The notes under the pieces were generated by a model. It saw only the letters and a list, made by a program, of their open reading frames with translations. It was not told the origin of the DNA and ran no database searches. From NCBI GenBank assembly GCA_030645575.1, contig JAUSMJ010000059.1:1-64000 (forward strand): 64,000 nt of DNA, given 5' to 3'. Below are positions 1-64,000 of the stretch, piece by piece (the stretch's first letter is position 1; each line of letters starts with the position of its first letter). Made by a program: the position numbers and the translations under genes. This stretch comes from Caulobacter sp. (GTDB taxonomy: Bacteria > Pseudomonadota > Alphaproteobacteria > Caulobacterales > Caulobacteraceae).

Positions 1-525
1 GTGCGCAAGTCGCCGTTTGACTCGTCCGGCGGGCGCCACACCTCGTTTGCATCGGTTTTTGTCTACCCCGAGATTGACGACTCGATCGAGATCAACATCA
101 ACCCCTCCGACGTGCGCACCGACACCTACCGCGCCAGCGGCGCAGGCGGCCAGCACATCAACAAGACCGACTCGGCCGTGCGCCTGACGCACATCCCGAC
201 CGGCATCGCCGTGGCCTGCCAGGCCGGCCGCAGCCAGCACCAGAACCGCGAAGAAGCGTGGAAGATGCTGCGCGCGCGGCTCTACGAGATGGAGCTGCAG
301 AAGCGCGAGGCGGCGGCCCAGGCCCTTGAGGACCAGAAGACCGACATCGGCTGGGGCCACCAGATCCGCAGCTACGTGCTGCAGCCCTACCAGATGGTCA
401 AGGACCTGCGCACCAACGTCGAGACGTCGGACACCGACGGCGTGCTGGACGGCGACCTCGACGCGTTCATGGGCGCCGCCCTGGCCCAGCGGGTCGGGGC
501 CACGCGGGACGCGGTCGAGGGATAG
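1..525 (+). CDS. prfB: Peptide chain release factor 2, C-terminal part (cut by window edge)
   Basis: Class I release factor that recognises UGA/UAA stop codons on the ribosome and triggers hydrolysis of peptidyl-tRNA. The visible 174 residues cover the catalytic domain: the GGQ loop lies at about residues 49-51 in the context [15 protein letters not shown], and the motif [16 protein letters not shown] just before it is typical of RF2. The 5' end, including any programmed frameshift site, lies outside the window, so the first codon here is not a real start. It converges on rnr with only about 40 bp between the stops. Identification is secure; RF2 rather than RF1 is inferred from the sequence around the GGQ. 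Confidence 0.95.
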
Positions 526-567
526 GCGGGCTCAGCCTTGTCCGCCGTGCGGGAGGAGGGGTGGGGG

Positions 568-2868
568 CTACCGCCGCTTCCCCTTCCGCACCCCCTTCGG
601 CGTTCCCCCGCGCTTGGGACCGCCCCGGCCCGGGTCCATCCGCCGCCGCACGCCGAGCCTCGGCCTTGGCGCGTTGGGATCGGCCGGCATCGGCTCGGAC
701 AGCATTTCGAACAGCAGGCCGCCCGTCACCGGCGTGGCCTCGCGCAGGCGCACCTCCACCGGCATCCCCAGCGGCCATCTTGCGCCCGAGCGTTCGCCGA
801 CCAGGGCATGGGTGCGATCGTCGTGGACGAAATATTCGTCTCCCAGGCCCGAGATCGGGATCAGGCCGTCGGCGCCCGTCTCGGTCAGGCGGATGAACAG
901 GCCGAACCGCGTCACGCCGGTGATCCGGCCGTGGAAGTCGCTGCCCACCTGGTCGGCCAGGAAGGCGGCCACATAGCGGTCGGTCGCGTCGCGCTCGGCG
1001 GCCATGGCCCGGCGCTCGGCGAAGGTGATCCGCTCGGCCGTGTCCTTCATCTGCTTGACGTCCTGGTCGGTCAGGCCGTCGGTCCCCAGGCCCAGCGCCC
1101 GGATCAGGCCGCGGTGCACGACCAGGTCGGCGTAGCGGCGGATTGGGCTGGTGAAGTGGGCGTAGCGCTGCAGGTTCAGGCCGAAGTGGCCGATGTTGTC
1201 GGGATTGTACTGGGCCTGCATCTGGGTGCGCAGGACCACCTCGTTGACGATGTCGGCGTGCGGCCCCTCGCGCGTTTCGGCCAGCAGCTTGTTGAACCGG
1301 TCGGTGCGCGGCGCCTCGCCCTTGGACCAGGGGATGTCCAGCGTGGCCAGGAAGTCGGTCAGCGCCATCATCTTCTCGGGCGATGGCGTGTCGTGGATGC
1401 GGTAGATCAGCGGCGTCTTCTTCTGCTCCAGCGTCTCGGCGGCGCAGACGTTGGCCTGGACCATCATCTCCTCGATCAGACGGTGCGCCTCAAGCGAGGC
1501 GCGTTTGGTGATCGAGGCCACATGGCCTTCGGGCGAGATGATGATGCGCCGCTCGTCGCTCTCGATGCCCAGCGGCGAGCGGGCGAGGCGGCCCTTGAGC
1601 ATGCAGTGATAGGCGGTCCACAGGGGCCGCAGGATGCCCTCGGCGATCGGCCCGGTCTTGTCGTCCGGATTGCCGTCCATGGCCATCTGGGCCTGCTCGT
1701 AGCTGAGCTTGGCCGCCGAACGCATCAGGCCGCGCACGAAGCGATGGCTGACCTTGCGGCCGTCCTTGCTGAACACCATCCGCACGGCCAGGGTGGCGCG
1801 GTTCTCGCCTTCGCGCAGGGAGCACAGGCCGTTGCTCAGCCGCTCTGGCAGCATCGGCTCGACCCGGTCGGGGAAGTAGACGCTGTTGGACTTGTCGCGG
1901 GCGATGCCGTCCAGCGCCGAGCCGGGGCGCACATAGGCGGCCACGTCGGCGATGGCCACCCAGACGATCCAGCCGCCGACATTGCGCGGCTCGGGGTCGG
2001 GATGGGCGAACACCGCGTCGTCATGGTCGCGGGCGTCGGCCGGGTCGATGGTGATGAACGGCAGGTCGCGTAGGTCCTCGCGCCCCTGCAGCGTCGGGGC
2101 CTGGGCCGCCTCGGCCTCGGCTTCCGCCTCCGGCGAGAAGCCGGTCGGGATGCCGTGGCTGTGGATGGCGATCAGCGACGCCGCCCGGGGCTCGTCCTCG
2201 CGCCCGACCACCTCGACCAGCTTGCCGTGTTTGGGGCCATAGCGCTGGGCCTGGGCGCCGACGGTGGCCAGCACCAGGTCGCCGTCCTTCAGCTTTTCGC
2301 CGTCGGCGAACGACAGGACCAGGCTGTCCTTGGACTTGCGGTCGACCGGCTCGACGCGGATCTCGCGGTTGGCCTTCCGGATCACGCCCAGAATGCGGTG
2401 GGCGCTCTGGCCCAGCTTCTTGATCAGCCGGGCCTCGTACTCACCGGTTTCGAGCCGGTCGAAGTGGACCAGCACCCGGTCGCCCATGCCGGGCGCGCCG
2501 ATCACCGCCTCGCCACGAGCGGGGGCCAGCCGGGCCAGGGGCGCGTCCTCGCCAGCCTTGACCAGTCGCACATAGAGATCGCCGTCGGGATCGCGCTCGA
2601 CCACGTCGGCCACGCCGACCGGGGGCAGGGCGCCGGCCTCGGCGAAGCCCTTGCGACCCCGCTTGCCCAGGGCGCCCTCGTCTTCCAGCTTGCGCAGCAT
2701 GTCGCGCAGGGCCCGCCGGCCCTCGCCCTTGAGCCCGAAGGCCCGCGCGATGTCGCCCTTGTCCTGCTCACCGGCGGTGCGCAGGTATTTGATCAGGGTG
2801 TCGCGGTCGGGCAGCCCCGGCGGCGGGCGCTGGGTCTTTGGCGGTTTGGGCGGAGGAGGCTTGGCCAT
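568..2868 (-). CDS. rnr: Ribonuclease R
   Basis: Processive 3'-5' exoribonuclease of the RNB (RNase II) family, acting on structured RNA, including trans-translation substrates. The 766-residue protein has an N-terminal winged-helix/cold-shock region, an RNB catalytic domain with the metal-binding aspartates in ITIDPADARDHDDAVF (about residues 272-287), a C-terminal S1 domain (VTRFGLFIRL), and a basic tail rich in R, G and K. I chose the internal ATG giving MAKPPPPKPP; an in-frame ATG 39 bp upstream would add 13 residues with no family resemblance. It lies downstream of topA on the same strand, separated by a repeat-filled gap. smpB, its partner in trans-translation, is also in this window. 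Confidence 0.95.
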   Translation of the reverse strand: MAKPPPPKPPKTQRPPPGLPDRDTLIKYLRTAGEQDKGDIARAFGLKGEGRRALRDMLRKLEDEGALGKRGRKGFAEAGALPPVGVADVVERDPDGDLYVRLVKAGEDAPLARLAPARGEAVIGAPGMGDRVLVHFDRLETGEYEARLIKKLGQSAHRILGVIRKANREIRVEPVDRKSKDSLVLSFADGEKLKDGDLVLATVGAQAQRYGPKHGKLVEVVGREDEPRAASLIAIHSHGIPTGFSPEAEAEAEAAQAPTLQGREDLRDLPFITIDPADARDHDDAVFAHPDPEPRNVGGWIVWVAIADVAAYVRPGSALDGIARDKSNSVYFPDRVEPMLPERLSNGLCSLREGENRATLAVRMVFSKDGRKVSHRFVRGLMRSAAKLSYEQAQMAMDGNPDDKTGPIAEGILRPLWTAYHCMLKGRLARSPLGIESDERRIIISPEGHVASITKRASLEAHRLIEEMMVQANVCAAETLEQKKTPLIYRIHDTPSPEKMMALTDFLATLDIPWSKGEAPRTDRFNKLLAETREGPHADIVNEVVLRTQMQAQYNPDNIGHFGLNLQRYAHFTSPIRRYADLVVHRGLIRALGLGTDGLTDQDVKQMKDTAERITFAERRAMAAERDATDRYVAAFLADQVGSDFHGRITGVTRFGLFIRLTETGADGLIPISGLGDEYFVHDDRTHALVGERSGARWPLGMPVEVRLREATPVTGGLLFEMLSEPMPADPNAPRPRLGVRRRMDPGRGGPKRGGTPKGVRKGKRR

Positions 2869-2910
2869 GTGCTGGGATAACGCGGACGGCGACGCGAGGT
2901 AACTCAAATA

Positions 2911-3052
2911 TCCCTCCCCTTTATGGGGAGGGTGGACGGGCGAAGCCCGGACGGGTGGGGGAGTTCATCGCCACCCCGACGAATCCGGCACGGCATTCGG
3001 CTTCCCCACCCTGACCGCTTCGCGGTCTGTCCCTCCCCATAAAGGGGAGGGA
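2911..3052. repeat. Family D palindromic intergenic element, copy 1
   Basis: A 142 bp element bounded by two inverted copies of a palindrome of the type CCCTCCCCTTTATGGGGAG, with a further inverted pair inside. It fills almost the whole rnr-topA gap and ends 4 nt beyond the topA stop codon. It would fold into a long hairpin on either strand and may act as a processing or termination structure. Related elements occur at 8398, 14421 and 60081. Confidence 0.8.
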
Positions 3053-3056
3053 GAGT

Positions 3057-5717
3057 TTAGGCCTTCGCCTTCGCCGCCGGCTTCTTCTTCGCCGGAGCCT
3101 TCTTTTTCGCCTTCACCACCTTGGCCGTCAGCGCGTCGGGCTTCTTCGGCGCCGCGGGCTTCTTCGCGGCGGCCTTCTTGACCGGTTTCTTGCCGCCGCC
3201 CTTGGCGACGCGTTCGGCGATCAGGCCGACCGCCTCCTCCAGCGTCACCTCCAGCGGGTCCTTGCCGCGCGGGACGTTGGCGTTGGTCGCGCCGTGCTTG
3301 ATGTAGGGGCCGAAGCGGCCGTTGAGGATCTTGATCGGCTGGCCATCCTCGGGGTGGGCGCCCAGGTCCTTCAGGGCGGCGGCCGTGGCCCGGCCGCCCT
3401 TGCCGCCGGCGCGCTTCTCGGCCAGCACGGCGACGGCGCGGTTGAGGCCCACGTCGAACACCTCGTCGGCGCTCTCCAGGTTGGCGTAGGTGCCCTCGTG
3501 CAGCACGAACGGGCCGTAGCGGCCGATGCCGGCGACGATCACCTTGCCGTCCTCCGGGTGCTTGCCGACCTCGCGCGGCAGGTCGAGCAGGCGCAGGGCC
3601 TTGTCGATGTCCATCGCCGCCGGGGGCCAGCCCTTGGGCAGGCTCGAACGCTTGGGCTTGTCGCCCTCGAGCGGGGTTTCCTCGACATAGTGGCCGAAGC
3701 GGCCGTTCTTCAGCCAGACGGTCTGGCCGCTCTTTGGGTTGATCCCCAGCTCGCGGTCGCCCTCGACGGCCTCGCCTTCGCCGTCGGGCTGGGCGATCGG
3801 GCGGGTGAAGCGGCACTCGGGGTAGTTCGAGCAGCCGATGAAGGCGCCGAACTTGCCGGTCTTCAGGCTCAGCTGGCCGACGCCGCAGGTCGGGCAGAGG
3901 CGCGGATCGGAGCCGTCGGCCTTGGCCGGGAAGATGTGCGGACCCAGCGCCTCGTTGAGCGCGTCCAGCACGTTGGTCACGCGCAGCTCGGCGATCTCGC
4001 CGACGGCCGCGTGGAAGTCCTTCCAGAAGTCCCGCAGGAATTCCTTCCAGTCCAGCTTGCCGTCAGAGACCAGGTCGAGCTTCTCCTCCAGGGCGGCGGT
4101 GAAGTCGTACTCGACGTAGCGCAGGAAGAACTGCTCGAGGAAGGCCGTGACCAGCCGGCCCTTGTCCTCGGGAATGAAGCGGTTCTTGTCCATCCGCACA
4201 TAGGCGCGGTCGCGCAGCACGGTCAGCACCGAGGCGTAGGTCGAGGGTCGGCCGATGCCCAGCTCTTCCATCCGCTTGACCAGGCTGGCTTCGGAGAAGC
4301 GCGGGGGCGGCTCGGTGAAGTGCTGGTCGGCGCGGGCGGCGATCACCCGGGCGTCGGCGCCCTCGTTGATCACCGGCAGCTTGCCGGCGAAGTCGGCGTC
4401 CTCGCCGCCGGCGGCCTTGTCCTGCTCCGGATCGTCGCGGCCTTCCTCGTAGACGGCGAGGTAGCCGGGGAACTGGATCACCTGGCCGGTGGCGCGCAGG
4501 CCGGTCTTGCCGTCGCTGCCTTCCAGCTCGACGGCCGTGCGCTCGATGCGGGCGGCCTCCATCTGCGAGGCGATCATCCGCTTCCAGATCAGCTCGTAGA
4601 GCCGGCCCATGTCGCTTTCGAGCTTCAGCTTGCCCGGATTGCGCTCCAGCGAGGTCGGGCGGATCGCCTCGTGTGCCTCCTGGGTGTTCTTGGCCTTGGT
4701 CTTGTAGAGGCGCGCGGTCTCGGGGACGTAGTCCTTGCCGTACAGGCCGCCGATGACGCGGCGGGCCTCGTCCAGCGCCTCGGGCGCCGACTGCACGCCG
4801 TCGGTGCGCATGTAGGTGATCAGGCCGGTGGTCTCGCCGCCGATGTCGACCCCTTCGTACAGCTTCTGCGCCGCCTGCATGGTGCGCTGGGCCGAGAAGC
4901 CGAGCTTGCGCGAGGCTTCCTGTTGCAGGGTCGAGGTGGTGAAGGGCGGGGGCGGGGTGCGCCGGGCCGGCTTCTTCTCCACCGAGGCGACCGTGAAGCC
5001 GCAGGCCTGCACGGCCGCGCGGGCGGCGGTCGCCGAGGCCTCGGTGTTGAGGTCGAACTTGGAGAGCTTCTTGCCGTCGTGCTTGACGAGTCGGGCCAGG
5101 AAGGGATCGGACCCGGCGGAAACGTCGGCCTCGACGGTCCAGTATTCCTGGGTCCGGAAGCGCTCGATCTCCAGCTCGCGGTCGACGATCAGCCGCAGAG
5201 CCACCGACTGCACCCGGCCGGCCGAGCGCGAGCCCGGCAGCTTGCGCCACAGCACTGGCGAAAGCGTGAACCCGACCAGATAGTCGAGCGCGCGGCGGGC
5301 CAGGTAGGCCTCGACCAGCTCCATGTCGATCTGGCGCGGGTTGGCGATGGCGTCGAGGACGGCGGCCTTGGTGATGGCGTTGAAGGTGGCGCGCTGGACG
5401 TTGACGCCCTTCAGCGCCTTCTTCTTGTTCAGCACCTCCAGCAGGTGCCAGCTGATCGCCTCACCTTCGCGGTCGGGGTCGGTGGCGAGATAGAGGGTGT
5501 CGGCGCCCTTCAGGGCGTCGGCGATGTCGTTCAGCCGCTTGGCCGACTTGGCATCGACCTCCCAGCTCATGGAGAAGTCGTCGTCCGGCTTCACCGAACC
5601 GTCCTTCGACGGCAGGTCGCGGACATGCCCGTACGAGGCGAGAACCTTGTAGTCCGGCCCCAGGTATTTGTTGATGGTCTTGGCCTTGGCCGGGCTCTCG
5701 ACGACGACGACGTGCAT
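3057..5717 (-). CDS. topA: DNA topoisomerase I (type IA)
   Basis: Relaxes negatively supercoiled DNA through a transient 5'-phosphotyrosyl link. The 886 residues start with a TOPRIM domain (VVVESPAKAKT; acidic DPDRE at about 80-84), then the type IA core with the catalytic tyrosine in GLITYMRTDG (Y302). One zinc-type cysteine cluster follows near residue 620 (CPTCG ... CSNYPEC), then several TopA_C-type repeats with GRFGxYV or GRYGPFV cores. The last 45 or so residues are a Lys/Ala/Pro-rich tail resembling a histone H1 tail, common in alphaproteobacterial TopA and probably for non-specific DNA binding. It sits between the DUF2442 gene and rnr. Confidence 0.97.
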   Translation of the reverse strand: MHVVVVESPAKAKTINKYLGPDYKVLASYGHVRDLPSKDGSVKPDDDFSMSWEVDAKSAKRLNDIADALKGADTLYLATDPDREGEAISWHLLEVLNKKKALKGVNVQRATFNAITKAAVLDAIANPRQIDMELVEAYLARRALDYLVGFTLSPVLWRKLPGSRSAGRVQSVALRLIVDRELEIERFRTQEYWTVEADVSAGSDPFLARLVKHDGKKLSKFDLNTEASATAARAAVQACGFTVASVEKKPARRTPPPPFTTSTLQQEASRKLGFSAQRTMQAAQKLYEGVDIGGETTGLITYMRTDGVQSAPEALDEARRVIGGLYGKDYVPETARLYKTKAKNTQEAHEAIRPTSLERNPGKLKLESDMGRLYELIWKRMIASQMEAARIERTAVELEGSDGKTGLRATGQVIQFPGYLAVYEEGRDDPEQDKAAGGEDADFAGKLPVINEGADARVIAARADQHFTEPPPRFSEASLVKRMEELGIGRPSTYASVLTVLRDRAYVRMDKNRFIPEDKGRLVTAFLEQFFLRYVEYDFTAALEEKLDLVSDGKLDWKEFLRDFWKDFHAAVGEIAELRVTNVLDALNEALGPHIFPAKADGSDPRLCPTCGVGQLSLKTGKFGAFIGCSNYPECRFTRPIAQPDGEGEAVEGDRELGINPKSGQTVWLKNGRFGHYVEETPLEGDKPKRSSLPKGWPPAAMDIDKALRLLDLPREVGKHPEDGKVIVAGIGRYGPFVLHEGTYANLESADEVFDVGLNRAVAVLAEKRAGGKGGRATAAALKDLGAHPEDGQPIKILNGRFGPYIKHGATNANVPRGKDPLEVTLEEAVGLIAERVAKGGGKKPVKKAAAKKPAAPKKPDALTAKVVKAKKKAPAKKKPAAKAKA

Positions 5718-5894
5718 GCGGTCTCAATGACGGAGGGAGGGAAAATCGCCCTTTGAGCGAGGGCGGAAAGTGGGGGCGGGGATGGGGCAATGTCAACGCA
5801 GTGTGGCGCAGCCGCTCATCGATTGGCAAAATCGGCGCATCGCGAGACCGCAAACGGCCCTCGCCGCCACGGGATCGCTGCCTGGTTTCCGATG

Positions 5895-6305
5895 TCAGGT
5901 CGCGAGCGAAGCCTTTCGTGGCCGACCACCTTTGGCCCCGTTCGCGCGGGCGGCGGCGGCCTTGGCCGGAGAGGTGGCGCGGCCGGCCTGGCTGGCCATG
6001 TGCCTGACCGATCCGAAGACGCCCGCCAGCAACCCGGGAATGGAGAGATCGACGTCCAGGACTTCCCAGTGCAGGCCGTAGCCCGCGCCGGTGACCACGA
6101 CGGCCGCGAGGCGCTCCTCGTCGGCGGCCTCCAGACCTTCGGCGAGACCAGGCGGGAAGGCGAAGGCGCAGCCGTTGGCCAGTTCCACGATCACCCTTCC
6201 GCTCACCTGATCATATCGCGCCGAGACAGCGCGTGGCTCCATCCGTCTCGCGCGCTGGCCGCGTTCCAGAGCGGCGTCGATTTCGGCGTCGGTCAGGTCA
6301 GCCAT
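5895..6305 (-). CDS. DUF2442-domain protein, possible partner of DUF4160
   Basis: A 136-residue protein whose middle part (about residues 20-80, e.g. GRVIVELANGCAFAFPPGL) matches the DUF2442 pattern: a small domain with a conserved short strand pair and an ANG motif. The C-terminus is a basic tail (AKGGRPRK) that could contact nucleic acid. Its start overlaps the end of the DUF4160 gene by 8 nt, which suggests translational coupling. DUF4160-DUF2442 pairs are frequently found together and have been proposed as toxin-antitoxin-like modules; I do not know a proven activity. The pair sits between dprA and topA and has the look of an insertion into a housekeeping run. Confidence 0.75.
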   Translation of the reverse strand: MADLTDAEIDAALERGQRARRMEPRAVSARYDQVSGRVIVELANGCAFAFPPGLAEGLEAADEERLAAVVVTGAGYGLHWEVLDVDLSIPGLLAGVFGSVRHMASQAGRATSPAKAAAARANGAKGGRPRKASLAT

Positions 6306-6540
6306 GAATATCCTTCCATCGTCGGAGGAGCAGGTCCCGGTGCTGCCCGATAGTCCTCATTCCTCGACGAAGATCAGCGCGAGACAGATGATCGGCCCAC
6401 ACCAGAACGGGTTGCTCTCCCGGACCCTTCAGATCGACCTTCGCCTCACCGTCGGCCCCGATCAGATGAACATGAGCCGGCGGGTGATCGTTCGGGAAGA
6501 TCACCACCCGCAAGCCATGGATCCTGAGGATCGTGACCAT
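6298..6540 (-). CDS. DUF4160-domain protein, possible toxin-like partner
   Basis: An 80-residue DUF4160 protein. The family hallmark is visible: an N-terminal strand (MVTILRIHGLRVVIFPND) followed by HPPAHVHLIG, then a Lys/Asp strand region (AKVDLKG) and a C-terminal helix with HRDLLLRRW. The conserved histidines and the tiny size suggest an enzyme or RNA-binding module, but no function is established that I can cite. It is the first gene of a two-gene unit, overlapping DUF2442 by 8 nt. An 18-bp near-perfect palindrome lies about 8 bp upstream of its start, between it and dprA, and could serve as an autoregulatory operator. Confidence 0.78.
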   Translation of the reverse strand: MVTILRIHGLRVVIFPNDHPPAHVHLIGADGEAKVDLKGPGEQPVLVWADHLSRADLRRGMRTIGQHRDLLLRRWKDIHG

Positions 6541-6548
6541 GGCTCAAT

Positions 6549-6566
6549 AACCTATCTAGTTAGGTT
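6549..6566. promoter_or_regulatory. AT-rich 18-bp near-palindrome, possible operator of the DUF4160/DUF2442 pair
   Basis: AACCTATCTAGTTAGGTT reads almost the same on both strands; only the symmetric pair flanking the central CTAG differs. It fills most of the 25-bp gap between the dprA stop codon, which it touches, and the DUF4160 start. AT-rich sequence is rare in this genome. Position and symmetry suit a repressor site, but no binding protein is known. Confidence 0.4.
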
Positions 6567-7648
6567 TAGTCCAGACGCGAAACCGTGCCGCCCGGGCCAA
6601 ACACCGCCACCCCCGCCAGCGACAGCTCGACCAGCGCCGCGAACACCGCCGGCGCGGGGGCGTTGGCGGCCCGCACGAGGTCGTCGATGGTCACCGGCGT
6701 TGGCGACAGCAGGGCGGCCACCCGGTCGCGCACGCCGTCGGGCGGCGGCGCGGCCGGTCCGCTCCAGGGCCGACGCTCCCGCTCGCGCAGCCCGCCCAGC
6801 CCCTCCAGCGTCCGCAGCACGTCCTCGGCCCCCTCGCAGACCGTGGCCCCCTGGCGCAGCAGGTCGTTGGCGCCGCGCGCCCGGGGATCGAGCGGCGAGC
6901 CCGGCACGGCCAGCACCTCGCGTCCCTGTTCGGCGGCGAGCCGGGCGGTGATCAGGGAGCCGGACTTCAGCTCGGCCTCGACCACCACCACGGCCAGCGA
7001 CAGGCCGCTGATCAGCCGGTTGCGGCGCGGAAAGTCGCGCGCCTGGGCGCGCTGGTCGGGCGGGCTTTCGGAGACGATCGCGCCGCGCTCGGCGATGCGC
7101 GCGTGCAGCCGGTCGTGCTCGGGAGGATAGATGTCGCCCACGCCGCCGCCCAGCACCGCCACCGTGCCGGTGGCCAGCGAACCCTCGTGGGCCGCGCCGT
7201 CGATGCCGCGCGCCAGGCCCGAGACGACCAGCTTGCCGGCCGCGCCCAGGTCGGCGGCCAGGTCCCGGGCGAAGCGCTGGCCGGCGGCGGAGGCCACCCG
7301 CGCGCCGACGACGGCCACGGCGGGCCGGCTCAGCAGGTCGGCGCGGCCCAGCACCCAGATCAGCGGCGGCGGCGGGTCCAGCGCCGCCAGCAGGGGCGGG
7401 AAGTCGGGCTCGCCGCCGCAGATCAGCCGCGCCCCCAGCCGCTCGCCCGCCTCGAGCTCCCGCTCGGCCTCGGCCCTGGTGGGGATGTTCACCGGGCGCC
7501 GCGCGAGACCGGGCAGGGCCTCGACCGCCGCCATGGCCGAGCCGCAGCGTTGCAACAGATGGTCGAAGGCCACCGGTCCGACGTTCGGGGTCCTGGCCAG
7601 ACGCAGCCAGGCGATCCGTTCGGCGTCGGACGGCGGCCCGGCCGTCAC
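6566..7648 (-). CDS. dprA: DNA processing protein DprA
   Basis: Single-stranded DNA-binding protein that loads RecA during natural transformation. The 360-residue protein has an N-terminal SAM-like helical region (WLRLARTPNVGPVAFDHLL), the Rossmann DprA fold with the signature VSGLARGIDGAAHEG at about residues 160-175 and GGGVGDIYPPEH after it, and a C-terminal winged-helix domain (PVTIDDLVRAANAPAPAV) as in many proteobacterial DprA. It overlaps the upstream plsY by 4 nt (ATGA), so the two are probably translated together. DprA alone does not prove that the cell is competent. Confidence 0.95.
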   Translation of the reverse strand: MTAGPPSDAERIAWLRLARTPNVGPVAFDHLLQRCGSAMAAVEALPGLARRPVNIPTRAEAERELEAGERLGARLICGGEPDFPPLLAALDPPPPLIWVLGRADLLSRPAVAVVGARVASAAGQRFARDLAADLGAAGKLVVSGLARGIDGAAHEGSLATGTVAVLGGGVGDIYPPEHDRLHARIAERGAIVSESPPDQRAQARDFPRRNRLISGLSLAVVVVEAELKSGSLITARLAAEQGREVLAVPGSPLDPRARGANDLLRQGATVCEGAEDVLRTLEGLGGLRERERRPWSGPAAPPPDGVRDRVAALLSPTPVTIDDLVRAANAPAPAVFAALVELSLAGVAVFGPGGTVSRLD

Positions 7649-8310
7649 GCGTCCGGCGTCGGAGCGGTCGCCCCCCCGACTTCCTTGGGCGCCTTCTTCG
7701 CGCCGATCTTCGGCTCCTCGCCCTTGAGCAGGCGGCGGATGTTCGCGTGGTGCCGGATGAAGACCAGCACGGCCATGAAGGCCGCCAGCAGGATAATCGG
7801 TCGGGGGGCGTCGGTGGAAAACGCGAACACGGGCGCCAGGGCCGCCGCCGTCAGTGACGCGAGCGAGGACATGCGGAACAGCGCCGCCATGGCGATCCAG
7901 GTCAGACCCGCCAGGGTGCCGACCGGGAAGGCGGCCGACAGCAGCACGCCGTAGAAGGTCGCCACGCCCTTGCCGCCGTTGAACTTCAGCCAGACCGGGA
8001 ACAGGTGGCCGACAAAGGCGCTGCCGCCCGCCAGGGCCACCGCCGCGGCGTTGCCGTGGGTCAGCAAATGGGCCAGCAGCACCGCCACCGCCCCCTTGCC
8101 GGCGTCGCCGATCAGGGTGATGGCGGCCAGGTCCTTGCGGCCCGAGCGCAGCACATTGGTCGCCCCGATGTTGCCCGAGCCGATCTTGCGGATGTCGCCC
8201 GCCCCGCCCAAGCGCGTGGCGATCAGCCCGAACGGGATCGAGCCGAGGAGATAGCCCCCCACGACGATCAGCCCAAGAGTCAGCCAGACAGCGCTCGCCA
8301 GAGATTCCAT
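7645..8310 (-). CDS. plsY: Acyl-phosphate:glycerol-3-phosphate acyltransferase
   Basis: Integral membrane enzyme that transfers an acyl group from acyl-phosphate to glycerol-3-phosphate, the first step of phospholipid synthesis. The 221 residues show five hydrophobic segments and the family's loop motifs: GSIPFGLIATRL, GSGNIGATNVLR, and GGKGVATFYGVLL near residue 110. The C-terminal tail (KGEEPKIGAKKAPKE) is hydrophilic, probably cytoplasmic, and slightly longer than in short PlsY proteins. It overlaps dprA downstream; upstream lies a 263-bp gap holding a palindromic element. Confidence 0.96.
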   Translation of the reverse strand: MESLASAVWLTLGLIVVGGYLLGSIPFGLIATRLGGAGDIRKIGSGNIGATNVLRSGRKDLAAITLIGDAGKGAVAVLLAHLLTHGNAAAVALAGGSAFVGHLFPVWLKFNGGKGVATFYGVLLSAAFPVGTLAGLTWIAMAALFRMSSLASLTAAALAPVFAFSTDAPRPIILLAAFMAVLVFIRHHANIRRLLKGEEPKIGAKKAPKEVGGATAPTPDA

Positions 8311-8397
8311 GGTCGCCCCTCTTACACGGTATGGTTGTTGTTGTCTTGTGGTTTGACGCTAGCGCGCGTCGCGGCGGGTGTCATGTGTTGCTCGCAA

Positions 8398-8562
8398 TCC
8401 TCCCCGGAGCGCAGCGAGGGGGAGGGGGACCGCCGGGACGGCGGTGGAGGGGGCCGCGCGAATGCCAGCGATCCTATCCTGAATTTCGGTCATTCTGGCG
8501 CGTCCGGCGCTGCCCCCTCCACCAGCCTCCGGCTGGTCCCCCTCCCCACTGCGTGGGGAGGA
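8398..8562. repeat. Family D palindromic intergenic element, copy 2
   Basis: A 165 bp element with inverted ends (TCCTCCCCGGAGCGCAGCG on the left, CACTGCGTGGGGAGGA on the right) and inner inverted GGGGGAGGGGGACC / GGTCCCCCTCCCC and GGAGGGGG / CCCCCTCC blocks. It lies in the plsY to pyrC-like gap, ending 11 nt beyond the pyrC-like stop codon. The rest of the 263-bp gap shows no gene. Confidence 0.75.
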
Positions 8563-8573
8563 ACGGCGAGGCT

Positions 8574-9875
8574 CTATTCCGCCGCCCGGTAGACCATCTT
8601 CCCCGCCACGACCGTCCGCAGCACCTGGCCCTGTAGCCGGCGGCCGTCGAACGGCGAGTTCTTGGATTTCGACACCAGCTTGTCGGCGTCGATGATGACC
8701 GGAGCCCCCAGGTCGCAGAGCACGAGGTCAGCGGGCGCGCCGGGTGTCAGGCGGCCGCTGCTCAGGCCGAGGAACCGCGCCGGGGCCAGGGTCACCGCCC
8801 GCAGCAGATCGACCAGCGGCGCGCGGCCGTCGTGATACAGGGCCAGCAACGCCGGCAGCAGGGTCTCCAGCCCCACGCCGCCGGGCGCGGCCTCGTCAAA
8901 CGGCAGGCGCTTGTCCTCGGCCGGGGCCGGAGCGTGGGCCGAGACGACGATATCGACCAGGCCGCTGGCCAGGGCCTCGATCAGCGCCTGCCGGTCGTCT
9001 TCGCAGCGCAAGGGCGGGTCGAGGCGGGCGAAGGTGCGGTAGTCGCCGATGTCCAGCTCGTTGAAGCTCAGGTGATTGATCGAGGCGGTGGCCGTGACCT
9101 TGACGCCGCGCGCCTTCGCCCGCGCCAGGGCCTCGAGCGCCCCGGCGCTGGTGATCTGATCGACCAGCAGCCGCGCGCCGGTCAGTTCGGCCAGGGCCAG
9201 GTCCCGTTCCAGCCCGATCCGCTCGGCCATCACCGGGGCCGAGGGCAGGCCCAGGCGGCCGGCGAACTCGCCCTCCGTCGCCGCCGCGCCCTTGCTGAGC
9301 CAGGGATCGGACGGCCGGTGCGCCACGGCCAGGTCGAAGGTCTTCGCATAGGCCATCACCCGGCGCAGGACGCGGCTATCGACCACCGGATGGTCGACGT
9401 CGGTGACATAGACGCAGCCGGCCTCGCGCATCAGGCCGATCTCGGCGATCTCGGCCCCCTTGAGCCCCTTGGTCGCGGCCCCGGCGCAGTAGACGCGGGC
9501 GGCGTCGATGTCGCGGGCCCGGCGCAGGATGAAGTCGACCACCGAGGGATCATCGACCGCCGGGTCGGTGTCGGGCTGGACGACGAACCCGGTCACGCCG
9601 CCGGCGGCCGCGGCCAGGGCGGCCGAGCGCAGGGTTTCCCGGGTCTCGGCGCCGGGCTCGCCGGTCTTGACCCGCAGATCGATCAGCCCGGGGGCCAGCA
9701 GGCCGCCAGCGCAGTCGATGATCTGAACATCGCCGGACAGGCCACTGAAATCCTTGCCTTTCGAGATGTCGGCTATGGTCTCGTTGGCGACCACCAGCGC
9801 GCCGGCGCCGTCATAGCCGCTCTCCGGATCGACGAGCCGGGCGTTCTGAAAGGCGATCGGGCGCGCGCGGGCCAT
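8574..9875 (-). CDS. Dihydroorotase-like protein lacking metal ligands (pseudo-dihydroorotase)
   Basis: A 433-residue amidohydrolase-fold protein of the dihydroorotase family (type I, PyrC-like), but with a broken active site. The HxH metal motif normally found in GLVDLHVHLREPG reads GLIDLRVKTGEPG here (R68, K70). The histidine normally in the next metal position is replaced in DQITSAG, and the usual TDHAPH near residue 310 reads SAHAPA. Known pseudo-dihydroorotases of this kind (PyrC' of Pseudomonas) have no catalysis and act as a structural partner of aspartate carbamoyltransferase. The start overlaps the pyrB stop by 1 nt (TGATG), supporting co-translation and a complex with PyrB. A working dihydroorotase should lie elsewhere in the genome. 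Confidence 0.88.
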   Translation of the reverse strand: MARARPIAFQNARLVDPESGYDGAGALVVANETIADISKGKDFSGLSGDVQIIDCAGGLLAPGLIDLRVKTGEPGAETRETLRSAALAAAAGGVTGFVVQPDTDPAVDDPSVVDFILRRARDIDAARVYCAGAATKGLKGAEIAEIGLMREAGCVYVTDVDHPVVDSRVLRRVMAYAKTFDLAVAHRPSDPWLSKGAAATEGEFAGRLGLPSAPVMAERIGLERDLALAELTGARLLVDQITSAGALEALARAKARGVKVTATASINHLSFNELDIGDYRTFARLDPPLRCEDDRQALIEALASGLVDIVVSAHAPAPAEDKRLPFDEAAPGGVGLETLLPALLALYHDGRAPLVDLLRAVTLAPARFLGLSSGRLTPGAPADLVLCDLGAPVIIDADKLVSKSKNSPFDGRRLQGQVLRTVVAGKMVYRAAE

Positions 9876-10852
9876 CAGTGATTGTCCAGCCGGGCGGCCA
9901 GCGAGGCCAGCACGGCCATGCGGGCGGCGACGCCCATCTCGACCTGGTCCTGGATGAGACTGACCGCCGGGTCATCGGCCACGTCGGAGTCGATCTCGAC
10001 GCCGCGGTTCATCGGCCCGGGATGCATGACCTTCACCCCGCCCGAGGCCGCCTTGAGCTTCTCGCGGTCGAGGCCCCAGAAGCGGAAATACTCGCGGGTC
10101 GAGGGGACCAGCGCCCCCTGCATCCGCTCCAGCTGCAGCCGCAGCATCATCACCACGTCGGCGCCGGCGATGCCCTTTTCCAGATCGTGATAGACCGTGG
10201 CGCCCCAGTGTTCGGCGCCGGCGGGCATCAGGGTCGGCGGCCCGACCAGGCGAACCTCCGCGCCCAGGATATTGAGAAGATTGACGTTCGAGCGCGCCAC
10301 CCGGCTGTGCATCACGTCGCCGCAGATGGCCACCGTCAGGCCGGCCACCCGGCCGAACGCGCGGCGCATCGAGAGGGCGTCGAGCAGGGCCTGGGTCGGA
10401 TGCTCGTGCTGGCCGTCGCCGGCGTTGATCACGCTGCAGCCGACCTTCTGCGACAGCAGCGCCGCCGCGCCGGACGAGGCGTGGCGCACGACCAGCAGGT
10501 CCGGCTGCATGGCGTTCAGCGTCACGGCCGTGTCGATCAGGGTCTCGCCCTTGGCCACCGAGCTGGTCCGCACGCTCATGTTCATCACGTCGGCGCCCAG
10601 CCGCTTGCCGGCCAGCTCGAAGCTGGCCTGGGTGCGCGTCGAGTTCTCGAAGAACAGGTTCATCAAGGTGCGACCCTTGAGCAGGTCGAGCTTCTTGGTC
10701 GTCTGCCGGTTCAGCGCCACGAATCCGTCCGCCAGGTCGAGCAGCTGCTGCGCCTCGACGACGTTGACATCCATGGCGGACAGGAAATGGCGGCGGGGGA
10801 AGGGGAAGGTCCGTGCGCGGACCTCATCGATACCCGGGGCGAAAGCCGTCAT
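9875..10852 (-). CDS. pyrB: Aspartate carbamoyltransferase catalytic subunit
   Basis: Condenses carbamoyl phosphate and aspartate to carbamoyl-aspartate, the committed step of pyrimidine synthesis, in the cytoplasm. The 325 residues carry the carbamoyl-phosphate loop [28 protein letters not shown] near residue 145, and [11 protein letters not shown] near residue 280, all typical. It is first of a two-gene unit with the pyrC-like gene, overlapping by 1 nt. No pyrI regulatory subunit is present, which fits the class of ATCase that pairs with a dihydroorotase homologue. Upstream is a 68-bp gap and then a repeat element. Confidence 0.97.
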
Positions 10853-10920
10853 AAGCGGTGGTCATAGGCGATAGGGGGGATTCCGCCAAGGTCCAACCAC
10901 GCCGCACCCTCAATCAAATC

Positions 10921-11034
10921 CGTCATCCTCGCCCTTGTGGCGAGGACCCCTTGGTCCGCCGCAGGTGCGGTGCTCCAGCTTGACGGGTTCGGAACGGGTT
11001 CAAAGGGGTCCTAGGCACAAGGCCTAGGATGACG
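10921..11034. repeat. Family B inverted element, copy 1 (contains the AEC transporter stop codon)
   Basis: A 114 bp element with ends CGTCATCCT and AGGATGACG and inner blocks GCGAGGACCCC / GGGGTCCTAGGC. The right end contains the stop codon and last two to three codons of the AEC transporter. A related copy lies at 12811. The 171-bp gap between pyrB and the transporter holds nothing else recognised. Confidence 0.8.
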
Positions 11035-11953
11035 GTTGTAGATGGAAAATAATCAGCAGCAGCGGGATCGTCACCAAACTCGCGGCCGTCGTGAACGCCA
11101 CGATCCCGGCCATCAGCGGGGCGTCGCCGCCCATCTGGCGGGCCAGCACGTAGGACGCCGCCGCGCCGGGGGCCGAGCCGGCCAGCAGGGCGATGCCCTG
11201 GGCCGTGTCGTCGCCGCCCGCCATCCGGCAGAAGCCCCACATCAGCACCGGCAGAACCAGCAGCTTGACCGCGCTGACCGCCGCGATCAGCCAGCGGCGG
11301 CTGTGCACATAGCCGAAGTTCAGGCCCGCTCCGGCGACCACCAGCCCCATGGTCAGGGCGGCGGCGGACAGCAGGTCCAGCGTGCTCATCACCACCGGCA
11401 GCTTGGGGACGTGCAGCCCGTTGAACAGCGCCCCCACGGCGCAACCCCACAGCACCGGGTTCTGGGCCAGGCCGCGCAGGGCCGTGCGCAGGCCGCCGCC
11501 CTGGCCCTCGCCCCAGCGGCTCATGACCAGCACGCAGACGACGTTGATGGCCGGGATCAGGGCGCCCATGATCATCGCCGCCAGCCCGGCGCCCTCCGGC
11601 CCGTAGACCAGCGCCGCCAGCGGCAGGAAGACAAAGGTGTTCCAGCGCAGGGCGCCCTGGAACACGCTGGTGTAGCTGGCGTCGGGGATGCGGATCAGCG
11701 GCTTGGCCAGCAGCACGGCAAGCGCCACCGTCGCCATGCCGCCGACCGCCCCGACGGCCAGCGGCCCGGCCGACAGGCTGGAAAAGTCGGCCTTCCACAC
11801 GGCCGGCATCAGAAAGCCCGGGTAGAACACGAAATAGGTGATCCGCTCGATCGGCGGCCAGCTGACCGGCGGGATGAAGCCGCTGGCCTTCAGGCCCCAG
11901 CCCAGGGCGATCATGGCGAAGACGGGGAGAACCCCCAGCAGGATGGCGCTCAT
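11024..11953 (-). CDS. AEC family transporter (auxin efflux carrier type)
   Basis: A 309-residue membrane protein with about ten hydrophobic helices arranged in two halves, matching the AEC (mem_trans) family, whose bacterial members export or import small organic acids such as malonate or malate. The substrate cannot be told from the sequence. Signs used are the N-terminal LPVFAMIALGWGLK and the repeated Gly/Pro-rich helix breaks. It follows ruvX with a 4-nt overlap (ATGA). The last residues (PSS) and the stop codon lie within an interspersed repeat, so the native C-terminus may have been remodelled by insertion of that element. Confidence 0.85.
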   Translation of the reverse strand: MSAILLGVLPVFAMIALGWGLKASGFIPPVSWPPIERITYFVFYPGFLMPAVWKADFSSLSAGPLAVGAVGGMATVALAVLLAKPLIRIPDASYTSVFQGALRWNTFVFLPLAALVYGPEGAGLAAMIMGALIPAINVVCVLVMSRWGEGQGGGLRTALRGLAQNPVLWGCAVGALFNGLHVPKLPVVMSTLDLLSAAALTMGLVVAGAGLNFGYVHSRRWLIAAVSAVKLLVLPVLMWGFCRMAGGDDTAQGIALLAGSAPGAAASYVLARQMGGDAPLMAGIVAFTTAASLVTIPLLLIIFHLQPSS

Positions 11954-12423
11954 GTCGCGGCGTTCCGCAGCCGCTCCAGCGCGCCCTGTAAGATCCAGGC
12001 CGCCGCCATCTTGTCGACCACCTCGGCTCTACGCTTGCGGTTGACGTCATGCTCGTCGATCAGCACGCGGGTCACGGCGGCCGTCGACAGGCGCTCGTCC
12101 CAGAAGGCGATGGGGATGTCCTTCAGCCGCAGCAGGTTGCGGGCCAGGGCGCGGTTGGACTGGGCGCGGGCGCCCTCGGTGCCGTCCATGTTCATCGGCA
12201 GGCCGATGACGATGCCGACCGCGCCGCGGCTCTCCATCAGCTGGAACAGCCGCTCGGCGTCGGTCGTGAACTTGACCTTGTGGATCGTCTCCAGCGGGCT
12301 GGCCACAGTGCGGGTCACGTCCGAGACGGCCACGCCGATGGTCTTCTCGCCCGGATCGAGCCCGACGATCGGCGCGTAGGGCGGCAGGGCGGCGGGCAGG
12401 TCGAGCAGGTCGAGCACGGGCAT
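11950..12423 (-). CDS. ruvX: Putative pre-16S rRNA nuclease / Holliday junction resolvase-like YqgF
   Basis: A 157-residue RNase H-fold protein of the YqgF/RuvX family, involved in maturation of the 5' end of 16S rRNA and sometimes annotated as a Holliday junction resolvase. The first catalytic aspartate is in IVGLDPGEKTIGVAVSD, followed by IVIGLPMNMDGTEG and the C-terminal FWDERLSTAAVTRVL with another catalytic acidic residue. It is divergent from gatC, with 81 bp between their starts, and is followed by the AEC transporter with a 4-nt overlap. Confidence 0.93.
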   Translation of the reverse strand: MPVLDLLDLPAALPPYAPIVGLDPGEKTIGVAVSDVTRTVASPLETIHKVKFTTDAERLFQLMESRGAVGIVIGLPMNMDGTEGARAQSNRALARNLLRLKDIPIAFWDERLSTAAVTRVLIDEHDVNRKRRAEVVDKMAAAWILQGALERLRNAAT

Positions 12424-12504
12424 GCGCCCTCTTAATGCGGCGAACGGCTTGCAAACAGGCCCTTCCGGCGGCTAACCCCCACTCTCGAAACAAAGGAGGC
12501 CACG

Positions 12505-12792
12505 ATGGCCATCGACGCCGCGACCGTCCGCAAGGTCGCCCGGCTCGCCCGCATCGCCGAACCCGAGGCGCGACTGGAGTCGCTGGCCTCGGAACTGAAC
12601 GGCATCCTGGCGTGGATCGAGCAGCTCAACGAGGTCGACACCAACGGGGTCGAGCCGATGACCTCGGCCGTGGCCATGGCCGCGCCGCTGCGCGAGGACG
12701 TGGTCACCGACGGCGGCGACGCGGCCAAGGTGCTGGCCAATGCGCCCAAGTCGGTGGACGGGTTCTTCGTGGTGCCGAAGGTGGTGGAGTGA
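12505..12792 (+). CDS. gatC: Aspartyl/glutamyl-tRNA amidotransferase subunit C
   Basis: Small scaffold subunit of the GatCAB amidotransferase that converts Glu-tRNA(Gln) and Asp-tRNA(Asn) to the amidated forms. The 95 residues show the family pattern: VRKVARLARIAEPE at the N-terminus, LNGILAWIEQLNEVDT in the middle and the C-terminal FFVVPKVVE. A strong ribosome binding site (AAAGGAGG) precedes the ATG. It is the first gene of gatC-gatA-gatB; unlike tight operons, a 113-bp repeat element separates it from gatA. Confidence 0.96.
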   Translation: MAIDAATVRKVARLARIAEPEARLESLASELNGILAWIEQLNEVDTNGVEPMTSAVAMAAPLREDVVTDGGDAAKVLANAPKSVDGFFVVPKVVE

Positions 12793-12810
12793 TGGGTTTC
12801 CATTTTGCAC

Positions 12811-12923
12811 CGTCATCCTCGCCCCTGTGGCGAGGACCCCTCTCTCAGCCGCACGGGCGGGGATGGGTTTGTGAAGGTCGGGTCGCGGGCAGAGGGGTCC
12901 AGGGCACAAGGCCCAGGATGACG
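12811..12923. repeat. Family B inverted element, copy 2
   Basis: A 113 bp element with the same ends as the copy at 10921 (CGTCATCCTCGCC on the left, CCCAGGATGACG on the right) and inner blocks GAGGACCCCTCT / AGAGGGGTCC. It starts 18 nt after the gatC stop codon and ends 16 nt before the gatA start, so it must be transcribed within the gat operon if the three genes share one message. Confidence 0.8.
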
Positions 12924-12939
12924 GGGTTTGGGGTTGCTG

Positions 12940-14415
12940 ATGTCTGAGCTTACCGCCCTCACGCTCAAGGCCGCCCTCGAAGGCCTGAAGGCCAAACGGT
13001 TCTCCGCCGTCGAGATCACCCGCGCCCATATCGCGGCGGTCGAGGCCGCCCGGCCGCTGAACGCCTTCGTGCTGGAGACCCCGGACAAGGCCCTCGACAT
13101 GGCCGCCGCCTCCGACGCCCGCATCGCCCGCGGCGAGGCCCGGCCGCTGGACGGCGCGCCGCTGGGGATCAAGGATCTGTTTTGCACGGAAGGCGTCCGC
13201 TCGACGGCCGGCTCGAAGATCCTCGGCAACTTCATCCCGCCCTATGAATCGACGGTCACCGCCAACCTGTTCGGCGACGGGGCGGTGATGCTGGGCAAGC
13301 TGAACATGGACGAGTTCGCCATGGGCTCGTCGAACGAGACCAGCGCCTTCGGCAACGTGATCAACCCGTGGAAGTCGGCCAGCGGCGGCAACCGCGCCCT
13401 GACCCCCGGCGGCTCGTCGGGCGGGTCGGCGGCGGCGGTGGCGGCGGACCTGTGCCTCGGCGCCACGGCGACCGACACCGGCGGCTCGATCCGCCAGCCG
13501 GCGGCCTTCACCGGCACGGTCGGCATCAAGCCGACCTACGGCCTCTGCTCGCGCTGGGGCATCGTCGCCTTCGCCAGCTCGCTGGACCAGGCCGGGCCGA
13601 TCGCCAAAACCGTCGAGGACGCGGCCATCCTGCTGACCAGCATGGCCGGCCATGACCCCAAGGACTCCACCAGCCTCGACGTCGAGATCTCCGACTTCGC
13701 GCCGTTCGTCGGCAAGTCGGTCAAGGGCCTGCGCGTCGGGGTGCCGAAGGAGTACCGCGTCGATGGCATGCCGGCCGAGATCGAGAAGCTGTGGCAGGAC
13801 GGCATCGACTGGCTGAAGGACGCCGGAGCGGAGATCGTCGAGGTCTCGCTGCCGCACACGAAGTATGCCCTGCCGGCCTACTACATCGTCGCCCCGGCCG
13901 AGGCCTCGTCGAACCTGGCCCGCTATGACGGCATGCGCTTCGGCCATCGCGGCGAGGGCAGGAGCCTGACCGAGGTCTATGAGAACAGCCGCGCCGAAGG
14001 CTTCGGCGACGAGGTCAAGCGCCGTATCCTGATCGGCACCTATGTGCTCAGCGCCGGCTATTACGACGCCTACTACCTCAAGGCCCAGAAGGTCCGCCGG
14101 CGCATCGCCGACGACTTCGACCAGGCCTGGCAAACCTGCGACGTGCTGCTGACCCCGACGGCCCCGTCGGCGGCATTTGCCCTGGGCGAGCGCAACGCCG
14201 ACCCGATCGCCATGTACCTCAACGACGTCTTCACGGTGACGACCAACCTGGCCGGCCTGCCGTCGATCAGCGTGCCCGCCGGCCTCGACGCCGGCGGCCT
14301 GCCGCTGGGCCTGCAGGTGATCGGCAAGGCGCTCGACGAAGGCACGGTGTTCTCGGTCGCCGGCGCGCTGGAGAAGGCCGCGGCGTTCCGGGGCAAGGCG
14401 GAGAAGTGGTGGTAG
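12940..14415 (+). CDS. gatA: Aspartyl/glutamyl-tRNA amidotransferase subunit A
   Basis: Amidase subunit that releases ammonia from glutamine for GatB. The 491 residues contain the amidase signature with the Ser-cisSer-Lys triad: the lysine in [10 protein letters not shown] near residue 76 and the Gly/Ser-rich [19 protein letters not shown] near residue 155, then [21 protein letters not shown] chose the ATG giving [10 protein letters not shown]; a TTG four codons upstream is possible but lacks support. Its start lies just after a family B repeat, and it is followed by a family D repeat before gatB. Confidence 0.96.
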
Positions 14416-14420
14416 CGTGA

Positions 14421-14588
14421 TCCCCCTCTCCCAACGGGAGAGGGAGGGGCCCGGCGCGCAGCGTCGGGAGGGTGAGGGGTTACGGCGCCGGCCGCCAATC
14501 CCGAAACGTCCCTAACCCCTCAACCTCCCATCCTGCTTCGCCAAGGCTTCGCAGGACGGGCCCCTCCTTCTCCCGTTGGGAGAAGGGA
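14421..14588. repeat. Family D palindromic intergenic element, copy 3
   Basis: A 168 bp element starting 5 nt after the gatA stop codon. Its ends are inverted: CCCCTCTCCCAACGGGAGAG on the left pairs with the block around CTTCTCCCGTTGGGAGAAGG on the right, and inner GGAGGTTGAGGGGTTA-like blocks are also inverted. It contains CATCCTGCTTCGCC, also seen downstream of tRNA-Ser. The 222-bp gap has no gene. Confidence 0.75.
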
Positions 14589-14637
14589 AGATTGGCGTCC
14601 CTCCCGCTCATGCGGGGGGCGGTGTATAGGCAAGGCA

Positions 14638-16131
14638 ATGACTGACTCCGCCACCATCCTCAAAGGCCGCACCGGCGACTGGGAAATCGTTCTCGGGCTG
14701 GAGGTCCATGCCCAGGTCGCCAGCAGGTCCAAGCTGTTCAGCGGCGCGGCCGTCGGCTTCGGCGCCGGCCCCAACGAGCAGGTGTCGCTGGTCGACGCGG
14801 CCATGCCCGGCATGCTGCCCGTGCTCAACAGGTTCTGCGTCGAGCAGGCGGTCCGCACGGGCCTCGGCCTCAAGGCGAAGATCAATCTGAAGAGCACCTT
14901 CGACCGCAAGAACTACTTCTATCCCGACCTGCCGCAGGGCTATCAGATCAGCCAGTTCAAATCGCCGATCGTCGGCGAGGGCCTGGTCAACGTCGACCGC
15001 GACGACGGCACGAGCTTTTCCGTGCGCATCGAGCGGCTGCACCTGGAACAGGACGCCGGCAAATCGATCCACGACCTGTCGCCCAACGAGACCTATGTCG
15101 ACCTGAACCGTTCGGGCACGGCGCTGATGGAGATCGTCTCCATGCCGGACATGCGCTCGCCGGAAGACGCGGCGGCCTACGTCAAGAAGCTGCGCGCGAT
15201 CCTGATCACGCTGGGCACCTGCGACGGCGACATGGAGAAGGGCAACCTGCGCGCCGACGTCAACGTCTCGGTCTGCCGCGTCGGCCAGTACGCCAAGTTC
15301 CGCGCCGACGGCGACTTCAAGCACCTGGGCACGCGCTGCGAGATCAAGAACGTCAACAGCTACCGGTTCATCCAGCAGGCCATCAACTACGAGGCCCGCC
15401 GGCAGATCGAGATCCTCGAGGACGGCGGCAAGATCGACCAGGAAACCCGCCTGTACGATCCGACGAAGAACGAAACCCGTTCGATGCGCAGCAAGGAAGA
15501 GGCGCACGACTACCGCTACTTCCCCGATCCCGACCTGTTGCCGCTGGTGCTGGACGCGGCCTGGGTCAAGGCCATCGAGGCCGGTTTGCCCGAACTGCCG
15601 GACGCCAAGAAGGCGCGGCTGATGAGCGCCTATGGCCTGTCTGCGTACGACGCCACGGTGCTGACCAGCGACGGCGACGTGGCGGCCTATTTCGAGGAGG
15701 CCGCCAAGGGTCGTGACGCCAAGCTGACAGCCAACTGGGTGCTCAACGACCTGCTCGGGCGCCTGGGCAAGGACGGGCTGGAGATCACGGCCTCGCCGAT
15801 TCCGGCCGCCGACATCGCCGCCCTGGTGGCCCTGATCGAGGACGGCACGATTTCCGGCAAGATCGCCCGCACGGTGTTCGAGCACATGTGGGCGGGCGAG
15901 GGCGCGCCCTCGGCCATCGTCGAAAAGCACGGCCTGGTCCAGATCACCGACACCGGCGCCATCGAGGCGGCGGTCGATAAGCTGATCGCCGAGAATCCCG
16001 ACAAGGCCGCCGCCGTGAAGGACAAGCCCCAGGCCATCGGCTGGTTCGTCGGCCAGGTGATGAAGGAAACCGGCGGCAAGGCCAACCCGGCCGCCGTGAA
16101 CGAGATCCTGAAGGCGAAGCTGGGGCTCTAA
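14638..16131 (+). CDS. gatB: Aspartyl/glutamyl-tRNA amidotransferase subunit B
   Basis: tRNA-binding and kinase-like subunit of GatCAB: it activates the misacylated tRNA with ATP and receives ammonia from GatA. The 497 residues have the N-terminal cradle domain ([18 protein letters not shown]; later [28 protein letters not shown]-like [14 protein letters not shown]) and the C-terminal helical YqeY-like domain ending [15 protein letters not shown], which binds the tRNA elbow. It is the last gene of the gat cluster; a hairpin repeat begins 5 nt after its stop codon. Confidence 0.97.
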
Positions 16132-16136
16132 GGCGC

Positions 16137-16164
16137 GGGGACATGCACTTAAGTGCGTGTCCCC
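16137..16164. repeat. Family A hairpin, copy 1
   Basis: A 28-bp palindrome with 13-bp arms of the form GGGGACATGCACT / AGTGCGTGTCCCC. It begins 5 nt after the gatB stop codon. Read in the gatB direction the one non-Watson-Crick pair is a U-G wobble. It pairs with the inverted copy at 16188 to make a doublet. Confidence 0.9.
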
Positions 16165-16187
16165 TGTCAGCGGGCCATTCGGACGAA

Positions 16188-16215
16188 GGGGACACGCACT
16201 GAAGTGCATGTCCCC
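16188..16215. repeat. Family A hairpin, copy 2 (inverted relative to copy 1)
   Basis: The same 28-bp hairpin (GGGGACACGCACT / AGTGCATGTCCCC) in the opposite orientation, 12 nt beyond the stop codon of the minus-strand RcnB-like gene. Copies 1 and 2 thus cap the two converging genes, each oriented towards its own gene. Confidence 0.9.
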
Positions 16216-16227
16216 GATCGCCGATCC

Positions 16228-16785
16228 CTAGTTGTTGATGATCACGTCCAGGATCAGGCCCGTGGCCACGGCCGCCAGCAGGTAGTCGTCGCCGTCGCGG
16301 TACCAGTAGTAGCCGCGGGGCGGCGGACGCAGGCGATGGCGGCCGTAGTCGTGGACCACATAGCCGCGCGACCGGTAGGAGGGCGGCAGATAGGCGCCGC
16401 GACGCCAGGCGTAGTAGCCGGGACGATAGCCGGGGCGGCCATAATAGGCGGCCGGCGGCGGGCCGTAGGACCAGCGATTGTTGTAGTAGTAGCCGTTGTG
16501 GTGGCCGCGATCCCAACGGGAGCGGCTGTCCCAGCGGCGGTCGCGGCGGTCCTCGCGCCGGTCCCACCGATCCTCGCGGCGATCCCACCGGTCTTCGCGG
16601 TGGTCCCAGGCGCCGCCGTCGCGACGGGCGTCACGGCGGTCCTCGCGAAGGTCGCGGCGGTCCTCGCGGCGGTCCCGCCTGTCTTCACGGCGGTCCCAGC
16701 TCTGCGCCGAAGCCGACGTGGCGGCGGCGGCCATCGGGCCGGCGACGGACGCGACCGCGGCGATGGTCAGGATCAGACGCTTCAC
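16228..16785 (-). CDS. RcnB-like secreted protein with Arg/Asp-rich repeats
   Basis: A 185-residue exported protein. It has a signal peptide ([22 protein letters not shown], cleavage likely after ASAQ), then about 60 residues of charged repeats built on DRREDRRD and DRWDRRED, a Tyr/Gly/Pro-rich region, and a C-terminal domain resembling the RcnB family ([29 protein letters not shown]). RcnB of E. coli is a periplasmic protein affecting nickel and cobalt homeostasis, but the Arg/Asp-rich form is widespread in alphaproteobacteria with no defined role. No metal transporter gene lies nearby. Function is therefore unassigned. Confidence 0.8.
16530..16705. repeat. Tandem in-gene repeats coding DRRED units
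   Basis: Imperfect tandem units of about 21-24 bp built on GCGGTCCTCGCG and GGTCCCACCG, encoding the Arg/Asp-rich stretch of the RcnB-like protein. Unit number probably varies between strains by slippage. Confidence 0.7.
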
Positions 16786-17102
16786 GGGGAAATCTCCTCT
16801 CGGTTCGGTGCGACCAGATCGGCCGCCGTGGGTCCCTCGACTGATCCCGATGGTGAATCGCCCGGCCTGAACCCGACCTGAATGGCCCGGTCAGGTTTGG
16901 CGCGCGTTAAGCCTTCCTTCTGGCCTTCTTAACCGCTCATCGACACAGCTTTACGGCCTGTAACGTCAGTGAACAAAACCTGTATTAGTCCTTGAATACA
17001 AAGGATTTGCGCGGTTAACCCTATGTTCAGGCGGGAGGTATTCTTCTGTTCCCATCGGCTTCGGACAGAACCGTCCGGAGCGGGTTTGAAGGGAATAAGA
17101 TC
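16786..17102. other. Intergenic region, likely divergent promoters
   Basis: A 317-bp gap between the RcnB-like gene and the small Sel1-like gene, which diverge. It is less GC-rich than its surroundings around 16905-17020 and has several TTAA half-sites (GCGTTAAGCC, TCTTAACCGC, CGGTTAACCC). A GTATTAGTCCTTGAATAC inverted repeat lies near 16982. No RNA gene or repeat family was recognised. An ATG at 17023 opens a frame that only overlaps the Sel1-like gene out of register. Confidence 0.4.
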
Positions 17103-17378
17103 ATGCTTGCGAGCATCGAAGGCGAAGCTCCCGCGACCATGCCGCTGCCGGGGCCCGACTCCTCGGGCGACGAGCTGTTCCGCATGGGCCTGCTCTATTC
17201 GACCGGTCAGGGCGGCGCGCCGCTCGACTATGTCTCGGCCCATATGCTGTTCAACCTGGCGGCCATGCGCGGCTCTCTCGAGGCCAAGGTCTACCGCAAG
17301 GAGCTGAGCGCCGAGATGGACCCGGCCGAGGTGGCCGACGCCCAGCGCCAGGCGCGCCAGTGGCTGGCCCAGGGCTGA
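17103..17378 (+). CDS. Small Sel1-like repeat protein
   Basis: A 91-residue protein containing one recognisable Sel1-type helical repeat at about residues 22-58: GDELFRMGLLYSTGQG followed by VSAHMLFNLAAMRGS. The C-terminus is a charged helix ending in QARQWLAQG. Single-repeat proteins of this type are common in Caulobacterales and probably mediate protein contacts; no specific role is known to me. It converges on hfsD with 16 bp between the stops. No signal peptide is seen, so it is probably cytoplasmic. Confidence 0.7.
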   Translation: MLASIEGEAPATMPLPGPDSSGDELFRMGLLYSTGQGGAPLDYVSAHMLFNLAAMRGSLEAKVYRKELSAEMDPAEVADAQRQARQWLAQG

Positions 17379-17394
17379 ACCGACCTTCGCCGGT

Positions 17395-18165
17395 CTAGTT
17401 GTTCTGGCCGTTCAGCGCGTAGCTGAACCCGAACTGGATCGGCGACAGGTCGCGGAACCATTGCTGGACCCACAGTCCGGCCTCCGCGACGTTGCTGCGC
17501 GGCACATAGACGATGTCGAAGCGGCGCAGGGGCACGAAGTCCGCGCCGCTGGGCGTCTTCATCCCCGACTTCAGATTCACCGTCCGCATCATCGCCCGGC
17601 CGCCCGGCCCCCGGCGGATGATCACCACCTGGTCGGCCTTGGCGGTCGGCCTGAAGCCGCCGGCCTGGATCACCGCCTGCAGGCTGTTGATGTCGCCGGC
17701 CATGTCGTAGACGCCCGGCGTGCCGACCTCGCCCCCCACGAACACCTTCAGCGGCGTCGCCGCCTTGACCGTCACCGACACCTGCGGCCGCAGCAGCTGG
17801 CTGGAATAGGCGCGGGTCAGCTCGGCCTGGAATTCGGGGATTGAGCGGTCGGCCGCCATCACCGGATCGAGCAGCGGCATGGTGACGCGGCCGTCGGGCT
17901 GGACGACGACGTCCTCCTTCGACAGCTCCGGCGCCGAGGGTACGGTGATGTCGAGCTGGTCGCCCGGATAGAGCCGGTAGTCCGGCTCCTGGTCGCTCCA
18001 GTCGGCATAGCCGATGTTGGGGAAACTTTCCGCCGGTCGCCGGTCCGCGCGCGGCTCCGCCGGACGGCGGCTATCGCCGAACGGCCACCAGGCCTGCGCC
18101 GGCGAGCTGACGGCCATGGCGGCGGTCAGCAGCAGGGCGACGCGGAACGGGGCGGTTTTACGCAT
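17395..18165 (-). CDS. hfsD: Polysaccharide export outer-membrane protein, HfsD-like
   Basis: Wza-family protein expected to form the outer-membrane channel that exports the holdfast polysaccharide. The 256 residues begin with a signal peptide (MRKTAPFRVALLLTAAMAVS ... AQA), followed by a poly-export domain (YRLYPGDQLDITVPSAPELS, about 60-80) and an SLBB domain (VFVGGEVGTPGVYDMAG, about 145-165). There is no lipobox cysteine. It diverges from hfsA; the 89-bp gap probably holds promoters for both. Assignment to holdfast synthesis rests on the hfsABC and hfsEFGH homologues beside it. Confidence 0.85.
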   Translation of the reverse strand: MRKTAPFRVALLLTAAMAVSSPAQAWWPFGDSRRPAEPRADRRPAESFPNIGYADWSDQEPDYRLYPGDQLDITVPSAPELSKEDVVVQPDGRVTMPLLDPVMAADRSIPEFQAELTRAYSSQLLRPQVSVTVKAATPLKVFVGGEVGTPGVYDMAGDINSLQAVIQAGGFRPTAKADQVVIIRRGPGGRAMMRTVNLKSGMKTPSGADFVPLRRFDIVYVPRSNVAEAGLWVQQWFRDLSPIQFGFSYALNGQNN

Positions 18166-18254
18166 GGGCCAACCGTTAACGAGAATGGGTAACGGAGTGT
18201 TAATCGCGCTGCGGCGAGGGTCGGTCTCAAGGCCAGAAAGACCCGAAGAATCGC
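18166..18254. promoter_or_regulatory. hfsD-hfsA divergent promoter region with TTAA motifs
   Basis: The 89-bp gap holds TTAA at 18176 and TTAA at 18200 with GTAAC between. On the minus strand positions 18189-18203 read TTAACACTCCGTTAC, one base off the TTAA-N7-TTAA CtrA box known from Caulobacter. This is a motif resemblance only. Confidence 0.3.
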
Positions 18255-19757
18255 ATGAGCACGCAAAGCGCCTGGAGGACCGTACCGCACGACCAGCCGG
18301 CGCGCGCCGACTGGGCCGGGCGCGCGCGCTATGCGCCGAGCGATTTCGTCACCCTGCTGTGGCGCGAGCGGGGCCTGATGCTGGCGGTGTTCCTGCTGAT
18401 CGTCGTGCTCGGCCTGGGCTTCGCCCTCACCTTGAAAAAGAGCTATTCGGCCAGCTCCAGCATCCTCATCCAGCTCGGCCAGGAATATGTCTACGAGCCA
18501 CGGGCCGGCGACGCCGGGCGGGGCGCGGTGCCGGACACCGATTCCCTGGTCCAGTCGGAAGTCGAGATCCTGCAGAGCGGCCAGCTGCGCGAGCGGGTCA
18601 TCCGGCGCATCGGCCTGGCCGTGGTCTATCCGGACCTGGGGGCGAAATACGCGACGGCCTCGCCGGGCGACAAGGCGCTGATCATGTCCAGGGCCATCGA
18701 CGCCATGGGCAAGACCCTGAGCGTCGGCTCCGCGCCGGACAATCCGGTCGTGCGGGTCGCCTTCGAGCACGACGACCCGGTGATGGCCGCGCGCGTGGTC
18801 AACACCCTGCTCGAGGAATACCTGATCTATCGCCGCTCGGTGCTGATCCACCCCACCTCGCCGGTGTTCGAGCGGCAACGGGTGATGTTCGAGGACCAGC
18901 TGCAACAGGCCGACGCGGCCTATCAGGACTTTCTCGCGACCAACGATATCGGCGACTTCAACGCCCAGAAGACGGCCGCCACCCAGCTGATCGGCCAGAT
19001 CGAGGCCCAGCGCTACGCCGCCGAGGTGACGCTGCAGGATCGCCAGGCCCGTCTGGCCACGCTGGACGCCCAGCTGACCGGGATCGCGCCGGAGATCGGC
19101 CTCTATCGCGACGTCGACGCCACGGCCTCGACCCGCCTTGCGGCCCTGCGGCTGCAGCGCGAGGAGATGCTGTCGCGCTATCGCCCCGACGCCGACCCGG
19201 TGCGCGACGTCGAGGCCCAGATCGCCCAGCTGGAGGCGGGCGTGAGCGCCGGCCGCACGGCGACCGACGGCGCCCGGCGCATCGGCGTTAATCCGGTGCA
19301 CCAGACCCTGCAGACCGAGCGGATCCAGACGACGGCCGAGATCGCCGCCCTGCGACAGTCGCTGTCGGCCTACGCCGCCCAGTCGGCCAAGGCGACGGAC
19401 CAGCTGCAGCGTCTGGCCGCGCTCGAGCCGCAGTTCCAGGCCCTGAGCATGGACCGCGACGTGCTGCAGAGCAGCGTGCGCGACTTCACCGTGCGCGAGC
19501 GGCAGGACCAGGCCGCGCGACAGATCGCCTCGGAGACCAACGACAACATCCGTATCGTCGATCGCGCCACGCCCTCCACGCGGGGCAAGAGCCTGCGCAA
19601 GCCGGTGGTCGCGCTGGCCCTGCTGTTCGGCCTGTTCTCGGCCCTGAGCGCCGGCCTGGTGCGCATGTTCCTGCGGCCGGGCCTGCCGACCCGCGCCTCG
19701 GCCCAGCGAACCCTTGATCTTCCGGTGCTCGGAACCGCCGCGGTCAAGCTGCGCTAG
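18255..19757 (+). CDS. hfsA: Polysaccharide chain-length/co-polymerase protein, HfsA-like
   Basis: Wzc/GumC-type inner-membrane co-polymerase of 500 residues that would couple polymerisation to the HfsD export channel. It has a Wzz domain with a first membrane segment (LMLAVFLLIVVLGLGFALTL, about 42-61), a long periplasmic part rich in Gln/Ala/Arg coiled coil (about 215-420), and a second membrane segment (VVALALLFGLFSALSAGLV, about 455-473). The cytoplasmic kinase domain of full Wzc proteins is absent; it is supplied as the separate HfsB. It is the first gene of hfsA-hfsB-hfsC. Confidence 0.85.
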   Translation: MSTQSAWRTVPHDQPARADWAGRARYAPSDFVTLLWRERGLMLAVFLLIVVLGLGFALTLKKSYSASSSILIQLGQEYVYEPRAGDAGRGAVPDTDSLVQSEVEILQSGQLRERVIRRIGLAVVYPDLGAKYATASPGDKALIMSRAIDAMGKTLSVGSAPDNPVVRVAFEHDDPVMAARVVNTLLEEYLIYRRSVLIHPTSPVFERQRVMFEDQLQQADAAYQDFLATNDIGDFNAQKTAATQLIGQIEAQRYAAEVTLQDRQARLATLDAQLTGIAPEIGLYRDVDATASTRLAALRLQREEMLSRYRPDADPVRDVEAQIAQLEAGVSAGRTATDGARRIGVNPVHQTLQTERIQTTAEIAALRQSLSAYAAQSAKATDQLQRLAALEPQFQALSMDRDVLQSSVRDFTVRERQDQAARQIASETNDNIRIVDRATPSTRGKSLRKPVVALALLFGLFSALSAGLVRMFLRPGLPTRASAQRTLDLPVLGTAAVKLR

Positions 19758-19815
19758 GTCCCTTGGCCGCAGAATAGTCTAGCCTGCGAAGATTGAGCGC
19801 GCGGCGATTCGAGCA

Positions 19816-20520
19816 ATGGTGGATTTGAGCGCCGAGATGGCGGAGTTGTGGGCGTCGCTGGGTGGGACGTCGCCCGGACGCGCGCGCTGCGTCCAGTTCG
19901 TCGCCGCCCGGCGCGGGGAGGGGACCTCGACCGTCGCGCGGGCGTTCGCCGCCTTCGCCGCCGCCCGCGCCGGCCGCACGGTCTGGCTCGTCGATCTGGA
20001 CCTGTTCACCTCGCCGCAACACGCCGCCCTGGCCGCCTCGCCGGAGGTCTACGGCCCGCTGGGCAAGGCCGTGTCGGCCACGCCGGCGGACGGGGCGGCC
20101 TTCTTCACGGTTCAGCCGCCGACGCCGATGCCGGACGGCTCGGCGGCGCCGGACTCGCGGTTCCTGGTCGCCCATGCCGTGGGCCAGCATCGCTGGTGGG
20201 TGACGCGTTTCCGCGCCGATGTGCTGCGCGGCAGCCAGAACGTCCACATCCTGCCCAGCGCCGACTACTGGAACGCGCTAAAGCGGCACGCCGATCTGGT
20301 GGTGGTCGATTGCCCGTCGGCCGACCGCTCGCGGTCGGCCCTGACCGTCGCGCCGTTCATGGACCAGACGGTGCTGGTGGTCGCCGCCGACCAGCCGGAC
20401 GTCCAGGGGCCCGCGCGCCTGCGCGACGGGCTGCTGGCGGCCGGCGGCCGCGTGGCCGGCGTGTTCTTCAACCGGGCCCAGGTCGAGGCGCCCGGCTTCC
20501 TGCGGGCCTTCCTGCGGTGA
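19816..20520 (+). CDS. hfsB: HfsB-like ParA/BY-kinase fold protein with altered Walker A
   Basis: A 234-residue protein with the fold of bacterial tyrosine kinases (CpsD/Wzc-C, MinD/ParA-like). The Walker A lysine is missing: the motif normally GEGKST reads GEGTST at residues 34-39. The second motif (VWLVDLDLF) and the Walker B-like strand (DLVVVDCPS) remain. The C-terminus (FFNRAQVEAPGFLRAFLR) has no tyrosine cluster. It is therefore likely a pseudokinase or structural partner of HfsA rather than an active tyrosine kinase. It lies 58 bp after hfsA and overlaps hfsC by 4 nt (GTGA). Confidence 0.8.
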   Translation: MVDLSAEMAELWASLGGTSPGRARCVQFVAARRGEGTSTVARAFAAFAAARAGRTVWLVDLDLFTSPQHAALAASPEVYGPLGKAVSATPADGAAFFTVQPPTPMPDGSAAPDSRFLVAHAVGQHRWWVTRFRADVLRGSQNVHILPSADYWNALKRHADLVVVDCPSADRSRSALTVAPFMDQTVLVVAADQPDVQGPARLRDGLLAAGGRVAGVFFNRAQVEAPGFLRAFLR

Positions 20521-21770
20521 CCATCCCCGCCCAGGCCTGGCCCGCCCGCGAGGCGGAACGGACCGACCTGTGGGACTGGCTGGCCTTCGGCCTCGCCGTG
20601 TTCATCGTGCTGATCTACAGCCAGGCCTGGATCGCGCCGGTGTTCGGCATCAAGATCGATGACGCCAGCTCCGGCGCCATCCGCAACATCTATTTCCCGG
20701 CCTACGCCGCCGGCATCGGCCTGTTGGCCATGGCGCCAGGCGCGACCCTGGCGGCGATGGTCCGCCAGCCGTTCCTGCTGCTGCTGCTGGCCATCGTGGC
20801 CGCCTCAACCCTGTGGTCGATCGCGCCGGACCAGACCCTGCGCCGGATCATCGCCGTCTATTCGACGACCCTGTGCGGCGTGGTCATGGCCACGCGTTTC
20901 CGCTGGTCGACCCTGGCCGAGGTGCTGGCCGCGGCCAACGCCCTGCTGGTCCTGGGCTCGATCATCTGGGCCGTGCTGCCGCCGCATCTCGGCATCATGA
21001 CCGATCTGTTCCCCGGCGCCTGGCGCGGGCTGTGGAGCGAGAAGAACGCCCTGGGCGGCAACATGGCCTTCGCCTTCGCCAACTTCGCCGCGGCGGCCTT
21101 CCTCGCTCCCCGGCGGCGGGTGCTGTGGTGGATCTTCGCGGGGCTGGCGCTGGCGCTGGTGCTGCTGTCGACGTCGAAGACCTCGCTGGTGTCGTTGATC
21201 CTGGGGGCCGGGGCCATCGGCTTCGTCTGGGTCGCCCGGCGCGGCCCGGTGTCCGGCGTGGCGGCGACCTGGGCGGCGGTGCTGGGGGCCCTGTTGCTGG
21301 CCGGCTTCCTGCTGTTCGCCTCGGACGTCTTCCTCGAGATCCTCGGCAAGGACGCCACCTTGACGGGCCGCACGAAGATCTGGGCGGCGGCCCTGCGCCA
21401 GGCCGAGCTGCGCCCCTGGACCGGTTATGGCTACTCCGCCGTCTGGGACGACAAGTCCGGCTGGGGTCCGCTGGCCTGGATCACCAAAGAGGCCGGGTTC
21501 AAGCCCAGCCACGCCCACAACGCCTGGCTCGAGCAGTGGCTGGGCCTGGGCTACGCCGGCCTGGTCGCCTGGGTGCTGTTCTATCTGCAGACCATGGGCG
21601 CGGCGGTCGCGGCGGTGTTCAGCCGGCCGGGCGCCTATCTGGCCCTGCCGTTCCTGGTGATCTACTCCCTGCTGACCCTGACCGAGAGCGTGGCGGTGAC
21701 CTACAACGACGTGCGCTGGACGATCTTCGTCGCCCTGGCGGTCAAGCTGGCGTGGCGGGGGCGGGAGTAG
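20517..21770 (+). CDS. hfsC: Polysaccharide polymerase, HfsC-like (Wzy/O-antigen ligase family)
   Basis: A 417-residue inner-membrane protein with about ten to twelve hydrophobic helices and the Wzy_C/O-antigen ligase pattern, including a large loop with GRTKIWAAALRQAEL and HAHNAWLEQWLGLG (about residues 280-345). It would join repeat units of the holdfast polysaccharide on the periplasmic side. I chose the GTG that overlaps the hfsB stop (GTGA) because upstream codons in this frame fall inside hfsB. Its 3' end overlaps the converging CPBP protease gene by 29 bp. Confidence 0.85.
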   Translation: MTIPAQAWPAREAERTDLWDWLAFGLAVFIVLIYSQAWIAPVFGIKIDDASSGAIRNIYFPAYAAGIGLLAMAPGATLAAMVRQPFLLLLLAIVAASTLWSIAPDQTLRRIIAVYSTTLCGVVMATRFRWSTLAEVLAAANALLVLGSIIWAVLPPHLGIMTDLFPGAWRGLWSEKNALGGNMAFAFANFAAAAFLAPRRRVLWWIFAGLALALVLLSTSKTSLVSLILGAGAIGFVWVARRGPVSGVAATWAAVLGALLLAGFLLFASDVFLEILGKDATLTGRTKIWAAALRQAELRPWTGYGYSAVWDDKSGWGPLAWITKEAGFKPSHAHNAWLEQWLGLGYAGLVAWVLFYLQTMGAAVAAVFSRPGAYLALPFLVIYSLLTLTESVAVTYNDVRWTIFVALAVKLAWRGRE

Positions 21771-22656
21771 GGCTGGCGAACCGGCCCGCCTTCCAGGCCG
21801 CCCACAGCGTCAGCAGTCCCACCGTCGTGCACATGACCAGCGCCGGCAGCGAGGCCTCCGGCCCGAACCGGCCGCCGGTCAGCCACAGGGGAAAGCCGTC
21901 GCGGGCCTCGCTGCGGGCGATCGCCGCGCCGAAGTCGGCGCCCGAGACCGCCGCCCCGAACAGATAGCCCTGGGTGAAGTTCCATCCGGCGTGAAGGCCG
22001 AACGAGACCCACAGCCGGCCGGTCAGGGCGTAGAAGGCCCCAAGCAGGATGCCGGCCTCGACGGCGATGCAGACGGCCGCCCAGACCGAGGAATTGTCAT
22101 TGCCCAGGTGCAGGGCGCCAAACAGCCCGGCGGAGAAAATGAAGGCCACCCAGGGGCCAAAAGCCCGCCAGGTCAGGCGCAGGATGACGCCGCGGGCCAT
22201 GATCTCCTCGATCACCCCCGACTGCACCGACAGGGCGCTGCCCGTCCAGGCCGGAGCCGGACCGATGAAGCTGAAGCTGTAGAGGCCTGTCCCGATCAGC
22301 ACGATCATCACCGTGGCGAAGACCACGACGCCGATGGCGAACCCCGCCAGGACGCCGCCGATGGCGGGGCGGGGGGCCAGCTCGCCCGCCCGTCTTCCTT
22401 CGGCCAGCCAGACCATCAGGACATAGATCGCCAAGGCGATGACGGCCGCCACGGCATTGACCAACAGTTCGGCCGGCCCACCCTTGACGATGTAGTGCTC
22501 CATGAAGCCCAACGGCACGTAGCCGCTCAGCGCCACGAGCACGAACAGCCCGACCATCCAGGCGGTGGCCCGCAGCCAGCGCAATGGCCCCGGATGCAGG
22601 AAGCGGCGGTCTCCCAGGTCGATCGGCACGCCCATACGCTCGAACACTGACGGCAT
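21742..22656 (-). CDS. CPBP family intramembrane metalloprotease
   Basis: A 304-residue membrane protein with about eight hydrophobic segments and the three CPBP (CAAX protease/bacteriocin-processing) motifs: EExxxR in GVIEEIMARGVILR (about E150-R155), FxxxH in LFGALHLGN, and HxxxN in LHAGWNFTQG. These build the glutamate/histidine metal site of the Rce1-like fold. Substrates of bacterial members are mostly unknown. It is the first of four genes that separate the hfsABC and hfsEFGH halves of the holdfast locus; the 3' end overlaps hfsC by 29 bp, tail to tail. Confidence 0.9.
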   Translation of the reverse strand: MPSVFERMGVPIDLGDRRFLHPGPLRWLRATAWMVGLFVLVALSGYVPLGFMEHYIVKGGPAELLVNAVAAVIALAIYVLMVWLAEGRRAGELAPRPAIGGVLAGFAIGVVVFATVMIVLIGTGLYSFSFIGPAPAWTGSALSVQSGVIEEIMARGVILRLTWRAFGPWVAFIFSAGLFGALHLGNDNSSVWAAVCIAVEAGILLGAFYALTGRLWVSFGLHAGWNFTQGYLFGAAVSGADFGAAIARSEARDGFPLWLTGGRFGPEASLPALVMCTTVGLLTLWAAWKAGRFASPTPAPATPA

Positions 22657-22739
22657 GGAATCCCCCGAAGGCCGCTGACGGCTCGCGCAATCTGCACGCC
22701 GCGACGGCCGCCGTCACGTGAGCGAATGGTCATCTCGGG

Positions 22740-23240
22740 TCAGAGGATGTCGTCCGGCGTCAGGGTCCGCGGCCTGCGTCGCGCGCGCTCGATCATCACG
22801 CCCGGATAGCCCTTCAGCGGGCCCAGCGGCTCGCCGGCCCAGGTCCAGTCGGCGCGCTCGCCGAGGTTCATGTGGTAGCGCGGCTCGCGGCCCGTGCGGC
22901 TGGTGAACAGGCCGCGCGGGATGTTGACCATCTTCGGCGACCGCGCGCGCTCGTAGAGCACGGGCGTGCCGCAGCGGCCGCAGAAGCTGCGGGTGGTCCG
23001 GGCGACGGGATCCTCGTAGCGGATGAGGTGCTCTTCGCCCTCCAGCCAGCGGAACCGGCTGCGCCAGCTTCCGACGTACGTGGCGTAGGCGCCGCCCGTG
23101 GCCCGGCGGCTGGTGTCGCCATGGTCATGCCAGGCCCAGACCGCCGGCGCGTCGATCTCGAACCGCACGGCCTCGCAGGTACAGCGTCCCTGCGCCTGGA
23201 CGGCGGAGGCCCTGGGTTTGGGTTTGGGGGCAGAGATCAT
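22740..23240 (-). CDS. GFA-like (Mss4-fold) zinc protein
   Basis: A 166-residue protein of the GFA/CENP-V family, named after glutathione-dependent formaldehyde-activating enzyme. The structural zinc cysteines are seen as CTCEAVRFEI near residue 22 and CGRCG near residue 92. The catalytic-site motif usually CHCxxCRR is instead WHDHGDTSRR, so the second zinc site is altered. The real start is the ATG giving MISAPKPKPR; a longer open frame upstream has shadow-like composition. The substrate is unknown, and a role in formaldehyde handling should not be assumed. Confidence 0.75.
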   Translation of the reverse strand: MISAPKPKPRASAVQAQGRCTCEAVRFEIDAPAVWAWHDHGDTSRRATGGAYATYVGSWRSRFRWLEGEEHLIRYEDPVARTTRSFCGRCGTPVLYERARSPKMVNIPRGLFTSRTGREPRYHMNLGERADWTWAGEPLGPLKGYPGVMIERARRRPRTLTPDDIL

Positions 23241-23302
23241 GCCGGCTCCTGAATCAGGAGCCCAGCATGGCAGGGTCGGGGCAGTCGGGCGACAGGATCG
23301 CG

Positions 23303-24154
23303 TCAGGCCGCCAGGGGCGACGCCGCCGCGTCGAACTCGGCCTTCCAGCCGGCCAGTTCGGGGCGGTTGTCCTGGTCCCAGGGATGGAAGCCCGGGCGGT
23401 ACCAAGCGAAGTAGGTCTTCCAGCCGCGGGCGAACAGGCCGGGCGTCTTCCAGACGTACCGCTTGACCGCCTTGAGCGCCGCCCTGGGCGTATAGCCGTC
23501 GGCCTCCAGCAGGCGGGCGGCGTAGCGGGTGATGTTGCGGGTGAACATGACGCTGATGATGGCCATCGAGATCGTCCGGCGGCGGTAGCGCAGGAACGGC
23601 GACCAGTCCTTCGTGACCTCCATGAACACGTCATAGGCCACGGCCTTGTGCTCGGTCTCCTCCATGGCGTGCCAGCGCCACAGCTTCTCGATGCCCGGGT
23701 CGGCGTCGTCGAACAGGTCCTGATGGGCCATGTGCATCTCGGCCATCATGGCGGTGAAGTGCTCCAGCGCGATGGTCGAGATCAGCATGGCCATCGGCCC
23801 GCGCGTGCGGGCGAAGGTGGTCCGCTGCCGGATCTCGGCCTCGACCTCGGCGGCCGGATAACGGTCGCGGTCGATCAGCAGGTTCAGCGCGTGATGCTCG
23901 CGTGAATGGATCGCTTCCTGGGCGATGAAGCCCTTCACGTCGTCGAGCAGCTTGCCGTTGAGCTGCGGGCGATAGTGGCGCACCGCGTCCATGAACAGCC
24001 GCTCGCCGTCCGGGAAGGTCAGCGACAGGGCGTTGAACACCGCGGTGCCGACGGGGTCGCCGCCCAGCCAGTGGCCCTTGCGGGCGGCCTCGAGGTCGAA
24101 GCGGATGTCGCGCGGCAGGACGTCGACATCGGCGGGCGTGGTCTTGGCGGTCAT
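23303..24154 (-). CDS. PF10118-type putative metal-dependent hydrolase
   Basis: A 283-residue soluble helical protein matching the metal-dependent hydrolase family PF10118. Conserved Glu/His clusters that could form a di-metal site are visible: FIAQEAIHSREHHALN (about 87-102), EHFTAMMAEMHMAHQ (about 142-156) and HAMEETEHKAVAYD (about 175-188). Reaction and substrate are unknown. It diverges from a TetR regulator gene with 73 bp between starts, the usual arrangement for a repressor and its target, so the pair may respond to a hydrophobic or toxic compound. Confidence 0.75.
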   Translation of the reverse strand: MTAKTTPADVDVLPRDIRFDLEAARKGHWLGGDPVGTAVFNALSLTFPDGERLFMDAVRHYRPQLNGKLLDDVKGFIAQEAIHSREHHALNLLIDRDRYPAAEVEAEIRQRTTFARTRGPMAMLISTIALEHFTAMMAEMHMAHQDLFDDADPGIEKLWRWHAMEETEHKAVAYDVFMEVTKDWSPFLRYRRRTISMAIISVMFTRNITRYAARLLEADGYTPRAALKAVKRYVWKTPGLFARGWKTYFAWYRPGFHPWDQDNRPELAGWKAEFDAAASPLAA

Positions 24155-24227
24155 GGCGTGGTTCCGTGCGGCAGGCTAGGAAAGGGGCGAGCCCATTCTG
24201 TCCTCAAGATCGTGACTACCAACAAAA

Positions 24228-24851
24228 ATGTCAATAGAGGCGCCCATCAGTCCCGCTCGTCGTCGCCGATCGCCCGAGGCGGCGCGTGAGAACATTCTGG
24301 CCGCCGCGGAATCGCTCTTGCTGGAGAAGGGGCCGCAGGCGCTGAAGCTGGCCGACGTGGCCGCCGCCGCCGGCGTGGTGCACGCCACGGTGCTGCATCA
24401 CTTCGGCTCGATCGACGATGTCCAGACCGCGCTGATGGAGCGGATGATCCGGCAGCTGGTGGCCAAGATCCTCGACAGCACGGTCGCCGGCGACGACCCC
24501 CAGCGTCAGGCCGACGCCGGCGCGCGGGCGCTGTTCGACGCGTTCGAGTCGCGCGGCGCCGCCCGGCTGGCCGCCTGGCTGGAGCTGACCGGCGAGTCGC
24601 GTCGCCTGACGGTCGTGCGCGAAGCCGTGCGTGAGGTGGTGGCCAACCGCCTGGCCCGCGACGGCCGGGTCGATGCGGAGACGGCGGAAGATTTTATCCT
24701 CGTCTGCGTGGCCCTGGCCCTGGGCGTCGGCCTGTTCGGGCCGTCGCTGGCCGAGCTGCTCGGCCGGCCGGCAGGGCGGACGCGGGAGCTGGCGCTGGAT
24801 CTGATCCGCTGGCGAATGTCGGCCGTGACGGCGGGCGAAACCGGCGCCTGA
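24228..24851 (+). CDS. TetR family transcriptional regulator
   Basis: A 207-residue TetR/AcrR repressor. The helix-turn-helix lies at about residues 32-60 (ALKLADVAAAAGVVHATVLH), followed by the all-helical ligand-binding domain. The basic N-terminus (SPARRRRSPEAARENIL) is typical. It is divergent from the PF10118-type gene and convergent with hfsH, 9 bp from its stop. Likely autoregulated and controlling its divergent neighbour; the ligand is unknown. Confidence 0.88.
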   Translation: MSIEAPISPARRRRSPEAARENILAAAESLLLEKGPQALKLADVAAAAGVVHATVLHHFGSIDDVQTALMERMIRQLVAKILDSTVAGDDPQRQADAGARALFDAFESRGAARLAAWLELTGESRRLTVVREAVREVVANRLARDGRVDAETAEDFILVCVALALGVGLFGPSLAELLGRPAGRTRELALDLIRWRMSAVTAGETGA

Positions 24852-24860
24852 ACCCGTGGG

Positions 24861-25613
24861 CTACAGCCCCAGCCGCCTCGCCCCCTCGGCGGCGGTGACA
24901 ATATCGAACCCGCGCGCTTTCGCGGCGTCGGCGAGGTGGCCCAGGGCCTCGGGCGTGCAGCCCCAGGGGGAGGGGCTGGCGGCCACGTCGTGGGTGTAGA
25001 GGATCAGCCAGGCCTTGCGCTGGGCCGCGCGATCGAGCCAGCGCAGCGCGGCGGCCTCGCCGTCGGGGCCCTCGATGCCGACAGAGGGCAGCTGGTTGGC
25101 GTCGGCGCCCGTCTCGACCAGGCCCGCCTGGACCGTGCGCAGGGTGCGGTAGCGGCCGCCCAGCACGCGCTTGGCCGCCGTCGAGACGTCGCCGTAGGGG
25201 TAGGCGAAGCTCTCGGCCGGCCCGGCGCCCCAGGCCTTCAGCATTTCGGCGTTACGCTCGACATCGTCGGCGATGGCCCGCGCGCCGGCCTGGCCGCAGT
25301 CCAGATGGCTGAACGTGTGGCAGGCGATCTCGTGACCGGCGGCGGCGAGGCGCCGCGCGTCCTCCGCCGTCGCATAGACGCCCATCGGCCCGTCCCGCCC
25401 GGCCAGGCCGGCCGAAATGTACCAGGTCCCTCGAATCCCGCGCAATTCGAGCGTCCGGGCGCCGGCGTCGGCGGCGCTGGCCGGCGCGTCGTCGAAGCTG
25501 AAGGTGATCATCGGCCGCTCCAGCGCCATCCGCACGGGCCGGCGGTGCGCCAGCAGGGCCAGGCGGCGGCGCAGCTTGCCTTTCAGCGAGCGGTCGGCGC
25601 TGTAGGCCTCCAT
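24861..25613 (-). CDS. hfsH: Polysaccharide deacetylase, HfsH-like
   Basis: A 250-residue NodB-domain (carbohydrate esterase 4) protein. In C. crescentus HfsH removes acetyl groups from the holdfast polysaccharide and is needed for its adhesion. Motifs in order: ITFSFDDAPAS with the metal-binding aspartates (about 36-46), HTFSHLDCG giving the metal histidines (about 104-112), FAYPYGDVS (about 140-148), and LILYTHDVAASPS with the late histidine (about 205-217). No signal peptide, fitting a cytoplasmic enzyme. I chose the start overlapping the hfsG stop by 1 nt; a longer frame runs into hfsG. Confidence 0.87.
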   Translation of the reverse strand: MEAYSADRSLKGKLRRRLALLAHRRPVRMALERPMITFSFDDAPASAADAGARTLELRGIRGTWYISAGLAGRDGPMGVYATAEDARRLAAAGHEIACHTFSHLDCGQAGARAIADDVERNAEMLKAWGAGPAESFAYPYGDVSTAAKRVLGGRYRTLRTVQAGLVETGADANQLPSVGIEGPDGEAAALRWLDRAAQRKAWLILYTHDVAASPSPWGCTPEALGHLADAAKARGFDIVTAAEGARRLGL

Positions 25614-26545
25614 CAGACGGCCTCCGCATAGAGGGCGGCGCGATAGAGGCGCAGGGCGAAGGCGCGCGGCTGAACGGGCAGGGCGTCGGCCAGGGCGAAG
25701 GCCTTGAGCAGAGGCCGCCACAGGCCGCGCAGCGGGACGCGTTTCAGCAGCCGCGCGACCCGATAGCTGGGGTAGGTCTCGACCACGGCGCGGTGGTCGG
25801 CGACGACCCGCGCGAAGTTGGCCGCCGACTGCTCATATTTCCGGGCCATGACGGGGGCGGTGTCGAGGCCCAGGTGGCTGGCGGGGATGTCGGCATGGAC
25901 GATGGGCCAGCGTTCGGCGACGCGGATGCCCCATTCGACGTCCTCCCAGCCCCAGCCGGTGAACCGCTCGTCGAAGCCGATGCTGTCGAACACGTCCCGC
26001 CGGACTAGCAGGTTGGCGGTGAACACATGCTTGGCCGGATCACGCGCGCGCTCGGCCGCGCCGTGGCAGTCGTTCTTCAGCGCCATGGCCCGGTGCAGGG
26101 CGTTCTCGCGGGTGCGCGGCGTCTGGTCGAGCGAGAAGCCGCCGAACGCCGCCGCCGGATCGCGGGCGTCGATCAGCGCCAGCCAGTCGGCGAGGAACTG
26201 GTCGCCGTCGGGCAGCATGTCGGCGTCGATGAACAGCAGGCGGTCGGCCCGGGCATGACGGGCAAGGCGGTTGCGACCCCTCGACCGGCCCTCGTTGGCC
26301 GCCAGCCGCACGAACCGGGCGGGCAGGCGCAGGGCCTCCACGGCCTCGCCGACACGCGTCGCCAGGTCCGGATCGCCCGAGCCGTCGTCGAGCAGCACGA
26401 TCTCGACGGGCTGGGCCTCGCGGTCGAGGGCCGCCAGCAACGGCGTGGGATCGTCGCGCATGAACGGGATCAGCACCGACAGCCGGGGGGCCGCGCCGGC
26501 CCAGGCGGCGTTGTCGGTGATCCATTCGGTCGGGCTGACGGTCAT
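25613..26545 (-). CDS. hfsG: Family 2 glycosyltransferase, HfsG-like
   Basis: A 310-residue GT-A fold glycosyltransferase predicted to add a sugar (probably GlcNAc-type) to the lipid-linked holdfast unit at the cytoplasmic face. Seen are the nucleotide-binding start LSVLIPFMRDDP with EIVLLDDGSGD, the DxD motif in LLFIDADMLPDGDQF, and the acceptor-site GWGWEDVEWGIR. The start codon overlaps the hfsF stop by 4 nt (ATGA), and its stop overlaps hfsH by 1 nt, so hfsFGH are tightly coupled. Confidence 0.87.
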   Translation of the reverse strand: MTVSPTEWITDNAAWAGAAPRLSVLIPFMRDDPTPLLAALDREAQPVEIVLLDDGSGDPDLATRVGEAVEALRLPARFVRLAANEGRSRGRNRLARHARADRLLFIDADMLPDGDQFLADWLALIDARDPAAAFGGFSLDQTPRTRENALHRAMALKNDCHGAAERARDPAKHVFTANLLVRRDVFDSIGFDERFTGWGWEDVEWGIRVAERWPIVHADIPASHLGLDTAPVMARKYEQSAANFARVVADHRAVVETYPSYRVARLLKRVPLRGLWRPLLKAFALADALPVQPRAFALRLYRAALYAEAV

Positions 26546-27990
26546 GTCGCGGTCCTCGCCCGCAGGCCCCGCCACAGCGTCCGGCCGTGGCCGCGCAGGC
26601 CGCCGGCGTCGAGCAGCAGCACGACGGCGCCATAGACCAGCCCGCCCGCGCCGGCCTTGAGCGCCAGTTCGAGCACGCCGCCGACCGCCGGGATCCGCGT
26701 CACCACGACCGCCATGGCCAGGCAGGCCAGCGCCGCGCGCCAGACCACGTCCAGCGGGACCGGCAGCGGCATGGCCCGGCGGCCCAGCGTCCAGGACGCC
26801 CCGGCGCCGATGGCGTAGCTGGCGGCCGTCGACCACATGGCGCCGGCGATGCCGTAGCGCGGGATCAGGATCAGGTTCAGCAGCAGGTTGGCGACCGCCG
26901 GGATGATCATCGCCGCGAACAGCAGGTGCGTGCGCCGGCCCAGGGTGAAGGCCTGGTGGAAATAGTAGGTGGTGATCCCCGAGAAGAAGGCGCCCACGGC
27001 CACCCAGGGCGTCACCTGCGCCGCGCCCGCCGACAGGGCGCCGCCGACCATCAGCTGGGCCAGCGGTCCGGCGACCAGGGCCACGCCGACGGCGGCGGGC
27101 AGGGTCAGCAGGACCATGAAGGACGCCTGTTCGCGCGCCGTCTCGGCCAGGGCCGCGCGACCGCCGCGCTCCAGCGCCGCGACCATCGCCGGTCCGCCGG
27201 CCATGCCCAGCCAGATGAACATCACGTCCAGGGTGCGGTTCGCCAGGCTGTAGCCCGCGTGATAGACGCCGACCGCCCGCTCGTCGAGGAAGGCGGCCAG
27301 AAGGAAGCGGTCGGTGTTGGCGATGACCAGCGACAGGATCAGCGAGAAGGCCACGGGCAGGCCGTAGCCGGCGTAGTCGTGCAGGCGGGCCCTCTGGAAC
27401 CGGCCGCCGCGCGCCAGGGCCAGCTCCCGGCGCAGGGTGAAGACCAGGCAGATCACCGCGATCGAGCCGATGCCGATCATCGGACCGGCCGCGCCGGCGC
27501 CCAGGGTGATGGCCAGCACCCCGATGGCGAAGCCGCCGGCCGTCTGGGCCATGTCCAGCGCCGAGGCGGCCATCACCTCGCCGTCGGCCTTGCGCCGCTC
27601 CTGCACGATGCGGATCAGGCTGCGGAAGACGATGGCGGCCAGGCCGACGGCCACGGCGGCCTTCAGCGGCGCGGTGATCGGCGCCAGCCACACCGCGACC
27701 GCCGCGACCACCGGAAAGACGATGGCCAGCACGGCGAACGCGCGCATCAGGGTGGCCAGATGGTCGGCGACCTCGCCACGTTCGACCGAACGCGCCTGGA
27801 ACCGGGCCAGCGCCGCCTCGACCCAGGTGAACAGGGTGGTGTGGGCCAGGCTCATGACCGACAGGGCCAGGGCGTATCCACCATACTGCTCGGGCGTCAG
27901 CAGGCGGGTGAAGACCACGATGGTCAGCAGCCCGACGATCCCCTGGGTGATGTTGGCCGGCAGGTAGCCGATCAGGCCGCGGCGAAACAT
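26542..27990 (-). CDS. hfsF: Polysaccharide flippase, HfsF-like (MATE/Wzx type)
   Basis: A 482-residue inner-membrane protein with about 13-14 hydrophobic helices in the polysaccharide-transport (Wzx) family, expected to flip the undecaprenyl-linked holdfast repeat unit across the membrane. The first helices (LTIVVFTRLLTPEQYGGYAL) show the family pattern. It follows hfsE after 4 bp and overlaps hfsG by 4 nt. Confidence 0.87.
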   Translation of the reverse strand: MFRRGLIGYLPANITQGIVGLLTIVVFTRLLTPEQYGGYALALSVMSLAHTTLFTWVEAALARFQARSVERGEVADHLATLMRAFAVLAIVFPVVAAVAVWLAPITAPLKAAVAVGLAAIVFRSLIRIVQERRKADGEVMAASALDMAQTAGGFAIGVLAITLGAGAAGPMIGIGSIAVICLVFTLRRELALARGGRFQRARLHDYAGYGLPVAFSLILSLVIANTDRFLLAAFLDERAVGVYHAGYSLANRTLDVMFIWLGMAGGPAMVAALERGGRAALAETAREQASFMVLLTLPAAVGVALVAGPLAQLMVGGALSAGAAQVTPWVAVGAFFSGITTYYFHQAFTLGRRTHLLFAAMIIPAVANLLLNLILIPRYGIAGAMWSTAASYAIGAGASWTLGRRAMPLPVPLDVVWRAALACLAMAVVVTRIPAVGGVLELALKAGAGGLVYGAVVLLLDAGGLRGHGRTLWRGLRARTAT

Positions 27991-27994
27991 CGGC

Positions 27995-29572
27995 CTAGCG
28001 CACCGTGTCCCGGTCCCCGAGCAGGCAGGGGATGGTCATGGCCATGATGTAGAGGTCGAACCAGAAGTTCTGGCGCTCGATGTATTCGATATCGAGCGCC
28101 ACGCGGCGGCGGACCAGTTCGGGCGTATCGACAGGACCGCGCGAGCCGTTGATCGCGGCCCAGCCGGTCATGCCGGGCTTCATGCGGTGGCGGTGGGCGT
28201 ATTCGGCGACGAGGCGGGCGGATTCGGTCTGGCCGGTCTTCATGCCCACGGCGTGGGGACGGGGGCCGACCAGGCTCATCTCGCCGGTCATCACGTTGAA
28301 CAGCTGCGGCAGTTCGTCGAGGCTGGTCTTGCGGATGAACCGGCCCACGCGCGTCACGCGGTCGTCGCCGGCGCGCACCTGTTGCACGGCGGCGAAGTCG
28401 GCCGCCTCGGCGCGCATCGAGCGGAACTTCCAGACCAGGATTTCCTCGTTGTTGAACCCGTGGCGGCGCTGGCGGAAGAACACCGGACCGGGGCTGTCGA
28501 GCTTGATGGCCACGGCCACGGCGATCATCAGCGGCCAGCCCAGCAGCAGGGCCAGCGCCCCGACGACCAGGTCCTGGGCGCGCTTGACGCCCGCGCGGCG
28601 GATGTCGGCGGGCTCGCCCGAGACCTGGGCCAGCTGGGCGTCGGCGATGCGCGACAGCGCGCGGTGCCGGCCGTCCTCGCCGCCCGCGTCGAGCACCAGG
28701 CTGACGTCGTTGGGCAGCACCCGCAAGCGGTCGATCAGCTCCCGGATGCGCGGCTGGGCCGACGGATTCACCGCGATGACGATGCGATCGACGTAGGGCA
28801 TGATCTTGTGGGTCAACAGGTCGGTCGTATTGCCCAGCACCGGCACCCCGGCGAGCTCCCGCGGGACCCGGTCCAGGCGGTCGTCGAACACGCCCAGCAC
28901 CGCCACCTCGCGCGTGGCCAGGGCCGTCTCGATCAGCTTGCGGGCCGCCGGTGTCGCGCCGACGATGACGATGTTGGGGGTCAGCTTGCCGTCGCGACGC
29001 CAGCCGGCGACGATCAACCACCACAGGCCGTGCAGCGCCAGCACCGCCATCAGGCTGACAGCGAACCAGGCCGGGACGACCGGTGACAGGCGCGGACCGA
29101 CCAGGTCCAGGGCGATCAGAGGCAGGCCGGCGAGGCTGAAGGCCGCGCAGACCCGCACGAAATGCCGCGACAGGTTCTCGTTGAGGGCGAAGCCGTGGGT
29201 GTCCATGGCCCGCAAGCCCCACAGCAGCAGGCCCGCGCCCAGCGCCAGCGGCAGGGCCTGGCCGACGGTCGCCTGCAACAGGCCGCCCTCGGCGAGGAAA
29301 TGCGCCGCCGTCAGGGTCGCCACGACGATGGCGGTCGCGTCGATCCAGCGGAAGGTGTGCGTGACGTGCCGCAGCTCAAGCCGGGACCGCACGGGCGTCA
29401 GCCGGCGCGGGCGGAAAGGACCGCGCCGGTCGCGCGGGTCCTCCAGCGGCGCGGCGTCGGGCTCGCGCCCGAACTGGGTCTCCAGCACCCGGTGCAGCGC
29501 GCGCACGGCATCGACCCAGCCCTCTTCGGGACTGGCGTCGGGCACTGCGCGCGGGGCGGGGGCGGACCTCAT
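27995..29572 (-). CDS. hfsE: Undecaprenyl-phosphate sugar phosphotransferase, HfsE-like
   Basis: A 525-residue polyprenyl-phosphate hexose-1-phosphate transferase (WbaP/PssY type) that starts holdfast repeat-unit synthesis by moving a sugar-phosphate onto undecaprenyl phosphate. It has four N-terminal membrane helices (about 95-215), a CoA-binding-like Rossmann segment (NIVIVGATPAARKLIETAL), a further helix, and the C-terminal catalytic domain with WKFRSMR, RKTSLDELPQLFNVMTGEMS and LVGPRP. The start was set at the ATG giving MRSAPAPRA because a longer frame runs through the tRNA-Ser gene upstream. First gene of hfsEFGH. Confidence 0.88.
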   Translation of the reverse strand: MRSAPAPRAVPDASPEEGWVDAVRALHRVLETQFGREPDAAPLEDPRDRRGPFRPRRLTPVRSRLELRHVTHTFRWIDATAIVVATLTAAHFLAEGGLLQATVGQALPLALGAGLLLWGLRAMDTHGFALNENLSRHFVRVCAAFSLAGLPLIALDLVGPRLSPVVPAWFAVSLMAVLALHGLWWLIVAGWRRDGKLTPNIVIVGATPAARKLIETALATREVAVLGVFDDRLDRVPRELAGVPVLGNTTDLLTHKIMPYVDRIVIAVNPSAQPRIRELIDRLRVLPNDVSLVLDAGGEDGRHRALSRIADAQLAQVSGEPADIRRAGVKRAQDLVVGALALLLGWPLMIAVAVAIKLDSPGPVFFRQRRHGFNNEEILVWKFRSMRAEAADFAAVQQVRAGDDRVTRVGRFIRKTSLDELPQLFNVMTGEMSLVGPRPHAVGMKTGQTESARLVAEYAHRHRMKPGMTGWAAINGSRGPVDTPELVRRRVALDIEYIERQNFWFDLYIMAMTIPCLLGDRDTVR

Positions 29573-29692
29573 CGCGGGCAATCTCGCATGGCCGGCTGAG
29601 CGTCCGGTTAACGGGGTTCGCCCAAACCATGCGAGCGGTCGTTGCGAACGTCGCGCCACTTGGATATGAGGGGCCTCCCGCGAAAGCGGGGT

Positions 29693-29783
29693 GGAGACGT
29701 GCCCGAGTGGCCGAAGGGACTCGTTTGCTAAATGAGCGTACCCCAAAAGGGTACCGTGGGTTCGAATCCCACCGTCTCCGCCA
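29693..29783 (+). tRNA. tRNA-Ser (anticodon GCU)
   Basis: A full class II tRNA cloverleaf: 7-bp acceptor GGAGACG / CGTCTCC, discriminator G, encoded CCA; anticodon stem CTCGT / ATGAG around the loop TTGCTAA with anticodon GCT; long variable arm (GTACCCCAAAAGGGTAC); and T arm with GGTTCGAATCC. Reads AGC and AGU serine codons. It lies between the divergent hfsE and trmL. No integrase is nearby, so there is no sign of use as an attachment site. Confidence 0.97.
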
Positions 29784-29844
29784 TCCTGCTTCGCCCCGCG
29801 GGCTTCGCGGGATAAAATCCTGAGCCATCATTCGAAGCAGGATG
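29782..29844. repeat. Inverted repeat downstream of tRNA-Ser, possible terminator
   Basis: Twelve-base arms CATCCTGCTTCG and CGAAGCAGGATG enclose a second hairpin CCCGCG-GGCTT-CGCGGG. It starts at the tRNA CCA end, so it may help end tRNA transcription. There is no clear T-run. CATCCTGCTTCG also occurs in the family D element at 14421. Confidence 0.5.
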
Positions 29845-29907
29845 CCCTCCGAAGCCCTGGCGCAGGCGGGCGTGTTTCCCGAGCCCCGCTTTTCGTGAGT
29901 CCCACGC

Positions 29908-30381
29908 ATGCCGCCAACCCGGCCAGGTCTGGCCCTGCTCCAGCCGGTTATTCCGCAGAATGTCGGCGCCTGCATCCGGTTGTCGGCCTGTTTCGGCGTG
30001 GACCTGCACGTGATCGAGCCCGTCGGCTTCCGGTTCGACGACAGCGCCATGAAGCGGGCGGCGCTCGACTATGGGCCCCTGGCGCACATGACGCGGCACG
30101 CCGACTGGGACGCCTTCCTGCGCGACCGGGCGCCCGGGCGGCTGGTGCTGTTCACGACAAAGGGCGCGACGCCGCTCAACGCCTTCGCCTTCCGGCCTGA
30201 TGACGTGTTGCTGTTCGGCCGCGAGACGGCCGGTGCGCCGGAAACGGTGCATGCCGTCGCCGACGCCCGTGTGGTGATTCCGTTGCGACCGGACGCGCGG
30301 TCACTGAACCTGTCGGTCAGCGCCGGAATCGGCCTGTTCGAGGCGCTGCGCCAGACCGGCGGGCTCGGGGGCAAGGCTTGA
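29908..30381 (+). CDS. trmL: tRNA (cytidine(34)-2'-O)-methyltransferase, TrmL-like
   Basis: A 157-residue SPOUT-class methyltransferase, the length typical of TrmL, which methylates the 2'-OH of the wobble base of tRNA-Leu isoacceptors. The knot motifs are LLLFGRETAGAPETV (about 95-109) and VVIPLRPDARSLNLSVSAGI (about 118-137); the N-terminus has LLQPVIPQNVGACIRLSACF. It follows tRNA-Ser on the same strand but with a 124-bp gap. The exact target residue is inferred from the family. Confidence 0.92.
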   Translation: MPPTRPGLALLQPVIPQNVGACIRLSACFGVDLHVIEPVGFRFDDSAMKRAALDYGPLAHMTRHADWDAFLRDRAPGRLVLFTTKGATPLNAFAFRPDDVLLFGRETAGAPETVHAVADARVVIPLRPDARSLNLSVSAGIGLFEALRQTGGLGGKA

Positions 30382-30403
30382 CGACGGTCAGGCCCAACTC
30401 GCG

Positions 30404-30523
30404 TCATGGCCCGACTTGTTCGGGCCATCCAAGCGCGCGAGGCTGGAGGTTGTCCCACTGATCGTCAGCGGTTCATCGTCAGAGCGCCGTGTTCTTGGGT
30501 GGCCCGAACACGTCGGGCCATGA
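30404..30523. repeat. Family C MITE-like element, copy 1
   Basis: A 120 bp element with 28-bp inverted ends (left starting TCATGGCCCGACTTG, right ending GTCGGGCCATGA, with a few mismatches). Each end is itself a palindrome. It fills the trmL-nitroreductase convergent gap, 22 nt from the trmL stop. The 185-bp gap holds nothing else. See the copy at 59291. Confidence 0.85.
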
Positions 30524-30566
30524 CGGATTTATTTGCCCGGGCAGTGCTCGGCATCAGCCATTGGAC

Positions 30567-31268
30567 CTAGTCGTCGAACCCCACGAACACCGCCGCCTCG
30601 TCGATCGACTTGCGCTGCGAGACCACCGCATTGGCCGGAAACGAGTCGTCGGGCCAGCCCATGGCGACGCAGATCATGATCACCTGGTCGTCGGGGATGC
30701 CGGCGTGCTCGCGCACCACGGGCGACTGCATGATGCCCTGGCTGTTGATCACGCAGCCCAGGCCGCGCGCCCAGGCGGCGTTGACCAGGGCGTTGGTCAC
30801 GGCGCCGCAGTCGAACGGTCCGATGTCGCCGCCATGGATCGAGCGGTCGTAGGTCACCACGATCGAGACCGGCGCGTCGAACTGGCGAAACCCGCGCAGA
30901 ACCCAGTCCGTCCGCTTCTCCTTGTTGTCGCGCTCAATGCCCATGGCCGCGAACAGCTGCTTGGCGACGCCGATCTGTCGCTCGCGGTGGGCGCCGCCGT
31001 ATTCGCCATGGCCGCGGAACTCGCGCGATGACGGCACGCCGGCCAGATTGCGCTCGGTATTGCCGGCGCGGATCCGGTCCAGCGCCTCGCCGGCGACGAC
31101 ATAGAAGTTCCACGGCTGGGTGTTCAGCGACGACGGCGCGCGCATGGCCACCTCGAGAACCTCGCGGATCAGCGCCCGGGGCACGGGCTCGGGCCGGTAG
31201 CCGCGGATGCTGCGGCGTCCCTGGACAACCTCGTCGAACGTCGGGGCGGGGCTCGCGGCTGGATTCAT
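30567..31268 (-). CDS. Nitroreductase family protein
   Basis: A 233-residue FMN-dependent nitroreductase-fold protein that would reduce nitro compounds or quinones with NAD(P)H. FMN-binding features are RRSIRGYRPEPVP near the N-terminus (about 19-31), APSSLNTQPWNFYVV (about 44-58) and the C-terminal GWPDDSFPANAVVSQRKSIDE. The start was set at MNPAASPAP; a longer upstream frame overlaps the divergent glycosylase. The natural substrate is unknown. Confidence 0.9.
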   Translation of the reverse strand: MNPAASPAPTFDEVVQGRRSIRGYRPEPVPRALIREVLEVAMRAPSSLNTQPWNFYVVAGEALDRIRAGNTERNLAGVPSSREFRGHGEYGGAHRERQIGVAKQLFAAMGIERDNKEKRTDWVLRGFRQFDAPVSIVVTYDRSIHGGDIGPFDCGAVTNALVNAAWARGLGCVINSQGIMQSPVVREHAGIPDDQVIMICVAMGWPDDSFPANAVVSQRKSIDEAAVFVGFDD

Positions 31269-31436
31269 GGTCTGGTTTCCACGCTGATCGGATGTGACCG
31301 TCGTGTGAGTAGCGCGTGCGATGCGGCGAAAGAAGGTGAACTTGTCGCCGCCATATCCGGACTGGCCCTCGCCGCCGGCAGGACGCAGGATGGCGCGGGC
31401 CGCCCCGCCGGGCGGCGTGACCGAGAGAGGCTGTGC

Positions 31437-32114
31437 GTGAACAGGGCCAGGCCCTTCGCCGACATCCGGGCCCAGGCCGCCGCGCGCAAGGGCGGCGAGG
31501 CGGCGCTGGCCGCCCTGCTGCCGGCGGTCAGGACCGCGGACGAGCTGGCCGCGATTCCCGACGACCGCTGGCTGGCGATGATGAGCCGCTGCGTGTTCCA
31601 GGCCGGCTTCTCGTGGAAGGTGGTCGAGACCAAATGGCCGGGCTTCGAGGCGGCCTTCTGGGGCTTCGACCCGAACCGCTGCCGGATGATGTCGGACGAG
31701 GACCTCGACGCCCTGCTCAAGGACCGGCGGATCATCCGCAACGGGGGCAAGGTCGTGTCGGTGCGCAACAACGCCGCCCTGCTGGTCGATCTGGCGGCGG
31801 AGCATGGTTCGGCGGCGGCGGTCTTCGCCCGCTGGCCGGCGGACGACTTCGTTGGGCTGCTCGACCTTCTGAAGACGCGCGGCGACCGGCTGGGCGGCGG
31901 CGCGGGCATGATGGCCCTGCGCTTCATGGGCCGCGACGGCTGGGTCACCTCGCCCGACATGGTCAAGGCCCTGACCCGCGAAGGTGTCATCGACGGCGCG
32001 CCCGATACGAAGAAGGCCCGCAAGGCGATCCAGGCGGCGTTCAGCCAATGGGCGGCGGAGGAGGGAACCCCTCTCGCCCACATCAGCCGGATTTTGGCGA
32101 TGAGCGTGGACTGA
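31437..32114 (+). CDS. DNA-3-methyladenine glycosylase I family protein
   Basis: A 225-residue helical protein of the Tag/COG2818 family, which removes 3-methyladenine from DNA in base-excision repair. Visible patterns are MSRCVFQAGFSWKVVETKWP (about 48-67), DEDLDALLKDRRIIRNGGKV (about 86-105) and the C-terminal GAPDTKKARKAIQAAFSQW. It is longer than E. coli Tag and lacks Tag's C-terminal zinc motif, so the substrate may differ. I chose the GTG giving VNRARPFADI, which has AGAGAGG 6 nt upstream; the ATG 132 bp earlier adds a low-complexity stretch. Confidence 0.8.
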   Translation: MNRARPFADIRAQAAARKGGEAALAALLPAVRTADELAAIPDDRWLAMMSRCVFQAGFSWKVVETKWPGFEAAFWGFDPNRCRMMSDEDLDALLKDRRIIRNGGKVVSVRNNAALLVDLAAEHGSAAAVFARWPADDFVGLLDLLKTRGDRLGGGAGMMALRFMGRDGWVTSPDMVKALTREGVIDGAPDTKKARKAIQAAFSQWAAEEGTPLAHISRILAMSVD

Positions 32115-32122
32115 GGTCGCGG

Positions 32123-32416
32123 TCAGCCCACGTCGATGAGCAACGGCCAGCCGGGGCCGAGCTCCTCGCGCAGGCGCTGTCCAAGGGCCTCGCCGCGCCG
32201 TCGGAACCGCGTCTCGGCCTCGGCGTCAACGAAGCCCGATCTCGCAGGGTCATCCAGATCGAGGGTGGCGTCGAAGTCCGCGGCCCAGGCCAGCAGGTCG
32301 GCGCGCAGGGCCGCCGACAGCGGCAGGGTCGCGGGATCGACGTCGCCCGCAAGCCCGGGCGACGCCTCCCACAGGGGAAAGCACTGATAGTCGGCCATCA
32401 GCCGCAGCGAGCGCAT
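32123..32416 (-). CDS. Small conserved hypothetical protein
   Basis: A 97-residue acidic protein. The pattern YQCFPLWEASPG, then LPLSAALRADLLAWAADFDA, then DDPARSGF and LREELGPGW occurs in a family of short uncharacterised proteins found in many bacteria. I know no function. It lies 5 bp after the acyl-CoA synthetase on the same strand and is probably co-transcribed, and it converges on the glycosylase gene with 8 bp between stops. An internal ATG six codons in (MADYQC) is an alternative start. Confidence 0.7.
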   Translation of the reverse strand: MRSLRLMADYQCFPLWEASPGLAGDVDPATLPLSAALRADLLAWAADFDATLDLDDPARSGFVDAEAETRFRRRGEALGQRLREELGPGWPLLIDVG

Positions 32417-32421
32417 CCGCC

Positions 32422-34044
<1,623 letters not shown>

Positions 34045-34104
34045 GGGCGTTTCCTCCTGGTCTTTGTGATTGGCGTTCAGGATCGGCGCTGGGCGCCGTG
34101 CAAG

Positions 34105-34713
34105 TCAATCCAGACGGTAGGCTTCACGGCCGGCGGCGCGGTTCTCGCGCACGATACGGCCCCACCAGCGGATGCGCTCGGCGTCGGTCAGACCGTCGCT
34201 GTCCTCCAGCCAACGGACCATGCTGTCGAGGAACAGGCCGAACAGGGCGCCGGCGGCCATTTGCGCCCGGTCCTCGGCTCCGGGCGGCGCGTCGGGGCCC
34301 GGCTTGAACAGGGGCAGGGCGGTGCGCGCCAGCAGGGGGCGCAGCCGCGCCTCCCACTCCGGCTGGCTGGCCCGGCAGTTGCGGAACACCAGCAGGAAGG
34401 GCGCGGGCTCCTGCCGCGCCGTCTCGAGCACCCGCGCGACCATCGATCCGTAGCCCTCCCATGGCGCGGCGTGGGCGTCCTCGATCGCGCCGGCGACCCT
34501 TTCGAAGATCGCCTCGACCAGCGCCTCGCGCGAGGGAAACAGGCGATAGAACAGCACCTTGGCCGCGCCGGCGGCGTCGGCGATGTCGCGCATGGTGGCC
34601 GTGTGCAGGCCCTTGTCCAGCAGCACGCGGGCGGCGACGCGGACGTACTCGTCGCGGCGCGCGGCGTGATCGACGCGGGGCTTCTTGCGGACGGGCGCGG
34701 TGGCTGCGGTCAT
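34105..34713 (-). CDS. TetR family transcriptional regulator
   Basis: A 202-residue TetR/AcrR-type regulator with the helix-turn-helix at about residues 40-62 (TMRDIADAAGAAKVLFYRLF) and a C-terminal ligand-binding domain. The start was set at MTAATAPVRKK; an upstream ATG adds residues encoded by a family A hairpin and is unlikely. It sits directly upstream of the acyl-CoA synthetase gene in the same direction, so the two may form one autoregulated unit linked to fatty acid use, by analogy with FadR-like TetR proteins. Confidence 0.88.
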   Translation of the reverse strand: MTAATAPVRKKPRVDHAARRDEYVRVAARVLLDKGLHTATMRDIADAAGAAKVLFYRLFPSREALVEAIFERVAGAIEDAHAAPWEGYGSMVARVLETARQEPAPFLLVFRNCRASQPEWEARLRPLLARTALPLFKPGPDAPPGAEDRAQMAAGALFGLFLDSMVRWLEDSDGLTDAERIRWWGRIVRENRAAGREAYRLD

Positions 34714-34746
34714 GGAAACTGCGTGGTAACAGACTTTGCGGAGCGC

Positions 34747-34775
34747 GGGGACATGCACTTGGAGTGCGTGTCCCC
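34747..34775. repeat. Family A hairpin, copy 3
   Basis: A 29-bp palindrome (GGGGACATGCACTTGG / AGTGCGTGTCCCC), 3 nt beyond the stop codon of the minus-strand MacB-like permease. It has one extra loop base compared with the other copies, and its orientation is opposite to that seen after the other minus-strand genes. Confidence 0.88.
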
Positions 34776-34778
34776 ATG

Positions 34779-36020
34779 CTACTCCCGCCGCAGCGCCTCG
34801 ATCGGGTCGAGCCTGGCCGCTCTCCACGACGGATAGGCGCCGAACACCACTCCGACCAGCAGCGAGAAGCCCAACGCCACGGGGATCGACCAGGTGGCGA
34901 TGGCCACCGGCCAGTCGCCCAGCTTGGCCATCAGGAAACCGCCGCCGATGCCGATGACCAGGCCGATGATCCCGCCGATCACCGACAGGGTCACGGCCTC
35001 CAGCGCGAACTGGAACAGCACGTCGTTGCGCCGGGCGCCGACGGCCATGCGCAGGCCAATCTCGCGGGTCCGTTCGGTCACGGCCACCAGCATGATGTTC
35101 ATGATGCCCACCCCGCCGACCACCAGCGACACGGCGGCCACGGCGGCCAGCAGCGAGGTGAAGGTCTTCACCGAGGCCTGCATGGCCTCCATGATCGAGG
35201 CCATGTTCTGGACGCTGAAGTCGTCGTCGGCGCCCTGGCGGATGCGATGGCGCTCGCGCAGCAGGTTGGTCACGTCCTCCTGCAGCCGGTCCATGTCCTC
35301 GGCGGTGGCCGCCTTCACATAGATGGTCTGGACGTTGTCGCCCTGGACCCGCCGGCCGACCACGCGCGACCGCACGGCCTGCAGGGGCCCCAGCACGATG
35401 TCGTCCTGGTCCTGGCCGAAGCCGCTCTGGCCCTTGGAGGTCAGCACCCCGACCACCTCGAATGGCACGACCCCGACCCGGATGCGCTTGCCCACCGCGT
35501 CGGTGTCCTCGCCGAACAGTGCGGTCGCCACGGTCTGGCCGATGACGACCACCTTGCGGCCCTGACGCGCCTCGGTCTCGTCGAACATCCGGCCCGAGGC
35601 GATGGTCAGGTCGCGGGCGGTCAGATAGTCGGGCGTGACCCCCTCGACCCGCGACTGCCAGTTGGCGCCCTCGGCGGTCAGCTGGGCGCCGCCGCGCACG
35701 GCCGGAGCCACGGCGACCGCCCCCTCGACCTGGCTGGCGATGGCCCCGGCGTCGTCCTCGGTCAGGGACACGCCGCTACCGGCGCCCTGGCTGACGAAGC
35801 CGCCGCCCGGGCCGCGCGAGGCGCCGGGCATGACGATCAGCAGGTTCGATCCCAGCCCGCCGATGGCGCTGGTCACCCGCTGCTGCGCGCCCAGGCCGAT
35901 GGAGGTCATCATGACCACGGCGGCGACGCCGATGACCACGCCCAGCGAGGTCAGGGCGCTGCGCATCGGGTGGGCGGCGATGGCCCCGGCCGCGAAGCCG
36001 ACCAGATCGATACGCTTCAC
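34779..36020 (-). CDS. MacB-like ABC transporter permease
   Basis: A 413-residue permease of the MacB/LolE type VII ABC family: one N-terminal membrane helix (ALTSLGVVIGVAAVVMMTS, about 23-41), a large periplasmic MacB_PCD domain (about 45-250) and three C-terminal helices in an FtsX domain (LLAAVAAVSLVVGGVGIMNI and two more). It moves molecules from the periplasm towards the exterior by mechanotransmission rather than across the inner membrane. The ATPase is a separate, 4-nt-overlapping upstream gene, so this is a split MacB. With the adaptor upstream it should form a tripartite efflux pump with an outer-membrane TolC-like protein encoded elsewhere. Confidence 0.9.
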   Translation of the reverse strand: MKRIDLVGFAAGAIAAHPMRSALTSLGVVIGVAAVVMMTSIGLGAQQRVTSAIGGLGSNLLIVMPGASRGPGGGFVSQGAGSGVSLTEDDAGAIASQVEGAVAVAPAVRGGAQLTAEGANWQSRVEGVTPDYLTARDLTIASGRMFDETEARQGRKVVVIGQTVATALFGEDTDAVGKRIRVGVVPFEVVGVLTSKGQSGFGQDQDDIVLGPLQAVRSRVVGRRVQGDNVQTIYVKAATAEDMDRLQEDVTNLLRERHRIRQGADDDFSVQNMASIMEAMQASVKTFTSLLAAVAAVSLVVGGVGIMNIMLVAVTERTREIGLRMAVGARRNDVLFQFALEAVTLSVIGGIIGLVIGIGGGFLMAKLGDWPVAIATWSIPVALGFSLLVGVVFGAYPSWRAARLDPIEALRRE

Positions 36021-36700
36021 GGGCGGTCTCCCTTGGCGTCGGAGACGATCAGCCCGTCCCGGAACGTGATCCGCCGGTCGGCCTCGGCGGCGACGTCGGC
36101 GTCGTGGGTCACGATCACCAGGGTCAGCCCCTCGGCGTTGAGCGCCTTGAACAGAGCCATCACGTCGTTGCCGGTCTGGGTGTCCAGGGCGCCGGTGGGC
36201 TCGTCGGCCAGCAGCAGGTCCGGCGCGTTGGCCAGCGCCCGGGCGATGGCCACCCGCTGCTGCTGTCCGCCGGACATCTGGGTTGGCTTGTGGCCCATGC
36301 GCGCGCCCAGCCCGACGCGCTCAAGCATGTGCCGGGCCCGCGCCCGCCGCTCGTCCGGCTCCATTCCGGCGTAGATCATCGGCAGCTCGACGTTCTGCAG
36401 CGCCGAAAGCCGTGGCAGCAGCTGGAAGGACTGGAACACGAAGCCGATCCGGCGGTTGCGGAAATCGGCCAGGGCGTTGTCGTCGAAATGGCTGACGTCC
36501 TCGCCATCGAACAGGTAGGTCCCGCGGCTGGGCCGGTCGAGACCGCCCATGATGTTCATCAACGTTGACTTGCCGGAGCCGGAGGAACCGGTGATGGCGA
36601 CGTTCTCTCCACGCGCGATGGACAGGGAGACGCCGGCCAGGGCGGCCACCGTCTCCTCGCCCATCCGATAGACCTTCTCCAGATCGCGGATCTCGATCAC
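36017..36700 (-). CDS. ABC transporter ATP-binding protein (MacB/LolD type)
   Basis: A 227-residue ATPase driving the downstream permease. Walker A is GSSGSGKST (about 38-46), the signature is MSGGQQQRVAIARAL (about 142-156), Walker B is LLLADEPTGALD (about 162-173), and the switch histidine is in VIVTHD. These match the MacB/LolD subgroup closely. It lies 3 bp after the adaptor gene and overlaps the permease by 4 nt. Confidence 0.95.
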   Translation of the reverse strand: MIEIRDLEKVYRMGEETVAALAGVSLSIARGENVAITGSSGSGKSTLMNIMGGLDRPSRGTYLFDGEDVSHFDDNALADFRNRRIGFVFQSFQLLPRLSALQNVELPMIYAGMEPDERRARARHMLERVGLGARMGHKPTQMSGGQQQRVAIARALANAPDLLLADEPTGALDTQTGNDVMALFKALNAEGLTLVIVTHDADVAAEADRRITFRDGLIVSDAKGDRP

Positions 36701-36703
36701 GGG

Positions 36704-38263
36704 CTACATCCGCACCCGGACGCCGCCGCCCATGGGACCGCCCTGGGCCGCCTTGGGTTTGGCCTTGGGGCCGCCGCCGACGATGACCTGGTCGCCGGCC
36801 TTCAACGGACCGACGATCTGGGTGAAGGAGCCGTCGGATGCGCCGACCCGCACGGGCACGGCCGTCGGCTTGCCCTCGCGCAGCACATAGACCAGGCCCG
36901 AGGTCATGCCGCCCTGGCCGCGACCGCCGCCGGCGGCCATCCGGGCGCGCAGGGCGACCAGCTTGTCCTTCTGGGCCGGTTTGAGGATCGGCTCCAGCCT
37001 GGCGAGCACGTCCTGCGTCATCTGGCGCATGGCCTGGCGACGGGCAGCGGGATCGCCGGACGCCTTGGCCAGGGCCTTGGTCCGGGCCTCGGCGAGTATG
37101 GCCTCGGCCTTCTTGCGCTGGCCGGCGTCCAGATCGAGGTCGTCGAGCAATCGGGCGCCCATCGCGCCGCCCTGGCGCTGGCCGCCGCCCTGACGGAAGC
37201 CGCCGCCCGGTGGTCCGCCGGGCCCCACGGCCGGCCCGGCGCCGCGCCGGGCCGCCTGGGGCTGCTGATCCGGCGGGTTCCAGCGCAGGGCCGCGGCCGG
37301 GACCTTCAGCACGCCGCTCAGCTGCTGGATGACGATGTCGGCGTTGGCGGTCATGCCCGGCATCAGCTTGCCGCCCGGGTTCTCGGCCTGGGCGATGACG
37401 ATGTAGGCGACGACGTTGGACTCGGTTTCGGGCTGTTTGCGCACCTGGGTGACCACGCCGGTGTAGGTGTCGTCGGGGAACGCATCGACGGTGAAGCGGA
37501 CGGTCTGGCCCTCCCGCACCTGGCCGATGTCGGCCTCGTCCACCGAGATCTTGACCTCCAGCTTGGACAGGTCGTTGGCGATCTGGAACAGCACCGGCGC
37601 CGACAGGCTGGCGGCTACCGTCTGGCCGGGTTCGATCGAGCGGTTGATGATCACCCCGTCGATCGGGGCGACGATGCGGGTGCGGGCCAGGTCCGTGCGG
37701 GTGCTGGCGAGGGCGGCCCGGCTCTGGGTCACCGAGGCCCGGGCGGCCTGGATGTTGGCCTGGGTCGACTTCCAGGCGGCCTCGGCCGTTTCCAGGGCGG
37801 CCCTGGCCACGATGCCCTGATCGTACAGGGACCTGGTGCGGTTGTAGGCGGCCCGCGCCTCCGCCGCCTGGGCCTGGGCCTGGGCGACCTGGGCCTGGTT
37901 GGCGACGATCTGCGCCTCGCCCTGCCGCACGCGGCTGACGTAGGTCTGGGGGTCGAGGATCGCCAGCAGCTGGCCGGCCCGGACCTGGTCATTGAAGTCG
38001 GCCAGCACCTTGATGATCTGGCCGGAGATCTGAGAGCCGACATCGACCTGGACCAGCGCCTGCAGCGACCCCGAGGCCGAGACCGACCTGGTGATGTCGC
38101 CCTGCTGGACCTGTTCGGTGCGATAGGGGTCCTTGGGGGCCTTGGGCTTGAACAGCTGCCACCCGGCCGAGGCGGCCGCCAACAGGCCGATCACGGCCAG
38201 GGTGTAGACGACGGGGCGCGGCAGGCCCTTCCTGCGACGGGTCGGGGCGGCGTTCAGGCTCAT
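36704..38263 (-). CDS. MacA-like periplasmic adaptor with inserted Spy-like helical module
   Basis: A 519-residue membrane-fusion protein, far longer than the roughly 370-390 residues of E. coli MacA. It has one N-terminal membrane anchor (VVYTLAVIGLLAAASAGW, about 18-35), a biotinyl-lipoyl domain, a long coiled-coil hairpin (about 110-195, Gln/Ala-rich), and a beta-barrel domain (about 235-330). Then comes an insertion at about 332-452: a Gly/Pro/Gln/Arg-rich linker followed by a helical segment (DLDAGQRKKAEAILAEAR ... LEPILKPAQKDKLVALR) that resembles the LTXXQ repeats of Spy/CpxP periplasmic proteins. The membrane-proximal domain resumes at LVYVLREGKPTAVPVRVG. It overlaps the EF-hand gene by 4 nt and precedes the ATPase. 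Confidence 0.88.
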   Translation of the reverse strand: MSLNAAPTRRRKGLPRPVVYTLAVIGLLAAASAGWQLFKPKAPKDPYRTEQVQQGDITRSVSASGSLQALVQVDVGSQISGQIIKVLADFNDQVRAGQLLAILDPQTYVSRVRQGEAQIVANQAQVAQAQAQAAEARAAYNRTRSLYDQGIVARAALETAEAAWKSTQANIQAARASVTQSRAALASTRTDLARTRIVAPIDGVIINRSIEPGQTVAASLSAPVLFQIANDLSKLEVKISVDEADIGQVREGQTVRFTVDAFPDDTYTGVVTQVRKQPETESNVVAYIVIAQAENPGGKLMPGMTANADIVIQQLSGVLKVPAAALRWNPPDQQPQAARRGAGPAVGPGGPPGGGFRQGGGQRQGGAMGARLLDDLDLDAGQRKKAEAILAEARTKALAKASGDPAARRQAMRQMTQDVLARLEPILKPAQKDKLVALRARMAAGGGRGQGGMTSGLVYVLREGKPTAVPVRVGASDGSFTQIVGPLKAGDQVIVGGGPKAKPKAAQGGPMGGGVRVRM

Positions 38264-39075
38264 GGGGTCTCGCGACTGGACTCGGCGGCCGGCGCCGCAA
38301 CCTCAATGGCGTTAACCGCCGCGGGTTGCAGCCGCATTTCAACTTCGTTGCCCGGCGCCTTCCCTCGACCCCCTTCGGCTGGACCGCGGGCCTGCGACTG
38401 GGCGGGAGTCTTCGGCAGGTCCGCCAGGGCGATCCCGCCGTCGCCATCGACGTCGAGCAGGCCGAAACGCATGCGCGCCGCCGCCGTCGCCTCGGCCCGG
38501 CTGACGCGCTGGTCGAGGTCCGCGTCCGCCCCGCGCACGGGGTGCGGCTCGTTGATCAGCGAGTATTGCGCCGCGCCCTGCCGCCGGGCGGGCATCGGCC
38601 GCCCCCGCGGATGCAGGAAGCTGGGCCGGCCGTAGACCTGTTCGCCGCGCGTGGGCGGCAGGACCAGGGGCGGCGCCCCCTCGCGCCGCACGGGGCTGGG
38701 CATGATGCCCATGATCTCCGGCGCCACGTTGCGTTCGTAATCGACGTTCTCGAAACCATCGACCACCTGGTCCTTGTCGGTGTCGAGCCGGTCGAAGAAG
38801 GCCAGGGCGTCGGCGACGAATTCCTCGCGCGTCAGGCCTCCGTCGTGATCAGCGTCGGCCCGGCCGAACCACTGCGCCGCCGGATAGGGCTGGTCCTGTT
38901 CGGCGCGAAACGGCTCGCCCGCCGGACTGATGAACACCTGCGGTGGCGGCGGTCCGGGCGGGGGCGGGGCCTCCCGCGGGCCGCCGCCCGGGATGCTGAT
39001 CGGCCGGTCCGGATCCTGGGCCAGGGCGGGGCCGGCGGCGAACAGAAGCATCAGGCAGGCGACGCGGGCGATCAT
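38260..39075 (-). CDS. Secreted EF-hand (calcium-binding) protein
   Basis: A 271-residue exported protein: signal peptide MIARVACLMLLFAAGPALA, a Pro/Gly-rich stretch (about 25-50), then four EF-hand-like loops, DADHDGGLTREE (about 74), DTDKDQVVDGFE (about 99), DADLDQRVSRAE and DVDGDGGIALAD (about 185-220). Loops one and four keep the calcium-ligand pattern best. The start was set at the ATG before the signal peptide rather than one 45 bp upstream. It overlaps the adaptor gene by 4 nt, so it probably works with the MacA-like pump in the periplasm. Function otherwise unknown. Confidence 0.85.
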   Translation of the reverse strand: MIARVACLMLLFAAGPALAQDPDRPISIPGGGPREAPPPPGPPPPQVFISPAGEPFRAEQDQPYPAAQWFGRADADHDGGLTREEFVADALAFFDRLDTDKDQVVDGFENVDYERNVAPEIMGIMPSPVRREGAPPLVLPPTRGEQVYGRPSFLHPRGRPMPARRQGAAQYSLINEPHPVRGADADLDQRVSRAEATAAARMRFGLLDVDGDGGIALADLPKTPAQSQARGPAEGGRGKAPGNEVEMRLQPAAVNAIEVAAPAAESSRETP

Positions 39076-39169
39076 GACGGGCTCCGGAGGATGAGGCGCG
39101 CCAGCTTCGCGGGCGGCCATGTCGCCAGTAGGGCCCGAGCTTTGCGGGATCGCAACACTTGAGATGTCG

Positions 39170-40600
39170 CTACAGCGGCAAGGTCACGCGGGCCGTCAGG
39201 CCGCCGCCGGGGCGGGCGCGCAGCACGACATCGCCGCCGTGGGCCCGCGCGATCGACCGAACCACGGCCAGGCCCAGGCCCGCGCCGCCCGTTTCCCGGC
39301 TGCGCGACGGCTCGCCGCGATAGAAGGGTTCGAACACCCGCTCGGCGTCCTCGGGCGGGATGCCGGGGCCGTCATCCTCGATCTCGATCACCGCCTCGCC
39401 GCCCTCGACGAACACCCGGCCGCGGGCCCGGAGCCCGTATTTCAGCGCGTTCCCGACCAGATTGGCGGTCAGTCGCCGCAGGGCCACGGGATCGCCCTCG
39501 ACCACCAGCCATTCCGACGGCAGGGCCGTGGCGTCGGCGCCGGTCTCGGCCGCCTCGTCCAGCACGCTCTCGACCAGCGAGGACAGTTCCAGCTTCTCGC
39601 GCGGCCCGGCCCGGGTGGCGTCGCGGACGAAGCCCAGGGTGGCGGAGATCATCGCGTCCATCTGGTCGATGTCGGCGGCCAGCTTGCCGCGAATGTCGTC
39701 GGGCGCGGCCTCGATGCGGAACCGCAGGCGGGTGAGGGGGGTGCGCAGGTCGTGGGCGATGGCCCCGACCATGGCCGTGCGATCCTCGACATAGCGGCGC
39801 AGCCGCTCCTGCATGCGGTTGAAGGCCTCGGCGGCGGCCTGCACCTCGCGCGATCCGCCCAGTTCCAGCGGCGGCGCGCGCGGGTCGCGGCCGAGCCGGT
39901 CGGCGCCGCTGGCGAAGGCGGCGATCGGGGCCGCCAGCCGCCGCGCGAACAGCCAGGCCAGCGGCGAGACTGCGATGACCGAGATCAGCAGGGTGAGCAG
40001 GATGTGGCCCTGCCAGGAATTGAGCCGCAGGGAGGGCTGTGGCTGCGCGACCAGCCAGCCGCCGTCGGCCTGACGCACGCCGATCCTGAACGGCGCGAAC
40101 AGGATCCGCTCGCCGAAGCGGAACGGCCCGCCGGGCCCGCCTTCGGGTCCGGGGTGTCCGGGAGGAGGTCCGGCGGGGCCATGCCCCATCAACGCCCCAC
40201 CGCGGAAGACCCGCACCTCGAACGCGCTCTCGGTCTGCCGCGAACGCATGAACATCCGTCGCGGGCCGTCGGTCTCGATGACGATCCGCGCGGGATCGAC
40301 CTGCAGGCTCTGGGCCAGGCCGCGCCGGATGTCCTCGCGCCAACGGCTGCCCCGCATGAGCAGGGGCCGCTCGCGCGGCGGCCGCGCCTGGGTCCTGACG
40401 ACCAATGGTCGGGACTCGGTCACGGGCGTGACCCCCGGTTGGCGCAGCGCCCTGGCGACGTCGGACAGGCGGTAGAGCTCCGGCGGCGGCGGCGGCAGGT
40501 GCAGGATCACGGCCGTCGAGATGCTGTGCGCCGCCACGAGGCAGACGACAACCAGGCCCAGGACCTGGACGAACAGCGGCGTCCCGCGCCACCGGTTCAT
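39170..40600 (-). CDS. Sensor histidine kinase
   Basis: A 476-residue membrane histidine kinase. It has an N-terminal helix (VLGLVVVCLVAAHSISTAVI), a periplasmic sensor of about 150 residues with a Gly/Pro-rich loop (PPGHPGPEGGPGGP), a second helix (ILLTLLISVIAVSPLAWLFA), and a HAMP linker. The H-box AIAHDLRTPLTRLR (about 288-301) is followed by ATPase boxes N (NLVGNALKYG), G1 (EIEDDGPGIP) and G2 (GGAGLGLAVVRSIA). Its start overlaps the response-regulator stop by 4 nt. It lies 94 bp upstream of the EF-hand and efflux genes, which it may control. Confidence 0.93.
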   Translation of the reverse strand: MNRWRGTPLFVQVLGLVVVCLVAAHSISTAVILHLPPPPPELYRLSDVARALRQPGVTPVTESRPLVVRTQARPPRERPLLMRGSRWREDIRRGLAQSLQVDPARIVIETDGPRRMFMRSRQTESAFEVRVFRGGALMGHGPAGPPPGHPGPEGGPGGPFRFGERILFAPFRIGVRQADGGWLVAQPQPSLRLNSWQGHILLTLLISVIAVSPLAWLFARRLAAPIAAFASGADRLGRDPRAPPLELGGSREVQAAAEAFNRMQERLRRYVEDRTAMVGAIAHDLRTPLTRLRFRIEAAPDDIRGKLAADIDQMDAMISATLGFVRDATRAGPREKLELSSLVESVLDEAAETGADATALPSEWLVVEGDPVALRRLTANLVGNALKYGLRARGRVFVEGGEAVIEIEDDGPGIPPEDAERVFEPFYRGEPSRSRETGGAGLGLAVVRSIARAHGGDVVLRARPGGGLTARVTLPL

Positions 40601-41355
40601 GACGCGCGCACGACCTTGGGCGAGAACATGTAGCCTTCGCTGCGGATGGTGCGGATGATCTCCACGCCGCTGTCGTCGTCCAGCTTGCGCCGCAACCGGC
40701 TGATCTGCACGTCGATGGCCCGGTCATAGGCCTCGGTGTCCGGCCCCCGCGCCAGATCGAGCAGCTGGTCGCGGGTCAGCACGCGCTGCGGCCGCTCGAC
40801 GAAGGCGCGCAGCAGCGAGAACTCACCGCTCGACAGGTTGACGATCACGCCCTGGGGCGAGCGCAGTTCGCGCCGCACCAGGTCCAGCCGCCAGCCGGCG
40901 AACGTGCAGGCGGCGCCGACCTGGTCGTCGTTCGGGCGCGGTTCCTGCCTGCGCCGCAGGACGGCGCGGACCCGGGCCAGCAGCTCGCGCGGATTGCAGG
41001 GCTTGGGCAGATAGTCGTCGGCGCCCAGCTCCAGGCCGACGATGCGGTCGGTTTCCTCGCCCATGGCCGACAGCATGACGATGCCCGGTCCGCCCGCCGC
41101 GCCCGACAGCCGGCGGCAGATCGACAGGCCGTCCTCGCCCGGCATCATCACGTCCAGCACGATCAGGTCGGCGGGATTGCGCTGCATCGCCAGATCCATC
41201 GACCGGGCGTCCGACGCCTGATCGACGCGATAGCCGTGTCGCGTGAGAAAGTCGGCGATCACGTCACGGATGCCCGGGTCGTCATCGACGATCAGGATCC
41301 GGGCGCCGGGCGCCTCGGCCACGCCGTGGGCGGTCTTGTCCATCACGAGCTCCAT
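40597..41355 (-). CDS. OmpR-family response regulator
   Basis: A 252-residue two-domain regulator. The receiver domain has acidic pocket ILIVDDDPGIRD, the phosphorylation aspartate in LIVLDVMMPGEDG (about D69), and the lysine in DDYLPKPCNPREL. The C-terminal winged-helix domain ends in RAIDVQISRLRRKLD and IRTIRSEGYMFSP. An internal ATG four codons in (MDKTAHG) is an alternative start. It is first of a likely unit RR-HK-EF-hand-MacA-ATPase-MacB; downstream control of the pump is inferred from order and spacing only. Confidence 0.94.
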   Translation of the reverse strand: MELVMDKTAHGVAEAPGARILIVDDDPGIRDVIADFLTRHGYRVDQASDARSMDLAMQRNPADLIVLDVMMPGEDGLSICRRLSGAAGGPGIVMLSAMGEETDRIVGLELGADDYLPKPCNPRELLARVRAVLRRRQEPRPNDDQVGAACTFAGWRLDLVRRELRSPQGVIVNLSSGEFSLLRAFVERPQRVLTRDQLLDLARGPDTEAYDRAIDVQISRLRRKLDDDSGVEIIRTIRSEGYMFSPKVVRAS

Positions 41356-41411
41356 GGCCGGCTTGTGCCGGACAGACGTGGCGCCGGAATTTCATCGCTG
41401 CAACAGACACA

Positions 41412-41438
41412 GGGACACGCACTGAAGTGCATGTCCCC
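41412..41438. repeat. Family A hairpin, copy 4
   Basis: A 27-bp palindrome (GGGACACGCACT / AGTGCATGTCCCC), 4 nt beyond the stop codon of the minus-strand metallo-hydrolase gene. Its orientation gives a G-U pair in that gene's message. Confidence 0.9.
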
Positions 41439-41442
41439 GCGC

Positions 41443-42156
41443 CTAGCTGTAGCGCCTGGCCACGCCTTCGAGTTCGGGCAGGCTGCCCGCCTCGACCCCC
41501 AGCGCGATGTCCGAGACGAACGGGTTGGCCTTGCGTTCGAAGCCGAAGGTGCTCATCGGGCCGTGGCCGGGCACGAAGGCCACGTCGTCGCCGAGCGGCC
41601 AGAGCTTTTGCGTGATCGAGTCGATCAGCTGCTGGTGATCGCCGCGCGGAAAGTCGGTGCGGCCGATCGAGCCCTTGAACAGCACGTCCCCGACCTGGGC
41701 GAAGCGCGCCTGGCGGTGGAAGAACACCACATGGCCGGGCGTGTGCCCGGGGCAGTGGATGACCTCGAACTCGGTTTCGCCCAGCCGCACCGTGTCGCCG
41801 TCGGCCAGCCAGCGGTCGGGGGTGAACCCCTCGGCCCCGGCCATGCCGTAACGGGCGGCGCTTTCGGGGATCTGGTCGATCCAGAACTGGTCGTCGGGAT
41901 GCGGCCCCTCGATCGGCGCGCCCGTGGCGGCCGCGAGCGCCGCCGCGCCGCCGGCGTGGTCGAGGTGGCCGTGGGTGATCCAGATCTTCTCCACCGTCAG
42001 CCCCTGCTGGGCGATGGCGGCCAGCAGGCGCGGAACCTCGCCGCCCGGGTCGATGACCGCGGCCTTCTTCGTCTTCTCGCACCAGACCACCGTGCAGTTC
42101 TGCTGCAGTGGCGTCACCGGGGCGATGATGGCCCGGATGGGAGAGGGAGCGGTCAC
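41443..42156 (-). CDS. Metallo-beta-lactamase-fold hydrolase (glyoxalase II-like)
   Basis: A 237-residue MBL-fold protein of the YcbL/glyoxalase II-like group. The di-metal motif is THGHLDHAGG (about residues 61-70), followed by HCPGHTPGHVVFF (about 138-150), the metal-bridging aspartate in GDVLFKGSIGRTDFPRGD, and the late histidine in VPGHGPMSTFG. I chose the GTG giving VTAPSPIRAI, which has AGGAG a few bases upstream; the longer frame runs through the upstream terminator and repeat. The thioester or other substrate is not clear. Confidence 0.9.
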   Translation of the reverse strand: MTAPSPIRAIIAPVTPLQQNCTVVWCEKTKKAAVIDPGGEVPRLLAAIAQQGLTVEKIWITHGHLDHAGGAAALAAATGAPIEGPHPDDQFWIDQIPESAARYGMAGAEGFTPDRWLADGDTVRLGETEFEVIHCPGHTPGHVVFFHRQARFAQVGDVLFKGSIGRTDFPRGDHQQLIDSITQKLWPLGDDVAFVPGHGPMSTFGFERKANPFVSDIALGVEAGSLPELEGVARRYS

Positions 42157-42229
42157 GGAGACTCCTGGATCGATGGCCCGCCCATATGATCGGCGTTCAG
42201 CCCGGCGGAATAAAGGGCCCGCCCACGAA

Positions 42230-42257
42230 AAAGGCCCGGGATCGCTCCCGGGCCTTT
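42230..42257 (-). terminator. Intrinsic terminator of the amino acid permease gene
   Basis: A perfect 12-bp stem AAAGGCCCGGGA / TCCCGGGCCTTT with a 4-nt loop. On the minus strand it is followed by a run of five T (CCTTTTTCG), the classic intrinsic terminator. It lies about 60 nt beyond the permease stop codon and upstream of the metallo-hydrolase gene, so it isolates the two. Confidence 0.85.
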
Positions 42258-42282
42258 CCGTTGTCCCCCGCAGCCCGCTGAT

Positions 42283-42310
42283 GGGGACACGCACTGAAGT
42301 GCATGTCCCC
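42283..42310. repeat. Family A hairpin, copy 5
   Basis: A 28-bp palindrome (GGGGACACGCACT / AGTGCATGTCCCC), 6 nt beyond the permease stop codon, in the same orientation as copies 2 and 4. A true terminator lies 26 bp further on, so this hairpin is not needed for termination here. Confidence 0.9.
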
Positions 42311-42316
42311 TCGGGA

Positions 42317-43891
42317 TCAGCCGTGGTCTTCGCCGACCCCGTGGGCCTGGGCCTGCATCGGGCCCGGGCCGGCGCTGTCGTCTTCATGCTGCGGCAGGCC
42401 CTTGCCGAGGCGCGAGTTCCAGAAGCCGTAGAAGATGTAGATCAGCGCGCCGATGCTGAGGTAACCGCCCAGCAGCGTGGCCGGGATCAGGTCGCCCGCC
42501 ATCGCCTTGGCGTAGATGTCGAGCATCAGCGGCGCGATCATCACCAGGGCGAAGAAGATGCCCAGCAGCGGCGTGACGATCCCGAACGGCGCGGTGAACG
42601 GCCGGACGAGGTCGGGCCGGGCCTTGCGCAGATGCATGACGCTGACGCAGACGATCAGGAAGGCGGTTGCCGTGCCCAGGCTGACCAGGTCGCCGAGGAT
42701 CTCGATCGGCAGGGCGGCCGCGGCCACCGCGATCAGCATGCCCAGGATGATGGTGCCGATCCAGGGCGTGCGGAACTTCGGGTGCAGGGTCGAGAACACC
42801 CGCGGCAGCAGGCCGTCCTTGGCCATGGCGTAGAACACGCGGCTCTGGCCGTAGGTCAGGATCAGCATCACCGAGGTCAGGCCGGCGACGGCGCCGACCT
42901 TGATCAGGATGGAGAACCAGCCCACGCCCATGCGATCGACGGCCAGGGCGATCGGGGCGGCGACGCCCAGTTCGCGGAACGGCACCACGCCGGTCAGCAC
43001 CGCGGCGACCAGCATGTAGATGATGGTGCAGACCAGCAGCGAACCCAGGATGCCGACCGGAATGTCCTTCTGCGGGTTCTTGGCCTCGGCCGCGGCGGTC
43101 GAGACCGCCTCGAAGCCGACATAGGCGAAGAAGATCACCGAGGCGGCGCGGAAGATGCCGGGCAGGCCGTATTTGAAGCCGCCCTCGTTGGCCGGGATGA
43201 ACGGAACCCAGTTCTCGACGTTGATGAAGCCGATGCCCATCAGGATGAAGGCCAGCAGCACGCCGACCTTGATGGCCACGATGACATTGTTGACCGACGC
43301 CGATTCCGAAACACCCAGCACCAGCAGGCCGGTCACGGCCAGAATGCCGATGGCGCCCAGGATGTTGGCGCCGCCGCTCTGGATGAAGGTCATGCCGCCT
43401 TCGATCGGCACCGCCTGAATGAAGGACGTCGTCAGCATGGGCGGAATCTCCATGCCGAAATTATGCAGCAGGCTGACCACGTTGCCGGACCAGCCGGCGG
43501 CCACGGTCGAGGCCGCGACGCCGTATTCCAGCACCAGCAACCAGCCCATGACCCACGCGAACACCTCGCCCAGGGTCGTGTAGCTGTAGGTGTAGGCCGA
43601 TCCCGCCACGGGCATGGTCGAGGCCAGCTCCGCATAGCAGAGGCCCGCGAAGATACAGGCGAAGAAGGCGACGATGAACGACAGCATGACCGCCGGGCCG
43701 GCGAAGTTGGCCGCGGCGTTGCCGGTCATCACATAGATGCCCGCGCCGATGATGCAGCCGATGCCCAGCAGGACCAGGTTCCACGCCCCCAGGGTGCGCT
43801 TCAACTGGTGGGTGTTGGATTCATGCTGGACCTGCTCGATCGACTTTTTGAGAAACAGTCGGTTCCCGCGTTTCGCGGTATTTGCGGACAT
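42317..43891 (-). CDS. APC family amino acid permease
   Basis: A 524-residue inner-membrane permease with about 12-13 helices, of the cationic amino acid transporter (CAT/YfnA-like) group of the APC superfamily. The family's first-helix motif GIGCIIGAGIYVMTG is at about 46-60, and VIFFAYVGFEAVSTAAAEAK at about 250-270 is the typical helix 6 motif. The C-terminus is a short hydrophilic tail. I used MSANTAKRGN as the start; an ATG six codons upstream is possible. Divergent from hrpB. Substrate specificity cannot be read from the sequence. Confidence 0.9.
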   Translation of the reverse strand: MSANTAKRGNRLFLKKSIEQVQHESNTHQLKRTLGAWNLVLLGIGCIIGAGIYVMTGNAAANFAGPAVMLSFIVAFFACIFAGLCYAELASTMPVAGSAYTYSYTTLGEVFAWVMGWLLVLEYGVAASTVAAGWSGNVVSLLHNFGMEIPPMLTTSFIQAVPIEGGMTFIQSGGANILGAIGILAVTGLLVLGVSESASVNNVIVAIKVGVLLAFILMGIGFINVENWVPFIPANEGGFKYGLPGIFRAASVIFFAYVGFEAVSTAAAEAKNPQKDIPVGILGSLLVCTIIYMLVAAVLTGVVPFRELGVAAPIALAVDRMGVGWFSILIKVGAVAGLTSVMLILTYGQSRVFYAMAKDGLLPRVFSTLHPKFRTPWIGTIILGMLIAVAAAALPIEILGDLVSLGTATAFLIVCVSVMHLRKARPDLVRPFTAPFGIVTPLLGIFFALVMIAPLMLDIYAKAMAGDLIPATLLGGYLSIGALIYIFYGFWNSRLGKGLPQHEDDSAGPGPMQAQAHGVGEDHG

Positions 43892-44023
43892 ACGTCTCGC
43901 TCCCCCCAATGGCCGACGACCCCCGCCGGCGCGGCTAACAGGTCGGGGACGTTAGCAGCAAAGCCGTCTCGCGCAACGGCTTACGGTGACGAGCGGCTTT
44001 CGACGCACTAGGACTGCCGCGCA

Positions 44024-46438
44024 ATGCTGCCGATCGAGGAAATCCTGCCCCGTCTGGGCGAGGCGCTGGCCGACGCGCCCTGCGCCGTGCTGGTCGCTCC
44101 GCCGGGCGCCGGCAAGACCACGCGCGCGCCGCTGTTCCTCATGGACCAGGCCTGGGCGGCGGGCGGCAAGCTGATCGTGCTCGAGCCGCGCCGGCTGGCC
44201 GCCCGCGCGGCGGCGGCGCGCATGGCCTGGACCCTGGGCGAGCCGGTCGGGGAGACGGTCGGCTTTCGCGTGCGCCTGCAGTCGAAGGTTTCGGCCCGCA
44301 CCCGCGTCGAGGTGGTCACCGAGGGCGTGTTCACCCGCATGATCCAGGACGATCCGGGCCTGGACGGTGTGGCGGCCGTGCTGTTCGACGAGTTCCACGA
44401 GCGCAGCCTCGACGCGGACCTGGGCCTGGCTCTGGCGCGGGACAGCCAGCGGCTGCTGCGCGACGACCTGCGGCTGCTGGTCATGTCGGCGACGCTCGAT
44501 GGCGCGGCCGTGGCCGGCCTGCTGGGCGACGCGCCGGTGATCGAGAGCCAGGGCCGCGCCTTCCCGGTCGAGACCCGCTACCTCGGCCGCGATCCCGCGC
44601 GCCGGATCGAGGAACAGGTCGGCCGGGCCGTCGAGCGGGCGCTGGCGGAGGAGTCGGGCGGCGTGCTCGTGTTCCTGCCGGGGCAGGGCGAGATCCTGCG
44701 CACGCGCGACTGGCTGGCCGAGCGGATGCGCCGTCCCGATGTCGATCTGGCCCCGCTGTACGGCGCGATGGACCCCGGCGAGCAGGACCGCGCCATTGCG
44801 CCTTCGCCGCCGGGGCGGCGCAAGGTGGTGCTGGCCACCTCGATCGCCGAGACCAGCCTGACCATCGAGGGCGTGCGCGTGGTCATCGACGCCGGCCAGG
44901 CCCGCGTGCCGCGCTACGACCCGGCCAGCGGCCTGACCCGGCTGGAGACCGTCCGTGTCTCCCGCGCCGCCGCCGACCAGCGCCGCGGCCGCGCGGGCCG
45001 GATGGAGCCCGGGGTCTGCTACCGCCTGTGGGACGAGGCCGAGACGCGGGCGCTGGTCCCGTTCGCCCGGCCGGAGATCCTGGAGACCGACCTGTCGGGC
45101 CTGGCGCTCGATCTGGCGCGGTGGGGCGCGCGAGACGCCGCGAGCCTGGCCTTCCTCGACCCGCCGCCGGCCGCCGCCTTCGCCGAGGCGCGGGCGCTGC
45201 TTGAGCGGTTGCAGGCGCTGGACGGGCAGGGCGCCCTGACGCCGCATGGCGAGGCGCTGGCCCGGCTGCCGCTGCCGCCCCGGCTGGCGCACATGGTCGT
45301 GCGCGGCGCGGCCGGCGGTCAGGCGCTGCTGGCGGCGAAGATCGCGGCCCTGCTGACCGAGCGCGGGCTTGGCGGTCGCGACACGCATCTGGGCCATCGG
45401 CTGGAAGCCTTCGACCGCGATCGCGGCCCCCGCGCCCGCGATGCCCGCCAGCTGGCCGAACGCTGGGCCCGTGCCGCCGGAACGCCGCCGAAGCAGCCGC
45501 CGCTGGGCGAGGCCCTGCTGCTGGCCGAAGCCTTCCCGGAGCGCGTCGCCAAGGCGCGCGGCTCCTCCGGCGAGTTCCAGCTGGCGACGGGCCGTGGCGC
45601 CCATGTCGAGCCGACCGACGTGCTGGCCCGCGAAAAATGGATCGCCGTCGGCGAACTGGGCGGCGGCGCGGCGCGCGACCGCATCCTGCTGGCCGCGCCG
45701 CTCGACGAGGCGGCCTTGCGCGCGGCCTTCGACGGCCGGCTGGTCGCCGAAGACCGGCTGGAGGTCGAGGCCGACGGCAAGGTGCGCGGCCGCCGGCTGC
45801 TGCGGCTGGACCGGCTGACGGTCGAGGACCGGCGCATCGACAGGCCCGACCCGGCGATGATCGCGGCGGCCTTGCTGGGACAGGCGCGGCGTCAGGGCCT
45901 GGACGTGCTTCCCATGGACGCCGCCCATTCCCTGCGCGCGCGCCTCGCCTTCCTCGGACAGCCTCTGTCGGACGAGACGCTGACCGCCCGGCTGGAAGAC
46001 TGGCTGGCCCCGCTGCTCAAGGGCCGCACCAGCCTGGCTCAACTGACGGCCGGCCAGATCGCCGACGCCATCCGCGCGCTCGTCCCCTGGGACGTCCAGC
46101 GCCGTCTGGACGCGGAAACGCCGCTCCGCTTCACCGCCCCCACCGGCAACAGCTTCGCCATCGACTACGCCGCCGACGGCGGTCCGAGGGTCGAGGTGCG
46201 GGTGGGGGAGCTCTACGGCCTGGCCGTCCACCCGACCGTCGCCGGCGTCCCCCTGACTTTCAGCCTGCTGTCGCCGGGCCACAAGCCGATCCAGACGACG
46301 AAGGACATCCCCGGCTTCTGGAAGGGCTCCTGGTCGGACGTCCGCAAGGACATGCGCGGCCGCTATCCCAAACACGTCTGGCCGGAAGACCCCGCCGCGG
46401 CGGCGCCTGTGACGCGGGCCAAGCCGCGCGGAACCTGA
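44024..46438 (+). CDS. hrpB: ATP-dependent helicase HrpB
   Basis: An 804-residue DExH-box helicase. Walker A is VAPPGAGKTTRAPL (about 24-37), the DExH box is FDEFHERSLD (about 122-131, DEFH as usual in HrpB), motif III is VMSATLD, and motif VI is QRRGRAGRMEPGVCYRLW (about 318-335). After the helicase core come HA2 and the HrpB C-terminal domain (WVPWDVQRRLD-like VPWDVQRRLDAETPLRFTAP, then KHVWPEDP). It is implicated in RNA metabolism, but its substrate in most bacteria is not established. It stands alone, divergent from the permease. Confidence 0.94.
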   Translation: MLPIEEILPRLGEALADAPCAVLVAPPGAGKTTRAPLFLMDQAWAAGGKLIVLEPRRLAARAAAARMAWTLGEPVGETVGFRVRLQSKVSARTRVEVVTEGVFTRMIQDDPGLDGVAAVLFDEFHERSLDADLGLALARDSQRLLRDDLRLLVMSATLDGAAVAGLLGDAPVIESQGRAFPVETRYLGRDPARRIEEQVGRAVERALAEESGGVLVFLPGQGEILRTRDWLAERMRRPDVDLAPLYGAMDPGEQDRAIAPSPPGRRKVVLATSIAETSLTIEGVRVVIDAGQARVPRYDPASGLTRLETVRVSRAAADQRRGRAGRMEPGVCYRLWDEAETRALVPFARPEILETDLSGLALDLARWGARDAASLAFLDPPPAAAFAEARALLERLQALDGQGALTPHGEALARLPLPPRLAHMVVRGAAGGQALLAAKIAALLTERGLGGRDTHLGHRLEAFDRDRGPRARDARQLAERWARAAGTPPKQPPLGEALLLAEAFPERVAKARGSSGEFQLATGRGAHVEPTDVLAREKWIAVGELGGGAARDRILLAAPLDEAALRAAFDGRLVAEDRLEVEADGKVRGRRLLRLDRLTVEDRRIDRPDPAMIAAALLGQARRQGLDVLPMDAAHSLRARLAFLGQPLSDETLTARLEDWLAPLLKGRTSLAQLTAGQIADAIRALVPWDVQRRLDAETPLRFTAPTGNSFAIDYAADGGPRVEVRVGELYGLAVHPTVAGVPLTFSLLSPGHKPIQTTKDIPGFWKGSWSDVRKDMRGRYPKHVWPEDPAAAAPVTRAKPRGT

Positions 46439-46486
46439 ACCGGTGGCGACCCGCGCCTTCGCGGCGGTCCGGCCGCGCGCCACAGC

Positions 46487-47218
46487 CTAGTCATCGCCGC
46501 CTTCCCCTTCACGCTCACCGTCTTCGCCTTCACCCTCGTCGGCGCCGCGATGGCAGCGGACGCAGTCGGTGATGTTTACGATCCCCTCCCGCCGGTGCCG
46601 CGCGGTGATGGCGTCGGGCCGGTGCTCGTGGCAGCCGAAGCAGGTGTAGCGGCGCGTGTCGTTGCCCAGGTGACAGGTCGCGCAGGGCGCGTTGTGGTCC
46701 CCTGTCAGGTCGAAGAAGCGGCCATGGTCGAAGGTCGCGGGTTTCCAGGTCTTGGTCTGGTGACAGGCGCCGCAATTCGGCGTGGGTGTCGGGTGGAGAG
46801 TGTCCTTCGGCGCGGTGTGACAGGATGCGCACCGCGCCTGAACCTCCGGCTTCAGCATGGTGTGCACAAATCTGGGAGACCCGGGACGGGACAGCCCGGG
46901 AACCCTGTGGTCGTCATGGCAGGCCATGCAGTTCTGGTTCGCCAGATCCCGATGGAAGGGGCGCCTGGCGCCTGGCGTTCCGATGGGCGCGCCGGCGACC
47001 GTGCGTACACCGATGGATGACAGGCTGTGGCAGGCGACGCATCGCTCGACCGCCGCGCCGCGGAACGGTGCGTGACAGGCGAAGCAGTCGCGAGTCAGGG
47101 CCGCGTGGGCCGGGATCAGCGGGCCGGGCGCAATCATCCGGTGCGGGTAGGCGAATGCCAGGACCGCGACGACCGCCAGACAGACCGCGATGAGGCCGAG
47201 GCTCCAGGGGCGGTTCAT
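46487..47218 (-). CDS. Octahaem c-type cytochrome
   Basis: A 243-residue protein with eight CxxCH haem-binding motifs (CFACH, CVACH, CMACH, CASCH, CGACH, CATCH, CFGCH, CVRCH) after a single N-terminal hydrophobic segment (LGLIAVCLAVVAVLAFAYPH) that is an anchor or signal. Spacing is of the cytochrome c3/c7-like type, with many extra histidines for bis-His ligation. The C-terminus is a Glu/Gly/Asp-rich tail. The start overlaps the stop of the upstream membrane protein by 4 nt (ATGA), so the two should be made together. It would carry electrons in the periplasm; donor and acceptor are unknown. A multihaem protein is uncommon in the aerobic relatives of this organism. Confidence 0.9.
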   Translation of the reverse strand: MNRPWSLGLIAVCLAVVAVLAFAYPHRMIAPGPLIPAHAALTRDCFACHAPFRGAAVERCVACHSLSSIGVRTVAGAPIGTPGARRPFHRDLANQNCMACHDDHRVPGLSRPGSPRFVHTMLKPEVQARCASCHTAPKDTLHPTPTPNCGACHQTKTWKPATFDHGRFFDLTGDHNAPCATCHLGNDTRRYTCFGCHEHRPDAITARHRREGIVNITDCVRCHRGADEGEGEDGEREGEGGDD

Positions 47219-47835
47219 TTCCAGCCCCAGAACAGCAGGACGGCGACGATGTGCCCGACGGCGAGGACGACGAAGGCCAGGGCGATCGGGAAATGGACCA
47301 CTCGCCATTGCTTGATGACGTCCAGCGTCAGGCTGTCGCCGTGAAGTCTGTCAGCGATGTCCTGCCGCGACAGCCCCTCCGCCAGCAACTGGCGTCGCCT
47401 GTCTTCATACCGGGCCTTGGCGTTCTTCAGCAGGAACTTGCCCGTCAGGCCGCTGCCGATGTTCAGAACCATCGCGCCGACCGCCAGCCAAGCCAGAACC
47501 GCGTTGAAGTGAACCCCGGCGTGAACAAGGATCAACAGCGACCCGGCCCAGGCCATGCGCTCGTGAAGACGCAGGAGCGTCATCGGCCGTCCGCTGTTGA
47601 TGATCCTGTGTTTGCGCAGGGAGTAGCCGAACGAGCCGGCGATCAGCAGGACGCCCGGAATACCCAGCCAGCGACCGATCCAGACGGCATTCAGCAGATG
47701 CAGAAGGCCGTCGGTCGCCAGGGTCGCCGCAAGGAGCATGAACAGCGCCAGGGCGAAGGGCGTGACCTCGCGGATGAGCAGGGGGCTCTTCAAAACGGTC
47801 AAACCATGGCCCTTGTCGTCGCTCTCACGGAGCAT
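47215..47835 (-). CDS. Membrane protein, possible b-type cytochrome partner of the octahaem cytochrome
   Basis: A 206-residue inner-membrane protein with five or so hydrophobic segments: FALALFMLLAATLATDGLLH, GIPGVLLIAGSFGYSL, MAWAGSLLILVHAGVHF, AVLAWLAVGAMVLNIGSGL and FPIALAFVVLAVGHIVAVLL. Histidines within or at the ends of the helices (RLHERMAW, LVHAGVHF, VVHFPIAL, VGHIVAVL) suit bis-His haem b ligation, so it may be a quinone- or haem-linked membrane anchor. It is not a textbook cytochrome b561 by eye. It is translationally coupled to the downstream octahaem cytochrome. Confidence 0.72.
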   Translation of the reverse strand: MLRESDDKGHGLTVLKSPLLIREVTPFALALFMLLAATLATDGLLHLLNAVWIGRWLGIPGVLLIAGSFGYSLRKHRIINSGRPMTLLRLHERMAWAGSLLILVHAGVHFNAVLAWLAVGAMVLNIGSGLTGKFLLKNAKARYEDRRRQLLAEGLSRQDIADRLHGDSLTLDVIKQWRVVHFPIALAFVVLAVGHIVAVLLFWGWK

Positions 47836-47944
47836 CGACCACTGAAAGTCGGCGCCGGAACGACGTCAACCGCTATTGAGGACGCTTTGTCGCGGGCAGG
47901 CGCTGATCGAGGTCAAACCGGGTCCGCCAGTGGCGAGCGCGGGT

Positions 47945-48733
47945 CTACTCCCCCGCCGCGTAGATCATGATCCCCGTGGCCACCGACAGGTTCAGGCTGT
48001 CGGCCCGGCCGCGCATGGGGATCTTGACGTTGACGTCGCACAGGGCGGCCAGCTCGGGCGTCAGGCCGGCCTGCTCGTTGCCCATCAGGATCAGCGTCGG
48101 GCGCTGGTAGTCGGCCGCGCGGTGGTCGACCGTCGCGGTCAGCAGGGTGCCGACGACCGAGCCGGGCCAGGCCCCGCGCCAGGCGATGAATTCCGCCTCG
48201 GTCGCCCGCGCGATCGGCACGGCGAAGATCGAGCCCATGGTCGCCCGCACGGCCTCCACGGAAAAGGGATCGCAGCATTCGCCGACCAGGATCACCCCGC
48301 CGCAGCCGGCCGCGTCGGCCGTGCGGATGATGGTCCCCAGGTTGCCCGGGTCGCGCACGCGGTGCAGCGCCACCCAGACCCCGGCCGACCGCGGCTCCAG
48401 GCTCTGCAGCGGCGCGAAGCGCTGATCGAACACGGCCAGCACGGACTGCGGATTGTCGCGCCGGGCGACCTTCTCGAGGATCTCGCGATTGACCTCGATG
48501 ACGTCGCCGCCGGCCATGCCGGTCGCGCCGATGGCCTTGACCAGCAGCGGATGGTCGGCGGCGTCCTGTCCGAACATGAGAATCTTCGGCGAAAAGCCCA
48601 GCTCGACCGCCTCGGTGACGATCTTCAGCCCCTCGGCGAGGAACTGGCCGCTTTCCTCGCGAGCCTTGCGCATGTGCAGGGCCCTGACCGCCTTGACGGT
48701 CGGATTGGTGTGGGAGGTGACGACCCGGCTCAT
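47945..48733 (-). CDS. SpoU/TrmH-family RNA 2'-O-methyltransferase
   Basis: A 262-residue SPOUT methyltransferase with an N-terminal substrate-binding domain (NPTVKAVRALHMRKAREESG, SGQFLAEGLKIVTEAVELG) and the catalytic knot: LHRVRDPGNLGTIIRTADAA, LILMGNEQAGLTPELA and VKIPMRGRADSLNLSVATGI. These are the three motifs of the family, which methylates rRNA or tRNA. The closest known type is the RlmB/TsnR-like group; the target nucleotide is not known. I used the ATG giving MSRVVTSHTN; it overlaps the stop of the upstream methyltransferase by 4 nt. Confidence 0.9.
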   Translation of the reverse strand: MSRVVTSHTNPTVKAVRALHMRKAREESGQFLAEGLKIVTEAVELGFSPKILMFGQDAADHPLLVKAIGATGMAGGDVIEVNREILEKVARRDNPQSVLAVFDQRFAPLQSLEPRSAGVWVALHRVRDPGNLGTIIRTADAAGCGGVILVGECCDPFSVEAVRATMGSIFAVPIARATEAEFIAWRGAWPGSVVGTLLTATVDHRAADYQRPTLILMGNEQAGLTPELAALCDVNVKIPMRGRADSLNLSVATGIMIYAAGE

Positions 48734-49620
48734 GCTGACCACCGCGCGAAGAAGCTGAGGCCCACCTGCCGGTCGCCGGCCTCCTCGACCAGCGCCAGCT
48801 CGCCCCAGTCGATGCGGCCGGCGCGGCTGGCCGTCGCCTCGGCCACGAGGCCGGCCATCGAGGCGCCGGAGATGCGCGCGGCATAGGCGTTGAGGATCAG
48901 GAACGAGGCCTCGTCCGACAGCAGGCCGGCGCACAGGCCGATCATCTCCGGCAGGTCCTCGAACAGCCGCCAGACCTCGCCGTCGGGGCCGCGGCCGAAC
49001 TTCGGCGGATCGAGGATGACGCCGTCGTAGCGATTGCTGCGGCGGTCCTCGCGCTGCACGAAGCGGCGCGCGTCTTCGACGATCCAGCGGACATTGTCGA
49101 TGCCGGACAGGGCGGCGTTCTCGCGCGCCCGCTGCACGGACTGCTTGCTGGCGTCCACATGCGTCACCTGCGCCCCGGCCGCCGCGCAGACCAGGCTGGC
49201 GACGCCGGTGTAGCCGAACAGGTTGAGGATCTTCAGCGGCCGGCCGGCGGCGCGCTGGCGGGCGTCGAGCCATTCCCAGTTGGCCGCCTGCTCGGGGAAG
49301 AAGGCCAGATGGCGGAAGTTGGTGAACCGGCCGAGGAATTTCACCTGGCCCCAGGCCAGCTCCCAGCTGTCGACGGGCTTGTCCCGAAAGCGCCAGCGGC
49401 CGGCCTCGTCCTCGTCCGTCGGGTCGAACACCGCGTCGGCGGCGTCCCACCGGGCGGGCGGCAGGCGCGGGCTCCACAGGCACTGCGGCTCGGGCCGGAC
49501 CACGTGATAGGGGCCATAGCGTTCGAGCTTGCGCCCGCCGCCGCTATCGACCAGCGCATAGTCGGCCCAGCCGGTGGTGCGCATCAGGGCGGGTGTTTCG
49601 GCGATGGTCGGGCCGGTCAT
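48730..49620 (-). CDS. Class I SAM-dependent methyltransferase (RlmI-like)
   Basis: A 296-residue methyltransferase of the RlmI/RlmK-like group. The SAM-binding motif is LNLFGYTGVASLVCAAAGA (about 131-149) with HVDASKQSVQRARENAALSG after it, and the catalytic-type motif is VILDPPKFGRGPDGE (about 198-212). Compared with RlmI it lacks the N-terminal PUA domain, so substrate recognition differs. It overlaps the SpoU-family gene by 4 nt, and lies 17 bp after the glycosyltransferase gene. An RNA target is likely from the family; I cannot say which. Confidence 0.85.
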   Translation of the reverse strand: MTGPTIAETPALMRTTGWADYALVDSGGGRKLERYGPYHVVRPEPQCLWSPRLPPARWDAADAVFDPTDEDEAGRWRFRDKPVDSWELAWGQVKFLGRFTNFRHLAFFPEQAANWEWLDARQRAAGRPLKILNLFGYTGVASLVCAAAGAQVTHVDASKQSVQRARENAALSGIDNVRWIVEDARRFVQREDRRSNRYDGVILDPPKFGRGPDGEVWRLFEDLPEMIGLCAGLLSDEASFLILNAYAARISGASMAGLVAEATASRAGRIDWGELALVEEAGDRQVGLSFFARWSA

Positions 49621-49637
49621 CCCCGGCCGATACCGGT

Positions 49638-51065
49638 TCAGGCGCCGGCCTGTCCAGTGCGGCGCGCGTGCGGGGTCTTGTCCCAGTGGAATGGCCGGTC
49701 GAGCAGCTGGACCAGCGCATGGGCCGCCGCCAGCGAATGCAGCGGCCAGTAGAGCGGCAGAAGGACGATGTCGCGCAGCCGCAGCGGCGCCCGGGCCCGA
49801 CGCAGGCCGACGACGCCGGCGACCGTCGCGCAGGCCCAGCCGACCGCCAGCAGCGACCCGTCCGGCAGGCTGAGCAGCGGCGTTCCGCCGTTGACCAGCC
49901 CCAGGACGACGGCGGTCAGCACCCAGGCCGCGAGCGGCCCGTGCAGAAACGCCGAGGTGATGGCCGCGCCCAGGGTGACGGCGAACGCGACCGCCGTTCC
50001 GGTCCTCCAGTGTGGCGGGCTGCGCGACTGCACCCCGAAGGTCTGCATGTAGCCCTTTATCCAGCGGGCGCGCTGCGGCAGCCAGTCGGAGAGCCGATCG
50101 GGCCCGGGTTCGAAGGTCGGCGAGCGCAGTAGTCCCATGGTGAAGCCCTCGGCCGATAGCCGGAAGCCCAGGTCGGCGTCCTCGGTCACGTTCCAGGCGT
50201 CCCATCCGCCGACGGCCCGCAGGATGGCGGTGCGGAAATGATTGCTTGTGCCGCCCAATGGAAAGGGCGCGCCGAGCCGCGAGAGCGCCGGCAGCAGCAC
50301 CTCGAACTGGATGGCGTACTCGAGCGCGAACTGCGCGGGCAGCAGGCGGCGATCGGGCTCGATGCGCAGGGGCGCCTGCAGGCAGGCAAGCCGGGGCGGA
50401 CCGGCGGCGAAGCGGGCGGCGGCCTCGCGCAACTGGCCGGGAGAGGGGCGATCCTCGGCGTCATAGATGGTGACCAACTCGCCCCGGGCGCGCTCCAGAC
50501 CGATGTTGCAGGCGCGCGGCTTGGTGCGGGGCGCCCCTGGCGGAGCCGCCAGCACCTCGATGAAGCCGGGCAGGGGCAGCCCGGCCAGGGCGCGCCAGGT
50601 TTCCGCGTCGTCGCTCTCCAGGACGATCAGGATCTGCAGCCGGTCGCGCGGGTAGTCGAGGCTCTCAAGCGCGGCCACCAGATCGGCGGCGACCTCGGCC
50701 TCACGGTAGAGCGCGACGATCACGGTGTAGGCTGGCAGCTCCCCGTCGGTCAGGGGCGGCGCCGGATCGCCGGTCGTCGGCGCCAGGGCGGCGCCGAGGC
50801 GGCTCAGGGCGACCAGCGAAAACAGGCCGAACAGGAGGTCGTGCAGGAATCGTCCGGTCGTCCAGGGCGCCAGGAGGAATCCGGCGGCCAGGACCATGGC
50901 CAGCATGGCCAGGGCGGCCCACTGGGCGGCCGTCGGCGGCTGGGCCGCGCCCCGGGCGCGATCCTGGTCGGACTCGTCGGCGAGCCGAAGGGCGGGTCGG
51001 TGCAGCCGGGGCCGGCGGGCCGGCGAACCAAACCGTGGCCTCGCGACGACTTCGTCCTGGGCCAT
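49638..51065 (-). CDS. Membrane-bound family 2 glycosyltransferase
   Basis: A 475-residue processive-type GT2 protein (cellulose synthase-like/N-acetylglucosaminyltransferase-like). Two N-terminal helices (about 48-90) precede the GT domain with VIVALYREAEVAADLVAAL, ILIVLESDDAETW, the metal-binding IYDAEDRPSPGQL, TEDADLGFRL and the QxxRW motif LPQRARWIKGYMQTF. Three or four C-terminal helices follow. It probably makes or extends a surface polysaccharide or glycolipid. No further biosynthetic genes surround it, so the product is unknown. Start is the ATG giving MAQDEVVARP; a longer frame runs into the divergent TetR gene. Confidence 0.87.
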   Translation of the reverse strand: MAQDEVVARPRFGSPARRPRLHRPALRLADESDQDRARGAAQPPTAAQWAALAMLAMVLAAGFLLAPWTTGRFLHDLLFGLFSLVALSRLGAALAPTTGDPAPPLTDGELPAYTVIVALYREAEVAADLVAALESLDYPRDRLQILIVLESDDAETWRALAGLPLPGFIEVLAAPPGAPRTKPRACNIGLERARGELVTIYDAEDRPSPGQLREAAARFAAGPPRLACLQAPLRIEPDRRLLPAQFALEYAIQFEVLLPALSRLGAPFPLGGTSNHFRTAILRAVGGWDAWNVTEDADLGFRLSAEGFTMGLLRSPTFEPGPDRLSDWLPQRARWIKGYMQTFGVQSRSPPHWRTGTAVAFAVTLGAAITSAFLHGPLAAWVLTAVVLGLVNGGTPLLSLPDGSLLAVGWACATVAGVVGLRRARAPLRLRDIVLLPLYWPLHSLAAAHALVQLLDRPFHWDKTPHARRTGQAGA

Positions 51066-51237
51066 GGCGCCCTCCGTTCCCGCGTCGGGCGAATCACTCG
51101 CCGCCGCGCGGAGACACGTCAAGGGGGAAAATACAAAACAACAACCCGAAGTCGCGCCGTCGCGGGCGAGGCGCCTTGCGGGCGCTGGGTGATTGCCGTT
51201 TAGTAGCCTTCGGGGAACCCAGGGGAAGGCGAGTCGC

Positions 51238-51873
51238 GTGACGACGACCTTGAAAAAGCCGCAGCGGTCGGCGCGTAAGCCCAAGGGCGACGGGCACATG
51301 CGCCGTGGGGAAATCCTTCAGGCGGCGGAGCGAATCTTTCTGGCCGAGGGCTATCAGGGCGCGACGATCCGCAAGATCGCCGACGAGGTGGGCGTGTCGT
51401 CCACCGCGCTCTACATGCATTTTCGCGACAAGGACGAAATCCTGCTGGAGATCTGCGACAGCGCCATCCAGCTGTTGCTGAAGCAGAACAGCGAGATTTC
51501 CGCCCGGCCGATCGACGCGGTCGCGCGGGTGCGGCTGATGCTCGACGCCTACATCACCTTCGCGCTGGAAAATTCGAACGCCTATCGGCTGGTTTTCTGC
51601 GCCGAGGGCGGCATGGTTTCGGAAGACAAGCAGACGGCGACCGAGGCCCTCGGCGATCTCTGCTACGACAAGTTCGTCGGGGCGGTGCGCGAGATCGGCG
51701 CGTCCGGCCGCCTGCGCACGGGCACCGTGGAAAGCGCTGCCCAGGCCATGTGGGCCGCCTGTCACGGCCTGGTCGCGCTGCTGCTGACCAAGCCCAACTT
51801 CCACTGGGCGCCGACCAGCGAACTGCGCGGCGTGTTGCTGGACGGCCTGTTCTACGGTCTCGTGACGGACTGA
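51238..51873 (+). CDS. TetR family transcriptional regulator
   Basis: A 211-residue TetR-type regulator with the helix-turn-helix at about residues 42-65 (IRKIADEVGVSSTALYMHF) and a TetR_C_33-like ligand-binding domain with HGLVALLLTKPNF. The GTG start (VTTTLKKPQR) is preceded by a purine-rich GGGGAAGGCGA; an ATG-less longer frame begins 45 bp earlier. It lies 4 bp before the cobalamin-type importer genes in the same direction, so it may regulate them, or the divergent glycosyltransferase. Confidence 0.87.
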   Translation: MTTTLKKPQRSARKPKGDGHMRRGEILQAAERIFLAEGYQGATIRKIADEVGVSSTALYMHFRDKDEILLEICDSAIQLLLKQNSEISARPIDAVARVRLMLDAYITFALENSNAYRLVFCAEGGMVSEDKQTATEALGDLCYDKFVGAVREIGASGRLRTGTVESAAQAMWAACHGLVALLLTKPNFHWAPTSELRGVLLDGLFYGLVTD

Positions 51874-51877
51874 TCCG

Positions 51878-52687
51878 ATGGTCAGGGCGCCAGGTCTGAC
51901 CGCCGCCCTGGCGGCGCTGGCGCTCGCCGGTCCGGCTAAGGCCGCGGCGCCCAGGGTGATGTCGCTCGACAGCTGCGCCGACCAGTTCGTGCTGGCCCTC
52001 AGCCCCCGCGACGCCATCGTCGGCCTGTCGGCCCGGGCCGATGATCGCGACAGCTATCTGCGCGCGGCCGCCGCTGGCCTGCCGGTGCGGCGGGCGACGA
52101 CCGAGGCGGTGCTGGCCGTGCGGCCCGACATCGTGGTGCGCTACTGGGGCGGCGACGCGCGGCTGGAGCAGACCCTTGAGAGGCGGGGCGTGCGGGTCGT
52201 CCGGATTGGCGAGGCGACCGACTTCGAGGGCGTGCGAACCAATGTGCGCGCCGTTTCGGCCGCGCTCGGCCGCCCGGCGCGGGGCGAGGCGCTGGTGGCG
52301 CGGATGGACGCGCGGCTGGCCGAGGCGCGCGGCGCCTGGAAGGGCGCGCCGGCCCTCTACCTGACCCCCAGCGGCTTCACCACCGGACCCGGCAGCCTCG
52401 TCGATGCGATGATGCGCGCGGCCGGCATGACCAACCTGGCGACCGGTTCGACCTGGAAGCCGATCCCGCTGGAACGGCTGGTGATGCATCCGCCCAGGGC
52501 CTTCGTGCTCGGCTTCTTCGACGCCTTCGCCGTGGCCATGCAGCGGTGGGGGCCGGGCCGGCACGCGGCGTTGAAGAGGCGGCTGCCTGGGCGGACGGCG
52601 GCGTCGCTGCCCGCGACGATCCTCGGCTGCCCGGCCTGGTTCGCGGCCGATGGCGCACAGGCCCTGGCCCGGGCGCGCCGGCCGTGA
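51878..52687 (+). CDS. Periplasmic binding protein, BtuF-like (cobalamin or siderophore)
   Basis: A 269-residue helical-backbone substrate-binding protein (class III, BtuF/FhuD-type) with a signal peptide (LTAALAALALAGPAKAAA). The fold's first lobe starts VMSLDSCADQFVLALSPRDA, a variant of the family's usual start, with two histidine-less ligands. It would deliver vitamin B12 or an iron chelate to the membrane permease that overlaps it by 4 nt. No lipobox, so it is a free periplasmic protein. Ligand undecided. Confidence 0.8.
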   Translation: MVRAPGLTAALAALALAGPAKAAAPRVMSLDSCADQFVLALSPRDAIVGLSARADDRDSYLRAAAAGLPVRRATTEAVLAVRPDIVVRYWGGDARLEQTLERRGVRVVRIGEATDFEGVRTNVRAVSAALGRPARGEALVARMDARLAEARGAWKGAPALYLTPSGFTTGPGSLVDAMMRAAGMTNLATGSTWKPIPLERLVMHPPRAFVLGFFDAFAVAMQRWGPGRHAALKRRLPGRTAASLPATILGCPAWFAADGAQALARARRP

Positions 52688-53670
52688 GGCGCCGCACGGG
52701 ACTGTTCCTGCTGATCGCGCTGTTGCTGGCCGCGACGGTGCTGGCCGTGCTGGTCGGCGAGACGCCGCTGCGCGCGGCCGACTACCTGACGGCGCTGGCC
52801 CACCCGGGCTCGGCGCCGGGCGAGATCCTCTGGACCATCCGCGCGCCGCGGGCGGCGATGGCCGCGCTGGTCGGCGGGGCGCTGGGCCTGTCCGGCGCGG
52901 CGCTGCAAGGGCTGCTGCGCAACCCGCTGGCCGACCCGGGCGTGCTCGGTGTCTCGGCCAGCGCGGGCCTGGGCGCCGGCGTGGCCATCGCCCTGGGGCT
53001 GGCCGCGATCCCCGGGGCCATCGAGCTTTCGGCCCTGGCCGGGGCGCTGGTCGCCGGCGCGCTGGTCGTGGCCCTGGCCGCCCGCTTCCGCGAGCCGGAG
53101 ACCCTGATCCTGCTGGGCGTCTCGATCTCCGCCTTCGCCGGGGCCCTCAGTTCGCTGGTCTACAACCTGTCGCCGTCGCCGGTGACCACGGCCGAGGTGC
53201 TGTCGTGGATGCTCGGCTCGGTGGCCAACCGCGACTGGCCGGACCTGGTCACGACGGCGATCCCGGCCGCGATCGGCGCCCTACTGGTCGCCTGGTCGGC
53301 GCGCGGCCTGACCATGCTGACCCTGGGCGAGGAGACGGCGGCCCTGTCCGGCCTGCCGATGGCCCGGCTGCGGGCGGCGGCCGTCGGCGGGGCGGCCCTG
53401 CTGGCGGGCGCCTCGGTCGCGGCGGCCGGGATCATCGGCTTCGTCGGCCTGGCCGCGCCGCATCTGGTGCGCCGGTTCGCCGGCGACGATCCGGGCAAGA
53501 CCCTGCTCCCCTCGGCCCTGGCCGGCGCGGGCCTGCTGGTGCTGGCCGACCTCGCCGCACGGGTCATTCCGACGGAACAGGAGCTGAAGCTGGGCGTCGT
53601 CACCGCCCTGTTCGGCGCGCCGCTGTTCGCGCTGGTGGCCTGGCGCGCGGCGCGGAGTTGGCGGTCATGA
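52684..53670 (+). CDS. FecCD/BtuC-type ABC transporter permease
   Basis: A 328-residue permease of the FecCD family with about ten membrane helices. Family motifs are ALVGGALGLSGAALQGLLRNP (split, about 55-75), LADPGVLGVSASAGLGA (about 75-91) and GFVGLAAPHLVRR near residue 255. I chose the GTG overlapping the upstream stop (GTGA); the preceding frame is inside the binding-protein gene. Together with the flanking genes it forms a full cobalamin or siderophore importer. Confidence 0.92.
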   Translation: MRRRTGLFLLIALLLAATVLAVLVGETPLRAADYLTALAHPGSAPGEILWTIRAPRAAMAALVGGALGLSGAALQGLLRNPLADPGVLGVSASAGLGAGVAIALGLAAIPGAIELSALAGALVAGALVVALAARFREPETLILLGVSISAFAGALSSLVYNLSPSPVTTAEVLSWMLGSVANRDWPDLVTTAIPAAIGALLVAWSARGLTMLTLGEETAALSGLPMARLRAAAVGGAALLAGASVAAAGIIGFVGLAAPHLVRRFAGDDPGKTLLPSALAGAGLLVLADLAARVIPTEQELKLGVVTALFGAPLFALVAWRAARSWRS

Positions 53671-54425
53671 CGGCGGCCTGGGACCTGCGCGAGCTCGTCG
53701 TGCGCCAGGGCGGCCGGCCTGCGCTGCGCGGAGCCGGCCTGACGGTCGCCGCCGGCGAGATGGTCGGGGTGATCGGCCCCAATGGTTCGGGCAAGACGAC
53801 CCTGCTCCGCGCGGGCCTCGGCCTGCTGCGCCGCGACAGCGGGACCGCCGCCCTGTCTGGCCGGCCGATCGACGCCATCCCCGAGCCCGACCGCGCCCGG
53901 CTGGTCGGCTACCTGCCGCAGGAGCGGCGGGTCGGCTGGAACCTGGCGTCGCTGGACATCGCCGCCCTCGGCGCGCCGGACCTGTCGCCCGCCGCCGCCC
54001 GCGAGGTCGCGCGGACCTGCCTGGCCCGCGTCGGCCTGGCCGGCTTCGAGGGCCGCGGCGTGCTGGAGATGTCCGGCGGCGAGCGGGCGAGGGTGCTGCT
54101 GGCCCGCCTGCTGGCCACCCGCGCGCCGCTGCTGGTCGCCGACGAGCCGGCCGCCGGCCTCGACCCCGACGCCCAGCTGCTGACCCTCGAACTCCTGCGA
54201 GCCGAGGCGGCGCGCGGCGCGGCGGTGGTCGTCACCCTGCACGACCTGACCCTGGCCGCCCGCTTCTGCGACCGGCTGGTGGTGCTGGCGAAGGGGCAGG
54301 TGGCGGCCGACGGCCCCGCCGCCACGGCCCTGACCCCGGCCGTCCTGCGCACGGTGTTCGGGCTGGAGGGCGAATTGATCCAGACCCCGACCGGGCCGGT
54401 GGTCTCCGCGCGGCGGGCGTCCTGA
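53667..54425 (+). CDS. ABC transporter ATP-binding protein, BtuD/FepC-like
   Basis: A 252-residue ATPase. Walker A is GPNGSGKTT (about 34-42), the signature is EMSGGERARVLLARLL (about 133-148), Walker B is LLVADEPAAGLD (about 153-164), and the switch histidine is in VVVTLHDLTLAARFCD. It belongs with the FecCD-type importers. It overlaps the permease by 4 nt (ATGA) and ends the unit; a double hairpin lies 19 nt beyond its stop codon. Confidence 0.94.
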   Translation: MTAAWDLRELVVRQGGRPALRGAGLTVAAGEMVGVIGPNGSGKTTLLRAGLGLLRRDSGTAALSGRPIDAIPEPDRARLVGYLPQERRVGWNLASLDIAALGAPDLSPAAAREVARTCLARVGLAGFEGRGVLEMSGGERARVLLARLLATRAPLLVADEPAAGLDPDAQLLTLELLRAEAARGAAVVVTLHDLTLAARFCDRLVVLAKGQVAADGPAATALTPAVLRTVFGLEGELIQTPTGPVVSARRAS

Positions 54426-54444
54426 GGGTGAGAGGCGGGCCGAA

Positions 54445-54544
54445 GGAGACAGGTTATCCTGTCCCTTGGGACTGGATAACCTGTCTCCTCTGGCGCAATC
54501 GGGGACTGGTCAAGCAGTCCCAAGGGACAGCTTGACCAGTCCCC
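54445..54544. repeat. Family E double hairpin with complementary loops
   Basis: Two hairpins of equal design, 12 bp apart. The first has 15-bp perfect arms GGAGACAGGTTATCC / GGATAACCTGTCTCC; the second has 15-bp perfect arms GGGGACTGGTCAAGC / GCTTGACCAGTCCCC. Both loops are 14 nt, TGTCCCTTGGGACT and AGTCCCAAGGGACA, and these are exact reverse complements. It begins 19 nt after the ABC ATPase stop codon. Could act as a 3'-end structure or a REP-type mobile doublet. Confidence 0.9.
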
Positions 54545-54558
54545 GACGGCGGCGTGCT

Positions 54559-54586
54559 GGGGTGGCCCGGACAAGCCGGGCCATGA
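54559..54586. repeat. Family C half-element (single end)
   Basis: One 28-bp palindromic end of the family C element (GGTGGCCCGGACAAGCCG... ending GGGCCATGA) without its partner end. It lies 14 nt beyond the lytic transglycosylase stop codon. It directly follows the double hairpin, and no gene is seen in the 175-bp gap. Confidence 0.85.
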
Positions 54587-54600
54587 CGGCGGACGGGGAT

Positions 54601-56688
54601 TTACCGCGCTCCCGCCGCGCCCGTCACCGGCGCGGTGGGCGGCACATAAGCCCCCCACGCCCCGCGCTTGAGATCCGCCGACAGGGTCAGCGGCGCCGAG
54701 CCGCCGGCGATCCGGGCGCGGTAGACCTGCATCGTTTCCAGCGTCCGCATGACGTAGTTGCGCGTCTCGACGAACGGGATGCACTCGATGAAGTCCAGCG
54801 GATCGGTGGTCGCGCCGCGCGGGTCGCCGCACAGCGCCACCCACTGCGGCGGCCGGCCGGGTCCGGCGTTGTAGGCGGCGGCGGCCATGATGTAGGACCC
54901 GCTGAAGGTGTTGACCATGTCGCCCAGATAACGGGCGCCCAGGCGCATGTTGAAATCGGCCTCGAACAATCGGTCGACCGAATAGGTTTCGCCCAGCGAC
55001 CGCGCGGTCGCGGCGCCGGTGGCCGGCATCAGCTGCATCAGCCCCCTGGCGCCGGGCGAGGAGCGGGCCCGGGCGTCGAAATTGCTTTCCTGGCGGGTGA
55101 TCGAGAACACGAAGGCCGGCTCCGCCCCGCCCGGCACGGTGGGGGCGGTCAGCAGGGGATAGCCGCGCTCGGGCAGCAGCATGCCGCGCTGGGCCGCCGT
55201 GCGCACCGCCCGCATGGCCGTGTCCGTCTCGCCGTAGGCCCGGGCCAGATCGACCAGCAGCGCGCTTTCCGCCGCCGTCGGCAGGGTGTCGTCGATGTGC
55301 AGCGCGAAGACCTTGAAGGTGTCCTTGTTGCCGGACTCATAGAGCAGGCGCAGGGCCCGCACGAGTTCGCGGCCTTCGAACCGGGCCCGGTCGGCCTGGG
55401 TGACCACGGGATCCTTGGGCAGGGTCAGGTCGCGGACGCCCGCCCGTTCGCCGGCCAGCTGGCCATAGAACACCGTGTTGTACTGCGCGCCCTGCAGATA
55501 GAAGGCCTGGGCCGCGGCCTTGTCGCCCATCGCCTCGGCCGCGCGGCCCTGCCAGTAGAGGGCCCGGCCCTGGGTGATCGGCGAGGTCCCGGCCGCCGCC
55601 AGACGCGCGAAATGCCCGGCGGCCTTCGCCGGGTCCTTCAGCTTCGAAAGCGCGATCCAGCCGGCGTAGAACTCCGCCTCCGCCGCGTCGGGGCCGACGG
55701 TCAGGCCGGTGTTGGCCGCCGCGCCATAGGCGCCGGCGTAGTCGCCCGCGGCGAGGGCCGCCACGACCATCTTGCGCCGGTCGGTCGTCCAGGCGCGGGC
55801 CGCGACTTGCGGGGTCGGCGCCGGCTTGAAGCCCCGGGCCAGCTGCAGCGCCATGGTGGTCAGGCCGCGCCGCTGGAAGAAGGCCGCCTGCTCGTAGATC
55901 AGGCCGGGCGTCTGCCGCTGCTCGGCCGACATATTGGCGATCAGGTCGTTGCCGGACGGCATGTTGGAGCGCAGGGCGATGCGCGCGTCGGCGATCGGCC
56001 GGTAGCTCTCGGGCAGGGTGGCGACCATCTCGCGCGCGGCCGGGCCCTGGGGGCCGTAGAGCAGCACGTCGGCCCGGCGCAGGTTGTCGTCGGCGGTGAT
56101 GTAGGCGCCGAACCGGTCGCGCATGGCCGCCTGGGGCGCGGCGTCGAACAGCGCGTCGCGCCACCAGCGGCGGATCAGGGCGCGGGCCTCCTCGGCGCGG
56201 CCGGCGGCGCGCAGGGCGCCGGCCAGGGCCATGGCCCCCTGGACCGTCTCCGGCTCCGTCCCGCCGAACCAGGCGATGACCTTCTCCGGCGGCATGCCCG
56301 AGGTCTCGATCAGCCTCTCCGCCGTGGCCTGGCGCCGGGCCGCGCGCGGCCAGCCGTTGAGATCGCGGCGGACCGAATCGGCCTCGAAGAAACTCAGGGA
56401 CTCAGGCGCGCCGTCGGCCAGGGCCCACAGGGCGATCTTGCGGGCGACCGGATCCTGGATGGAGTCCATCGCCAGGCGGGCGCGGGAGCCGTCGCCGGCC
56501 CTGGCCACGGTCAGGGCGGTGCTCAGATAGGCGGCGTCGGTGTCGGACAGAGGCTGACGGTAGGCGACCTGGGGCGTGGTCACCAGTCGCGGGCCGGCGT
56601 CGGGCTGCACCGACTGAGCCCCGGCGGCGCCGCCGAGAATCGCCGTGACCACCGCGCCGACCGCCACCTTCCGTGCAAATCCCGTCAA
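54601..56688 (-). CDS. Soluble lytic murein transglycosylase (SLT family)
   Basis: A 695-residue peptidoglycan lytic transglycosylase that cleaves the MurNAc-GlcNAc bond. It has a signal peptide ([17 protein letters not shown]), a long helical superhelix of TPR-like units (about 50-480), and the C-terminal SLT domain with the catalytic glutamate in [15 protein letters not shown], then [17 protein letters not shown] and [12 protein letters not shown]. Size and order match Slt70-type enzymes of the periplasm. It diverges from dapA with 125 bp between starts. Confidence 0.93.
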
Positions 56689-56813
56689 ACCATCGTCTCC
56701 AAGCCGTCAATCCAGCCCCGTGGCGGTTGCGGTCGCCCCGTGCGCGGACATATTGTCCGCCACCGACACACAGCCGCAAACGAAAGCGGCGATCTCACGG
56801 CTTTTTGCAAGTC

Positions 56814-57698
56814 ATGGTCCAGTTTCCCTTCAAGGGCGTCCTCCCCGCCCTTGTGACTCCCTTTCGCGACGGCGCGGTCGATGAGGCCGCGTTCGTCGCC
56901 CTGGTCGAGCGGCAGATCGCCGGCGGCGTTCACGGCCTGGTGCCGGTGGGCACCACCGGCGAGACCGCGACCCTGAGCCACGACGAGCACCGGCGCGTGG
57001 TGGAGCTCTGTATCGAGACGACCAAAGGCCGGGTCCCGGTCATCGCCGGCGCGGGCAGCAATTCGACGGCCGAGGCCATCGAGCTGGTGCGCCACGCCAA
57101 GGCGGTCGGCGCCGACGCGGCCCTGTGCGTCGCGCCCTACTACAACCGGCCCAGCCAGGAGGGGCTCTACGAGCACTACCGGGCGATCAACGACGCGGTG
57201 CAGCTGCCGGTGCTGGTCTACAACGTGCCCTCGCGCACGGCGGTCGATATCAGCAACGAGACACTGGCCCGGCTGTCGGTGCTGCCCAACATCATCGGCG
57301 TCAAGGACGCCACCGGCGACATGACGCGGGTCAGCTTCCAGCGGCTGATGTGCGGCGACGAATGGCTGATGCTGTCGGGCGACGATCCCAGCGCCCTCGG
57401 CTACATGGCTCATGGCGGCCACGGCTGCATCTCGGTGACGGCCAACGTCGCCCCCGACGGCTGCGCGGCCTTCTTCAACGCCGCCATGGCCGGCGACTGG
57501 GAGACGGCGCGCTACTGGCAGGATCGGCTGGTCGGGTTGCACAGGGCCCTGTTCCTCGACGCCTCTCCGGCCCCGGCCAAGTTCGCCCTGGCCCATCTGG
57601 GCCTGTGCGCCGAGGACTGCCGCCTGCCCATCACCGCCTGCGCCGAAGGGGTCCGGCCGCGCATCCTCGAGGCCATGCACGAGGCCGGGGTCATCTGA
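56814..57698 (+). CDS. dapA: 4-hydroxy-tetrahydrodipicolinate synthase
   Basis: Aldolase-type enzyme condensing pyruvate and aspartate semialdehyde, the first committed step to diaminopimelate and lysine. The 294 residues show [19 protein letters not shown] (about 38-56), [15 protein letters not shown] (about 104-118), the tyrosine in [13 protein letters not shown], and the Schiff-base lysine in [11 protein letters not shown] (about K161). I chose the ATG giving [10 protein letters not shown]; a longer frame overlaps the transglycosylase. Its stop overlaps the smpB start by 1 nt (TGATG). Confidence 0.97.
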
Positions 57699-58165
57699 TG
57701 ACCCAGGTCGGCAAGACCATCGCCGAGAACCGCCGCGCGCGGTTCGACTACTTCATCGACGACGTGGTCGAGGCCGGCATCATGCTGACCGGCACCGAGG
57801 TGAAGAGCCTGCGCAACGGTCGGGCCAACATCGCCGAGTCCTACGCCGCGGTCGAAGGCAATGAGATCGTCCTGATCAACGCCGACATCCCGCCCTACAG
57901 CGGCGGCAACCGCTTCAACCACGAGCCCCGGCGGCACCGCAAACTGCTGCTGCACCGCAAACAGATCGGCAAGCTGGTCGGCGCGGTCCAGCGCGAGGGC
58001 CGGACCATCATCCCGCTCAAGCTCTACTGGAACGAAAAGGGCATCGCCAAGCTCGAGATCGGCCTGGCCAAGGGCAAGAAGCTGCACGACAAGCGCGAAA
58101 CCAGCGCCGAGCGAGACTGGCAGCGCGACAAGGCCCGCCTGATGAAGGGCGACCGGACAGGGTAG
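57698..58165 (+). CDS. smpB: SsrA-binding protein SmpB
   Basis: The tmRNA-binding protein of trans-translation, which rescues ribosomes stalled on broken messages. The 155 residues have the family's [20 protein letters not shown] start, [18 protein letters not shown] (about 27-44), and the basic C-terminal tail [20 protein letters not shown] (about 126-145) that enters the mRNA channel. It overlaps dapA by 1 nt. RNase R, which degrades trans-translation substrates, is also encoded in this window. Confidence 0.97.
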
Positions 58166-58238
58166 GGCGACTCATGGCCTGATGCCCGCCCAGCGGGCGA
58201 GGCCGGATCGACCGGCCGTCCGAACGGGGAGGGCCAGC

Positions 58239-59231
58239 ATGAGCGACATCGGCAACCGGCTGACGCGGACGTCCTCGGCGCCCCGCGTGGCGCGCATCGG
58301 CCTGACGATCGCGGCCCTGGCCTTTGTGCTGGTCGGCGGCGGCTGCACGGTGACGGCCTGCAGCACGACCGTCGAAAGCGGCGAAGCGGGGATCAAGACA
58401 ACGAAGTTCGGCGCCAATCCCGGCGTCCAGCCGACCGAACTGCGGCCGGGCTGGCACTGGAAGGGCATCGGCGAGGAGATCATCGTCTACCCGACCCGCC
58501 AGCGGACCTACAGCTACACGCGCGAGGCCAATTCCGACGGCAAGGAGAACGAGGAAATCGCCTTCGCCGACCAGACCGGCCTGCCGATGACCGCCGACGT
58601 CAACCTGACCATCCGCGTGCGCGACGACCGGGCCGCCGACCTCTACGCCCGCTGGCGCCAGCCGTTCGACGACCTGCTCGACGGCCAGATCCGCAACGAT
58701 GTGCGCTCGGCCATCGCCAAGGAGACCGAACAGGTGCCGGTGTCCTGCAACCTCAACCCGGTCGGATCGGGGTCGGGCGTGACGCCGACGCCCGCCGCGT
58801 CGCCCGCGACCCCGACCCCCTGCGCCGGATCGCTGATGGGCGCCGGCCGCCAGCTGGTGATCCAGCGCGCCTTCCAGCGCGTGCGCAACAAATGGGCCGC
58901 CGAGGGGGTCGAGATCAGCCAGATGGAGTGGGTCGGCACGATCCGCTATCCGCCCAGCGTCACGGCCGCCGTCGAGGCTCGCACCCAGACCGAGCAGCGC
59001 ACCCTGGCCGCCCAGCAGAAGGCCGCCGAGGCCCGGGCCAACGCCGAGGCGGCCATCGAAACCGCCCGCGGCATCGCCGAAAGCACCCGCCTGCGCGGCG
59101 AGGCGCTGCGCGCCAATCCGGAGATCATCCAGCAAATCTACGCTGAACGTTCGCAGGGTCTCTGCCCCCCGGGAACCGAGACCTGCATCATCGGCCAGGG
59201 GGCGTGGGGGCTGGTGCCGGGCAAGCAGTAG
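58239..59231 (+). CDS. SPFH/Band 7 domain protein
   Basis: A 330-residue membrane-anchored SPFH protein: one N-terminal hydrophobic segment (IGLTIAALAFVLVGGGC), then the SPFH domain (VESGEAGIKTTKFGANPG ... ADVNLTIRVRDDRAADLYAR) and a C-terminal Ala/Glu/Arg coiled coil (AAVEARTQTEQRTLAAQQKA) that drives oligomer formation. Two features differ from the usual form: a Pro/Thr-rich insertion with two cysteines at about 167-201, and a cysteine pair near the C-terminus (CPPGTETC). Cysteines after the hydrophobic segment do not make a good lipobox. The start was set at MSDIGNRLTR, which has a GGGAGGG ribosome site. Confidence 0.85.
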   Translation: MSDIGNRLTRTSSAPRVARIGLTIAALAFVLVGGGCTVTACSTTVESGEAGIKTTKFGANPGVQPTELRPGWHWKGIGEEIIVYPTRQRTYSYTREANSDGKENEEIAFADQTGLPMTADVNLTIRVRDDRAADLYARWRQPFDDLLDGQIRNDVRSAIAKETEQVPVSCNLNPVGSGSGVTPTPAASPATPTPCAGSLMGAGRQLVIQRAFQRVRNKWAAEGVEISQMEWVGTIRYPPSVTAAVEARTQTEQRTLAAQQKAAEARANAEAAIETARGIAESTRLRGEALRANPEIIQQIYAERSQGLCPPGTETCIIGQGAWGLVPGKQ

Positions 59232-59290
59232 GGGGCGGCGGTGGGCGATGCGCCCGGGCCCAACGACTCGCCAAATCCCCAAATACCCCA

Positions 59291-59413
59291 TCATGGCCCG
59301 GCTTGTCCGGGCCACCCAGGCGTGGTGAGCGAGCCGGGGCGGGCGCGATGGATCCGATGAGCCTGAACATGATCGACGGTGCTCATGGGTGGCCCGGACA
59401 AGCCGGGCCATGA
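59291..59413. repeat. Family C MITE-like element, copy 2
   Basis: A 123 bp element with perfect 28-bp inverted ends: the left starts TCATGGCCCGGCTTG and the right ends CAAGCCGGGCCATGA. Each end is itself palindromic. It lies in the SPFH to uracil-DNA glycosylase gap, 22 nt beyond the glycosylase stop. No gene is seen in the 204-bp gap. Confidence 0.9.
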
Positions 59414-59435
59414 CGGGATGGGGAGGTGGTTGAGA

Positions 59436-60074
59436 CTACCCCTCCAGCAATCCCCGAACCCTCTGGAACACGTCCTCGAACATCGCCGGCGTCAGCCGCC
59501 CCGTGTTCGTGTTGAGCCGCGAGCAGTGGTAGCTGTTGATCACCGTGTAGGGCCCGGCCTGGAACTGCGACCCGTGGCCGGGCTGGCCCAGCGAGGCCTT
59601 CAGCCCCATGGCCCGCAGCACGCTGCGCCGGGCCACGTCGCCCAGGGTGACGATGACCTTCAGCTGTGTCAGCTCCGCCAGCTTGGCCGTGAAGAACGGG
59701 CCGCAGGTCTTCTCCTCGCTGGTTTCCGGCTTGTTCAGCGGCGGGGCGCAGCGGACCACGTTGGTGATCATGGCGTCGGTCAGGCGCAGGTCGTCGTCAC
59801 CGTCGGGATCATAGGTTCCGGTGGCGAACCCGGTCTTCTTCAGGGTGTCGTAGAGCAGCCAGCCGGCGTGGTCGCCGGTGAACGGCCGGCCCGTGCGGTT
59901 GGCCCCTGTGCGGCCGGGCGCGAGCCCCGCGATCAGCAGCCGCGCGGCCGGATCGCCGAACGAGGGGGCGGGGCCGTTCCACCAGTCGGGATTCTGGCGC
60001 TGGTTCTCGCGCCGGTACTCGACGAGCCGCGGGCAGAGCGGGCAGTCGCGGGGCGGTTCGGAAAAACGGCTCAT
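59436..60074 (-). CDS. Uracil-DNA glycosylase, family 5 (UDGb type)
   Basis: A 212-residue glycosylase removing uracil and related deaminated bases from DNA. The family signature is LLIAGLAPGRTGANRTGRPF followed by TGDHAGWLL (about 46-74), and HCSRLNTNTGRL near residue 183 is the second motif. Four cysteines (CPLC at 11-14, then about 109 and 124) fit the 4Fe-4S cluster of this class. It stands alone, with a palindromic element 6 nt upstream of its start. Confidence 0.92.
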   Translation of the reverse strand: MSRFSEPPRDCPLCPRLVEYRRENQRQNPDWWNGPAPSFGDPAARLLIAGLAPGRTGANRTGRPFTGDHAGWLLYDTLKKTGFATGTYDPDGDDDLRLTDAMITNVVRCAPPLNKPETSEEKTCGPFFTAKLAELTQLKVIVTLGDVARRSVLRAMGLKASLGQPGHGSQFQAGPYTVINSYHCSRLNTNTGRLTPAMFEDVFQRVRGLLEG

Positions 60075-60080
60075 CTGGAT

Positions 60081-60190
60081 GCTCCCCCCTCGGGGGAGCT
60101 GTCCGCGAAGCGGACTGAGGGGGTCGTCCGAGATCGGAGCGGACCCCCTCCGTCTCGGCTTCGCCGATCCACCTCCTCCAATGGGGGAGG
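60081..60190. repeat. Family D-like palindromic intergenic element, copy 4
   Basis: A 110 bp element with ends GCTCCCCCCTCGGGGGAGC and CTCCTCCAATGGGGGAGG, plus inner inverted blocks (GTCCGCGAAGCGGAC; GGGGGTCGTCC / GGACCCCCTCC). It spans the gap between the glycosylase start and the NYN-protein stop, leaving 6 and 10 nt on either side. It may hold or separate the glycosylase promoter. Confidence 0.75.
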
Positions 60191-60200
60191 ATCTTGAAGG

Positions 60201-60809
60201 TCAAACCTCATCGTCCGCCTCCAGCTCCGCCCGGGTGCGGGCGGGGGGGTCGTTGAGGAACCTCGGCTGATGCACGCGCTGCGGCCGCCCGATGATGTCG
60301 CCCAGGTCGGCGAGGTCGACGAAGGCGTCGCACTGCCGGCGCAGGTCGTCGCTGACCATCGGCGGCTGGGACTTGACGGTCGAGACCACGGTCACGCGCA
60401 CGCCCTTGCGCTGGACGCCCTCGACCAGGGCGCGGAAGTCGCCGTCGCCGCTGAACAGCACCAGATGGTCGGCCTTGCCGGCGATCTCCATCATGTCGAC
60501 GGCGATCTCGACATCCATGTCGCCCTTCCAGCGCTTGCGGCCGTTGGCGTCGGTGTATTCGCGGGCCGGCTTGGTCACCACCGTGAAGCCGTTGTAGTCG
60601 AGCCAATCGACCAGCGGCCGCAGCGGGGAAAAGTCGTCGCCGCTCTCGGCCAGGGCGGTGTAATAGTAGGCGCGGATCAGCACCCCGCGCTTGCGGAACT
60701 CGTCCAGCAGCTTCTTGTAGTCAATGTCGAAGCCCAGCGCCTTGGCCTGGGAATAGAGGTTGGCGCCGTCGATGAACAGGGCCAGCCTGTCGGTCGGGTA
60801 AAACGTCAT
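60201..60809 (-). CDS. NYN-domain (LabA/DUF88) protein
   Basis: A 202-residue protein with the PIN-like NYN nuclease fold: the first acidic residue in LALFIDGANLYSQAKAL (about 9-25), the second in KGDMDVEIAVDMMEIAG (about 94-110) and LVLFSGDGDFRALVEGV (about 116-132). The C-terminal tail is Arg/Pro-rich. LabA-like proteins are candidate RNases; a role in RNA turnover is inferred only. The start was set at MTFYPTDRL; an ATG 30 bp upstream would make it overlap divergent folK. Only 12 bp separate the two start codons. Confidence 0.87.
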   Translation of the reverse strand: MTFYPTDRLALFIDGANLYSQAKALGFDIDYKKLLDEFRKRGVLIRAYYYTALAESGDDFSPLRPLVDWLDYNGFTVVTKPAREYTDANGRKRWKGDMDVEIAVDMMEIAGKADHLVLFSGDGDFRALVEGVQRKGVRVTVVSTVKSQPPMVSDDLRRQCDAFVDLADLGDIIGRPQRVHQPRFLNDPPARTRAELEADDEV

Positions 60810-60821
60810 GTTTTCAAATCC

Positions 60822-61340
60822 TTGAACGCAATATCGCATCTGAAATCGGACGAATCCGTCATCATCGCCCTGGGCGGCAATCTAGCGGGAGATCACGCCT
60901 CCTGCGAAGCCTTGCTCGCGGCGGCGCTGGCGTGTTTTCCGGCGTATGGCCTGACGGTCACGGCGCGTTCGGGCTGGTGGCGCTCGGCCGCCTGGCCGGA
61001 TCCGTCAGCGCCGCCGTACATCAACGGCGTGGCGCTGGTCGAGACCGCCCTGACCCCGGCGGAAACCCTTCAGGCGTTGCACGCCCTCGAACGCGCCTTT
61101 GGCCGCGAGCGGCATGAGGCAAACGCCGCCCGCACCCTCGATCTCGACCTGATCGCCCATGGCCGGCTGGTCCTTGACGAGCCCGGCCTACGCCTGCCGC
61201 ACCCGCGCGCCCACGAGCGGCTGTTCGTCATGGGCCCGCTGGCGCGGATCGCGCCGGACTGGCGCCATCCGGTCAGCGGCGAGACCGCGACGGCGCTGGC
61301 GGCCGGGGCGACCGTGGGTCGGGACGCCGCAGGGGTCTGA
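60822..61340 (+). CDS. folK: 2-amino-4-hydroxy-6-hydroxymethyldihydropteridine diphosphokinase
   Basis: Transfers pyrophosphate from ATP to the pterin alcohol in folate synthesis. The protein has about 172 residues: IIALGGNLAGD at about 14-24, the family's PYINGVALVETALTPAETLQ near 68-87, FGRERHEANAARTLDLDLIA (about 98-117) with the metal-binding aspartates, and LPHPRAHERLFVMGPLARIA (about 132-151). No ATG precedes the conserved first strand in this frame; the only usual start codon is TTG, giving MNAISHLKSDE. Only 12 bp separate it from the divergent NYN gene, so the message may be leaderless or nearly so. Confidence 0.85.
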   Translation: MNAISHLKSDESVIIALGGNLAGDHASCEALLAAALACFPAYGLTVTARSGWWRSAAWPDPSAPPYINGVALVETALTPAETLQALHALERAFGRERHEANAARTLDLDLIAHGRLVLDEPGLRLPHPRAHERLFVMGPLARIAPDWRHPVSGETATALAAGATVGRDAAGV

Positions 61341-61414
61341 TCGCGCTTGCGGCGTTGCACAATGACGCGCAAAACTCTATGTAGCCCGGTTCCACCGGCA
61401 CCCCGAGAGATTCA

Positions 61415-61774
61415 ATGGCCCGCGTCACCGTCGAAGATTGCGTCGAGAAGATCCCCAACCGCTTTGGGCTCGTGCTCGTCGCCGCCCATCGCGCCCGCGC
61501 CATCTCGGCCGGCGCCGCGCTGATGGTTGATCGCGACAACGACAAGAACCCGGTCGTCGCCCTGCGCGAGATCGCCGACGACGTGGTGGACAACGACGGG
61601 CTGAAGGAAAGCCTGATCGGCACGCTGCAGCGGGTGGACGAGCGGACCGAAGCCGAGGAAGAGGCCGAGACCGTCGCCCTGCTGTCGGACCCGACCCACA
61701 TGCAGATGAGCGAGCAGGAACTGATCCGCGCGCTGCAGAGCGACCGCGATGGCGGTCAGGAGGAGCGGTACTGA
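61415..61774 (+). CDS. rpoZ: RNA polymerase omega subunit
   Basis: Small subunit that helps assemble RNA polymerase and, with beta', forms a ppGpp-binding site in proteobacteria. The 119 residues show the family start [17 protein letters not shown], then [16 protein letters not shown] and [16 protein letters not shown]. The tail ([12 protein letters not shown]) is hydrophilic. It is followed directly by the RSH gene that makes and breaks (p)ppGpp, a common proteobacterial pairing, with a 4-nt overlap if the CTG start of RSH is used. Confidence 0.96.
61758..61763 (+). promoter_or_regulatory. Ribosome binding site (AGGAGG) for the RSH gene
   Basis: A perfect AGGAGG inside the end of rpoZ, 7 nt before the CTG that overlaps the rpoZ stop codon (CTGA). 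No ATG, GTG or TTG in the RSH frame lies at a useful distance from it, which is the main argument for the CTG start. Confidence 0.6.
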
Positions 61775-64000
61775 GCCCGGACGGCACAGAACCGCTTGAT
61801 CTGATCGAGGCGACGACACCCGCCGCCGCCCCTCCCACGAACACGCCTCCGCCGGCGCCAGACGCCGCGCCCCACGCCGTGGCCAGGGCCAAGGCCTCGG
61901 GCCCCAAGTTCCTGCGCCAGTACGAGCTGATCGAGCGGGTGCGGGCCTATGACCCGACCGCCGACGAGGGTCTGCTGAACCGGGCCTATGTCTACGCCGT
62001 GCGCATGCACGGCTCGCAGACCCGGGCCTCGGGCGACCCCTATTTCGCCCACCCGATCGAGGTGGCCGGGATTCTCACCGAATACCGGCTCGACACGGCC
62101 TCGATCGTCACGGCCCTGCTGCACGACGTGATCGAGGACACCCACGCCTCCAGCGCCGATATCAGCGAGCTGTTCGGGCCCGAGGTGGCCGAGCTGGTCG
62201 AGGGCGTCACCAAGCTGTCGAAGCTGGAACTGGCCGCCGAGCACGCCCGCCAGGCCGAGAACCTGCGCAAGTTCATCCTGGCCATCTCCAAGGACGTGCG
62301 CGTCCTGATGGTCAAGCTGGCCGACCGGCTGCACAACATGCGCACCCTGGGCTTCATCAAGAGCCCGGCCAAGCGCGAGCGCATCGCCCGCGAGACGCTC
62401 GACATCTACGCCCCGCTGGCGCGCAACATCGGCTGTCACCGCATCTGCACCGAGCTTGAGGAACTGGCCTTCGAGCATCTCAATCCGGTGGCCCGCAACG
62501 CCATCCTGCGCCGGCTGGAGGCCATGCGCGTCGATCAGGGCAAGGCGGTGCAGCAGGTCAGCGGCGACATCGCCCGCATCCTCGAGGCCGAGAACATCCC
62601 GGCCCGGGTGTTCGGCCGCGAGAAGCATCCGTTCTCGATCTGGCGTAAGCTGCAGCGCAAATCGATCGGCTTCTCGCAGATGAGCGACATCTACGCCTTC
62701 CGCGTGATCGTCGATAGCGAGGCCGACTGCTACCGCGCGCTGGGCCTGATCCACCACCAGTGGCCCTGCGTGCCCGAGCGGTTCAAGGACTTCATCTCCA
62801 CGCCCAAGCGCAACAACTACCGCTCGCTGCACACCACGGTGATCGGGCCCAAGGGCATGCGGGTGGAGATGCAGATCCGCACCGAGGTCATGGACCGGGT
62901 GGCCGAGGACGGCGTGGCCGCCCACTGGCGCTACAAGAACAAGTCCTACGGCTTCGACCGCGAGGCCATGGAGGCCGAGGGCGGCCGCGATCCGCTGGCC
63001 AACCTGCGCCAGCTGGTCCAGATGCTCGAGCACGGCGGCGACTCCGAGGACCTGGTCGAACACGCCAAGATGGAGCTGTTCCTCGACCAAGTGTTCGTGT
63101 TCACGCCCAAGGGCAAGCTGATCACCCTGCCGCGCGGCTCGATGCCGCTCGACTTCGCCTATGGCGTCCACACCAACGTCGGCGACACCACGGTCGGGGC
63201 CAAGATCAACGGCGAGCTCAAGCCCCTGCGCACGGAACTGGCCAACGGCGACGTGGTCGAGATCGTGCGCGGGCCCAAGCCGGCCGTGCTGCCCGACTGG
63301 CGCTCGCTGGCCGTCACCGGCAAGGCTCGTTCGGCGATCCGCCGGCACATCCGCCAGACGGAAAAGGAAGAGTTCCTGAGGGTCGGCGTGGCGGCCATGG
63401 ACCAGGCCTTCGCCCGGGTCGGCAAGACGCGGTCGGGGGTCACCTTCCGGCCGGCGCTCGACCGGTTCGCGGTGGCCACCGAGGACGAGCTGTTCAACGC
63501 CATCGGCCGGGGCCGGATCACGCCGGCCGAGGTTCTGGGGACCATCTTCCCGGGCCTCAAGGAGTCGGAGAAGGCCGCCGTCAGCGCGCGCCGCCGCATC
63601 GCCGACGGCAAGGAGGCGCGCGACTTCGTCGTCGGCGACCGGCTGCGGGCGGGAACCCTGATCCGCTTCGCCACCTGCTGCCGGCCCGTGCCGGGCGACC
63701 GCATCGTCGGCATCGCCCAGGACAAGACGGTCGAGGTGCACGCCATCGACTGCCCGAGCCTCGAACAGTACGACGATCGCCAGGACCTGTGGCGCGACCT
63801 GCACTGGACCGCCGAAGCCGAACGGAACACGACCTCCCGCACCCGGCTGCGGGCGACGATCCGCAACGCGCCCGGCGTGCTGGGCGAGGCCTGCACGATC
63901 ATCGGCGAGGTCGGCGGCAACATCGTCAACCTGAACATGCACCACCGCGGCGACGACCATTTCGACGTCGACTTCGATCTCGACGTGAAGGACGCCAAGC
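61771..64000 (+). CDS. Bifunctional (p)ppGpp synthetase/hydrolase (RSH), cut by the window end
   Basis: RelA/SpoT homologue, the stringent-response enzyme. Visible in order: the HD hydrolase domain with FAHPIEVAG and [12 protein letters not shown] (residues about 90-132) and [14 protein letters not shown]; the synthetase domain with [11 protein letters not shown] and [20 protein letters not shown] (about 337-356, RFKD type); a TGS domain ([20 protein letters not shown]); a helical and zinc-finger-like part ([13 protein letters not shown]); and an ACT domain starting at the right edge. Both activities should be present. The likely start is a CTG overlapping the rpoZ stop with AGGAGG 7 nt upstream; a GTG 36 codons later is the alternative. 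Confidence 0.93.

Follow-up and report, generated by a model that had tools for sequence, protein, structure and literature searches.

The MacA adaptor is a hexamer whose membrane-proximal domain (MPD) is seated on MacB, and Spy, CpxP and CnrX, the last of which we take to belong to PF13801 (Metal_resist), are dimers. The pump MacABCsm, together with MacRS, was reportedly described in Stenotrophomonas maltophilia by Lin in 2014. As far as the accessible parts of PMC10295115, PMC8277102 and PMC4557615 describe it, this is an ABC pump located beside a two-component system, similar in gene layout to the locus considered here and different from it in having its own outer-membrane channel and a divergent macRS. 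The present locus lies in a window of Caulobacter sp. DNA, that is, the whole analyzed stretch of 64,000 nt, in which all coordinates are positions on the forward strand. It shares with E. coli MacA and MacAB-TolC (PDB 5nik, 3fpp) the adaptor core, the return strands of the MPD, a MacB-type ATPase and a permease of the periplasmic-core type; in contrast, its adaptor carries an additional module of 79 residues with linkers, its MacB is split in two genes, and its proteins score below both the MacA and the MacB equivalog cut-offs. The module resembles Spy and CpxP (LTXXQ, PF07813) in its four predicted helices, its two LTxxQ-type motif positions and its profile and fold matches, whereas it is inserted in an adaptor instead of being a free protein, is shorter than Spy, and has degenerate motifs (LDAGQ and LKPAQ) in a sequence that remains under the Pfam cut-off. 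Among the matches listed by a search of titles and abstract openings in the open-access literature, no description was found of a Spy-type insert in a periplasmic adaptor, the architecture reported here for adaptors of Alphaproteobacteria and Lysobacteraceae.

All the genes of the locus are on the reverse strand. The gene at 40597–41355 encodes an OmpR-family response regulator of 252 aa (Response_reg 100.2 bits, Trans_reg_C 75.4 bits) whose best NCBIfam score, 258.5 bits for OmpR, is under the cut-off of 331, and overlaps by 4 nt the gene of a 476-aa EnvZ/CpxA-class sensor kinase (39170–40600), with a periplasmic domain at about residues 35–195 and with HAMP, HisKA and HATPase regions in the Pfam scan. 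The HisKA score of 26.6 bits is slightly below the Pfam cut-off of 26.9, the best NCBIfam scores of the kinase, EnvZ with 203 bits and then CpxA with 166 bits, are both below their cut-offs, and the nearest solved chains, CpxA (4.9e-33) and EnvZ (6e-33), match the kinase part only. A secreted protein with four EF-hand loops, located by pattern, follows at 38260–39075 (EF-hand_7 31.4 bits, cut-off 30); its reading frame opens at 39120, and the start of the signal peptide was put by eye at the ATG at 39075. This protein is not a lanmodulin, given that NCBIfam LanM reaches 37.1 bits over residues 85–123 against a cut-off of 135. The adaptor gene (36704–38263; HlyD_D23 and HlyD_3) overlaps the EF-hand gene by 4 nt; its length of 519 residues, this overlap, and the kinase and OmpR regulator upstream on the same strand are as given in a preliminary description made from the window alone. 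The ATPase and permease genes fall outside the interval 36704–41355 which that description covered. In particular, the MacB-type ABC ATPase has its own gene (36017–36700, 227 aa, GTG start, ABC_tran 124.8 bits), with MacB as top NCBIfam model (281.9 bits, over the N-terminal part of the model), and this gene overlaps by 4 nt that of a MacB_PCD/FtsX permease (34779–36020, 413 aa, GTG start, MacB_PCD 168 bits, FtsX 78.7 bits); ATPase and permease are therefore not joined here in one MacB polypeptide. An assembly artefact is unlikely, since the identical gene order is seen again in separate assemblies.

The adaptor has an HlyD-type core and a MacA-like structure, with MacA matched at 3e-46 in the PDB and at 4.8e-29 by Foldseek; its 200.1 bits against the NCBIfam MacA equivalog are below the 342-bit cut-off, and it is therefore called MacA-like and not MacA. 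In comparison to the 371 residues of E. coli MacA, the additional length is due to a single insertion at residues 331–453, deduced from the alignment to PDB MacA, which is strong at residues 19–327, weak at 458–507 (10.9 bits, i-Evalue 1.7) and absent between 327 and 458, and from insert-less relatives, which align straight across the site; an insertion at 332–452, made of a Gly/Pro/Arg linker and then a helical segment, had been proposed, and the limits found here are close to these, with the same order. Linker 1 (residues 331–366, 37166–37273) is rich in Gly, Pro, Arg and Gln and is predicted to be disordered (pLDDT <50 at 334–366); the module (residues 367–445, 36929–37165) has helices at 367–375, 380–400, 405–426 and 429–445 in the AlphaFold model of the adaptor; linker 2 comprises residues 446–453 (36905–36928; pLDDT <50 at 445–450); and the return strands of the MPD (residues 454–500, 36764–36904), recognized by the weak MacA alignment and by insert-less relatives, are modeled at 454–462, 465–476, 480–484 and 492–497. 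The module thus appears to be joined by flexible linkers within a loop of the MPD, and its placement on the adaptor is not fixed by the full-length model, whose pTM is 0.48.

The isolated module was modeled with pLDDT 86.9 and pTM 0.73. The structural check proposed for residues 369–443 gave, as a predicted model, a Spy-like four-helix fold between disordered linkers; in fact, the top 20 rows of VIA-align are all Spy, CpxP, CnrX or STV, with Z from 8.8 to 5.1 over 62–83 of 88 residues and the next row at 4.9. VIA-align re-aligns Foldseek candidates only, and Z below about 13 may, for helical bundles, reflect a common arrangement; by Foldseek alone the best match of the module is not significant (E 0.93).

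The relationship to Spy and CpxP is also indicated by profiles. A profile of 48 rows was built with inserts chosen by score against the first 17, and the Lysobacteraceae inserts, cut by motif pattern, were excluded lest the motif choice create a Spy match. Against 177,635 PDB sequences it shows significant similarity to Spy (four entries, best E-value 7e-6) and CpxP (two entries, 6e-4), which make up the top six, the best single Spy stretch having an i-Evalue of only 0.0043. With 24 of the 48 rows Spy and CpxP are again the top six of 177,635 (Spy 2.5e-6), and with the same rows reversed neither is recovered from these sequences. When aligned by hhalign to 14 stand-alone LTXXQ proteins of relatives, the inserts give E 8e-5 and a probability of 33%. 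Among the controls, the reversed profile gives E 0.83 and two adaptor hairpins give 0.86 and 0.74, and with the columns shuffled 30 times the probability never exceeds 0.48%. A chance likeness of a helical stretch rich in Ala, Arg and Gln is ruled out by the reversed rows, the reversed profile, the shuffles and the adaptor hairpin, and the Spy/CpxP-like character first suggested for the module is upheld. The genome from which the window comes encodes two stand-alone LTXXQ proteins, and the 48-row profile misses both.

The Pfam LTXXQ model is matched at E up to 1 by 38 of the 48 inserts, and 8 of 10 inserts hand-picked from adaptors other than that of the window clear its cut-off (L085, L156, L157, L160, L162, L164, L166 and L169), with L037 and L159 below it; over 61 related genomes it touches one such insert, in G034, at a sub-cut-off 18.7 bits. 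The window module reaches 13.6 bits against a cut-off of 24.3, and in two other Pfam scans the window adaptor has no LTXXQ match at E up to 1; therefore, the module is regarded as a distant Spy/CpxP relative with the predicted Spy fold and not as a member of the Pfam family. The repeats likened earlier to LTXXQ were right in kind: LDAGQ and LKPAQ occupy the positions of LTPEQ-type motifs in many relatives, and in the 48-row alignment L14, L16, L65 and Q69 are kept at 90% or more, with the motif T replaced by D and K in the window. The window module has a net charge of +8, and the net charge is negative in 6 of the 48 modules. In Lysobacteraceae, RR-HK-MacA-ATPase-FtsX loci (L095–L135) have an insert in the same loop and the regulator and kinase upstream, as in the window; they differ from it in the longer, Gly-rich middle of the insert and in the absence of an EF-hand gene match. 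A set of 23 of these inserts, biased by being cut by motif pattern, joins the other inserts by hhalign (E 7.3e-8, probability 94.6%), with an LTXXQ match (E up to 1) in 21 of the 23. With the Alphaproteobacterial insert profile most of the Lysobacteraceae loci score too low, and a profile of Lysobacteraceae inserts only does not recover Spy from the PDB.

The module is a folded domain under purifying selection. Compared with eight Caulobacter relatives, 51–66 of its 79 residues are identical (dN/dS 0.18–0.67), as are 27–40 of 47 in the MPD return strands (0.17–0.65) and 213–254 of 285 in the adaptor core (0.12–0.40), which is more conserved than the module; linker 1 is less conserved than the module and varies in length among relatives. 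The search for other adaptors with the insertion, recommended in the preliminary description, found them in Alphaproteobacteria, Caulobacter ginsengisoli (L081) among them, and in Lysobacteraceae, and the linkage to EF-hand and two-component genes noted there is real and common in the genus, the full order regulator, kinase, EF-hand, adaptor, ATPase and permease being present in 7 of 10 same-genus carriers. In both groups together, 104 of 108 insert-bearing adaptor loci, repeats included, have ATPase and permease on the same strand; three exceptions (L092, L139, L214) stop at the contig end and the fourth, L177, has neither gene in its 1,479 bases. The EF-hand and two-component genes are variably present beside these adaptors; since the insert instead stays with the ATPase and permease, the module would serve the pump. 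Sphingomonad relatives have the pump without the insert, which is thus dispensable.

These loci come from overlapping collections in which some genomes occur twice (e.g., L026/L082 and L028/L075). In the tree, "insert" denotes a tail of at least 140 residues; duplicates and truncated or odd rows were left out (L155, L075, L076, L079, L081, L082, L089, L092, L163, L105 and L107), as was L148, which has no recognized linker, and among the "short" rows two, L131 and L142, are possibly broken or truncated where the contig ends, while the Bacteroidales adaptor L134 has a different insertion in the same loop. No fusion evidence came from stand-alone LTXXQ genes beside insert-less adaptors: with an E threshold of 1e-3, loci L026–L045 and L075–L172 have none, and the sole stand-alone matches, L161 and L170, are at loci with no adaptor. 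Spread by plasmids was rejected, as none of the 17 plasmid records matching the adaptor covers 80% of the query.

On these grounds the locus is tentatively read, with a probability of about 0.45, as a MacAB-type pump with a split MacB and a MacA-like adaptor in which the Spy/CpxP-fold module would be a tethered client-binding arm. Given a hexameric adaptor with its MPD on MacB, as in MacA, each pump would have six modules hanging at its periplasmic mouth, and these may bind amphipathic or unfolded polypeptides, or similar hydrophobic periplasmic cargo, as a tethered chaperone or client-capture arm and pass it to MacB; in Caulobacter the adjoining kinase and regulator would control pump expression. 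If the module works like Spy, a set of MacAB-type pumps has an adaptor-borne chaperone where the export path begins, a prospect that would bear on periplasmic cargo capture by MacAB-type transporters and that is testable, the 79-residue part being removable.

It is also conceivable, although rather doubtful, that the module handles no cargo and has a role in assembly or spacing, dimerizing as Spy, CpxP and CnrX do or bracing the adaptor ring, peptidoglycan or MacB. Its insertion site in the MPD and the retention of helices and motif positions despite sequence divergence agree with such a role, against which stand the long disordered linkers, poor as braces, and the existence of pumps of the same type without the module.

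It is unlikely that the module acts like CpxP and touches the adjacent kinase at its periplasmic domain, in which case the adaptor, free or loaded with client, would report pump demand and the operon would autoregulate. The kinase core does belong to the EnvZ/CpxA class, insert-bearing adaptors of Caulobacter, Phenylobacterium and Lysobacteraceae have regulator and kinase genes upstream, and of the 16 stand-alone relatives that the insert profile retrieved (sequences for the best 30 of 63 matches listed) 15 adjoin both a histidine kinase gene and a response regulator gene; however, 13 of the 16 come from a single family (f183) and thus represent few events (three of four families). Moreover, an upstream same-strand pair accompanies 49 of 90 insert-bearing loci, being absent from 34 despite at least 2.5 kb upstream, with 7 on contigs too short; in the same tally short-adaptor loci number 25 without the pair, 3 with it and 2 on short contigs, four rows with unrecognized linkers (L148, L224, L225, L227), some of which carry the insert, being counted as short. 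The Lysobacteraceae regulator and kinase are about 32% and 27% identical to those of the window, respectively, and in S. maltophilia, likened by gene layout and not by insert, macRS inactivation left macABC expression unaltered according to the accessible part of PMC8277102. A bolder version, in which each pump bears six built-in CpxP-like regulators, cargo-filled modules release the adjacent kinase and raise pump expression, and the EF-hand protein adds a calcium-dependent input, is quite improbable; if true, exporter and sensor would be one and the same machine. With a kinase of the EnvZ/CpxA class encoded beside it, whether a pump can report its own load becomes a testable question.

Functionless growth of the loop is very improbable: loop length varies in MacA-like adaptors and Bacteroidales L134 has another insertion, yet purifying selection acts on the module, and it is conserved as a folded domain across families. 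Least probable of all is a metal or calcium sensor resembling CnrX or an EF-hand, which the presence of CnrX among the top fold matches (Z up to 7.5), the Metal_resist matches (E up to 1) in 8 of the 48 inserts and the adjoining EF-hand gene in Caulobacter might suggest, but the modules, unlike CnrX, are nearly devoid of His (1 of 48) and lack Cys (0 of 48), no EF-hand loop is seen in the module on inspection, and the window EF-hand protein, although an unrelated one could escape, is unmatched beside the inserts of Phenylobacterium, Lysobacteraceae and the other Alphaproteobacteria examined. The calcium sensing through the adaptor imagined in the preliminary description is abandoned for the same scarcity of His, lack of Cys and lack of an EF-hand loop; the insert also occurs in lineages without EF-hand or two-component neighbors, which that description had itself counted against the idea.

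In the gap between the kinase and EF-hand genes, a palindrome TTGCG-N4-CGCAA at 39142–39155 may, speculatively, be a candidate operator. It is present in 4 of 7 aligned loci, the window counted among them, and occurs once in the window against 0.07 expected copies; its longer form, TGTTGCG-N4-CGCAAA, is a single copy genome-wide.

The six-gene run on the minus strand, from 41355 to 34779 in a genome of 3.2 Mb, encodes an OmpR-type regulator (40597-41355), a histidine kinase (39170-40600), a secreted EF-hand protein (38260-39075), a MacA-like adaptor of 519 residues (36704-38263), an ABC ATPase and a MacB_PCD/FtsX permease. Neighbouring genes overlap by 4 nt in three cases and are otherwise 3 nt apart, save for a gap of 94 nt that separates the stop codon of the kinase gene from the probable EF-hand start (39075); after the permease, in the same orientation, come a TetR-type regulator and an AMP-binding gene of the acyl-CoA ligase type (34713-32422). 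The nearest named relatives of the adaptor, 83% identical, belong to Caulobacter MAGs. E. coli MacA aligns with residues 19-327 and weakly with 458-507, with nothing between, and insert-less relatives align through the same place; thus, the insertion reported in the preliminary description (here residues 331-453) is real and single. The helical segment suspected there also emerges from the structure prediction it had proposed: AlphaFold, supplied with 21 aligned adaptors, gives the core, a disordered linker, four helices at 367-445, a short linker and membrane-proximal return strands, and the segment alone, modelled with 48 aligned inserts, again shows four helices (pLDDT 86.9, pTM 0.73).

The main proof that this helical module is related to Spy is the sequence profile, with the fold as support, because Foldseek by itself finds no significant match to the module and VIA-align re-aligns only the candidates supplied by Foldseek; among these, the best 20 alignments are all to Spy, CpxP, CnrX or STV (Z 8.8-5.1; next 4.9), the last likewise having a Spy/CpxP-like fold. 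Against 177,635 PDB sequences, a 17-insert profile ranks E. coli Spy first, weakly (E 0.025-0.058), and a profile of 48 inserts, collected by score against those 17 and not by motif, has Spy (7e-6 to 4.5e-5) and CpxP (6e-4, 5e-3) as its top six matches, the best single Spy stretch reaching an i-Evalue of only 0.0043. The same proteins are the top six for a 24-row subset (Spy 2.5e-6 to 9.3e-6; CpxP 0.0072, 0.017), and the reversed rows retrieve neither (best E 0.37). The Pfam LTXXQ family (PF07813) is matched at E up to 1 by 38 of the 48 inserts, and its curated cut-off is exceeded by eight of ten hand-chosen ones, including L085 of Caulobacteraceae, with L037 and L159 below; the module in the window scores 13.6 bits, under the 24.3-bit cut-off. 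Profile alignment of the inserts (hhalign) against 14 LTXXQ proteins that stand alone in relatives gives E 8e-5 and a probability of 33%, the controls lying at E 0.74-0.86. Two stand-alone LTXXQ proteins are encoded elsewhere in the genome of the window, on contigs C65 and C23, and the 48-row profile run over that genome does not find them. Since the window proteins fall below the MacA and MacB equivalog cut-offs and the single-sequence LTXXQ cut-off, the system is classed as MacA-like with a Spy-fold insert.

The adaptor type is present in 10 of 36 same-genus genomes searched, seven of which have all six genes; two contigs (L027, L031) end too early to show the full set, and one carrier (L035) lacks the EF-hand gene. 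Two tandem EF-hand genes lie between kinase and adaptor in L032 (6948-8595) and L033 (5080-6586). In the class, the insert profile matches in 18 of 289 genomes, the window's own included, at 16 adaptors and two stand-alone proteins. Other insert-bearing MacA homologues, for which the preliminary description had recommended a search, occur in other Alphaproteobacteria and in Lysobacteraceae (Luteimonas, Pseudoxanthomonas, Lysobacter and others), where the insert has a longer Gly-rich middle and stands behind a regulator/kinase pair. Taken singly, most Lysobacteraceae inserts score too low to be picked up by the Alphaproteobacterial profile, and their own profile retrieves no Spy entry from the PDB; the two profiles are joined by hhalign (E 7.3e-8, probability 94.6%), and LTXXQ matches at E up to 1 are seen for 21 of 23 Lysobacteraceae inserts. 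The insert is missing from sphingomonad adaptors and from another MacA-like adaptor encoded with its ATPase and permease in the genome of the window (L042, 5955-9198), and the tail of a Bacteroidales MacA-like adaptor (L134) carries a different insertion, helical and charged, in the same loop. Mapped onto a tree of 105 adaptor cores, the label for length (tails of 140 residues or more) takes five changes, four forced by well-supported branches; since some of these come from truncated or unrelated rows, the insert seems to be old, with gains and losses rare.

A CpxP-like action of the module towards the neighbouring kinase is an unlikely alternative reading of the locus. CpxA has CpxP as its partner in the periplasm, and CpxA and EnvZ are nearest to the window kinase core among solved structures. 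The 48-row profile matches in 61 of 398 genomes of the phylum, and the best 30 loci comprise 14 adaptors and 16 stand-alone Spy-like proteins (L186-L189, L191-L202), 15 of the latter accompanied in the retrieved flanks by a histidine kinase and by a response regulator, a linkage weaker than it seems because a single family supplies 13 of the 16 proteins. Five stand-alone proteins were compared with the LTXXQ model: L202 (57.7 bits) and L161 (46.6) exceed its cut-off, L186 (22.2) and L188 (23.2) narrowly miss it and L187 gives no match; L201 (1141-2133) encodes a 331-residue protein with tandem Spy-like units, seen as two separate profile matches, adjoining a kinase and regulator. Six further loci from the order (L036-L041) have ATPase and permease genes after the insert-bearing adaptor, with no same-strand kinase/regulator pair (that of L038 is divergent) and no match to this EF-hand protein, and ATPase and permease genes lie on the adaptor's strand in 104 of 108 insert-bearing loci, repeats counted, three others ending with the contig. 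In the fourth, L177 (1480-3261), the adaptor ORF appears to end directly after the insert, and the 1,479 bases downstream contain neither an ATPase nor a permease match.

The conserved unit is the adaptor with its module, the ATPase and the permease, the two-component and EF-hand genes being additions in some lineages, and the function of the module is therefore placed in the pump. There it would serve as a tethered client-binding arm, one per adaptor subunit, near the mouth of MacB; this statement as a whole is held at a probability of about 0.45, and confidence in the anatomy is much higher. The net charge of the window module (+8) and its Spy fold would suit the binding of unfolded or amphipathic polypeptide as candidate cargo, and two outer-membrane factor genes on contigs C81 and C23, away from this locus, fit what a TolC-sharing pump needs. 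Compared with MacA, Spy/CpxP and CnrX, the combination is new and its parts are known. Papers on Stenotrophomonas describe ABC pumps adjoining two-component systems and, for MacABCsm, resistance to macrolides, aminoglycosides and polymyxins (PMC8277102, PMC10295115, PMC4557615, PMC11356428).

Upstream of the regulator, a block at about 41386-41405, TGTTGCAG..GAAAT, shows partial conservation across an alignment of eight Caulobacter loci: TGTTGCAG is exact in five, has one change in L029 and L077 and is absent in L080, and GAAAT is found in seven. This block shares TGTTGC with the kinase/EF-hand gap, where TGTTGCG is present in all seven aligned loci and where a perfect palindrome, TTGCG-N4-CGCAA (39142-39155), occurs in the window, L026, L028 and L077, four of the seven. 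Extended to TGTTGCG-N4-CGCAAA, the palindrome has a single copy in the whole genome. Both blocks are non-coding and only partly conserved; the one in the gap before the EF-hand gene suggests, without proving it, a second promoter or operator ahead of that gene.
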